Shown here: positions 1 to 37,505 of the stretch, piece after piece | How positions within the stretch are numbered: position 1 is the first letter of the stretch | How the letters are laid out: each line of letters opens with the position of its first letter | DNA from: an uncultured Pseudomonadota bacterium | GTDB taxonomy: Bacteria > Pseudomonadota > Alphaproteobacteria > Rs-D84 | Direction of reading: 5' to 3' | Assembly (NCBI GenBank): GCA_902771095.1 | Contig: CACXVH010000013.1 | Span: 1 to 37,505, forward strand | DNA: 37,505 nt | Translations under genes and position numbers: made by a program | The notes under the pieces: generated by a model | Seen by the model: only the letters and a program-made list of their open reading frames with translations | What the model was told of the DNA's origin: nothing | Databases searched by the model: none

Positions 1-325
1 GATTCATTCCTGCCGCGATAACACGACGACCCTCGCGGAAAATGTGTTGCGCCAAAACAGTCGCAGTCGTTGTTCCGTCACCCGCAGTATCGCCAGCGCG
101 TTTTGCAACTTCTTGAATCATTTTTGCGCCGATGTTTTCTGCATTGTCTTTCAATGAAACTTCTTTGGCAACTGTGACCCCGTCCTTTGTTGCGATAGGG
201 GCACCGTATGCGCGTTCAATAACAACTGTGCGTCCTTTTGGACCCATGGTAATCTTTACAGCATTGGCCGCTTTGTCGACACCAGATGCCAATTTATCTG
301 TATTAAAAACAATATCTTTTGCCAT
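1..325 (-). CDS. groEL: Chaperonin GroEL, N-terminal part (runs off the left edge)
   Basis: This is the 60-kDa subunit of the ATP-driven cytosolic folding chamber, which works with the GroES cap. The reverse strand reads [20 protein letters not shown], then the nucleotide-binding stretch [13 protein letters not shown] and the highly conserved [12 protein letters not shown] near residues 84-96. About 108 codons are present and the rest lies outside the window. The ATG at 325 follows groES by about 13 bases, the usual groES-groEL order, so the two are probably co-transcribed. Identification is certain from sequence conservation; nothing is unusual in the visible part. Confidence 0.97.
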
Positions 326-338
326 AATTTACCCCTTT

Positions 339-623
339 TTATAAAATCCCCAAAATATCAGATTCTTTGATTAAAACATAATCTTTGCCTTCGATTTTAA
401 CCTCGTTAGCAGAAGATGCCCATTTGGCGAATAAAACTTTGTCGCCAGGTTTTACAGATAATGGTATTTTTTGCCCGTTTTCAATTATTCCGTCACCAGT
501 CGCGATTACGCGCCCCTGGACAGGTTTTTCTTTTGCGTTATCTGGGATAAAAATTCCGCCAGCAGTTTTGTTTTCTTCTTCAATTCTTTCCATTAAAACA
601 TAATTGTGCAATGGTTTAAACAT
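339..623 (-). CDS. groS: Co-chaperonin GroES
   Basis: GroES is the heptameric lid of the GroEL chamber. At 94 residues it has the usual family length. The N-terminus [20 protein letters not shown] contains the conserved pattern of two short basic and acidic strands, followed by the mobile loop [15 protein letters not shown]. The later [10 protein letters not shown] and [14 protein letters not shown] segments are standard GroES core. An AAAGGAG ribosome binding site precedes the ATG. It lies directly upstream of groEL and is the first gene of the operon, fired from the promoter at 656-683. Confidence 0.97.
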
Positions 624-655
624 AATAAAACTCCTTTTATCATTGCTGTGATTTC

Positions 656-718
656 AATATAGTCCAAAAAAATTATATTTCAAGGGGCTTGATTTTGTCT
701 GTCTTTTTGGTGTATTAT
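656..718. promoter_or_regulatory. Divergent promoters for groES-groEL (minus) and the HIT gene (plus)
   Basis: On the minus strand, TTGAAA (683-678) and TATATT (661-656) are separated by 16 bases upstream of groES. The -35 is part of CTTGAAA, which resembles the heat-shock sigma (RpoH) -35 element, so heat control is possible but not shown. On the plus strand, TTGATT (689-694) and TATTAT (713-718) are 18 bases apart upstream of the HIT gene. No CIRCE inverted repeat (the HrcA operator) was found here. Confidence 0.55.
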
Positions 719-741
719 CATAAGAAAAGAAGAGGATAATT

Positions 742-1089
742 ATGTACGATAAAAATAATGTGTTTGCGAAAATTTTACGTGGTGAAATTCCTAACAAGAC
801 AGTTTATAGTGATGATAATGTGTTGGCTTTTTATGATGTTGCTCCGCGGGCAAAGGTTCATGTGCTGGTAATACCACGTGGGGAATATACAGATATTTTT
901 GATTTTACACAAAACGCACCGGCAGATGCACAAGTTGCTTTTTGGTGCGGGGTTCGTAAAACTGTGGAAAAATTGGGATTGCGTGATAATTTTAGGACTG
1001 TGGCAAATACTGGTCGCGGGGCAGGGCAATCTGTGATGCATTTCCATATTCATATAATGAGCGATGAAAGATTCACAGAAGATTTTTAA
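742..1089 (+). CDS. HIT-family nucleotide-binding hydrolase
   Basis: Histidine triad proteins of the Hint branch hydrolyse nucleoside phosphoramidates and related nucleotides. The 115-residue length fits. The N-terminal pattern FAKILRGEIPNKTVYSDDN and the catalytic triad segment QSVMHFHIHIM (residues about 96-106, H-x-H-x-H with hydrophobic spacers) are diagnostic. Its ATG follows a GAGGA-like site. The last 26 bases overlap the start of the DUF167 gene, implying translational coupling. The exact substrate cannot be told from sequence. Confidence 0.93.
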   Translation: MYDKNNVFAKILRGEIPNKTVYSDDNVLAFYDVAPRAKVHVLVIPRGEYTDIFDFTQNAPADAQVAFWCGVRKTVEKLGLRDNFRTVANTGRGAGQSVMHFHIHIMSDERFTEDF

Positions 1090-1294
1090 TATTCGTGTCA
1101 CACCACATGCCAAACAAAACAAGGTTGTCGAAAACGAAGATGTTTTGCGTGTTTACACTACTGTTGCGCCAGAAAATGGTCGCGCAAACAGCGCTGTAAT
1201 AGAATTATTGGCAAAGCATCTTGATGTTCCAAAATCCAGAATCAAGATAATCAAAGGTTTAACGGCGCGTGACAAAGTCGTTGCCATCGATTAA
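1064..1294 (+). CDS. DUF167 (YggU) family protein
   Basis: This 76-residue protein has the DUF167 signature: an N-terminal RVTPHAKQNKV strand, VLRVYTTVAPENGRAN in the middle, and VPKSRIKIIKG followed by ARDKVV at the end. The family is widespread and small, and its function is not established. It starts inside the HIT gene (26-base overlap), and its last 36 bases overlap the 3' end of the opposite-strand LOG gene, so three genes are packed with no spacer. The start at 1064 lacks a clear Shine-Dalgarno, which suits coupled translation. Confidence 0.88.
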   Translation: MKDSQKIFNIRVTPHAKQNKVVENEDVLRVYTTVAPENGRANSAVIELLAKHLDVPKSRIKIIKGLTARDKVVAID

Positions 1295-1831
1295 CTTTTT
1301 CATCAATTCTTCGGGTGTATTCACTACATGCAGATTGTAATCGTCCATGCTAGCCATGAAACCTTCGTTTTGCATATGAACCAAAACACGACCAAAAATT
1401 TCCCAATATTTCGCGGTGTTCAGCATATATATAGGTTTGCGTGATTCTCCAACTTGCTGTTTTGTCATGATATCTGTCATTTCATCCAATGTCCCAATTC
1501 CACCAGGCAAAATAACGAAAGCATCTGATAAATTGAACATCTGTTCTTTGCGCGTGGAAAGACCGTCAACTATTTTCACATCAATGTCTTTATGGGCTGG
1601 TTCTTGTAGGGATACAACGTGTTTTGTTGATATTCCGATTACTTTTCCGCCGTTTTCTACCGCGGCACTAGCAACTGTTCCCATTAATCCAACATCACCA
1701 CCACCAAAAACCAAAGTGATTTTATTTCGTGCCAATAATTCGCCTACTTTTTTTGCGTCACGTGCATATTCTGGGTCGGTGCCAAATTGGTGACCACAAT
1801 AAACCGCCACAGATTTTATTTTTCTGTTCAT
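1259..1831 (-). CDS. LOG family protein (cytokinin riboside 5'-monophosphate phosphoribohydrolase type)
   Basis: A Rossmann-fold protein of 190 residues with the family motif PGGIGTLDEM (about residues 109-118, PGGxGTxxE) and the upstream FGGGDVGLMGTVA loop. Members cleave the N-glycosidic bond of nucleoside 5'-monophosphates; in bacteria the physiological role is usually unclear. The start ATG follows AGGAAAAA on the minus strand. The stop lies 36 bases inside the convergent DUF167 gene, so the two transcripts overlap tail to tail. The family call is firm; the substrate is inference. Confidence 0.92.
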   Translation of the reverse strand: MNRKIKSVAVYCGHQFGTDPEYARDAKKVGELLARNKITLVFGGGDVGLMGTVASAAVENGGKVIGISTKHVVSLQEPAHKDIDVKIVDGLSTRKEQMFNLSDAFVILPGGIGTLDEMTDIMTKQQVGESRKPIYMLNTAKYWEIFGRVLVHMQNEGFMASMDDYNLHVVNTPEELMKKLIDGNDFVTRR

Positions 1832-1855
1832 TTTATTTTTCCTTTATTTTTCAAA

Positions 1856-1863
1856 ATTATAAC
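1856..1863. promoter_or_regulatory. Shared near-palindromic -10 between LOG (minus) and tilS (plus)
   Basis: ATTATAAC at 1856-1863 offers TATAAT on the minus strand for the LOG gene and TATAAC on the plus strand for tilS. The two starts are only 48 bases apart. No convincing -35 was found for either direction, so this is a tentative call. Confidence 0.35.
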
Positions 1864-1879
1864 ATAAAATGAATCGGAT

Positions 1880-2857
1880 ATGAATAAAAAGTTTGTAAAT
1901 TTTATGGATAAATATCGCGATACCAAAATGGCGGTCGGGGTCAGTGGTGGTATTGATTCTATGTGTTTGCTTTATTGGTTGCACGAATTAAAAGCAGATG
2001 TTGTTTGCCTGCATGTGAACCACAGGTTGCGGGCAGAGGCGGACATTGAAACCGATTATGTTGCCAATGTTTGTAAGCAATTAAATATCCCTTACCAAAT
2101 TTTTTATTGGGATGATAAAAAGCCAGAAAAAGGATTGGAAGCCGCCGCGCGTGAGGCCCGTTATAAAATGATGACTGATTTTTGTCACGAAAAAGGCATC
2201 AAATATTTATTGACCGCTCATCAAAGCGATGATCAAATTGAAACCTTTTTAATGAATTTGTCGCGCGGAAGCGGTTTGTATGGTTTGTCTGCGATGTTGC
2301 CAGAATCAATGCGTGATGGGATTACAATCTTGCGCCCATTGTTGGAAGTATCGCGCGCAGAAATTAAAAAATATTGCGATGATAATAAAATTAAATATTT
2401 TATTGATTCTATGAACAGTGATGAACATTACACGCGTGTAAAAATGCGTCAAAATCGTCATTTGTTGAATGATAAATTGGACATCAGTGATGCGCGAATT
2501 TTATTGGCGATTCAAAATTTGGCTCGGACGCGTGAATGGATGGATAAATACATTTCAAATCGTATTGAAATGGTTGTGCGTTCATGGGGGGCTTTGTTTA
2601 GTGTATCTTTTTTATTTGACGAAGCAGAAGAAATTAGATTAAAGTTTTTAGGATTGCTGATTCAAAGAATAGGGGGGAATAATTATCCTGTGCGCTTGAA
2701 TTCGTTGCAAAAAGCACTATGTAATTTAGAACATGATTGTAAATTTACATTGGGGCACTGCACAATTCGAAGATTAAACGACAGAATTTTAATTGTTCCA
2801 GAAGGAAAAAGAACAAGTTTTAGGAAAAGACATGAAAAACGGAAAAAATCTATTTAA
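1880..2857 (+). CDS. tilS: tRNA(Ile)-lysidine synthetase TilS
   Basis: TilS modifies the wobble C34 of the minor tRNA-Ile to lysidine using ATP and lysine, allowing AUA decoding. The PP-loop ATP motif is SGGIDS at residues 22-27, followed by VVCLHVNHRLR and the downstream LLTAHQSDDQIETFLMN, which are typical. At 325 residues it is shorter than the E. coli form, so the C-terminal domains are reduced. Its 3' end overlaps ftsH by 26 bases; tilS-ftsH neighbours are common in bacteria. The Shine-Dalgarno is weak (CGGA). Confidence 0.95.
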   Translation: MNKKFVNFMDKYRDTKMAVGVSGGIDSMCLLYWLHELKADVVCLHVNHRLRAEADIETDYVANVCKQLNIPYQIFYWDDKKPEKGLEAAAREARYKMMTDFCHEKGIKYLLTAHQSDDQIETFLMNLSRGSGLYGLSAMLPESMRDGITILRPLLEVSRAEIKKYCDDNKIKYFIDSMNSDEHYTRVKMRQNRHLLNDKLDISDARILLAIQNLARTREWMDKYISNRIEMVVRSWGALFSVSFLFDEAEEIRLKFLGLLIQRIGGNNYPVRLNSLQKALCNLEHDCKFTLGHCTIRRLNDRILIVPEGKRTSFRKRHEKRKKSI

Positions 2858-4739
2858 TAAAAAAGATAATTCAAAATTTTATTTGATTGCATTTGTGGTT
2901 TTGTTTCTTGCTTTGGTGGCGCGTATAGTGTTTGTTGGAACAACAAATGATGCCAAAGTAAAAACAGGTGATGTGGCTGGTGCCATTGCTGAAAAAACTG
3001 TTACAGCGCCGGTTGAGTTATCTTTTTCAGATGTGTTGCGTCGCGCAAACGATATCAAAACTATGGAAATCGACAAAGACGATATCGCAACAGGTGTGTT
3101 GAAAGATGGAACCCCATATCGTGCAACGATTACTTATAATCCAGAATTGTTGGAAAAGATTTCTGCAAATGGTGCGTCTGTTTCGATAAACAGAAATGAT
3201 TCCGCTTGGGATATGATTGGCAAGGGTTTGCCCATCGCGGTAAGTGTTTTATTCTTGTTCTGGTTATTGCGATTGTTGCGTGGTGGTTCTGGTGGTGGCG
3301 CAGGTGGTATCACGCGCAGTTTAATCGGGCAAAATCCAACAAAAATTACAACTGGGAAAACAAAAACAACTTTTAAAGATGTTGCGGGTATTGATTCTGA
3401 AAAACAAGAATTGATGGAAGTTGTAGAGTTTTTGAAAAACAAAGACAAATTCAAATCTTTGGGTGCGCGTGTTCCACGTGGTGTATTGTTGGCAGGGGAA
3501 CCCGGAACTGGTAAAACTTTATTGGCGCGCGCTGTGGCTGGTGAAGCAAATGTTCCATTTTTTGCAACATCGGGTAGTGATTTTTCGGGTATCATCGTTG
3601 GTTTGGGTGTGGCAAAAATAAAAGAGATTTTTGATTTGGCAAAACGAAATGCTCCTTGTATTTTGTTCATCGATGAAATTGATGCAATCGGTCAAAGCCG
3701 CAGCAAACATTCATTTAATGACAACGACCGTGAACAAACTTTGAACCAGTTGTTGATTGAAATGGATGGTTTCGCAAATGATACTGGAATCATTGTGATT
3801 GCAGCAACTAATCGTCCTGATATGTTGGATGCGGCGCTTTTGCGTCCGGGGCGTTTTGACAGACAGATAAATATAGAATTGCCGAATTTAGAGGGGCGTC
3901 GTGATATTTTGGAATTACATGCGAAAAAATTCAAAATAGATGACAAAGTTTCAATGATGGATGTTGCACGTGGAACAACTGGATTTTCTGGGGCAGATTT
4001 GGAAAATCTTTTGAATGAATCGGCATTACATGCGGTACGCGCAGAACACAAATCTGTGGAACAAAGTGATATCGAAGAAGCGCGTGATAAAATTTTGATG
4101 GGACCAAAAAAGAATCGTAAAATGCGTCCCGAAGATATTAAATTGACGGCTTATCACGAAGCAGGGCATGCCTTTGTCGCATTGCATTATGACGGTATCG
4201 TTGACCCAATACACAAGGCGACGATTATTCCGCGCGGTCGTGCGCTGGGTATGGTGCAACATTTGCCGATTGATGATAAAGTATCAATGACGATTGAAGA
4301 AGTGCGCGCAACATTATCTGTTGATTTGGCAGGACGTGCTTCAGAAGAAGTTTTCTTTGGTAAAAACAAAATCACAACTGGTGCAGAAAGTGATATCGCG
4401 ATGGCAACGCGTATTGCGCGCCGTTCAATTACAACGGCTGGGTTATCTGATAAAATTGGTATGGTTGCCGTAAACCAAGCGAATACTTTTGGTCAACGCA
4501 TAGCTCTTGAAAATGCTTCCGAAAAAACGGCTGAGGCGGTTGACGGCGAAATTAAAAATTGGTTGGATAATGCTTATAAAGATGCCAAAAATTTAATCGT
4601 GAAAAACAAAACCAAGGTTGAAAAACTTGCAAAAGCATTACTGGAAAAAGAAACCCTTTCTGGCGAAGAGATTCGTGCGATTATTTCTGATAAAAAAGCA
4701 TCAAAAAAACCAAGCAAAAAATCAAATGCAAAAAAATAA
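2832..4739 (+). CDS. ftsH: ATP-dependent zinc metalloprotease FtsH
   Basis: FtsH is the inner-membrane AAA+ protease that extracts and degrades membrane and regulatory proteins. With the start at 2832 (AGGA six bases before ATG; an upstream in-frame ATG at 2793 lacks this) it has 635 residues. Order: TM1 about 16-34, a periplasmic domain, TM2 about 133-150, a Gly-rich linker, Walker A GEPGTGKT 222-229, Walker B LFIDEID 278-284, second region of homology RPGRFDR 338-344, zinc site HEAGH 442-446. The pore loop is unusual: SGIIVGLG stands where most FtsH proteins have the aromatic xMFVGVG. The C-terminus is Lys/Ser rich. Confidence 0.97.
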   Translation: MKNGKNLFNKKDNSKFYLIAFVVLFLALVARIVFVGTTNDAKVKTGDVAGAIAEKTVTAPVELSFSDVLRRANDIKTMEIDKDDIATGVLKDGTPYRATITYNPELLEKISANGASVSINRNDSAWDMIGKGLPIAVSVLFLFWLLRLLRGGSGGGAGGITRSLIGQNPTKITTGKTKTTFKDVAGIDSEKQELMEVVEFLKNKDKFKSLGARVPRGVLLAGEPGTGKTLLARAVAGEANVPFFATSGSDFSGIIVGLGVAKIKEIFDLAKRNAPCILFIDEIDAIGQSRSKHSFNDNDREQTLNQLLIEMDGFANDTGIIVIAATNRPDMLDAALLRPGRFDRQINIELPNLEGRRDILELHAKKFKIDDKVSMMDVARGTTGFSGADLENLLNESALHAVRAEHKSVEQSDIEEARDKILMGPKKNRKMRPEDIKLTAYHEAGHAFVALHYDGIVDPIHKATIIPRGRALGMVQHLPIDDKVSMTIEEVRATLSVDLAGRASEEVFFGKNKITTGAESDIAMATRIARRSITTAGLSDKIGMVAVNQANTFGQRIALENASEKTAEAVDGEIKNWLDNAYKDAKNLIVKNKTKVEKLAKALLEKETLSGEEIRAIISDKKASKKPSKKSNAKK

Positions 4740-5370
4740 TGAAGTAAAATTCGAAGTTCTGCATTTACCACCAACAAATACTAATTCGTTGTTGGTGACA
4801 AAGGGAACAGATGCTGTGATTTTTGATCCATGGGGCAGAGCATCTGATTGGGAAAAAGTGTTGTTGGAACGCGGATTAAAACTGCGTGCGATATATGCAA
4901 CGCATGGTCATCCAGACCATATATCTGCGGCACCTGCGCTGGCAAAAGCATTCAATGTTGATTGGTTTTTAAATGAAAAAGATAATTATTTAATTGGTTG
5001 GGGAAATGAAATATTGGATATGTTTGGTATACCGCATATTCATGCGGGTTTCAAAAAACCGATAAATATATCAAATGGTTTAATTGAAATTTTACCAGAT
5101 TTGGATATGGAAATTTTGGAAAGCCCTGGACATACACCGGGTGGGTTAATGTTTTATTTTCCAGAATATAACATTTTGTTAATTGGGGATACTTTGTTCC
5201 AAGAAAGTATCGGGCGTTGCGATTTCCCTGGGGGCAGTGAACAACAAATATTTGACTCAATTCATAAGTTATATGAAATGAAACTTGACAATGAAACTTA
5301 TGTTGTTCATGGACATGGTATGGATACAACTATTGGTTGGTTGAAAAAGAATAATCCGTTTTTTAAATAG
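4726..5370 (+). CDS. Metallo-beta-lactamase-fold hydrolase, YcbL/glyoxalase II-like
   Basis: A 214-residue binuclear metal hydrolase. The motif THGHPDH (HxHxDH) supplies metal ligands, SPGHTPGG carries the next His, GDTLFQESIGRCDFPGG the bridging Asp, and VVHGHG the last His. The GDTLFQxSIGRxDFPGG segment is typical of the YcbL-type thioesterases related to hydroxyacylglutathione hydrolase. The start at 4726 overlaps ftsH by 14 bases; the open frame extends further upstream inside ftsH but that part looks like a shadow. It is the last gene of the tilS-ftsH unit and ends before a strong terminator. The substrate is unproven. Confidence 0.9.
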   Translation: MQKNNEVKFEVLHLPPTNTNSLLVTKGTDAVIFDPWGRASDWEKVLLERGLKLRAIYATHGHPDHISAAPALAKAFNVDWFLNEKDNYLIGWGNEILDMFGIPHIHAGFKKPINISNGLIEILPDLDMEILESPGHTPGGLMFYFPEYNILLIGDTLFQESIGRCDFPGGSEQQIFDSIHKLYEMKLDNETYVVHGHGMDTTIGWLKKNNPFFK

Positions 5371-5380
5371 CGTTAAAACA

Positions 5381-5410
5381 AAAAACCGAAAATATTCGGT
5401 TTTTTATTTT
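5381..5410. terminator. Bidirectional terminator
   Basis: AAAAACCGAA and TTCGGTTTTT form a perfect 10-bp stem with a 4-base loop (5381-5404), followed by a T-rich run on the plus strand and preceded by A-runs that serve the minus strand. It sits between the convergent ends of the metallohydrolase and the 5413 gene. Confidence 0.85.
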
Positions 5411-5412
5411 TT

Positions 5413-6057
5413 TTACTTTCTTCTTTGAACGAATGCTTTTACTTTTTGCGCCAATGTGAGTTTTGGTTTTATTATGCCTTCTTTTATCAGTATAGCATTT
5501 TTTAAATTTTTAATTTTGTCTGCTGGTACAACAGGATGAGTGTTATATTTATATGAACGCGTGCTACCATCTAAAACACCAAAATTGGTTTCTATATATC
5601 CGTCATTTAATGGGTCTGTCCCTACACGATACCAATCTTCACGATCAGATAAATAAGATGTGTCCAGAATATACAAATGTTCATCAGATTTATGTTTCCA
5701 AAAGTTTCTAAACAAACTTTCGTCTTTTTTATCGGTTATTACATGTGTAAAATCACCGATTAATTCTGGGTGAAATTCTTGGATACCGAACCATTTCCAA
5801 TCTTTGAATTGTGATTCAAATTGACGTGGAATACGTTGAATATCAATATATGCCAATATTTCATGATTTGGATTAAGTAAAATCTTGGTAAAGTTTGGTG
5901 TTATAACAAATGTTTTATACTTGATTGTATATAATGTATTCCCGTCAGCTTTGGTTTCTTTTGTGTAAATTTTTTTGGAATTAGGTATGTTAAATGTAGG
6001 TACATCCGTTACGTATTCAGAACATTTTAAATCATGTGGGTTATAAACATTTTCCAT
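5413..6057 (-). CDS. Hypothetical protein, soluble, no recognised domain
   Basis: The 214-residue product starts MENVYNPHDLKCSEYVTDVP and shows no signal peptide or membrane segment. I do not recognise the family. It is rich in aromatic residues (WKWFGIQEFHPE, EDWYRVG) and ends in a basic tail (VKAFVQRRK). The frame stays open a further 47 codons upstream into prmC, but the ATG at 6057 has AAGGGC about 8 bases before it and does not overlap prmC, so it is preferred. It lies 61 bases downstream of prmC and may be co-transcribed with it. It ends at the shared terminator. Confidence 0.7.
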   Translation of the reverse strand: MENVYNPHDLKCSEYVTDVPTFNIPNSKKIYTKETKADGNTLYTIKYKTFVITPNFTKILLNPNHEILAYIDIQRIPRQFESQFKDWKWFGIQEFHPELIGDFTHVITDKKDESLFRNFWKHKSDEHLYILDTSYLSDREDWYRVGTDPLNDGYIETNFGVLDGSTRSYKYNTHPVVPADKIKNLKNAILIKEGIIKPKLTLAQKVKAFVQRRK

Positions 6058-6118
6058 AGCCAGCCCTTTATTTTTTATTGGTTTTCTGATGGCAATATAA
6101 CCAGAAATCAACAAAAAG

Positions 6119-6886
6119 TCAACTTTTAAACACCACAACGCGATTAATTCCCGATAAATCTTTTTCGACGCGTTCGAAGTGCCATCCGAAATATTCAAAG
6201 ATTTTTATAACTTGGCTGGATTGACCGACACCAATTTCCAAGTATATTTTTACATTTGGTTTTAATAAACGAATCGCGTTCTTTGCAATTGCTTCATATG
6301 CACCGAATCCATCTTTATTTGCATACAATGCAATTTTTGGGTCAAATCGTGCGCCTTCGTTGACACGCATATCACCGTATTTTATATATGGTGGATTAGA
6401 TACAATTACATCAAACTTTTCCTTTGTTTCAAAGTTTGCAAAATCAGCATGTTTTAATTTAATCTGATTTTTCAAATTTAAGTTTTTTATATTTTTTTTT
6501 GCGACCCGTAGGGCAGCACGCGATTTATCAATCGCGATTCCAGTTGAATTCGGAATGTTTTTACAAATCGCACATATGATACAGCCCGAACCTGTTCCCA
6601 TATCTAAAATTCGTATTGGTTGATTTTTTTTGCAATCTTTGATGACTGCTTCGACCAAGGTTTCTGTGTCTGGGCGCGGGTCAAGTGTATGTCGATTGGT
6701 ATAAAATTCCAGACCGTAAAACCATTTAGAATGTATTATTTTTGCAACTGGAACACCGCGCCGCAAAAGGTGGGCATACCAAAACGCGCGCAAAAAAGAC
6801 ATTTTTTTGTGCTTTTCAGTGATAATTCTGGCGGCCCGTATCCCACCGGCAGATTTTAAAATTGTGAACACTTGATTTATATTCAT
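6119..6886 (-). CDS. prmC: Peptide chain release factor N5-glutamine methyltransferase PrmC
   Basis: PrmC methylates the GGQ glutamine of release factors RF1/RF2 using S-adenosylmethionine. With the start at 6886 it has 255 residues. Visible are TLDPRPDTETLVE (substrate-side motif), the SAM-binding ILDMGTGSGCI at about 93-103 and the catalytic NPPY at 164-167, followed by IKYGD. The N-terminal helical domain is shorter than in E. coli. The frame extends 33 codons upstream across the divergent promoter, but that part has no coding character. A TATAAT ends six bases before the ATG with no Shine-Dalgarno, suggesting a leaderless mRNA. Confidence 0.93.
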   Translation of the reverse strand: MNINQVFTILKSAGGIRAARIITEKHKKMSFLRAFWYAHLLRRGVPVAKIIHSKWFYGLEFYTNRHTLDPRPDTETLVEAVIKDCKKNQPIRILDMGTGSGCIICAICKNIPNSTGIAIDKSRAALRVAKKNIKNLNLKNQIKLKHADFANFETKEKFDVIVSNPPYIKYGDMRVNEGARFDPKIALYANKDGFGAYEAIAKNAIRLLKPNVKIYLEIGVGQSSQVIKIFEYFGWHFERVEKDLSGINRVVVFKS

Positions 6887-6920
6887 ATTTTTATTATAAT
6901 GGGCGTTATGAAAAAAGCAA
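6872..6920. promoter_or_regulatory. Divergent promoter with a palindromic shared -10 (prmC / M23 peptidase)
   Basis: ATTATAAT at 6893-6900 is its own reverse complement and gives TATAAT on both strands. For the plus strand, TTGATT (6872-6877) lies 17 bases upstream of TATAAT (6895-6900). For the minus strand, a weaker TTGCTT (6920-6915) lies 16 bases upstream. Expected start points fall on or next to the two ATGs (6886 minus, 6908 plus), so both messages would be leaderless and the two promoters would compete for one -10. Confidence 0.5.
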
Positions 6921-8272
6921 AAAATATTATGAAAAAGATGTCTGCCGGTGTGGTAAAATCTTGTAAAAAATTGGGCAATGTGCATGTGTTGTCCCGTGTT
7001 GTTTTATGTGTTGCGGCGTTTATGGCTGTGGTTGCAATTTGTGTTGTTATGTTCAGTAAACCTGCGCGTCAGGCGGTTATGGAAGTGGTAAACCCAGAAC
7101 ATCATACAGTGATAGAAGTTAAATCTGGGGATTCTTTGTCAAAGATATTAAGTGCCCAGGGTTTTTCTATTAACGATATAAATGCTATTTCAAAAAATTT
7201 GAAAAAGGATGCGGACTTTACGACTTTGCGGGCTGGGCGCGATAAATTTGATTTTGTTCGACCAAAAGAAGGTGAACCGATTTCTAAAATAATTATCGAA
7301 AATGGCCCGTGGAATCGAATTGAAATTGATTGCGAAACAAAAGATACTTGGCAATGCCAGAAAATAGAAATTGAACGTGATACACGAATTTCTTATAAGG
7401 AAGGCGAAATCGCGAAAGGCAGTAGTTTTTATTTGTCTGCGATGGATGCTGGTATTCCCGAAGGAATTATTTTGGATGTATATGATTTGTTGGCTTTTGA
7501 AATGGACTTTGAACGCGATATAAGGGCGGGGCAAAAGTTCCATGTTTTATACGAAGAAAATTATGCTTTTGATAAAAAAGTTGATAATGGTCATGTTTTA
7601 GCGGTTTCTTTTGACGCGTTGCGTGGAAATGTTCAGATGTATCGTTATGTCAAAGAAAATGGCCATTCTGGGTATTATGATGCAAACGGAAATGGTGCGA
7701 TAAAATCTTTGAAACGTACACCAATCAATAACGCAAAAATCACTTCAAAGTTTTCAGGCGGTCGTAAACATCCTGTTCTTGGGTATACGCGTGCGCACAA
7801 AGGGGTTGATTTCCGCGCACCAACTGGAACACCAATTCCAGCCGCAGGTGCAGGTCGTGTCATCGCACGCAGTTTTAATCGTGGACATGGTAATTTTGTA
7901 AAGATAAGACACAATGGAACTTTTGAAACATTATATGCACATATGTCCAAATTTGCCAAGGGGGTAAATGTTGGAACGATGGTGCGTCAAGGGCAAATCA
8001 TTGGATATTCTGGGTCAACTGGTTTGTCTACTGGTCCGCATTTGCATTACGAAATTATTAAAAATGGTGTTCATGTGAATCCAATGACTGTGAAATTGCC
8101 AGCAATTGATAATCTGGATGCAAAAGAAAAAACATTATTTATGAGTCGCAAAAATATTCTGGAAGAAAAAATAGCCGTGTTAAAATCTAATCCAAATCAG
8201 ATTATCAGGGTTAGTGATTTAATCGAACAGCCAGAAAATAAACCCGAAAATAAAAAAGAAAATAAAAAGTAA
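6908..8272 (+). CDS. M23 (LytM) family peptidoglycan endopeptidase, membrane anchored
   Basis: The 454-residue product has a basic N-terminus and one membrane segment (about 29-49), a LysM/OapA-like region starting HTVIEVKSGDSLSKIL (about 67-81), a central region, and a C-terminal LytM domain. Zinc ligands are visible in HKGVDF (H297, D301) and HLHYE (H378-x-H380). All are present, so it should be active, cleaving peptide crosslinks in peptidoglycan. The tail is Glu/Asn/Lys rich. Upstream ATGs at 6872 and 6899 exist, but the -10 at 6895-6900 makes 6908 more likely. Its stop abuts the next gene's ATG. Confidence 0.92.
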   Translation: MKKAKNIMKKMSAGVVKSCKKLGNVHVLSRVVLCVAAFMAVVAICVVMFSKPARQAVMEVVNPEHHTVIEVKSGDSLSKILSAQGFSINDINAISKNLKKDADFTTLRAGRDKFDFVRPKEGEPISKIIIENGPWNRIEIDCETKDTWQCQKIEIERDTRISYKEGEIAKGSSFYLSAMDAGIPEGIILDVYDLLAFEMDFERDIRAGQKFHVLYEENYAFDKKVDNGHVLAVSFDALRGNVQMYRYVKENGHSGYYDANGNGAIKSLKRTPINNAKITSKFSGGRKHPVLGYTRAHKGVDFRAPTGTPIPAAGAGRVIARSFNRGHGNFVKIRHNGTFETLYAHMSKFAKGVNVGTMVRQGQIIGYSGSTGLSTGPHLHYEIIKNGVHVNPMTVKLPAIDNLDAKEKTLFMSRKNILEEKIAVLKSNPNQIIRVSDLIEQPENKPENKKENKK

Positions 8273-8986
8273 ATGTATAAAATACCTTTTTATATCAGTG
8301 GTTTTATATCTTACTTTATTCCCGGTCGTTATCGCAGAAGATATGTGCGTGGGACGATAAATGTATTTTTCTTTTATCTCGCCATAGCGCGTTTTGTTAA
8401 ACACATCTATGGCATTCGTGTAAAAAACATCCGATTCGTTCGTCAGGTTAGTATGAACAGAATGATTTGTGTTGTTAACGATAGATACTATGTAAAAATA
8501 TTTCGCGATGTCACGGTAAAACAATTAAAAGATTATAAATTTTTGCTTGATTTTATCAGACCGTATTTGAAAGTAAAAATACCAGAAATTTTTGTTCATG
8601 ATACTATTCCTTTGTATGTTGCGGATAAATTACCCGGCAAAGATATGCGCGATTTTGATAAAACATCCATAATCAAAAACGAGAAAAAGATAAAATCTCA
8701 GGTGCTGGATATAATAAATGCCATGCAAAGTATTCCTTTGAATGCAATTCCAGATAACGAAAGATTTTTATTCCCGCTGCAATATAAAAAGACGGGCAAA
8801 AAACCAAAAATAGGGCGCGGTTCTGTTTTGGCGCATCTTGATTTGAATGCCAGCAATATACGTCTTGATGATAATTTTAATGTGGTCAGTATTGTTGATT
8901 GGGATTCGTTGTCTATTGTGGACAGTCCAGATATTGATAAAAACAGTTTTGAAAAATTATGGGAAATTCATAAAAAATCAAAATAA
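8273..8986 (+). CDS. Kinase-fold phosphotransferase (APH/choline-kinase-like)
   Basis: A 237-residue protein starting directly after the M23 stop codon, hence translationally coupled. The segment HLDLNASN near residue 188 matches the HxDxxxxN catalytic loop of aminoglycoside phosphotransferase/choline-kinase-type enzymes, and IVDWD about 15 residues later supplies the metal-binding Asp. YYVKIFRD (about 70) could carry the ATP-binding Lys. The N-terminal 40 residues are basic and aromatic (GRYRRRYVRG), reminiscent of envelope-sugar kinases. A role in phosphorylating a lipid or LPS sugar is inference. Resistance function is not implied. Confidence 0.65.
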   Translation: MYKIPFYISGFISYFIPGRYRRRYVRGTINVFFFYLAIARFVKHIYGIRVKNIRFVRQVSMNRMICVVNDRYYVKIFRDVTVKQLKDYKFLLDFIRPYLKVKIPEIFVHDTIPLYVADKLPGKDMRDFDKTSIIKNEKKIKSQVLDIINAMQSIPLNAIPDNERFLFPLQYKKTGKKPKIGRGSVLAHLDLNASNIRLDDNFNVVSIVDWDSLSIVDSPDIDKNSFEKLWEIHKKSK

Positions 8987-8988
8987 AA

Positions 8989-9195
8989 TTATTTTTTTGT
9001 TGAAACAAAAAGTGCAAAAAGCCATCCAATAAAAGTCCATCCAAACATCCATGAACCAACGCGGACACGCATTCTGTCGTATTTAGAAGAATCATTAACA
9101 ATCGCCAAATATGCGGGTGCCATTATTAAACATATCAAAACAAATACAGCAACCGCATATTTCAAAACCAGCAAAATATTAACCCCATGCCACAT
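8989..9195 (-). CDS. Small membrane protein of superinfection-immunity type
   Basis: A 68-residue protein with two hydrophobic segments (about 7-30 and 48-65). The C-terminal GWTFIGWLFALF closely matches the GWTxIGWxxAL signature of the family named after the phage T4 Imm protein (PF14373). Most bacterial members are of unknown role. The gene begins two bases after the eno stop and so belongs to the lptC-lptB-eno unit. It ends tail to tail with the kinase-fold gene, only two bases apart, with no visible terminator between. Confidence 0.65.
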   Translation of the reverse strand: MWHGVNILLVLKYAVAVFVLICLIMAPAYLAIVNDSSKYDRMRVRVGSWMFGWTFIGWLFALFVSTKK

Positions 9196-9197
9196 TT

Positions 9198-10490
<1,293 letters not shown>

Positions 10491-11222
10491 TTACATGGTG
10501 AAATTTTCGCCCAGGTATACTTTTTTAACCATTTTATCTTGGACGATTTCTTTGGATGTGCCATGCTTTAAGATTTGACCGTCATGTAAAACATAACTGT
10601 GGTCTGTGATGCCAAGCGTTTCGCGAACATTATGGTCAGTGATAATAACCCCAAGACCGCGATTTTTAAGTTGAGACACCATTTCACGAATTTCATTAAC
10701 CGCGATTGGATCAATCCCAGCAAATGGTTCGTCCAATAAAATAAATTTAGGGTCATTTGCCAAAGCACGTGCAATTTCAACGCGTCTGCGTTCACCGCCA
10801 GATAATGATGTCGCTGGATTTTTACGCAAAAATGTAATTGAAAATTCATCCAAAAGCGCGTTTAATTTTTCTTCTCTTTTTTTGCGATTCGGTTCAACTA
10901 TTTCCAAAACAGCCATAATATTATCTTCAACAGATAAACCACGAAAAACACTATTTTCCTGGGGCAGATAGCCAATGTGCAGGCGGGCGCGTTGATAAAA
11001 TGGCAGGTGCGTTATGTCTTGGGAATTTAAAAATATCTGACCCCCCGTTGCCGCCAATTGTCCAGTAATACAATAAAACGCAGTTGTTTTTCCAGCACCG
11101 TTCGGCCCAAGTAGCCCCACAGATTCACCCTGGGATGCAATCATGGAAATATCGCGCAAGACAACACGATTTCCATAACTTTTAGATAAATGTTCAACAC
11201 GCAATACAGATTTTTTTATCAT
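10491..11222 (-). CDS. lptB: LPS export ABC transporter ATPase LptB
   Basis: LptB is the cytosolic ATPase of the LptB2FGC machine that extracts lipopolysaccharide from the inner membrane. At 243 residues it is typical. It shows Walker A GPNGAGKTT (39-47), the Q-loop LPQENSVFRGLSVEDN, the signature LSGGERRRVEIARAL, and Walker B FILLDEPFAGIDP with the H-loop IITDHNV. LPQENSVFR and FAGIDP are characteristic of LptB rather than of other ABC ATPases. It overlaps lptC by four bases (ATGA), a translational coupling arrangement. Confidence 0.95.
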   Translation of the reverse strand: MIKKSVLRVEHLSKSYGNRVVLRDISMIASQGESVGLLGPNGAGKTTAFYCITGQLAATGGQIFLNSQDITHLPFYQRARLHIGYLPQENSVFRGLSVEDNIMAVLEIVEPNRKKREEKLNALLDEFSITFLRKNPATSLSGGERRRVEIARALANDPKFILLDEPFAGIDPIAVNEIREMVSQLKNRGLGVIITDHNVRETLGITDHSYVLHDGQILKHGTSKEIVQDKMVKKVYLGENFTM

Positions 11223-11698
11223 AATCTTATCACCATTTTATCTGTTAATATTTTATCGCCATTACTAGAATTTATGCGAACATTACCGGTTAAAGTCAAG
11301 ACATTTTCTTTGTGATTAAATTGACCAGATATGGCAGATATTTTATCTGTGACCTTACCCTTGCTTGTTTTACGAGTGATTATTCCAGATGGTTTTTCTA
11401 AAAAAACTATGTCTGGTTTGCCGTATTCTTGATGACCAGACACAGCATTAATTTTGAAAGGGTTGCCATCTTTGTCTGTGCCAGAAAAAGAAGCATTTGT
11501 CATTTTGAATTGGTTTGTGACAACATCACGCATATTTACCGCGCGTATCGGTGTCCACAAAATTTGTTTGGTTAAAAACGGTGCGGCTACCAAAATTGCA
11601 ACCATAACCAAACCCCAGCCAGTAAAGAAAAATTGCCATAATCGGGTAAGCCGTTTGTGTTTCGAAATGATTATAAGATTGCGATGATTCTGTTGCAT
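11219..11698 (-). CDS. lptC: LPS export protein LptC, short form
   Basis: A 159-residue single-pass inner-membrane protein (membrane segment about 26-46) with a beta-rich periplasmic part: AVSGHQEYGKPDIVFLEKP, ISAISGQFNHKENVLTLTGN, and a final ILTDKMVIRL. LptC is usually around 190 residues or more, and this one stops after the first jellyroll-like half. It sits directly before lptB; the lptA gene usual between them is absent. No Shine-Dalgarno is visible. TTGCAT-N17-TACACT ends seven bases before the ATG, so the message may be leaderless. Confidence 0.8.
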   Translation of the reverse strand: MQQNHRNLIIISKHKRLTRLWQFFFTGWGLVMVAILVAAPFLTKQILWTPIRAVNMRDVVTNQFKMTNASFSGTDKDGNPFKINAVSGHQEYGKPDIVFLEKPSGIITRKTSKGKVTDKISAISGQFNHKENVLTLTGNVRINSSNGDKILTDKMVIRL

Positions 11699-11765
11699 AA
11701 TATGCAGTGTAGCGATTTATAAATAAAAATGCAATTTTTATATTTATATAATCTTTTTTTGGTGA

Positions 11766-11785
11766 TATAATGTTCAAAAAGAGAG
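11766..11785 (+). promoter_or_regulatory. -10 element and AGAGAG ribosome site of the 11787 gene
   Basis: TATAAT at 11766-11771 is followed by a short leader containing AAGAGAGA directly before the ATG at 11787. No good -35 is visible. The AGAGAG ribosome site, in place of AGGAGG, recurs at other genes in the window. Confidence 0.45.
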
Positions 11786-11786
11786 A

Positions 11787-12605
11787 ATGAAAAAATTACT
11801 TTTCATCTTTGTTGCCTTTGCCTGTGCGACTTCGTCGTGGGGTGCGGTTAATGTCAAAACCACCGGGGTAAAAAAGGCCGCGCCTGTGGCAACTAAGCAA
11901 ACTGATAAGATGGAAACAGCAACTAGTTTGTTGCCGACTGTTGTTGGGTTGGTTGCTAATGTAAAGGCGTTAAGTGTTCAACAACAACAATTGACTGCTG
12001 ATTGTGCACCGACATCCAGCGAAATCGAAACTGTTAATAATCTGGTCAAAGAATGGGCAAAGACAGGAACTGTGACAGCAAGTGTGGCAGAAAGTGGTCT
12101 GGGTAGCTATTGTGGTCCAGAGCAGAAAAAAAATAGCTCGGGCTATTATCATAATTATATGGAATATGCAGATAAAAATGAATCATGCTATGAAAACTTT
12201 TCTGCCACAGATGACGAAGAGACAATTTGGTATTTGTTTCCAAAGGCCAGCAAGACAGAGATATGTGATTCTGTAAGTAAAAAGAATTGTAAAAATATTT
12301 CTAATATTTACGATATATTTGCAAGAATACCTTTTTCTGAAGAAGATTATACAGAGGCAGAAGCAAAAAAGATTTCAAAGTTCATAGAAAAAATGAATAA
12401 GTGTGCACCAGGTAAGTTAAATGCTGCGCGGCGTGAATTATATGGCAATTTCTTGACCCAGGCATTGGGCAGTGTGGGACAATCTACGGGTGCAGCGGGA
12501 ACTGCATCTGTGTTAGAGTCGGTGTCCAGTATGGGTGGTTCTGGGAATATACAATCTATGTTACCATCACTGGGACAAATGGCTGGTCAGGTTTTGGATA
12601 AATAA
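11787..12605 (+). CDS. Secreted protein of unknown function
   Basis: The 272-residue product has a clear signal peptide (MKKLLFIFVAFACATSSWGA) with probable cleavage after residue 20. The mature part is Lys/Thr rich at first, then a Cys-containing region (about 70-205: C74, then pairs around CGPEQK, ESCYENF, EICDSVSKKNCKN, NKCAPG). It ends in a Ser/Gly-rich segment. I recognise no domain. The even number of Cys residues suggests disulfides in the periplasm or outside. It precedes the OmpA lipoprotein on the same strand, 92 bases away, but that gene has its own promoter. Confidence 0.75.
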   Translation: MKKLLFIFVAFACATSSWGAVNVKTTGVKKAAPVATKQTDKMETATSLLPTVVGLVANVKALSVQQQQLTADCAPTSSEIETVNNLVKEWAKTGTVTASVAESGLGSYCGPEQKKNSSGYYHNYMEYADKNESCYENFSATDDEETIWYLFPKASKTEICDSVSKKNCKNISNIYDIFARIPFSEEDYTEAEAKKISKFIEKMNKCAPGKLNAARRELYGNFLTQALGSVGQSTGAAGTASVLESVSSMGGSGNIQSMLPSLGQMAGQVLDK

Positions 12606-12630
12606 ATTTTGTAAATTCATACTTTTTCTC

Positions 12631-12659
12631 TTTACTAGATTTGCGAAAATCTGTATAAT
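12631..12659 (+). promoter_or_regulatory. Promoter of the OmpA lipoprotein with internal dyad
   Basis: TTTACT (12631-12636) and TATAAT (12654-12659) are 17 bases apart. The spacer holds a perfect inverted repeat AGATTT-GCGA-AAATCT (12637-12652) that fills the space between the two hexamers. A repressor bound there would block the polymerase, so it is a candidate operator. The repeat alone is short enough to be chance. Confidence 0.5.
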
Positions 12660-12697
12660 AGTATAAGTATGTATGTTTCTAAGGAAAGGAATAAAAC

Positions 12698-14383
12698 ATG
12701 AAAAACATGGGCTGGATGTGGTCTTATTCGTTGTTGGTGTGCTTCGTTTTGGCGGGATGCGCTGGGACTGGTGGTGGTGATTATGTATATGATACACCAA
12801 CTGTTGATTATGTAGAAAGATTAAATGTTAATGATGCACCGCATCAAGAATCTTTTCTTAATCAATTGGCGATGAACTATCGTTCTTATGCCTTGTATAA
12901 TGCCAGAACAAGTGGATATCCCGAAGTTGGCGAATTGTTTGCGCAAAAGGCAATAAGTGCTTTTTCCGGCGAAACACCTTTCCCAGAAAGTTTGGATAAT
13001 TGGCAAATCCCTGATGAAAATGAAAGATTCGCGATATATAATGGATATAACGCTTTGATGAACGAATTAAGAAATGATGCAGTGGCGGCACAACCTAAAT
13101 TGGCGGCTGAGGCCCAGGCGAAATTTGATTGCTGGATATCTGCCGCCGCCAGTGGGCAAGATGCGACTGCCCGTGAATGTCAAGACCGTTTCCAAACAAC
13201 AATGGATGTTTTGGCAGATTGTGACCATACTGTGTCTGGGGTGCCAGAATACTCGCAAGGCATGGGTGCAAATATGGCAACAGCATCTGTTGTTACAAAC
13301 ACTGTTAATGGAACAAAGGAAGAACGTTATTATCCAGAAACACGCCGTTTAAGTGCGGTGTCTGGTATGTCGCGTTCTCGTGATGGGGTGATGATTATTA
13401 ATAATGTAAATGTTCCTGCATCATCCAATTTGATTCAACCAATTCCTGTCCCCCAGGTTGCCCCTGTGCAACAAGAACAGCAAGCACCAATAGTATTTAA
13501 TCAAAATATTTATGGTGGTGAAGATAATGTCAATGGCGGGGCAGATACTTTTAATATTTCAGAAGATAATTCAAGTCCGTGTGAAAGATGTATGGCTTCG
13601 CCTGCAGTTGCGGCTGAAACACCTGCTTGTAATCAATGTCAAATGGAGGTGGTCGAAGATAGGGATGGCTATGTGACGCGTGAAGAATTTATAAGTTTGA
13701 TGTTGGCTTTGCGTTCTGAATTGGCAGAAATAAATGCGCGTTTGGATAATATGGACAATAAATCTGCGGGTGCCCCTGTAAGTGTGCCTGTTTCTGTTCA
13801 GGTTTCAACACCTGGAAATTCAAACACACCGATTAACTTGCCACCGTTACCAGAACAGAAGCCAGTTGTGGTAAATACACCGGCACCAATGATTTTACCT
13901 GTGCAGCAAAAACCAGAAAAGACCATTATCAAGGTTCAACAGATTCCGTCGGAACCAAGACAACGTATAATGGAAGAAATTTTGGAAATCAGATTTGATT
14001 TTGACAAGGCAACAATTAAACCTGAATATGACAGTATTATCAGACAATTGGCTGCTACAACCCAGGCAAACAAAAATGTGCGTGTTTCGGTTGTCGGTCA
14101 TACTGATACGGCGGGTTCTAATGCTTATAACTATGCGTTGGGTGGTCGTCGGGCAGAGGCCGTTCAGAAAATGTTGATTGAATACGGAATACCTGCTTCC
14201 CAGATTGTTGCAGTATCTGCGGGCGAAGAAGATTTGAAGGTTCCAACCCCAAATAATACACCTAATGCGGCAAATCGTCGTGTTCGTGTTGTAAAGGAAA
14301 CGCAATACACGGAACAACCACAACCAACCCCAATCATAGTGGAAGAATACACAGAGGCCGAAACTTGCGATGAATGTGAATAA
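12698..14383 (+). CDS. OmpA-family outer-membrane lipoprotein, peptidoglycan binding
   Basis: A 561-residue lipoprotein: the signal peptide ends in the lipobox LAGC with C21 as the acylated residue. The N-terminal domain (about 40-190) is helical and unrecognised. A low-complexity Pro/Val/Gln-rich middle follows, with a CERC...CNQC cysteine cluster (about 297-315) and a short coiled coil (about 330-355). The C-terminal OmpA domain (about 425-540) has IRFDFDKATIKPEY, VVGHTDTAGSNAYNYALGGRRAEAV and NRRVRV, which bind diaminopimelate of peptidoglycan. It is much longer than Pal and likely tethers the outer membrane to the wall. Ribosome site AAGGAAAGGA is strong. Confidence 0.9.
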   Translation: MKNMGWMWSYSLLVCFVLAGCAGTGGGDYVYDTPTVDYVERLNVNDAPHQESFLNQLAMNYRSYALYNARTSGYPEVGELFAQKAISAFSGETPFPESLDNWQIPDENERFAIYNGYNALMNELRNDAVAAQPKLAAEAQAKFDCWISAAASGQDATARECQDRFQTTMDVLADCDHTVSGVPEYSQGMGANMATASVVTNTVNGTKEERYYPETRRLSAVSGMSRSRDGVMIINNVNVPASSNLIQPIPVPQVAPVQQEQQAPIVFNQNIYGGEDNVNGGADTFNISEDNSSPCERCMASPAVAAETPACNQCQMEVVEDRDGYVTREEFISLMLALRSELAEINARLDNMDNKSAGAPVSVPVSVQVSTPGNSNTPINLPPLPEQKPVVVNTPAPMILPVQQKPEKTIIKVQQIPSEPRQRIMEEILEIRFDFDKATIKPEYDSIIRQLAATTQANKNVRVSVVGHTDTAGSNAYNYALGGRRAEAVQKMLIEYGIPASQIVAVSAGEEDLKVPTPNNTPNAANRRVRVVKETQYTEQPQPTPIIVEEYTEAETCDECE

Positions 14384-14397
14384 GGGTGTAAAAAATA

Positions 14398-14458
14398 TTG
14401 ACAAAAAACGCTTGACAAAAAAATCTCTTGATGTATAATCGTTACAGATTTCAAGAGA
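14398..14458 (+). promoter_or_regulatory. Strong promoter with flanking inverted repeat, upstream of the 47-residue ORF
   Basis: TTGACA (14412-14417) and TATAAT (14434-14439) are perfect hexamers with a 16-base spacer; a second TTGACA lies at 14398-14403. The inverted repeat TCTCTTGA (14424-14431) / TCAAGAGA (14451-14458) brackets the -10 with 19 bases between arms. It could be an operator, or the right arm could be used separately in the leader. Confidence 0.6.
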
Positions 14459-14481
14459 GATAAAGCATAAAAGGTAATAAT

Positions 14482-14625
14482 ATGGACAACAAAGAATCTT
14501 TTGAAAATGCTATTAAAAACATCGAAATCAAAAATGCTGTGCAAAAGATGAAGGCGGTTAATTTTGCTGCGGAATTTGCAAAGCGCGGTGTTAACATAGA
14601 TTCTGGTTTTTCGGAAGAAAAGTAA
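14482..14625 (+). CDS. 47-residue protein of unknown function
   Basis: The frame begins MDNKESFENAIKNIEIKNAV, continues with QKMKAVNFAAEFAKRG and ends in SGFSEEK. It is charged, probably helical, and has no signal peptide. AAAGG lies eight bases before the ATG. It has its own near-perfect promoter and its own terminator, so it is a free-standing short transcription unit. This strongly suggests a real, well-expressed small protein. I do not recognise the family, and no function is proposed. An alternative is that the transcript acts as a small RNA. Confidence 0.65.
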   Translation: MDNKESFENAIKNIEIKNAVQKMKAVNFAAEFAKRGVNIDSGFSEEK

Positions 14626-14631
14626 GAATTG

Positions 14632-14655
14632 TGTGACCCGTTTGGGTCACATTTT
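14632..14655 (+). terminator. Terminator of the 47-residue ORF
   Basis: TGTGACCC (14632-14639) and GGGTCACA (14644-14651) form an 8-bp stem with a GTTT loop, followed by TTTT. Confidence 0.8.
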
Positions 14656-14665
14656 CGTAAATGTC

Positions 14666-14694
14666 TTGACTTTTTAGTGCTTTTTTACTATAAT
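14666..14694 (+). promoter_or_regulatory. rho promoter
   Basis: TTGACT (14666-14671) and TATAAT (14689-14694) with a 17-base spacer lie 60 bases before the rho ATG. The roughly 54-base leader contains GCGAA/TTCGC, which can form a small hairpin; rho is often autoregulated through its leader, but nothing here proves it. Confidence 0.7.
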
Positions 14695-14754
14695 AGCGAC
14701 AGTTCAAAGCGGCGAAATTCTTCGTTCGCATTCCCACAAAAAAAGGTATTTTTT

Positions 14755-16023
14755 ATGCATGTAAATGAATTAAAGACAAAGTCACCTCAACAATTGTTGA
14801 AGATGGCAGAAGATATGGGGATTGAAAATCCTGCTCAATTAAATGTTCAACAACTGCGTTTCGCGGTGATGCGTGTTTATGCGGCTGATAAATCTATTAC
14901 TTTGATTGGTGATGGGGTATTGGAACGTATGCCTGATGGTTTTGGCTTTTTGCGCGCACCGGAAAGTAATTATTTGGCAGGACCTGATGATTTGTATGTA
15001 TCGCCAACCCTAATCAAAAAATATGGATTAAAGACCGGCGATTATGTTGAGGGTCAAATTCAGGCGCCACAAAATGAATCTGAACGTTATTTTGCTTTGG
15101 AAACTATTGAACGCGTTAATGGTGATAACCCTGAAAAATTGCGTCATCGTATTTCTTTTGATGATATGACACCACTTTATCCAGATGAAAAATTAAAGAT
15201 GGAAGTGGAAAACGACACAGACAAAGGGCGCAATTTGTCTGCGCGTGTTATTGATTTGATTTCGCCGACCGGTAAGGGGCAACGTTCTTTGATTGTTGCG
15301 CCACCAAGAACTGGAAAAACTGTTATGTTGCAAAATATCGCACATTCAATCGCGACAAACTATCCAGATGTTAAATTGATTGTTTTGTTGATTGACGAAC
15401 GACCAGAAGAAGTGACTGATATGCAACGCAGTGTTCGTGGCGAAGTGATTTCATCTACCTTTGATGAACCTGCAACCCGTCATATTCAAGTTGCGGAAAT
15501 GGTCATTGAAAAGGCAAAACGCCTTGTCGAATCGGGGCAAGATGTTGTTATATTGCTTGATTCAATTACTCGTCTTGGTCGTGCATACAACACTGTTGTT
15601 CCATCCAGTGGAAAGGTTTTAACAGGTGGTGTTGATGCGTATGCTTTGCAAAGACCAAAAAGATTTTTTGGTGCCGCCCGTAATATCGAAGGTGGTGGGT
15701 CTTTGACGATTATTGCGACCGCTTTGATAGATACTGGTTCCAAAATGGACGAAGTCGTTTTTGAAGAATTCAAAGGAACAGGTAACAGCGAAATTATTTT
15801 AGACAGAAAATTGTCTGATAAGCGCGTGTATCCGGCGATTGATATTACAAAGTCCGGTACGCGTAAGGAAGATTTGTTGGTGTCCAAAGATACACTTTCA
15901 AAAATGTATGTTTTGCGCCGCATAATCAATCCAATGGGAACATTGGAAGCAATGGAATTTTTATTAGATAAATTAAGATTAACCAAAACTAATGCAGATT
16001 TCTTTGCTTCGATGAATCAATAA
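14755..16023 (+). CDS. rho: Transcription termination factor Rho
   Basis: Rho is the hexameric RNA helicase that ends transcription of untranslated RNA. The 422-residue product starts at the ATG after AAAAGG; the frame runs upstream over the promoter but that part is not coding. An N-terminal helical domain is followed by the RNA-binding cold-shock fold ([20 protein letters not shown]), Walker A APPRTGKT, Walker [17 protein letters not shown], the Q-loop/R-loop region [20 protein letters not shown] and the arginine region [11 protein letters not shown]. All catalytic segments are intact. It is monocistronic between its own promoter and terminator. Confidence 0.97.
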
Positions 16024-16028
16024 AAAAC

Positions 16029-16051
16029 AAAACCGCCGAAATGGCGGTTTT
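16029..16051 (+). terminator. rho terminator
   Basis: AAAACCGCC (16029-16037), loop GAAAT, GGCGGTTTT (16043-16051): a 9-bp stem ending in a T-run. Confidence 0.85.
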
Positions 16052-16065
16052 TAAATGGAGAAAAA

Positions 16066-16293
16066 ATGAATAAAATATATTTTATAGTTTTGATAAGCGC
16101 TTTTGTTTTTGGCGCTTATTTTTATGGGGTAAATATTACAAATGCGAAATGTCGTGAAAAACAATCGCAAAATAATTTAATAGAAATTCAACAAATAGAA
16201 AGAAACAAAAGGATTATTCGTGATACGGTTTATAAAACTGGTGTGCGTGACATTCGTCGCATCTTGCGCGATAAATACACCATCGCAGAATAG
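16066..16293 (+). CDS. Rz-like inner-membrane spanin (i-spanin)
   Basis: This 75-residue protein has an N-terminal membrane segment (about 4-22, then YGVNITNAKC) and a charged periplasmic coiled coil with heptad-like Gln/Glu/Arg/Ile spacing. That is the layout of phage i-spanins, which join an outer-membrane lipoprotein to disrupt the outer membrane at lysis. The main support is the lipoprotein gene embedded in its 3' end in another frame. It has a GGAG site six bases before the ATG. No holin, endolysin or phage structural gene is nearby. It could be a prophage remnant or a domesticated pair. The call rests on architecture, not on a motif. Confidence 0.55.
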   Translation: MNKIYFIVLISAFVFGAYFYGVNITNAKCREKQSQNNLIEIQQIERNKRIIRDTVYKTGVRDIRRILRDKYTIAE

Positions 16294-16402
16294 GGCGATT
16301 CGTAATTGCGACATAATATATGGTCGTGCATCGGACTGGGAATCAATAAGCGATGATTTAGCCAGAAATATTTACGAACATAATTTAAAGTGTGATGATT
16401 AG
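16220..16402 (+). CDS. Rz1-like outer-membrane lipoprotein (o-spanin), GTG start inside the Rz-like gene
   Basis: A 60-residue product in a different frame, overlapping the i-spanin by 74 bases. The start is GTG with AAAAGGA seven bases upstream. The signal segment MIRFIKLVCVTFVASC ends in a lipobox (VASC, C16), giving a 44-45-residue mature lipoprotein. The mature part ends SDDLARNIYEHNLKCDD, which resembles the SxDxxSxxxxxxIxxHN tail common in small lipoproteins next to Rz in phages. Its 3' end overlaps the convergent 16399 gene by four bases. The embedded start, own ribosome site and lipobox make it unlikely to be a shadow frame. Confidence 0.6.
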   Translation: MIRFIKLVCVTFVASCAINTPSQNRAIRNCDIIYGRASDWESISDDLARNIYEHNLKCDD

Positions 16403-17370
16403 TCCTTGTAACTTTCGACAACACTTTCTGCGGCATTTTGTATTTTTTGCAAAGTTTTTTCGTATGTTTCGCAATCGCGTGCAATTTCAGATTTATATGC
16501 ATCGCGCATATTTGATGCCATATATGAACAAGCGCGCAAATGTCGAACACAATATTCATGCCCAGTATTAAAGGCATTTTGACCGCGAATACGACTTTGC
16601 GAATCGGGCCATTCGATATTCAGTGCATTTTCAATATTAACCCATGGGTTTGTATGAGTGTAAATACCAATTGTTTGATCCCAATATTCTTTGATTTCTT
16701 CACTGGTTGCATCAGGATTGCTGTATTGTAATTTTATTATTTGTTGAATTAAGTCGTCTATTTTGTTTTGATATTCGGCATCAATTTGCGATAGTTTCGC
16801 ACTGCAATAACAGCGATTGTATGCAGTATCTTCGCGCTGGCAATACATTTCCATACATTCTTTGTAATCGGCGAAACAGCGTTGAGATGATACGCGCTCT
16901 GTCACGGTAGATGTTGTTGCCCTGGCCGGGGTCGTGTTGCGTGATGCTGATACAGTATTTGTTCGTGCAGATACAGTTTGAACATTTCGACCATTAGATG
17001 TGCGCGGATTTGATGTCGCACTTGCCACGCGTGCGGTTGTCGAAGTGCCACGCGGAACAACACGGCGAGTGTCAGAATTATTAGTTGAATACGAAGTGTT
17101 ATTCACTGTTGCAGCGCGTGCATTTGTATTCCGCTTAATAACTCTGCGTTTGCCAATCGGTGCGGACGAAATAGAATTGCTGGTATTCGTGGAAATATTT
17201 TTTTTGTTTGTGTTGGGTGCCTGGGTATTGTTTAATCTGTATGGATAAACATCATCGTGCGATGTAACAGTAGTAAATTTTTTCGGAATAAAATTATTTG
17301 TCTTGCCAATTGCCATCGCGACAGACGTAAATAACACAGCCATTAAAAAAAATGATAATCTTTTTCCCAT
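16399..17370 (-). CDS. Secreted Cys-motif protein with low-complexity Ser/Thr/Asn/Arg region
   Basis: The 323-residue product has a signal peptide (LSFFLMAVLFTSVAMA, cleavage near residue 20). Residues about 45-160 are low complexity, rich in Thr, Ser, Asn and Arg, with RR pairs. A Cys-bearing helical domain follows: C165-x6-C172-M-x3-C177, then C187-x-C189, and C274-x6-C281 and C300 near the end. The C-x6-C-x4-C spacing recurs in the proteins at 24249 and 25705, suggesting a shared secreted family. No known domain is recognised. A TAAAAT ends six bases before the ATG with no Shine-Dalgarno, so the message may be leaderless. Confidence 0.75.
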   Translation of the reverse strand: MGKRLSFFLMAVLFTSVAMAIGKTNNFIPKKFTTVTSHDDVYPYRLNNTQAPNTNKKNISTNTSNSISSAPIGKRRVIKRNTNARAATVNNTSYSTNNSDTRRVVPRGTSTTARVASATSNPRTSNGRNVQTVSARTNTVSASRNTTPARATTSTVTERVSSQRCFADYKECMEMYCQREDTAYNRCYCSAKLSQIDAEYQNKIDDLIQQIIKLQYSNPDATSEEIKEYWDQTIGIYTHTNPWVNIENALNIEWPDSQSRIRGQNAFNTGHEYCVRHLRACSYMASNMRDAYKSEIARDCETYEKTLQKIQNAAESVVESYKD

Positions 17371-17458
17371 ACTTTTATTTTACATTTTTTTGCGAAAATA
17401 AACAACATCTTTTTTGTTAAAAAAAAGAAAATACGATACCTTGGCGAGAGAAAAGATT

Positions 17459-17491
17459 CTCCCCCCAGTGGGGGAGTGCCGCCGAAGGCGG
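17459..17491. repeat. Tandem GC-rich hairpins, REP-like
   Basis: CTCCCCC (17459-17465) pairs with GGGGGAG (17470-17476), and CCGCC (17479-17483) with GGCGG (17487-17491), two adjacent short-loop hairpins in an otherwise AT-rich 200-base intergenic stretch. No T-run follows on either strand, so they are unlikely to be plain terminators. They resemble dispersed extragenic palindromes; copy number in the genome is unknown. Confidence 0.5.
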
Positions 17492-17576
17492 GGATGTGGG
17501 TAAAAAAACACTTTTTTTGAATTTCAAAATATGGTATAATATTCACATTGAATTCATATAAGAAAGGAGGAAAATT

Positions 17577-18385
17577 ATGTTTAATATATTGACAAAAGTT
17601 GACAAATCGCGATTTGTTTTGCAACATTCGCATTTATTTTTTCTGTACCCTCATTTGCTGCATGTACATCAGGGTTGAATGGTACTTGCGATCATAAGTG
17701 TAGAAATAGTGAAGTGGGGACATATTCCGGGACATCGAATATTCAGGCCACATGGGAGCCGAACACCATAGCATTACATTGGTATAATGGCGATGATGAA
17801 ATACAAAATGTGCCAAGTGCATCACAAAGTTGTACATATGACGATTCTTTAACCCCGCCATCAACAATACCAACAAGAACAGGTTATACATTTAAGGGGT
17901 GGCGGGTGAAACAATTTCCACAATGTAACTTATCCGGATTGGATGCAAGCATAGGTGTCGATCGGGATGCAGATTATGTAGCATGGCAACCAATAAACGG
18001 TTCATCTGGCTATACAGTGGCACAAGCAATAGATGATGGAGACATTAACCCTGGTACAGACCATAGTTCAGAATTAAGCAATGGTGAATGGAGAATAATA
18101 TTCAGTTATGGAACGGTCAAAGGTAGGGCAAAATGCAGTAATACAAATGGAAATTATGCGACAGTGGGAACCCCGAGCAATACAAATGGAAAATATTGTT
18201 GGTGTGCGGCAACAAGTTATGTCCCGAATGGTGGAACCCAATGTAATGTCGCGTCCCCTTCGTGGGTGTTCGACAACAACAACGGGTCCGCGTCTGAGTG
18301 CGCGCTCTACTGTGCGATCGACTGCGCGGGCGGCATCGTGAACGACACCGATTTCCGTCGGGCGGTGTTCGGGGTGTCGCAATAA
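17577..18385 (+). pseudogene. Secreted InlB-repeat-like protein, frameshifted in the signal peptide
   Basis: An extended -10 (TGGTATAAT) and a perfect AAAGGAGG site precede the ATG at 17577, which opens MFNILTKVDK but then runs out of frame to a stop at 17677. The other frame continues IAICFATFAFIFSVPSFA, a perfect signal-peptide core, then ACTSGLNGTC. One extra A at the AAA run 17604-17606 joins them. The mature part has an InlB/Listeria-Bacteroides-repeat-like unit (TIALHWYNG ... TRTGYTFKGWRV), then a Cys-rich C-terminus (CSNTNG, KYCWCAA, ECALYCAIDCAGG). The last 130 bases are about 65% GC by hand count, against about 44% just before. It may be a pseudogene, a phase-variable gene or a sequencing error. 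Confidence 0.65.
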
Positions 18386-18402
18386 ATTAATCGCAAAAAA
18401 CA

Positions 18403-18427
18403 ACCGCCCGGGTGGGCGGTGTTTTTT
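18403..18427. terminator. Bidirectional terminator
   Basis: ACCGCCC (18403-18409) and GGGCGGT (18414-18420) with a GGGT loop; a T-run follows on the plus strand and an A-run precedes, serving both the 17577 gene and the convergent MotB-like gene. Confidence 0.8.
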
Positions 18428-19508
18428 ACTTATTCGTTAATTGTAATTCTATACGGCGATTCTTTTGTAATGCCTTGGCATCTGTGCCTGTATCAATAGG
18501 GTCCATATCACCAAAGCCAGTTGGAATCAATCTTGGTCGTGAAACACCATATCTTATCAATTCATCAGCCACGGATGCAGCACGCAAAAGTGATAATTGC
18601 ATGTTATTCCAATATGCTGTTGTGCCTGGAATTACCGGTTTATTGTCTGTATGCCCGTCAATGCGGATAATCCAATTAACATCGCTTGGGATTTTGTTTT
18701 CCAGGTCTTTGATGATATTTGCCAAGATTTTTAATTGTGCCTTGCCGTCTTGGGAAACTTTGAAAGATCCACTTGGGAACAAAATATCACTTTGGATAAT
18801 GAATCTGTCGCCGTCTGCCTTGATAGAACTGTTATCGCCCAGTGCGTTTTTAACCTGTTTATAAAATGTAGATTGATATTGCGAAAGTGAATTTAATTCT
18901 GCAACCTTTTCGGCCAAAGCGGTATTAAGGCGATTTGACATTTCTGTGTATTCCGCTTCTTTTTGTTTCGCGGTATTTTCTGCATTTTGTAATGTTTGTT
19001 CCAATTCGGCAATACGCGCATTTAATTCATCTATTTCAAGATTTGCCTGGGATAATATATCTTGGCGGTCTGTATCGCCTTGGTTAATAAGTGCCTGTTT
19101 TTCTTCGTTTGCCAGTTGTAATTTTTCGTTCAAAGTCGCGATTTGTTGTGCCAATTCTTCCTGTTGCGCGGTTAATTCGCGGACTTTGTCTTCGTATGCG
19201 TTGGCAAGATTTTCTTGGTTTTCAATCATGGTTTCTTGACTGACCAAGGCATCACGCGCAGCAAGTAATAATTGTTCCGCTTCTTGTCTGTCGGCGGTCA
19301 TTTGTTCAATTTGTTCTGCCTGGGCCTGACGAGTTTGTTCCAAATCTGCGACCTTAGCCGCACCAGTGTTTTTATTAAACACACTGGTCGTTGTCCATAA
19401 AAATACGAACACGATAAGCAGGAAAATCAAAATAATCACAAGGTTCGAAAATAAATCTACGAATCCTGGCCATGCATTGGTTTTATCACGAAATCTTATG
19501 TTTAACAT
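18426..19508 (-). CDS. MotB/OmpA-type membrane protein with long coiled coil
   Basis: The 360-residue product has one N-terminal membrane segment (about 19-39) preceded by WPGFVDLFSNL, where D18 sits where MotB/TolR-type proteins carry the proton-binding Asp. A long Gln/Glu-rich coiled coil spans about 50-215. The C-terminal OmpA domain (about 225-358) has IIRIDGHTDNKPV, LSLLRAASVADELIRYGV and KNRRIEL for peptidoglycan binding. It pairs with the MotA/TolQ-like gene 30 bases upstream. The two probably form a proton-driven stator-like complex across the periplasm. No flagellar gene is nearby, so a flagellar role is not implied. Confidence 0.85.
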   Translation of the reverse strand: MLNIRFRDKTNAWPGFVDLFSNLVIILIFLLIVFVFLWTTTSVFNKNTGAAKVADLEQTRQAQAEQIEQMTADRQEAEQLLLAARDALVSQETMIENQENLANAYEDKVRELTAQQEELAQQIATLNEKLQLANEEKQALINQGDTDRQDILSQANLEIDELNARIAELEQTLQNAENTAKQKEAEYTEMSNRLNTALAEKVAELNSLSQYQSTFYKQVKNALGDNSSIKADGDRFIIQSDILFPSGSFKVSQDGKAQLKILANIIKDLENKIPSDVNWIIRIDGHTDNKPVIPGTTAYWNNMQLSLLRAASVADELIRYGVSRPRLIPTGFGDMDPIDTGTDAKALQKNRRIELQLTNK

Positions 19509-19538
19509 TTTTTTCTCTCTCTTGGTTTAGTGTTTGTT

Positions 19539-20681
19539 TTATCTTTTGAATAGGTATGTCATAGCAGTGTTTATATATTCGGCATATGCATCAAAGTTTT
19601 CACGTTCTTGTTGATTGTTTGGACGAACATTTTTATGTGACGCCAGATATTTTTGTAACGCATTTATATTTCCAAAACGGAGTATCCTTTTGTCATTGTC
19701 TTGGAAATCACGACCAGTCACACATAATATGCGCGTATCTATATTTAATCCTTCCAATGTGTCGGCAAAGCACAATTCAATCCGTTTAAGGATATTTTGT
19801 AATACATCGTAATCATCAGCCAATGTAGCAATAAACAATTTTTCATTTGCGCCAACCGCGACAATCGCGGGGTATTTGCCGTTGATTCTTATTAAATCAG
19901 ATATTTGATACCCAGAATCCACAAACATATCATACATTTCTGATATCTTGGTATAAGTTGATTCATCAACAGGTGCCTTTTCAGATAATTCATTTGACTT
20001 TGCATCACCCGGTGCTTGTAATACATAACGCGACATGAAATCTGTCAATTCTTGAAAAAGAGTGTTTTGTGCAAACTGTAATTGCAGTCCCAAAAATCCC
20101 ACAGCCAAGCTGCCCGCCAGACCAAGCAAAGAACTGGTGAACGCGGTTGCCATACCTGATAACGGTCCCGCCATACCCATTTGCATATTCTGTAAAACCA
20201 ATTCATCACTGAAATCAATATTTATCAACAATTCTGCAAAGCCACCAACCGTCACAATCAATCCCCAGAATGTCCCCAGCAACCCAAGGAAAATCAGAGT
20301 GTTTGTTATATATCGAACCGAATCGCGTTCTTCTTCGATGCGAATCGAAACCAAATCTAGTAATTCTGTTAAATTTGATGCAGATAATTGAATGTGTCGA
20401 TTATGCAAAGCAGACGAAATAGGGCGAAGCAGGCGCGGAACAAAGCCATAATTTGCGCGGCCATCAAAATATGCGTGCATCCATTTATATTCTGGTAATA
20501 ATCTGAAAATACTGACAAAACAAAGACCGATTCCAAAAACCGTAGTTCCAATAATAATGCCGTTCAAAAACACATTTGTTATCGCGATATTCAAAAAAGT
20601 GCGCCAAAAAATCAGCACAAACACCAGCAAAAGTGCTGTAAATATTGACATTATATTAAGGTTTCTGTGAAATTTCTTCAT
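19539..20681 (-). CDS. MotA/TolQ/ExbB-family proton channel protein with C-terminal extension
   Basis: A 380-residue protein with two N-terminal membrane helices (about 12-27 and 38-58) and the conserved channel helices: TLIFLGLLGTFWGLIVTVGGF (about 128-148) and MAGPLSGMATAFTSSLLGLAGSLAVGFLGL (about 170-199). A ~130-residue soluble C-terminal part follows (KYPAIVAVGANEKLFIATL, LNIDTRILCVTGRDF), which TolQ/ExbB lack. The start at 20681 follows AAAGGGAATGGG; an in-frame ATG at 20735 lies upstream of the promoter and is rejected. It is transcribed with the MotB-like gene. Confidence 0.85.
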   Translation of the reverse strand: MKKFHRNLNIMSIFTALLLVFVLIFWRTFLNIAITNVFLNGIIIGTTVFGIGLCFVSIFRLLPEYKWMHAYFDGRANYGFVPRLLRPISSALHNRHIQLSASNLTELLDLVSIRIEEERDSVRYITNTLIFLGLLGTFWGLIVTVGGFAELLINIDFSDELVLQNMQMGMAGPLSGMATAFTSSLLGLAGSLAVGFLGLQLQFAQNTLFQELTDFMSRYVLQAPGDAKSNELSEKAPVDESTYTKISEMYDMFVDSGYQISDLIRINGKYPAIVAVGANEKLFIATLADDYDVLQNILKRIELCFADTLEGLNIDTRILCVTGRDFQDNDKRILRFGNINALQKYLASHKNVRPNNQQERENFDAYAEYINTAMTYLFKR

Positions 20682-20705
20682 CTGCCCATTCCCTTTTACA
20701 ATAAA

Positions 20706-20735
20706 AGCATAGTAAAAAATTAAATGATATGTCAA
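20706..20735 (-). promoter_or_regulatory. Promoter of the MotA/MotB-like pair
   Basis: On the minus strand TTGACA (20735-20730) and TATGCT (20711-20706) are 18 bases apart, giving a leader of about 20 bases that contains the AAAGGG site. This fixes the start at 20681. Confidence 0.65.
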
Positions 20736-20766
20736 CAGGGATTTTAAACCATATATATAAAAATAC

Positions 20767-20794
20767 TTGATTTTTACGAAATTTTCTTCATAAT
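20767..20794 (+). promoter_or_regulatory. rpsF-rpsR promoter
   Basis: TTGATT (20767-20772) and CATAAT (20789-20794) with a 16-base spacer. The leader of about 50 bases before rpsF was inspected for the S6:S18 autoregulatory RNA motif; nothing convincing was seen. Confidence 0.55.
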
Positions 20795-20853
20795 ATGGTC
20801 TGTTCCTGCTGATGACATGGGGTTATCGGCTGATATAAACCAAAGGAAATAAA

Positions 20854-21195
20854 ATGGCTTACTATGAAAGTGTCTTGGTTTTCCGCCAGGACTTGACAGA
20901 TGCACAGGTCAAAGACAAAGCATCTAAATTTACAGATATTATCAAAGAATTGGGTGGCGATGTTAAATCTACCGAATTTTGGGGATTGCGTAATTTGGCT
21001 TATGTAATTCGTAAAAATCGCAAGGCACACTATGTGATGTTCAATATCGAATTGCCTGGCGACAAAATCGCAGAACTGGAACGTCGTTCCCGCATTGACG
21101 AAGATGTTATCCGTTTCTTGAACGTTCGCGTTTCTGAATTGGCAACAACTCCGTCCGTAATGATGAAGAAAAATACAGAAGAAGAGGTGGCATAA
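20854..21195 (+). CDS. rpsF: 30S ribosomal protein S6
   Basis: S6 binds the platform of the 30S subunit together with S18. The 113-residue sequence has the S6 pattern [35 protein letters not shown] and [12 protein letters not shown], followed by [22 protein letters not shown] precedes the ATG. The stop codon overlaps the rpsR start (TAATG), so the two partners are made together. Unlike many bacteria, no ssb lies between them. Confidence 0.96.
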
Positions 21196-21422
21196 TGGCA
21201 GTTCGTGCAGCAATTTATCGTAAAAAATCTAACCCATTAAAAGGGAAAGTAATCGATTACAAAGATGTGAAATTATTGTCACACTATATCACAGAACGTG
21301 GTAAAATCGTTCCATCTCGTATTTCTGGGGTATCTCAGAAAGATCAACGCGCTTTGGCAATCGCTATAAAACGTGCGCGTCATTTGGGATTGATGCCATT
21401 TGTTAGAAACAACCTTGGGTAA
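21195..21422 (+). CDS. rpsR: 30S ribosomal protein S18
   Basis: At 75 residues this is a normal S18: [27 protein letters not shown] is followed by [21 protein letters not shown], the family core that binds 16S RNA and S6. Its ATG overlaps the rpsF stop. The stop codon TAA falls at the left arm of the hairpin 21422-21524. Confidence 0.96.
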
Positions 21423-21524
21423 AATTGGTTATAATGGAATATCTGCTTGTTGTTGGCGCGTTTATGTAACATTTGTACACTGCACTTGCCAACAACGGCG
21501 CATCTACACCATTCTTACCAATTT
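21422..21524 (+). ncRNA. Long imperfect hairpin between rpsR and rplI, candidate structured RNA
   Basis: Four nested pairings were found by eye: AAATTGGT (21422-21429)/ACCAATTT (21517-21524), AATGG (21433-21437)/CCATT (21509-21513), TGC (21444-21446)/GCA (21500-21502), and GTTGTTGGC (21449-21457)/GCCAACAAC (21488-21496), with a 30-base apical loop. Together they give one rod-like hairpin of about 103 bases. TATAAT at 21430-21435 lies in the left arm. It could be an rplI leader, a small RNA, a processing site or a small palindromic mobile element. No known RNA family is recognised. Confidence 0.45.
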
Positions 21525-21583
21525 ATAAAAAAGATTAATGTTTGGGTTTTTAAACTCTAACTTTTAAAAAAAGGACAGATAAA

Positions 21584-22216
21584 ATGAAAGTTATTTTAAC
21601 AGAAAAAATTACTAAATTGGGCAATATCGGCGATTGTGTCGAAGTGAAAACGGGCTTTGCACGCAACTATCTGTTGCCAAATAACAAGGCAATGCGTTGG
21701 ACAAAAGAAAATGTTGCTTTGTTCGAAGCGAAAAAGGCAGAAATCGTCGCCAGACATGAAAATGCTAAAAAGACCGCTGAATCTAAAGTTGATGCAGTTA
21801 AAAATGCAAAATTGTATATGATTCGTCAGGCAGGTGATACTGGTCAATTATATGGTTCTGTGTCTTCACGCGATATCGCACGCGAATTAAAAGAAGTCGC
21901 AGGTGTTGCGGTTGAATCAGCCCAGGTTATGTTGGGTGCACCAATTAAATCTGTGGGTGTGTTTGATACAAAAATCGCATTGCACCCAGATGTTATTGTC
22001 GATGTAAAGATTTATGTCGCACAATCCAAAGATGAAATTGATGCTTTGGTTGCTGGTAAAAAATTGACTTTTGGAACTAAGAAAGTAGAAGAAGAAAAAG
22101 CAGAAGAAAAGAAAGAAGAAGTCAAAGCAGAAGAAGCAACAGAAGAAAAAGCCGATGAAAAGGCAGAAAAGAAACCTGCTGCAAAGAAAGCAACCAAAAA
22201 ATCAAAAGCAGAATAA
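21584..22216 (+). CDS. rplI: 50S ribosomal protein L9 with charged C-terminal extension
   Basis: L9 binds 23S rRNA near L1. The N-terminal domain MKVILTEKITKLGNIGDCVE with GFARNYLLPNNKA is canonical, joined by the long helix (about 40-75) to the C-terminal domain (YGSVSSRDIA, IKSVGVFDTKIALHPDV). The family core ends near residue 160, after which about 50 residues are almost only Lys, Glu and Ala, making 210 residues against about 150 in E. coli. Such low-complexity tails on ribosomal proteins occur in alphaproteobacteria. AAAAGGA precedes the ATG. A bidirectional terminator follows. Confidence 0.95.
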   Translation: MKVILTEKITKLGNIGDCVEVKTGFARNYLLPNNKAMRWTKENVALFEAKKAEIVARHENAKKTAESKVDAVKNAKLYMIRQAGDTGQLYGSVSSRDIARELKEVAGVAVESAQVMLGAPIKSVGVFDTKIALHPDVIVDVKIYVAQSKDEIDALVAGKKLTFGTKKVEEEKAEEKKEEVKAEEATEEKADEKAEKKPAAKKATKKSKAE

Positions 22217-22236
22217 TGTTTTTGTGTTTCAAATTA

Positions 22237-22264
22237 AAACACCGCCAATCGGCGGTGTTTGTTT
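22237..22264. terminator. Bidirectional terminator
   Basis: AAACACCGCC (22237-22246) and GGCGGTGTTT (22251-22260) form a 10-bp stem with an AATC loop, followed by GTTTT. It serves rplI and the convergent 22264 gene. Confidence 0.85.
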
Positions 22265-24252
22265 TACCATTCTATAGCGCAGTATTGCCTTGATAAAGTT
22301 TTTGTTGCGCCGTTACCACTGGAAGAATACACATTATATATGTAAGATTTTTGATTGAACTGCTGCCGAAGTGCGTTATTTAATTCGTTTCTGCATACAT
22401 TGAAATCGATTTCGCAATGTATTCTGGATGCAAGACCTGTGTCTAAATCGGTTTGTTTTTTTCCACCGAATATTTTACAAACTGTCATAGCAATAGATTT
22501 CTTTTGGGTTCTTGGAAAAGATTCTGTTAAATCTTCAAAGAAAAAGTGATAATCAGTATCAGATGTTTTGCAAATTAATTTAGTATTACTTTCTTTCCCA
22601 TTGTCACAATTAAGATTTTTTATACCCCGTTGTTGTGCGTATACTTTTATTAGTTGTTTTGCCTGAGATTCAGTTACCTGGGCATCTTCAAAAGTGCCAT
22701 GTATATATTCAACTTTTTTTCCGTTTTTATTTTTTGATGAAGTTTGTGTTGCTGTTGTATTTGCTCTTTGGGGGCTTGATGTGTTTTTTGAAGAATTTTG
22801 AGATGGTCTTTCTTTGACTTTCTTTTGTTCTGTTTCTTCGGTATCATTAGTGTTTGATTGTGCCTCGTCAGCTTTGGTGTTTTTAGATTTTGTTGTTGAT
22901 GATATATTTGTATCGGGTGAATCAGATTTATTTGTTTCTGTTTTTGATGTGGTATTGCTGTCTCGGTGCGTCGTGGCAGAGCTTGATGTAGCTGTATCGG
23001 TATTTGTGGCAGGATTTGAAGTAGTAGTTACATTAGCAGCAGCGCCAGCAACAGAGGAAACAGCTAAACCTGTACCAACAGAAACATCAGGGGTCTTTAA
23101 ATCCAATTTATTTGGAACCACTTTTCCATTTATAATTGTGTAACCGTTATCAGTCGTAACATCTTCTGATTTAGTTTCATCTTTTTTGACATTATTTTTA
23201 TCTTCTAAAACTTGTATCCCGATTTGTGTTGGGGTATCCAGATTTTTATTTGTGTCGAAAAGATTCAAATCATTTACAGCTGTCCGTGTAGAATTTGGAC
23301 CAGAATTATTTTCTTCTTTGTCATCATCACCGTTGTTGGACAGATTACTTTGTGTACCGAGGTCATCACCATCGTCAGCACCAGGTTGACCAGAATTACC
23401 ATCATTTGACAAAATATTACTATTGTCTTGAGGGGTGGCGGAGTTTCCTTGATTGTTGGGTGTTTGTTGGACAGGTATTGTTTGAACTTCTGTTGTTTTT
23501 TCTTCAAAACATGGTCCGGTTTTTGTGCGCTGTATATATCCGTCTGGGCAATGGCATCGTGCGCCTTGCCATGTTCCACCAGATTCTGTGCAGGTTTGTG
23601 CAGTTTTTGTTGATGAAGATAACGATTGGTTGATTAATTCGTCACCAACGATTCCACCGACTACACCAACACCCGCGGCAACAACGCCACCGATTACACG
23701 TGTTTTGGATGTTTGGGCGGCTTCGTCCAATTGTGTTTGGTCTGATTCAGAACCTAACATTTGTGCGCGATAACGCGAAGCATAATTGCCCGCGGTTATC
23801 CCGACATTTTCATCATCGTATAATCCTATTTGCGATTTGTCCAAGATTTCTTCGCTTTCAATTCCGGGCATCATATTAAGCGCGGTTTTGCGTTCCTTTA
23901 AATCATTTGCCAATGCGGTATATTCACTGCGATATTTCATAAGGTTCGCATCATTGCCACCGGGTAATTCAATTTCGTCCGCACCCGCCTTAACAGATTT
24001 TCCGTTCCCATAAGAACAACGCATAGTTGAAATGTATGCGGACATATCAGCATCAGCCGCCTTGTCTGCCTTTTGTTCAGATAAACCCTGAGCCAATTCC
24101 ATTGTACCAATCCCGGTCGCCGCAGAAGACGCCGAAGTCAAAAGCCGATTCGCCTTGGATTGGCTACTGGCATCGCTGTCGTCAACAGCCAACACTGGCA
24201 TTATATTTAATGTCAAAAATAGGACTGTAAAGATTTTTAATATGTTTTTCAT
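22264..24252 (-). CDS. Large secreted protein with low-complexity Asn/Thr/Ser/Asp region
   Basis: The 662-residue product starts with a signal peptide (MKNILKIFTVLFLTLN, cleavage near IMPVLA). Order: a helical region (about 25-180); a Gly/Val hydrophobic stretch (RVIGGVVAAGVGVVGGIVGD, about 185-204); a Cys unit CTESGGTW ... CHCPDGY (about 220-245) reminiscent of EGF-like stalks; about 270 residues of Asn/Thr/Ser/Asp-rich low complexity; and a folded C-terminal domain (about 530-662) with six Cys. I do not recognise the family. It is the last gene of the three-gene operon, overlapping the 24249 gene by four bases (ATGA). Confidence 0.75.
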   Translation of the reverse strand: MKNILKIFTVLFLTLNIMPVLAVDDSDASSQSKANRLLTSASSAATGIGTMELAQGLSEQKADKAADADMSAYISTMRCSYGNGKSVKAGADEIELPGGNDANLMKYRSEYTALANDLKERKTALNMMPGIESEEILDKSQIGLYDDENVGITAGNYASRYRAQMLGSESDQTQLDEAAQTSKTRVIGGVVAAGVGVVGGIVGDELINQSLSSSTKTAQTCTESGGTWQGARCHCPDGYIQRTKTGPCFEEKTTEVQTIPVQQTPNNQGNSATPQDNSNILSNDGNSGQPGADDGDDLGTQSNLSNNGDDDKEENNSGPNSTRTAVNDLNLFDTNKNLDTPTQIGIQVLEDKNNVKKDETKSEDVTTDNGYTIINGKVVPNKLDLKTPDVSVGTGLAVSSVAGAAANVTTTSNPATNTDTATSSSATTHRDSNTTSKTETNKSDSPDTNISSTTKSKNTKADEAQSNTNDTEETEQKKVKERPSQNSSKNTSSPQRANTTATQTSSKNKNGKKVEYIHGTFEDAQVTESQAKQLIKVYAQQRGIKNLNCDNGKESNTKLICKTSDTDYHFFFEDLTESFPRTQKKSIAMTVCKIFGGKKQTDLDTGLASRIHCEIDFNVCRNELNNALRQQFNQKSYIYNVYSSSGNGATKTLSRQYCAIEW

Positions 24253-25688
24253 TTATAGTTTATGTTTGTCTGTAATTTTTCTAGGTTTTTATTCACTGAT
24301 TCTTCTGCCTTTTGTTGTTCTTGTTTTTGCGTTTCTTTTTGTTTTTCTTTGGTTGCTTTGTTTTCAGAAACCTTGTTTCTTATCCTTTGAATTAAGTTTT
24401 GTTTGTTTGATTCTTCTGATTCAGATTTTTGTTCTTTGGTTTTGTTTTGTTCTGTTTCTTCGTTTTCTGCATTCTTTAATGCGTTCTTTGCCTTGGTTGT
24501 ATCAATTGCGCGTTCGATTGCGCCAGATGATATTGCACCCGCTGCCGTTCCCAAACCAGAACCCAACATCGCAGAAGAGGCGGCTGTTTGTGCGCGTGTT
24601 TCACGATACGCGTTTTCACGATATGTTGTCACGTCTGTGCCGAACCATTCTGGCATACATACAAATGAATCGCCAGCATATGCTTTGCGCGAAGCCATTG
24701 GAGTACTTTGGTTTTCGCCAGCATAAAATTCAATACTGTAAACACAATCAAAAGAACGTTCGTCAAATGTTGCACCCAAAGATTTACAACTTTTTGCCAT
24801 CAAATCACGCAATTCATAAAGACGGCCTTCATCTTTTTTAATATCTATTTCTGCGTTTTCACGCAACTTTCCCATTGCGGTTCCAAAACGCGCGGCCAGC
24901 CCAGAATCACTTTCGCGACATTCAGTTGCGATAATTGAACATTTTTGAATTGCCGCACTTTCCGCCGATTTGCTAAGACATTTATTATATGTTGTTCCAC
25001 ATTCGTTCATAATACATGCGTTGTAATTGTTCCCGCAATCAAGCACCGCATTATAAGATGCAAGAATAACATTCGCATCACGGTCCGCCTTGATTTCCGC
25101 GGTAAACAAGGAAAATTCTTCGCCACTACATTCTGTGTTTTTACGACATCTATTTAATTTATCGCCGAATGCAGTATCGCCATCGGTTGAGCATTTCGTA
25201 AAATCATTTCCACAAAGTTCAGCCATACATTTACGCAAACCAACATCACAGGTATGACTGTTTGCCGCCAATGATTTTTTCTGGGTATCGGTTGTGGCAT
25301 ATGTTGCCTCACTTGCCGCCAAGGCAGCGCGTTGCCGACGAATTTCTTCGGCAAAGGTGTTGTCTGGCAATGCAGATTCCATCACATCAGAAATTGTGTT
25401 TTCAAATTGAATCGATTTGTTTGTAACAATTAATTCTTGTTTTTCAACCTGTTCAACAACTGGTTCTTTGACAGTTTCAGAAGGTTGTGTTTCGGTCACG
25501 GTTTCTGTGGTTGCTGTTGTTGTCGCAACCGTTTTGGTAGTTGTTACATTTTTACGTGTGGTTGGTGTGGAACGCGTTGTTGCGCTGGTTCGTGTGGCTG
25601 CATCTGCAAAATCACAAACCACGAACAGCGAGGCAAATACCGTCGCGGCAGTCATAAATTTTGAAAAAAATCTTTCGTTCTTTTTCAT
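24249..25688 (-). CDS. Secreted Cys-motif protein with two C-x6-C-x4-C-x6-C units
   Basis: The 479-residue product has an N-terminal signal segment (FMTAATVFASLFVVCDFADA, cleavage near residue 30), then a Thr-rich stretch (31-68). Two Cys units follow: C147-x6-C154-M-x3-C-x6-C166 and C218-x6-C225-x4-C230-x6-C237, both with a CGxx(F/Y)xKC end. More Cys pairs come after, then a Gly/Ala-rich hydrophobic segment (about 370-390) and a highly charged coiled-coil tail (about 400-475). This looks like disulfide-stapled helical hairpins on a long stalk; that is inference. It lies 16 bases after the 25705 gene and overlaps the 22264 gene. AAAGGG precedes the ATG. Confidence 0.75.
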   Translation of the reverse strand: MKKNERFFSKFMTAATVFASLFVVCDFADAATRTSATTRSTPTTRKNVTTTKTVATTTATTETVTETQPSETVKEPVVEQVEKQELIVTNKSIQFENTISDVMESALPDNTFAEEIRRQRAALAASEATYATTDTQKKSLAANSHTCDVGLRKCMAELCGNDFTKCSTDGDTAFGDKLNRCRKNTECSGEEFSLFTAEIKADRDANVILASYNAVLDCGNNYNACIMNECGTTYNKCLSKSAESAAIQKCSIIATECRESDSGLAARFGTAMGKLRENAEIDIKKDEGRLYELRDLMAKSCKSLGATFDERSFDCVYSIEFYAGENQSTPMASRKAYAGDSFVCMPEWFGTDVTTYRENAYRETRAQTAASSAMLGSGLGTAAGAISSGAIERAIDTTKAKNALKNAENEETEQNKTKEQKSESEESNKQNLIQRIRNKVSENKATKEKQKETQKQEQQKAEESVNKNLEKLQTNINYK

Positions 25689-25704
25689 TCGCCCTTTGTC
25701 CGTT

Positions 25705-26562
25705 TTATTTCAACCGTTCGCATGCTGTGTCGTGAAATTTACATAATTCGCGCGCGGCTGATTTTTCGTTTTCATTCGCACATTTGTTTCGCATATTGTT
25801 TTCACAAACGCGGTTTATACAATCGTTTGTCGCCTTGTTCCTTTTGCAGCCAGATTGCGCGACAGATAATTTTTGTTCACGATTGCTTTGATATGCAGAA
25901 ACAATGTTTTTTAACAACTTTTCCGCGTTCGCAAAAGAATTCGCACGAAATGATGCCAATGTGTTCTTTATATTAGATAGGTATGATTCACATCCATTTG
26001 ATGCAACAGAACACTGTGAAAAGTAATTATTAAAGTCCGAATCTGATTTACAGTTTTTATAATTCGCAGAACAATGTTTTTCATCCACCATACATGATTC
26101 TATTTCTGTGGCACATGTTGTTTGAGTTTTTGTTGTATTCGCTTTCTTGGCAAGATTTACCATTTCTGCAGATATGCCAGCCGCCCGACACGACTGTTCA
26201 ATCAATTTATCATAATTGTTATCAACATCATCAGTTGTGCAATCTGGTAATTTTTCCAAACATAATCTGGTTCCCCAGGCATATCGTTCGCCTGCACTGG
26301 TTGGCGCGCTTTTTAATTCTTTGTCAGATACAATGTATTTTGATGATACGCCCGCAGATATACTTTTCATTATGCCAGATTTCGATGGTTCCCCGGCAGA
26401 ATTTGTCCCACAATATTGACACCGTGCTGCCGGATTTGCACCAATATTTATCGCACATACAGAATCCAGACATCGCGTTAAATTAGCAACAGAACACGCG
26501 CCAAAAACCAAAGTTGGTGCGAATAACAAATTGACTGATAAAAATAACAAGCGATACTTCAT
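25705..26562 (-). CDS. Secreted Cys-rich protein with the same Cys spacing
   Basis: The 285-residue product has a signal peptide (MKYRLLFLSVNLLFAPTLVF, cleavage after about GA22). The mature part carries about 20 Cys: C23-x7-C31-x4-C36 at the start, C150-x6-C157-M-x5-C164-x6-C171 in the middle, and C248-x4-C253-x7-C261 near the end. These match or nearly match the spacing in the 24249 and 16399 proteins. It is otherwise Asn/Lys/Ser rich and helical, with no domain I recognise. It is first in the operon, with promoter at 26580-26608 and an AGAGAGAG site before the ATG. Confidence 0.75.
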   Translation of the reverse strand: MKYRLLFLSVNLLFAPTLVFGACSVANLTRCLDSVCAINIGANPAARCQYCGTNSAGEPSKSGIMKSISAGVSSKYIVSDKELKSAPTSAGERYAWGTRLCLEKLPDCTTDDVDNNYDKLIEQSCRAAGISAEMVNLAKKANTTKTQTTCATEIESCMVDEKHCSANYKNCKSDSDFNNYFSQCSVASNGCESYLSNIKNTLASFRANSFANAEKLLKNIVSAYQSNREQKLSVAQSGCKRNKATNDCINRVCENNMRNKCANENEKSAARELCKFHDTACERLK

Positions 26563-26579
26563 GCTCTCTCTTGGAAAGC

Positions 26580-26608
26580 ATTATATCAAAAATCAGGTAT
26601 CAAATCAA
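26580..26608 (-). promoter_or_regulatory. Promoter of the three-gene secreted-protein operon
   Basis: On the minus strand TTGATT (26608-26603) and TATAAT (26585-26580) are separated by 17 bases. The short leader reads CCAAGAGAGAGC directly before the ATG, the same motif as in the leader of the MotB-like gene. Confidence 0.7.
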
Positions 26609-26642
26609 AGAAAAAATACCATATATTTATAAGTAAAAATTC

Positions 26643-26672
26643 TGGACATGAAATAAATTTTTGTGCTAAGAT
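26643..26672 (+). promoter_or_regulatory. Promoter of the autotransporter gene
   Basis: TGGACA (26643-26648) and TAAGAT (26667-26672) are 18 bases apart. A GGGAAAGG ribosome site follows before the ATG at 26697. Confidence 0.5.
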
Positions 26673-26696
26673 TTTTTTAAGAAGGGAAAGGTTTTA

Positions 26697-29600
26697 ATGA
26701 AATTTATTAGATTTCTGGGACTTTTGTGGTTTTTGATACCATGCGTGATGGCTGATGCCATCGCTGGTGAATTTCAAGATGCGTCAAAATTATTGGTTGC
26801 TGCGCGTCGTGGTGATATCCAGACAGTTCAAGTTTTAATCAATTCTGGGGTTGATGTTAATTATGTTGATTCAACAGGATTGTCTTTGGTGTGTACTGCG
26901 GTTATGAACAATGACAGACGCGCGATTCAGGTTTTACAAATGTATGGGGCAGATGCGTCAAATTGTGATAAACAAATAAAACAATATCAGGAAAAAACAC
27001 GACGCGCGGCTAAGGGCGAAGAATACGGATTTTTCAGTGGACTTTCATCAACACATACAATTGTTTTATCCGCAGTTGGTGTTGCCGCAGTCATTGGTGG
27101 GGTCGTATTGTTGACTAATGTTTTTGATAATGATAGTGGGCATCATTCTTCTGAATCAAGTGGCGACAGACCAAATAATAATGATAACGAAGGTGGTTCT
27201 TCGGTAACAACAACGAAATTGTTTGCACAAAATTTACCTGTTGGACCGGGGGCTTGTACAGGGACAAATTGTTCGGCAGAATATCCAACATGGGAAGGTA
27301 TGCAAGATTTTGATTATATGTCTGATAATACGACCCAAGATACTTTTAATTATTTAATGGTGGCACATGCCTATGATGCTTTTGCACGTGGATATTTGGG
27401 AATGGGGACAATAAGATTGGCCAGTGACTTATCCCCATTTGATTTGGCTTCATTACCATATACTTCTGTCCCTGGCGGGGGCAGTCCGATGAATGTTGCA
27501 ATGGTGACAGGGACAGGTGTGAATACCACCACGGGTACTAGTGCAGTTGATGGAACGATAACTTGGGTCGATTCAACTCAGATTCCAACGCTTCAATCGA
27601 TATGCGCGCAAAATGGTTCTGAATCAACCGAATGTCAAAATGCGTTGGCTGCGGCGACCAAGGTTTCGCATAAATATTATAATAATGAAACGGGGTCTGA
27701 AAATACCGCTTTTGATTTATCTGGTGGCGACACTGTGTTTGGTTCGGCATCTGATGAAGATACTAAATTGGCAAAAATTATCGCCGGCTGGGAAGAGGGC
27801 GGACGTGCCACTGGTGATTTTTATGGTTTTATTCCAAATGGTCAATTAACCGTCTATAAAACGGGGGCTGGTAATGTGTGGGCGGCACCTGCGACTTCTT
27901 CTGTTACGGGTTCTTATACGATGGCTGGAACATCTGTGGCGGTTAATGATACATTTACTTTGGCGAATGGGGTTGTGTTAACTGTGACTTCGGTATCTGG
28001 GGACAATTTTGTCGCCACAGGTGCTGGAAAAACATATCATGGCTTTATTAATGGGACCGACCTTTATGTAGATTCCAAGGCAAATGGTGTTTTCAATCAA
28101 GAATATGAAATTGGTTTCGGAAATTCCTTGACCTTGACCCAGGAATTGACTGATTACAGAAATTATGCTGCGATGTATGATGCACTGCGATTGCAAGATT
28201 CTGGTAATTATGTGACACGTGTCGTGGCGAATTTGTCTTTGCCGACTGCGGCGACTAATTTGGGCTATTCAACGATTGATGATGCAAAGATTTTAAACGA
28301 AGCAGCATCCACAGATGTATTGAAAAAGGGTGTGTTTTTGGGACTTGTCGATAATTACTATAATTTTAATACTTCGGATGACAGTGCCACATATACTTTG
28401 CCATCTGGGGTGGTGGTAAGTGGTTCTCAATCTGCTAATGCTGGGTTGACATTTGAATATCTTGGAAATTATCAAAAACAGATTTTGGTGAATCCAGCAG
28501 GGCGGACTTTGTATGGTGTTGGAACCGGCAAATCATTAAGTCCTGTGGTTGCGACTTTTGAAAATTTTGCGCCGGCTGTGTATAATGATTTGCAGAATTT
28601 ATTTATGACAGTTGTTGCTGTGCGTCCTGGGGCAACTACGGGGACAAGCGATGAAACTATTGATGGTTATTCTGCGGCAAATGTTGGAACATTAAAGTTG
28701 TCCACTTGGGAAGATCCGAACGATAGTTCTATTATTTATCAATCGCGTATTTGCGGATTGGCTGGGACTGGCAATGGCGGTGCGATGAATCCATGGTGTT
28801 TTGCGGCGCCTGGGGTCACAGATTTAGAAGCAACTGCGGCGATGGCTGGTTCGGTTGCGCTGGTCAAAAGCGCATTTGATTATATGACACCAAAAGAAGT
28901 ATTTTTGTTGTTGGCATTAACTGCGGACGGACCGTATCTTGGAACAAATCCCAGTACAAAATTAAAATGGGAAAAAACGGCAGATTTGATAACTTATTTA
29001 AAAGGAATTTATACTTTGCCGACAGAAGTATCTGATTTGGCATATTTATCAGAATTCAAAAATGTTTTTGGATATGGGGTTATAAATATTGAACGCGCAA
29101 CAAGACCTGGAACGAATATTTATTTTTACAATTCTGATAAAGAAACAATAGTGTCGGGAAACAATAACGCATATTGGGGAAACGGCACAACAAGTGGGAA
29201 TCCACGCGCTTCATCTGTGTTGTCTTTGACAGGAAATGGCGCAATAATGGCTTCATTTTATGATGTGTTGGAAAGTGCCGATGGAACGATAACTTTGCCA
29301 CGTGTTTGGAATATGAATTTTTCAGATAACAATGATTCAAAGCACGGTCTTTATATGGGTGATGTGTTGGCTGATTTTGTTGTTGATTCCACAAATAAAA
29401 AGTCAAATCAAATTGGAAATATGACTGTTGATATGGCTTTGTCTTCGCGTGCTTATAATGATAATTTGAATGGTTTGGATAATTTGCGTGTCGCATTTAC
29501 AAATGAAAAATATGATGTATCCGCAGAATATCAACACTATTTGACAGATGGTGAATCAAGATTTTCTGGTCGCGCAAATGGTGTATTGTCGTTGGTTGCG

Positions 29601-30350
29601 AATTCTGTGGGAAGTTCTGCGAAATATAAATCTGGAAAATTTGCATTTGGCGGTCGCGCTTTTTCTGGAATCATTACTGACGAGGGGTTGTTAGAAAATG
29701 ACCCGACCATTTCATCGCAATTTGAACCGGCGCGTCTTGGGTTGGCAAATGGTACAGCAATGGATACAGAATATAAAACGGATAAATTCTTGTTTAATGT
29801 TGCTGTTGGTAATTTACATGAAACAAATACCGTCCTTGGAATGTACAGCGATGGTATTTTGACCATGCGTGGTGGTGATACACAATATATTGATGTTGTA
29901 ACAGAATACAAACCATTTGAAAATGTAAAGTTATCGGCGCGTGGAACATTTGCGAACACTCATGTTGACACAATTGGTGGTTTAATCAGTGATGTTTCTG
30001 ATATAAAATCTAATGCCTTTGCGTTGGGGGCAGATGTTGGTGGTTTTGGTTTTACTGTGGCATTACCTTTGGCAACGGTTGGGGGGCGTGTTGGATATGA
30101 CTATGCTGAATACAATGTTGTTGAAAATAATGGCAGTTACGAAGTTGTAATGAATAATCCACACATAGAATACATTGATTTGGCAAAACAAAAACGCGAA
30201 TTAAGATTTTCTTCATCTTATAAATATGCGATTGGCGATTGGACGGACGCGGGTGTTGGTTTTATATATCGTGTGAATCCAAACAATACAGATTCATTTG
30301 GGAATGAATCTATATTTATGTTCAAATTACATCACAGATTGGGGATATAG
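26697..30350 (+). CDS. Ankyrin-degenerate subtilase autotransporter (probable pseudo-protease)
   Basis: The 1217-residue product: signal peptide 1-19; ankyrin-like repeats about 24-90 (LLVAARRGDIQTVQVLINSG); a second hydrophobic segment 119-142; an Asp/Asn/Ser linker; a subtilase-like passenger about 195-805; and a C-terminal beta-barrel about 910-1217. The S8 scaffold is seen in GYLGMGTIRLASDL (D244 retained), GFIPNGQLTVYK, NPWCFAAPG (699-706) and FGYGVINIERA (791-801). The GTHVAG motif is replaced by DTKLAK, putting Lys357 at the His position. The GTSMAAP motif is lost, with Leu710 at the Ser position by alignment from ALVK. Proteolysis is therefore unlikely. It is monocistronic. Confidence 0.75.
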   Translation: MKFIRFLGLLWFLIPCVMADAIAGEFQDASKLLVAARRGDIQTVQVLINSGVDVNYVDSTGLSLVCTAVMNNDRRAIQVLQMYGADASNCDKQIKQYQEKTRRAAKGEEYGFFSGLSSTHTIVLSAVGVAAVIGGVVLLTNVFDNDSGHHSSESSGDRPNNNDNEGGSSVTTTKLFAQNLPVGPGACTGTNCSAEYPTWEGMQDFDYMSDNTTQDTFNYLMVAHAYDAFARGYLGMGTIRLASDLSPFDLASLPYTSVPGGGSPMNVAMVTGTGVNTTTGTSAVDGTITWVDSTQIPTLQSICAQNGSESTECQNALAAATKVSHKYYNNETGSENTAFDLSGGDTVFGSASDEDTKLAKIIAGWEEGGRATGDFYGFIPNGQLTVYKTGAGNVWAAPATSSVTGSYTMAGTSVAVNDTFTLANGVVLTVTSVSGDNFVATGAGKTYHGFINGTDLYVDSKANGVFNQEYEIGFGNSLTLTQELTDYRNYAAMYDALRLQDSGNYVTRVVANLSLPTAATNLGYSTIDDAKILNEAASTDVLKKGVFLGLVDNYYNFNTSDDSATYTLPSGVVVSGSQSANAGLTFEYLGNYQKQILVNPAGRTLYGVGTGKSLSPVVATFENFAPAVYNDLQNLFMTVVAVRPGATTGTSDETIDGYSAANVGTLKLSTWEDPNDSSIIYQSRICGLAGTGNGGAMNPWCFAAPGVTDLEATAAMAGSVALVKSAFDYMTPKEVFLLLALTADGPYLGTNPSTKLKWEKTADLITYLKGIYTLPTEVSDLAYLSEFKNVFGYGVINIERATRPGTNIYFYNSDKETIVSGNNNAYWGNGTTSGNPRASSVLSLTGNGAIMASFYDVLESADGTITLPRVWNMNFSDNNDSKHGLYMGDVLADFVVDSTNKKSNQIGNMTVDMALSSRAYNDNLNGLDNLRVAFTNEKYDVSAEYQHYLTDGESRFSGRANGVLSLVANSVGSSAKYKSGKFAFGGRAFSGIITDEGLLENDPTISSQFEPARLGLANGTAMDTEYKTDKFLFNVAVGNLHETNTVLGMYSDGILTMRGGDTQYIDVVTEYKPFENVKLSARGTFANTHVDTIGGLISDVSDIKSNAFALGADVGGFGFTVALPLATVGGRVGYDYAEYNVVENNGSYEVVMNNPHIEYIDLAKQKRELRFSSSYKYAIGDWTDAGVGFIYRVNPNNTDSFGNESIFMFKLHHRLGI

Positions 30351-30354
30351 TTAG

Positions 30355-30378
30355 AACCGCCCAAATGGGCGGTTTTTG
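30355..30378 (+). terminator. Terminator of the autotransporter gene
   Basis: AACCGCCC (30355-30362) and GGGCGGTT (30367-30374) with an AAAT loop and a following T-run. Confidence 0.85.
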
Positions 30379-30431
30379 TTTGGAATAGGTTCTTATAGTT
30401 TTCGTGTGTGATTCGTGTAAAAATTAAAAAC

Positions 30432-31514
30432 ATGAAGACGAAAAATTTAAATCTTTTATTAGTGATGATGTTGGCGATTGTTGGCATTAACACGCGTGCC
30501 AATTCCTGTACGGGAATTTCATTAAATTCAACAGATGGGGCGCACATTGTTGCGCGAACAGTCGAATGGGCATCTGGCGAAAGCCCAAGTGATTATTTGA
30601 TTGTCCCCGAAGGTTTTGAAAAACAATCTATGTTGCCGGACGGTAAACGCGGTGGGATGAAATATACTGCGTTTTATGGCTATGTCGGTTTGGCATCCGA
30701 AGATTATGTTATCGAAGGGTTGAATGAGGCAGGGTTGTCTGCGGGACTATTTTATTTCCCGCATGTTGGTTCTTATCCAAAATATGATGCGTCACTTAAT
30801 GATATAACAATTTCAGATACCGAATTTGTCGCATGGATGCTTGGCAATTTTGAAACTGTGGAAGATGTGATTGCTGCATTAAGCAATATTCGTGTGGTCG
30901 CAACCGATTCGCGTGCGCAAAATCTTCATTGGAGAGTTGCTGATAAATATGGTCGACAAATAGTTATCGAATATATTGATGGTCTTGCGACTGTGCATGA
31001 AAACAAATTGGGTGTATTGACTAATTCGCCACAATACGATTGGCATATTACAAATTTGAATAATTATATCAATTTGAAACCAGGGACGGATACGTCACAT
31101 GAATTTGGTAATATAACATTATCGCCAATTGGGCATGGTTCGAATATGCTGGGATTACCTGGTGACTTTACACCACCATCAAGATTTGTTCGGGTTGCGT
31201 TTTATCAAACATCAGCGCCAGTTTTGGCAAACGCAGAAGAAGCGGTGAACCAAGCATTTACAATATTGGAAGCGATGACGATTCCAATCGGTGTTCAATA
31301 TAGTGATAAAACAAAAATACCGAATATTCCAAGTGCGACCCAGTGGACATCTGTCACAGATATGACGAACAACAGAATTTATTATACAACAATGTATAAT
31401 CCGGTTATTCGAAAGTTTGATTTAAAAGAAATTGACTTTGCGAATGTTAAATACCAGCAACATCCATTGGATATGGTAAAGATGCGACCGATGGTTGATG
31501 CCGAGGTGGATTAA
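30432..31514 (+). CDS. Choloylglycine hydrolase family (bile salt hydrolase/penicillin V acylase-like), secreted
   Basis: An Ntn-hydrolase that cleaves linear amides such as conjugated bile acids, penicillin V or acyl-homoserine lactones. With the ATG at 30432 it has 360 residues: a signal peptide (about 1-25) followed by C26, which becomes the catalytic N-terminal nucleophile. CTGISL ... ARTVEW places Arg at mature position 17 and Glu at 20, where Bacillus penicillin V acylase has Asp; ARTxEW variants are common. TNSPQYDWH supplies the conserved Asn, PPSRFVR the later Arg. All key residues are present. An in-frame start eight codons upstream is possible. Export to the periplasm is inferred. 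Substrate is unknown. Confidence 0.88.
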   Translation: MKTKNLNLLLVMMLAIVGINTRANSCTGISLNSTDGAHIVARTVEWASGESPSDYLIVPEGFEKQSMLPDGKRGGMKYTAFYGYVGLASEDYVIEGLNEAGLSAGLFYFPHVGSYPKYDASLNDITISDTEFVAWMLGNFETVEDVIAALSNIRVVATDSRAQNLHWRVADKYGRQIVIEYIDGLATVHENKLGVLTNSPQYDWHITNLNNYINLKPGTDTSHEFGNITLSPIGHGSNMLGLPGDFTPPSRFVRVAFYQTSAPVLANAEEAVNQAFTILEAMTIPIGVQYSDKTKIPNIPSATQWTSVTDMTNNRIYYTTMYNPVIRKFDLKEIDFANVKYQQHPLDMVKMRPMVDAEVD

Positions 31515-31519
31515 AAAAT

Positions 31520-31546
31520 ACCCGCATCTGCGGGTGTTTTTATTTT
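31520..31546 (+). terminator. Terminator of the hydrolase gene
   Basis: ACCCGC (31520-31525) and GCGGGT (31530-31535) with an ATCT loop, followed by GTTTTTATTTT. Confidence 0.8.
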
Positions 31547-31559
31547 GATACAACCACCA

Positions 31560-31585
31560 TCCCCCTTCGTTAAAACTTCGGGGGA
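31560..31585. repeat. C/G-rich dyad in the intergenic region
   Basis: TCCCCC (31560-31565) and GGGGGA (31580-31585) flank 14 bases in which GTT/AAC can also pair. It lies between the terminator and the grpE end and lacks a T-run. Like the element at 17459 it may be a dispersed palindrome. Confidence 0.35.
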
Positions 31586-31636
31586 CAGGTCCGCTTTAAT
31601 TCCGTTGTAATAACCATTGTGCGTTGAAATATAAAT

Positions 31637-32161
31637 TTACTTAGAAACAACAACCATTGCGGTTCGCAAAACCGTATCACCGAACATATATCCAGTTTGT
31701 AATTCTTCGATTATCGTATTTGTTTCGGTTTTATCATCTGGTTTATCAACCATTTGAATCGCGTTATGAAATTGCGGATTTAATTTTTCACCAACACTTT
31801 CTATTTTTGTAATTCCAATTTGTGCAAAGGCATTTTGTAATGCGCGTTCCATCGACTTGATGCCTTCGTCGTTTGGATTGTGTTTAAGCGCAGATTGAAC
31901 TGCATCCATAACAGGTAAAATCTTTTCTGCAACCCCCATTGCGCGATTGCGTGATACAGATTCGATATCCAACGCAGAACGACGACGCGTGTTTTCCAAT
32001 TCTGCCGCAGTGCGTAAATATTTATCATTTAATTCAACAATTTTAGTGTTTAATTGTTCGATAATTTCGGTCTGTTTATCGTTTGATACTTTGTCTTTGG
32101 CATCGTTAATCGATACAGATTCTATTTCTGATTCTTGTAAATTTTCTTTTTTATCTTGCAT
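31637..32161 (-). CDS. grpE: Nucleotide exchange factor GrpE
   Basis: GrpE releases ADP from DnaK. The 174-residue product has an acidic N-terminus, a long coiled coil (about 30-65, DKYLRTAAELENTRRR), then the conserved ILPVMDAVQSAL and GEKLNPQFHNAIQMV, and the C-terminal beta-domain ending LQTGYMFGDTVLRTAMVVVSK. It is a normal member. It lies 29 bases downstream of tpiA and is probably co-transcribed with it; no dnaK is seen here. Confidence 0.96.
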   Translation of the reverse strand: MQDKKENLQESEIESVSINDAKDKVSNDKQTEIIEQLNTKIVELNDKYLRTAAELENTRRRSALDIESVSRNRAMGVAEKILPVMDAVQSALKHNPNDEGIKSMERALQNAFAQIGITKIESVGEKLNPQFHNAIQMVDKPDDKTETNTIIEELQTGYMFGDTVLRTAMVVVSK

Positions 32162-32190
32162 AACTTAATCCGTTTATTTTCATTATATAT

Positions 32191-32877
32191 TTATTTGACT
32201 GACTTTATTATAGGTAAAAATGTATCACTTTTCAAGGATGCGCCACCGATTAGCAATCCATCAACATAAGGAATTGATACAATGTCTTGGGCATTATCCG
32301 CATTCACACTGCCACCATACAGTATTGGCATTGGGTTGGGCAGGGCGTCAAACACACTCTTGACCGCCGTAACGATTTCACTTTCTGATGGGGTAAGACC
32401 GGTGCCAATTGCCCATCGTGGCTCATAAGCAACAATGTATTCGCCGGAATCAGGAATACTTTCCAACAACATTTTTTTGATGACTGCGATTGTGTGACCC
32501 GAATTTTTTTCTTCCATCGTTTCACCAATGCATACGATTGGAATAATTCCATTTTTTATCGCCATGGTTGCCTTTTGTTTCACAATTTCATTTGTCTCAA
32601 AGTGATAAAGTCGTCTTTCGCTGTGCCCAACAATTACATATTCCGCGCCCGTGTCTTTTAACATTTTCGCAGAAATGTCCCCCGTATATGCGCCGTTGTC
32701 GTGATTGCTTACATCCTGGGCGCCAATAGTTATGCCATGGTTTTCACCACAAAGCAGGGTAAACGGCAGACATAACACGACTTTGTTCTTGGTTTTTAGC
32801 CCTTTTAAAGATTTTAACATTGATTCTTTTTCTTCTTTTGAACCGTTCATTTTCCAGTTGCCAATTATGAATTTCAT
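32191..32877 (-). CDS. tpiA: Triosephosphate isomerase
   Basis: TPI interconverts dihydroxyacetone phosphate and glyceraldehyde 3-phosphate. Present are GNWKMN (substrate Asn and Lys), IVGHSERR (electrophilic His), the catalytic Glu in VAYEPRWAIGTG and the phosphate-binding LYGGSVNADN and GLLIGGASL. At 228 residues it is about 20 shorter than usual, with trimmed helices. The Arg in YEPRWAIGTG replaces the more frequent Val/Ile and is seen in some alphaproteobacteria. AGGAAGA precedes the ATG. It is divergent from the PpiD-like gene. Confidence 0.96.
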   Translation of the reverse strand: MKFIIGNWKMNGSKEEKESMLKSLKGLKTKNKVVLCLPFTLLCGENHGITIGAQDVSNHDNGAYTGDISAKMLKDTGAEYVIVGHSERRLYHFETNEIVKQKATMAIKNGIIPIVCIGETMEEKNSGHTIAVIKKMLLESIPDSGEYIVAYEPRWAIGTGLTPSESEIVTAVKSVFDALPNPMPILYGGSVNADNAQDIVSIPYVDGLLIGGASLKSDTFLPIIKSVK

Positions 32878-32941
32878 TTTTCTTCCTTTTTTATTGATTT
32901 TTTGTCATCTTTTTTGCTATGGTATCGCAAAAGGTGAAAAA

Positions 32942-34354
32942 ATGCTAGAATATTTACGTAATGCTGCTGACAAACCGTTGGCAAAGGTTTTAATGTTTAT
33001 TTTGATTTTCAGTTTCGTGGGCTGGGGTGCTGCAGAATGGATTTTTGGTTCTTCGTCCCGTGATACTACACTGCTGACTGTTGGCGATGCTGATATATCT
33101 GTGCAACATTTTAATAATGAACGTTCGCGTCAGTTATCCCAAATGTCAAAAGATGAACAACGCGCAACTTATACCGACCCGGCCAAGGCATCTGCGTTAA
33201 CTAATACTGTGATGGCAAAGATAACGATTGACCAATTGGCACTTAATCGCGCCAAAGATTTGGGATTCGTTGTGTCTGATAAACGAATCGCTGATGAAAT
33301 TAAATCTTATCCGCAATTCCAAGAAAATGGTGAGTTTTCCCCATGGAAATTTGATGTGATTTTGCAAAGCTCGGGGATGAGTGAACAGGATATCGCTAAT
33401 TCTTTGCGCGGTGATATTTTGCGCGGGATGGCACTGGGGGCAACTAATGTTCCATTAAGTATGCCAAAATTCGCAGTGGATGCCGCTTATAATGCGCGGT
33501 ATGCAAAACGCGATGTGAATTATTCAACTGTGAAATTTGATGATTTCAAAGTTGGCGAACCATCCGAAGAACAATTAAAAATTTACTATGAACAAAATCC
33601 ACATGTTGTCCCAGAAGTGCGAAATGTTTCCTATGTGTTTGTTGCGGCTGATATGAATAAACCTGATATTTATGATGAAAAATTCAAAGTTGCTCAACAA
33701 ATCGAAGATATGATTATTTCTGGTGATTCTATGAAGACCGCTGCGGATAAGCATAATGGAAAATATGTCAAGATTTCAAAAATTGAACGCGGTAAAAAAG
33801 TCGATGATAAAATTTTAAGTGCTGATTTGATTGCCAAATTATTTTCAATGGAATCTGGAACCGAAAGTGAATTGATTGAATTAAAAGATGGATTTGTTAT
33901 TTTGCGTGTTGATGAAGTCGTTGCTGAGCATAACGCAGATTTTAACGATGTAAAAAAATCTTTGGTCACCGGATGGAAAAAGGCAGAACAACGCAAGCAA
34001 GCATATGTAAAGGCAAATGAAAAATTGATTGCTTTAAACAAAGATAATGATGTCAAGGGTATGAAAAATGCTTCTGTCACAAGAACCGAAGGTGCCGCAT
34101 TGGAAATCTTAAATGCTGCCTTTGCAGGGAAAGAGGGCGACAATGTTTTGGTCGAAGATAATAATGCGTTCTATGTAATGCATATCGGCAAAACAACTAT
34201 GCCAAAAGAAGACAAAGCAAAGAAAGAATCTTTGCGCAAAGAATTGGAAAAAATGTCTGTGCGTTTCGTGACAGATGATTATACACAATTCTTGAAATAT
34301 AAATATCCTGTAAAAGTTCATGAAAAAACTTTTAACAGATTTATCGCAAAATAA
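32942..34354 (+). CDS. PpiD/SurA-type membrane-anchored periplasmic foldase
   Basis: A 470-residue protein: an N-terminal membrane anchor (about 14-32, AKVLMFILIFSFVGWG), a SurA_N-like chaperone region (TLLTVGDADISVQHFNNERS, then the long helical part), a degenerate parvulin-like domain near 240-330 and a C-terminal helical part. This is the PpiD layout, a foldase at the Sec translocon exit. The parvulin core lacks the clear conserved signature, so isomerase activity is doubtful. The frame runs upstream across tpiA, but GGTGA before the ATG at 32942 sets the start. Confidence 0.85.
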   Translation: MLEYLRNAADKPLAKVLMFILIFSFVGWGAAEWIFGSSSRDTTLLTVGDADISVQHFNNERSRQLSQMSKDEQRATYTDPAKASALTNTVMAKITIDQLALNRAKDLGFVVSDKRIADEIKSYPQFQENGEFSPWKFDVILQSSGMSEQDIANSLRGDILRGMALGATNVPLSMPKFAVDAAYNARYAKRDVNYSTVKFDDFKVGEPSEEQLKIYYEQNPHVVPEVRNVSYVFVAADMNKPDIYDEKFKVAQQIEDMIISGDSMKTAADKHNGKYVKISKIERGKKVDDKILSADLIAKLFSMESGTESELIELKDGFVILRVDEVVAEHNADFNDVKKSLVTGWKKAEQRKQAYVKANEKLIALNKDNDVKGMKNASVTRTEGAALEILNAAFAGKEGDNVLVEDNNAFYVMHIGKTTMPKEDKAKKESLRKELEKMSVRFVTDDYTQFLKYKYPVKVHEKTFNRFIAK

Positions 34355-34377
34355 AAAATCGCCATTTGGCGATTTTT
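34355..34377 (+). terminator. Terminator of the PpiD-like gene
   Basis: AAAATCGCC and GGCGATTTTT pair across an ATTT loop (34355-34377). Confidence 0.75.
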
Positions 34378-34396
34378 ATTAAAAAAAGGGTTATAT

Positions 34397-34723
34397 ATGA
34401 AAAAGAAAAATGAATTTTTTGATGTTATCAAAGATTGTAAAAAATTGATTCGCAAAGGTAATAAATCAATTCGTATGACACTTGAAAAACGCGAAAACGA
34501 ATATTACAACACAGAAATTATTTCAGTAAAAAGTAAAATAAGTGGCAAAGAAATTTTTACTTTGCGTGTCGAAACAGATCCTGTGAGTGCCGACTATAAG
34601 TTGTCTTGTGATAATAATAACTATATGCCAAAAACTTGGTGTCAAAACAGACAAATAAAATCTTTACGCAGAGTTGCTGAACGATATGCCATTAAACAAT
34701 ATAAAGCATATGTTCGCGGATAG
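34397..34723 (+). CDS. Small basic protein of unknown function
   Basis: The 108-residue product is rich in Lys, Arg and Asn, without a signal peptide or membrane segment. It has two Cys (SCDNNNY and KTWCQNR) and a basic C-terminal helix (IKSLRRVAERYAIKQYKAYVRG). AAAGGG lies about seven bases before the ATG. It ends 17 bases before recO and may be co-transcribed. Nucleic-acid binding is possible from charge, but the family is not recognised. Confidence 0.65.
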   Translation: MKKKNEFFDVIKDCKKLIRKGNKSIRMTLEKRENEYYNTEIISVKSKISGKEIFTLRVETDPVSADYKLSCDNNNYMPKTWCQNRQIKSLRRVAERYAIKQYKAYVRG

Positions 34724-34740
34724 GTTTGTATAATAAGAAT

Positions 34741-35388
34741 ATGCAAATTGAAACAATTGGTATCTTAATAAATATAAAACCGTTTTCAGAACGCGATAGC
34801 ATCGCGCATATTTTTACGCCTGACAATGGTGTTCTGGTTGGGTTGCTTCGTGGCGCAAATGTCGCACGAAAAAACAAACCGTTAATTGGACAATGTGGAA
34901 CTGTATCATGGAATGCGCGTCTTGATTCCCAATTGGGTGTGTTTCATTTTGAGGCAGAAAAAAATTTATCTGCCCCGCTTATATTTAATAATGATTTATT
35001 AAAGATAATGAATTCAACTTTTTCATTGATTTATGCTTTGTTGCCAGAACGCGAATCTTATGAACATTTGTATAATCGAACTTTTGATTTGTTGTTAAAT
35101 TTGCCGGGTGCGAATAATCCATATGATTCGTATTTGAAATGGGAAATTGATTTGTTGTGCGATTTGGGATATGCATTGGATTTAACAAAATGTTCTGGTT
35201 GTCAAAAAACAGAAAGTTTAATTTATTTATCACCAAAAACAGGGCGGGCGGTGTGCGCCAATTGTGGTGCGCCATATATGGATAAATTATATAAGTTGCC
35301 GATAAATTTAAATGTGACAAAACGCTTTCTCGACAATGTTTGTAAAATGCACGGAATTGAAATTCCGGTAAGCAGAAAAATGTTTTAA
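34741..35388 (+). CDS. recO: DNA repair protein RecO
   Basis: RecO anneals single-stranded DNA and loads RecA with RecR. The 215-residue product has the N-terminal OB-fold start (IETIGILINIKPFSERDSIA, then GVLVGLLRGAN), a helical middle, and a CxxC ... CxxC cluster (CSGCQ and CANCG) that could bind zinc, as in many RecO proteins. It is slightly shorter than usual. TATAAT ends six bases before the ATG and no Shine-Dalgarno is visible, so it may be leaderless. An in-frame TTG five codons upstream is less likely. Confidence 0.9.
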   Translation: MQIETIGILINIKPFSERDSIAHIFTPDNGVLVGLLRGANVARKNKPLIGQCGTVSWNARLDSQLGVFHFEAEKNLSAPLIFNNDLLKIMNSTFSLIYALLPERESYEHLYNRTFDLLLNLPGANNPYDSYLKWEIDLLCDLGYALDLTKCSGCQKTESLIYLSPKTGRAVCANCGAPYMDKLYKLPINLNVTKRFLDNVCKMHGIEIPVSRKMF

Positions 35389-35403
35389 TATATAATTTTT
35401 TTG

Positions 35404-35432
35404 TTGCATGGTGCGGTTTTTTTTTCTAATAT
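35404..35432 (+). promoter_or_regulatory. Promoter of the DsbA-like gene
   Basis: TTGCAT (35404-35409) and TAATAT (35427-35432) are 17 bases apart; the AAAGGAG ribosome site follows. The same TTGCAT hexamer stands before the 36401 lipoprotein gene. Confidence 0.5.
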
Positions 35433-35462
35433 CCCATTGTTCAACTAACAAAGGAGAAAATT

Positions 35463-36281
35463 ATGTTTTGGACAATCGTAACTGTAATTATCCTGTTGGC
35501 GGCAATTGCGCTGTATATGTTTGGTTGCAAACAAGACGGCAAGAAAGCGGCTGGGGATACAATCGCAAGCAAGGGTGTATCTGCAATCGCAATCGTATTG
35601 ATTGCTTTCTGTGTATGCCGTTTGTTCACACCTACATATTTGTTGCATACAAATCCTGCGATTTTGCAAGAAATGGTGCAAAACATGCAGGCACAACAAG
35701 AACAAGAAAAGAACAAAGTTGTTCGTAAATATGTTGCTAAACATGCAGACGAAATGATTGGGGGCGCTCCAATCGCGGGTAATGTAGATGCCAAGAAAAC
35801 TATTTTTTTGTGGTCTGATTATTCTTGCCCATACTGCCGTCGTGTTCATGCTGAATTGGCACGTGTTTTGGCAGATCGTGATGATGTTCGCCTTGTATTG
35901 AAAAACTTCTCTATTCACGGTGCATTATCTGATGCCCCAGCAAAAGCGGTTATCGCTGCTAAAATCCAAGACAATGCCAAAGCGGCAAAATTGGATCAAT
36001 TGTTGATGGCAAAAGAATATTACACTCAAGACGATATGAAAGACCAAGCAAAATTGCCAGAAAAAATTCATGCTAATGTTATGAAATTGGCAAAAGAAGC
36101 AGGTCTTGATACAAAACAATTGGAAAAAGACATGGAAGGCGATGTTGTAAAAGCAGAATTGCAAAATGTTCGTGAATTGGCACAACGTTTTGAAATCAGC
36201 GGAACACCATATTTAATCATTGGTGACAAAGCATTCCCTGGCGCAATTCCATATGCAAGAATTATCGAAGCTTTGAAATAA
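35463..36281 (+). CDS. DsbA-family thiol-disulfide oxidoreductase, membrane anchored
   Basis: The 272-residue product has two N-terminal hydrophobic segments (about 4-20 and 40-57), a helical linker (about 65-95), then a thioredoxin-fold domain starting IFLWSDYSCPYCRRVHAEL with the active site CPYC (C122, C125). The cis-Pro segment GTPYLIIGDKAFPG follows near the C-terminus. This matches the Com1-type periplasmic DsbA-like proteins of intracellular and gut alphaproteobacteria. It could form or isomerise disulfides in the Cys-rich secreted proteins of this window; that link is inference. Strong AAAGGAG site; own promoter and terminator. Confidence 0.9.
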   Translation: MFWTIVTVIILLAAIALYMFGCKQDGKKAAGDTIASKGVSAIAIVLIAFCVCRLFTPTYLLHTNPAILQEMVQNMQAQQEQEKNKVVRKYVAKHADEMIGGAPIAGNVDAKKTIFLWSDYSCPYCRRVHAELARVLADRDDVRLVLKNFSIHGALSDAPAKAVIAAKIQDNAKAAKLDQLLMAKEYYTQDDMKDQAKLPEKIHANVMKLAKEAGLDTKQLEKDMEGDVVKAELQNVRELAQRFEISGTPYLIIGDKAFPGAIPYARIIEALK

Positions 36282-36300
36282 TTCTTTGATAAAAAAATAT

Positions 36301-36330
36301 AAAAAACACCTGTGATTGCAGGTGTTTTTT
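36301..36330 (+). terminator. Terminator of the DsbA-like gene
   Basis: AAAAAACACCTG and CAGGTGTTTTTT pair across a six-base loop (36301-36330). Confidence 0.85.
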
Positions 36331-36331
36331 G

Positions 36332-36360
36332 TTGCATTCGAAATAAAAATAATCTAGCAT
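36332..36360 (+). promoter_or_regulatory. Promoter of the 36401 lipoprotein
   Basis: TTGCAT (36332-36337) and TAGCAT (36355-36360) are 17 bases apart, followed by an AAAAGGAG site. Confidence 0.45.
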
Positions 36361-36400
36361 ATTTTTTGAACAAGGTTTTCATAACAAAAGGAGAAATAAT

Positions 36401-36793
36401 ATGAAGAAACTTTTAACTTTGACATCTGTATTGGCTTTGGCCGCATGTGGTCAGGCCGTTAAATATCAAGAAACTGGTTTGTTGTGTGAAGATGCAAAAC
36501 ACAATGCTAAAAATGCAGAAATTACATTGGATGTGGCTGCAACAGATACAACTGCAAACATCGTTGTTAATGGTGAAAATATTGCTTTGACAGCAGAACC
36601 ACAACAAGAAGGTTCAAATATGATTACATATTATGGAACCAATGCCAACAATGAAAAAGTAAAATTAAATATTGTTTTGGCAACAGAAGAAGGTCAAGAA
36701 GTAAAATATATGTTGGGTGTAAATTCGGACGAAACAACATATGGCTGTGTTAAAAAAGTTGAAGAACCAGCGAAAGATGCTGCTGCAAAATAA
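36401..36793 (+). CDS. Small lipoprotein of unknown function
   Basis: The 130-residue product has a lipoprotein signal ending in LAAC (C16 acylated). The mature part is predicted beta-rich (EITLDVAAT, TANIVVNGENIALTAE, KVKLNIVLA, VKYMLGV) with two further Cys (LLCEDA and YGCVKK) that could form a disulfide, resembling MliC-type lysozyme inhibitors in size and pattern; that resemblance is weak. It ends in an Ala/Lys tail. A monocistronic unit with its own promoter and terminator. Confidence 0.75.
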   Translation: MKKLLTLTSVLALAACGQAVKYQETGLLCEDAKHNAKNAEITLDVAATDTTANIVVNGENIALTAEPQQEGSNMITYYGTNANNEKVKLNIVLATEEGQEVKYMLGVNSDETTYGCVKKVEEPAKDAAAK

Positions 36794-36813
36794 AAGTAAC
36801 TTGAAATAAAAAA

Positions 36814-36841
36814 CATCCGCCCGTTCGGGCGGTGTTTTTTT
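36814..36841. terminator. Bidirectional terminator
   Basis: CCGCCC (36817-36822) and GGGCGG (36827-36832), extended by AACA/TGTT pairs with one bulged T, followed by a T-run on the plus strand and preceded by an A-run for the minus-strand polA. Confidence 0.85.
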
Positions 36842-36849
36842 GTGAAATT

Positions 36850-36984
36850 TTACTTATCCCACACAGGGGAAATTATTGCTTCGGCGGTTAATGGAACGGA
36901 CAATTTTGTGACGGTTTCCATTGCTGTTTTGATTAAATCTGCAAAATGTTGTGCAGATTTTTCTTCACATTCAAATATGATTTC
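36850..36984 (-). CDS. polA: DNA polymerase I, C-terminal fragment cut at a sequence junction
   Basis: The minus strand reads EIIFECEEKSAQHFADLIKT then AMETVTKLSVPLTAEA and ends in VWDK before TAA. This is the extreme C-terminus of Pol I, after the HDE motif of the polymerase active site (HDExxFE). The H-D of that motif should lie just upstream, but the sequence there codes for Ala-Phe and similarity stops at about 36984. About 45 codons remain of some 900. The terminator at 36814 sits properly downstream, so the gene is native to this genome up to the junction. Confidence 0.8.
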   Translation of the reverse strand, partial: EIIFECEEKSAQHFADLIKTAMETVTKLSVPLTAEAIISPVWDK

Positions 36985-36985
36985 A
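36967..36985. other. Probable assembly junction (chimera point)
   Basis: Around ACATTCAAATATGATTTC the minus-strand polA frame ends and the plus-strand adhesin frame begins. Both frames read sensibly through this short stretch, so it may be a shared word of up to about 20 bases on which an assembler joined two genomes. Confidence 0.6.
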
Positions 36986-37505
36986 AAGGCTTTGCAGATT
37001 TCACTCCTGCCACATACATGTTCTCTGCAAAAGTCTATAAGGAGAATTATAAGATTACAGAATTCAATAACATGGTAAACATTGCAGATGGAGAGTTATT
37101 CATCTCAGTAGGCAATGTTGAAGGGGCTGTTGCAAGAAATGCAGAGTACACCGCCATTGTTAGAAATGCTATTGGAAATGGTGTTGGAGGAGTTCTTGTC
37201 GAGTTCTATGTAATTGATGATGGATTCTCTGTGTATGTCGGAAAGGCCACCACAGATGCTAATGGTATTGCAGTCCTGAACGCTGAAATTCCACAGATTT
37301 ATGGCGAAAACCCTCAAGTTTCAGCGGAAATCAATAATCCTGAGTATTATGAATCAACATCTGCATATGCAAGCTTGACCGCTTATTGGTTGACAGATAC
37401 TGTCATGTCAGTAAACTCAAAGGTTTATGCAGAGGGTGTTTTAGCCGTCTTAAAAGATAAATCAGGCAATATTCTTTTACCTTTATCAATTTTCGATAAA
37501 TTAAA
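36970..37505 (+). CDS. Ig-like adhesin repeat fragment, foreign to the rest (both ends missing)
   Basis: An open frame of about 178 codons runs off the right edge. It reads as tandem Ig-like beta-sandwich modules: SAKVYKENYKITEFNNMVNI ends one, AIVRNAIGNGVGGVLVEFYV ... KATTDANGIAVLNAEIP is a full unit with the TDANG turn of Big_1-like repeats, and EGVLAVLKDKSGNILLPLSI begins another. Such units are typical of adhesin-like proteins of Methanobrevibacter and relatives. Both Arg codons are AGA and none is CGN, unlike the neighbouring genes. It lacks a start and signal peptide here and most likely derives from another organism. Archaeal origin is inference. Confidence 0.6.

Follow-up and report, generated by a model that had tools for sequence, protein, structure and literature searches.

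A maintained subtilase-like gene with a degenerate active site in an alphaproteobacterial genome: a candidate surface binding scaffold

A long open reading frame on the forward strand of the window (the whole stretch of 37,505 nucleotides of DNA that was analyzed here) raises the question of why a bacterium should keep a gene for a protein that is built like a subtilase autotransporter but lacks the residues of a protease. The gene, here termed pseudo-subtilase, covers positions 26697..30350 (+), encodes an autotransporter-like protein of 1217 amino acids and has homologues in 176 of the 183 genomes of its family. Its frame runs from an ATG at 26697 to the stop at 30350 with 1217 codons open without a break, in keeping with the intact frame of 3.6 kb given in a preliminary description of the locus, and a purine-rich stretch read directly from the sequence and resembling a ribosome-binding site precedes the ATG (26680..26691, +). 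In the window's own genome (0.82 Mb, 92.5% complete) the gene is present as a single copy. The preliminary description had interpreted the product as a dead subtilase with an autotransporter barrel and a binding, adhesive or decoy role; its observation proved real in part and its interpretation was supported in part, while the residue register and the statement on the barrel had to be corrected.

Several modules can be distinguished in the deduced protein. The N-terminus resembles a signal peptide as judged by eye from the sequence (residues 1-26; 26697..26774, +) and is followed by a pair of ankyrin-like repeats that contain Cys66 and Cys90 (residues 29-92; 26781..26972, +). The presence of ankyrin repeats is indicated by the match of residues 32-80 to Pfam Ank_4 (27.1 bits, cut-off 22.7), and the Cys pair was found in 131 of 133 aligned proteins. 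A hydrophobic helix rich in Gly and Ala (residues 121-140; 27057..27116, +) was located by the most hydrophobic 19-mers, which start at residues 120-125; the preliminary description had mentioned neither the repeats nor this helix. The subtilase-like passenger spans residues 171-815 (27207..29141, +) and contains an inserted segment (residues 393-484; 27873..28148, +), which is missing from 20 of 130 orthologues. The chain ends with a C-terminal domain that is presumed to be an outer-membrane barrel (residues 900-1217; 29394..30347, +).

Direct Pfam, NCBIfam and PDB searches with the pseudo-subtilase returned no PF00082 match of its own and gave the ankyrin match and a weak mycosin match instead. 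With hhalign, a profile of 52 orthologues matched 21 S8 autotransporter-like paralogues at 98.3% (E 2e-14), in the C-terminal half only. For the paralogue alignment 21 of 31 loci were used; the ten omitted loci comprised four without a listed match to the S8 protein of the window's own genome (L002), three with an internal Met as their start, and three set aside to limit the size of the set. The segments NPWCFAAPG and FGYGVINIERA can be aligned by profile comparison to the C-terminal half of the intact S8 paralogue family of the same genome, and these two together with GFIPNGQLTVYK, which had been named as retained scaffold landmarks, are all present and have counterparts in sister-family proteins. 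A small number of orthologues score above the PF00082 cut-off on their own (in genomes G042 and G083), others match more weakly. The strongest evidence for a subtilase descent comes from L103, L104 and L105, co-orthologous proteins of two sister families (genomes G197, G200 and G199 of the same order), which match PF00082 at 86, 58 and 77 bits, have the ankyrin N-terminus in common with the pseudo-subtilase and carry a homologous C-terminal domain (hhalign 99.2%, E 6e-20). Judged by profiles and by these orthologues and S8-positive sister proteins as intermediates, the pseudo-subtilase is a homologue of the peptidases of family S8. A chance resemblance in a decaying gene without any relation to subtilases could be argued from the missing PF00082 match of the query and from AF2, which yielded no fold from shallow alignments of 17 rows (two models, pLDDT 35.6 and 34.4). 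It is already contradicted by the E-value of the profile match, by the ankyrin and C-terminal domains shared with the sister proteins, by the orthologues above the cut-off and by omega values well below 1 (see below), and is regarded as barely credible.

In subtilases, the first His of the HGTHVAG motif serves as the catalytic one (PROSITE). The registers of Asp, His and Ser were read motif by motif, because in a global MAFFT alignment the family and sister proteins are out of register in the middle of the passenger, and were fixed by the sister proteins, in which VAIVD-TAGVD corresponds to VAMVT-GTGVN of the query. Column counts refer to 130 aligned family orthologues out of the 176 genomes with a match; the duplicate rows L121 and L122 were removed, and the L016 sequence is incomplete. 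The catalytic Asp position is held by Thr271 (27507..27509, +), with Thr in 122 and Ser in 8 of the 130 orthologues and Asp in none, and the catalytic His position by Glu354 (27756..27758, +), with His in 0/130. Leu710 (28824..28826, +) stands at the catalytic Ser position, a column with Glu in 96/130, Leu in 12/130 and Ser in one orthologue only (L150). At the position of the oxyanion Asn, Arg603 was found (28503..28505, +); the orthologues have A, E, G, D, R, H, S, Y or W there and Asn in no case out of 130. With Thr271, Glu354, Leu710 and Arg603, the triad and the oxyanion Asn of an active S8 peptidase are absent, and a loss of protease activity is putatively assigned on these grounds.

The preliminary description had noted the lack of the catalytic His and Ser, which holds for the query and, apart from the Ser of a single orthologue, for the aligned family proteins, and its view of a dead subtilase is even exceeded, as the Asp and the oxyanion Asn are gone too. 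It had designated Asp244 as the catalytic Asp; this position is Thr271, and Asp244 was found in 19 of 130 orthologues only. Lys357, placed by it at the catalytic His, aligns with the second His of HGTHVAG. Its assignment of Leu710 to the Ser position agrees with counting back from the following Gly and is weakened by a shortened loop and an hhalign gap at this site.

In the sister proteins the degeneration is less advanced. The catalytic Asp column has Asp in L103 and L105 and Gly in L104, the His column reads F/Y/F and the Ser column A/G/A (L103/L104/L105), and the oxyanion Asn is kept in all three (STGND, SAGNE). By these columns, the dead group as a whole lacks His and Ser, whereas the loss of Asp and Asn applies to the window's family, with L104 lacking Asp as well. 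The passengers of L103 and L104 additionally contain DxDxDG-like stretches, possibly calcium-binding, inserted ahead of the old Ser motif.

Positions adjoining the old active site have become newly conserved in the family. Lys360 (27774..27776, +), at the last Gly of HGTHVAG, is Lys in 123 of 130 orthologues, and an acidic residue is present at 709-711 in 126 of 130. Speculatively, these residues may be joined by a salt bridge within the dead cleft. The same two residues, both next to former active-site positions, could also be the core of a cleft that was rebuilt as a different enzyme with a new catalytic activity, and the strong conservation of the passenger, unusual for a pure spacer, would fit with this. 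However, the exact place of the acid shifts among 709, 710 and 711, a structural salt bridge accounts equally for the pattern, and the sequence suggests no known chemistry; a new activity is considered improbable.

A profile of L103-L105 found matches in 81 of the 385 genomes sampled from the class, and 18 regions from the matched genomes were retrieved for inspection. Six of these regions (L215, L216, L217, L220, L223 and L225), all from other alphaproteobacterial families, encode proteins of the same layout. These begin with an ankyrin-like part containing a Cys pair, continue with a hydrophobic helix rich in Gly and an S8 domain, and end in a C-terminal domain that is homologous to its counterpart in the query, but their Asp, His and Ser are in place. 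Their ankyrin region exceeded the Pfam cut-off in L216, matched weakly in L223 and was recognized in the other four from profile matches or by eye. The two cysteines are spaced by 25 residues in all six intact relatives and by 24 residues in the query and in L103-L105. The retention of this pair, including in the intact relatives, suggests a disulfide and hence an exported ankyrin module, which is likely disulfide-bonded. A tree was calculated from 20 of 130 family proteins, all three sister proteins, all six ankyrin-S8 proteins, 6 of 12 other class regions and 6 of 21 paralogues. In this tree the dead group is placed on one branch (support 94/84), and parsimony requires one change from the intact to the dead state; in the AU test a grouping of f5/f6 with the intact proteins was not rejected (p 0.278), so that there may have been two independent losses. 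Most likely, as far as can be told from the sequences, the ancestor of the pseudo-subtilase was a functional ankyrin-subtilase with the same layout.

The distribution and substitution pattern of the gene point to its maintenance. Outside the 176 of 183 family genomes, matches were weak and limited to 3 of 18 other genomes of the order, and a search of the phage collection gave no match. In six orthologue pairs dN/dS ratios of 0.125-0.197 were determined for the whole gene and of 0.12-0.24 for the passenger (NG86, with dS partly high), which indicates purifying selection. The dN/dS test proposed in the preliminary description was thereby carried out, and its judgement that the gene is maintained and not decaying is upheld by these ratios and by the presence across the family. 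Together with the column counts, the gene shows the combination that characterizes a pseudoprotease, namely a maintained gene with a degenerate active site.

The proposed search for an active paralogue yielded one separate S8 protein in the window's own genome, L002, which is active-looking by its intact motifs (D, HG, GTSFAAP). With such a paralogue at hand, the pseudo-subtilase could act as its regulator or chaperone and bind it to control folding or activity, similar to CspC and CspA with CspB in Clostridioides difficile, where CspC keeps the Asp and has Thr and Gly at the His and Ser positions (PMC6636752). However, of the 72 family genomes in which PF00082 has no match, 69 nevertheless contain the pseudo-subtilase gene, which is therefore not tied to an active subtilase, and this argues against an obligate protease partner. 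Conversely, G015, G033, G113 and G158 have an S8 match without a pseudo-subtilase gene, and in the window's genome the two genes lie on different contigs (C13 and C20). A regulatory role towards the paralogue is accordingly rated as quite unlikely. A second S8-like family of approximately 370-415 amino acids was also observed in family genomes (e.g. G116:C29, G151:C2, G112:C32 and G180:C26) and matches PF00082 mainly at positions 1-145 and approximately 220-280.

In contrast to the complete barrel stated in the preliminary description, PF03797 gave no match at the pseudo-subtilase gene, though this family was found elsewhere in the same genome. The C-terminal domain is homologous to the C-terminal domains of the intact S8 proteins of the class (hhalign 99.7%) and to those of the own paralogue family (97.3%), while controls with reversed sequences reached 0.1-0.6%, with 0.1% against the class set. 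Against 16 PF03797 barrels from these genomes no profile relation was detectable (0.6%). The term autotransporter is thus an inference from the position and the company of the C-terminal domain. Beta-amphipathicity had a mean z of 0.5 over 26 family members and of 2.0 over the 16 PF03797 controls, which gives no clear indication for or against a barrel. Comparisons of orthologue pairs further revealed islands of near-identity at codons 520-760 (L005/L016) and 632-812 (L011/L045) amid 10-42% nucleotide difference, a mosaic structure that probably results from recombination or gene conversion, and a hypervariable stretch at approximately 420-610 was seen in several pairs. The islands, the hypervariable stretch and the insert missing from some orthologues fit a recombining, exposed protein, without constituting proof.

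We slightly favor the view that the pseudo-subtilase is a secreted, surface-displayed pseudoprotease that serves as a binding scaffold and binds rather than cuts. This reading takes together the absent triad residues, the relatives with an intact triad, the low omega, the near-universal presence in the family and the independence of an active subtilase. The signal peptide would send the protein to the periplasm, with the ankyrin module, likely disulfide-bonded, and the hydrophobic helix at the head of the chain and the degenerate subtilase domain as passenger, and the C-terminal domain would presumably form the outer-membrane pore. The remodelled cleft, together with the variable insert, would hold a ligand, such as a peptide, a host glycoprotein or the surface of a partner cell, and leave it uncut. 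Export, surface position, barrel and binding role are all inferred; a binding or adhesive role is a plausible candidate function. In a more extended scenario, which taken as a whole is tentative and rather unlikely, an exported ankyrin-subtilase that still works in other alphaproteobacteria would have been turned stepwise into an obligatory surface receptor in a genome-reduced gut order: His and Ser would have been lost first and Asp and the oxyanion Asn later, the cleft would have been closed by the new Lys-acid pair, the insert and the middle of the passenger would diversify by recombination, and the protein could be a contact protein attaching auxotrophic cells to a partner.

A role is known for few subtilisin-like pseudoproteases, of which the literature searches gave CspA/CspC and PIMMS2. 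In the following comparisons the subtilase fold of the pseudo-subtilase is putative. S8 subtilase autotransporters such as Ssp of Serratia marcescens consist of a passenger of the subtilase type and, behind it, an outer-membrane domain at the C-terminus, as is presumed for the query, which differs in lacking the triad and the oxyanion Asn, in adding the ankyrin module and the helix and in having a C-terminal domain outside PF03797 (PMC9977779). CspC and CspA of C. difficile are subtilisin-like proteins with a degenerate triad that are nevertheless kept, with an inserted beta domain in CspC; the CspC pattern of a kept Asp with lost His and Ser is repeated in the sister proteins L103 and L105, whereas CspC is a soluble spore protein and the query looks exported, with an outer-membrane domain and with the Asp lost in the window's family (PMC6636752). 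PIMMS2 of Plasmodium is likewise a subtilisin-like pseudoenzyme that is exported and whose various orthologues lack triad residues, but it is eukaryotic and has a transmembrane domain and a C-terminal extension; P. berghei PIMMS2 retains its residues at the positions of D, H and S, but not the HGT and GTS motifs (PMC5520436). Among the titles and abstract openings searched, none described an inactive-subtilase or pseudoprotease autotransporter or a protein combining ankyrin, autotransporter and peptidase S8. As intact, half-dismantled and fully dismantled forms of one layout occur within one class, the order of loss and the newly conserved residues can be studied directly. For Rs-D84/Candidatus Enterousia, uncharacterised membrane-bound proteins are described, with transport or cell-to-cell contact as their possible functions (PMC12306168); if the organism belongs to this group, as is probable from its genome size, class and gut source, the pseudo-subtilase is a candidate for one of these proteins.

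A gene of the choloylglycine hydrolase family (30408..31514, +) begins 57 bp downstream of the pseudo-subtilase gene, and a terminator-like hairpin of 12 pairs starts at its stop codon (31514-31541). The choloylglycine hydrolase family also holds acylases that are not specific for bile, which speaks against deriving from this neighbor that the pseudo-subtilase senses a bile acid or another small molecule. Such a sensor would fit the close spacing with the hairpin behind the hydrolase gene and the proposal that the pseudoprotease CspC is the bile-acid receptor of C. difficile (PMC6636752). However, no hydrolase gene was detected within the 1.5-kb flanks of L017-L020, L023, L024 and L031 or in the shorter flanks of L103-L105, and in L026 it has the opposite orientation. 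Since it was not seen in several of the 1.5-kb flanks, the link to the pseudo-subtilase is not general, and a bile-acid sensor is rated as very improbable. In near relatives, the hydrolase gene and an upstream gene for a Cys-rich, secreted-looking protein (25705-26562) each occurred in 15 of the 16 loci, and in the one remaining case the locus stops short of the gene. On the other side of the pseudo-subtilase gene, three adjacent secreted-looking genes without a Pfam match, one of them Cys-rich, are located at 22264-26562 (-) and are conserved upstream in near relatives.
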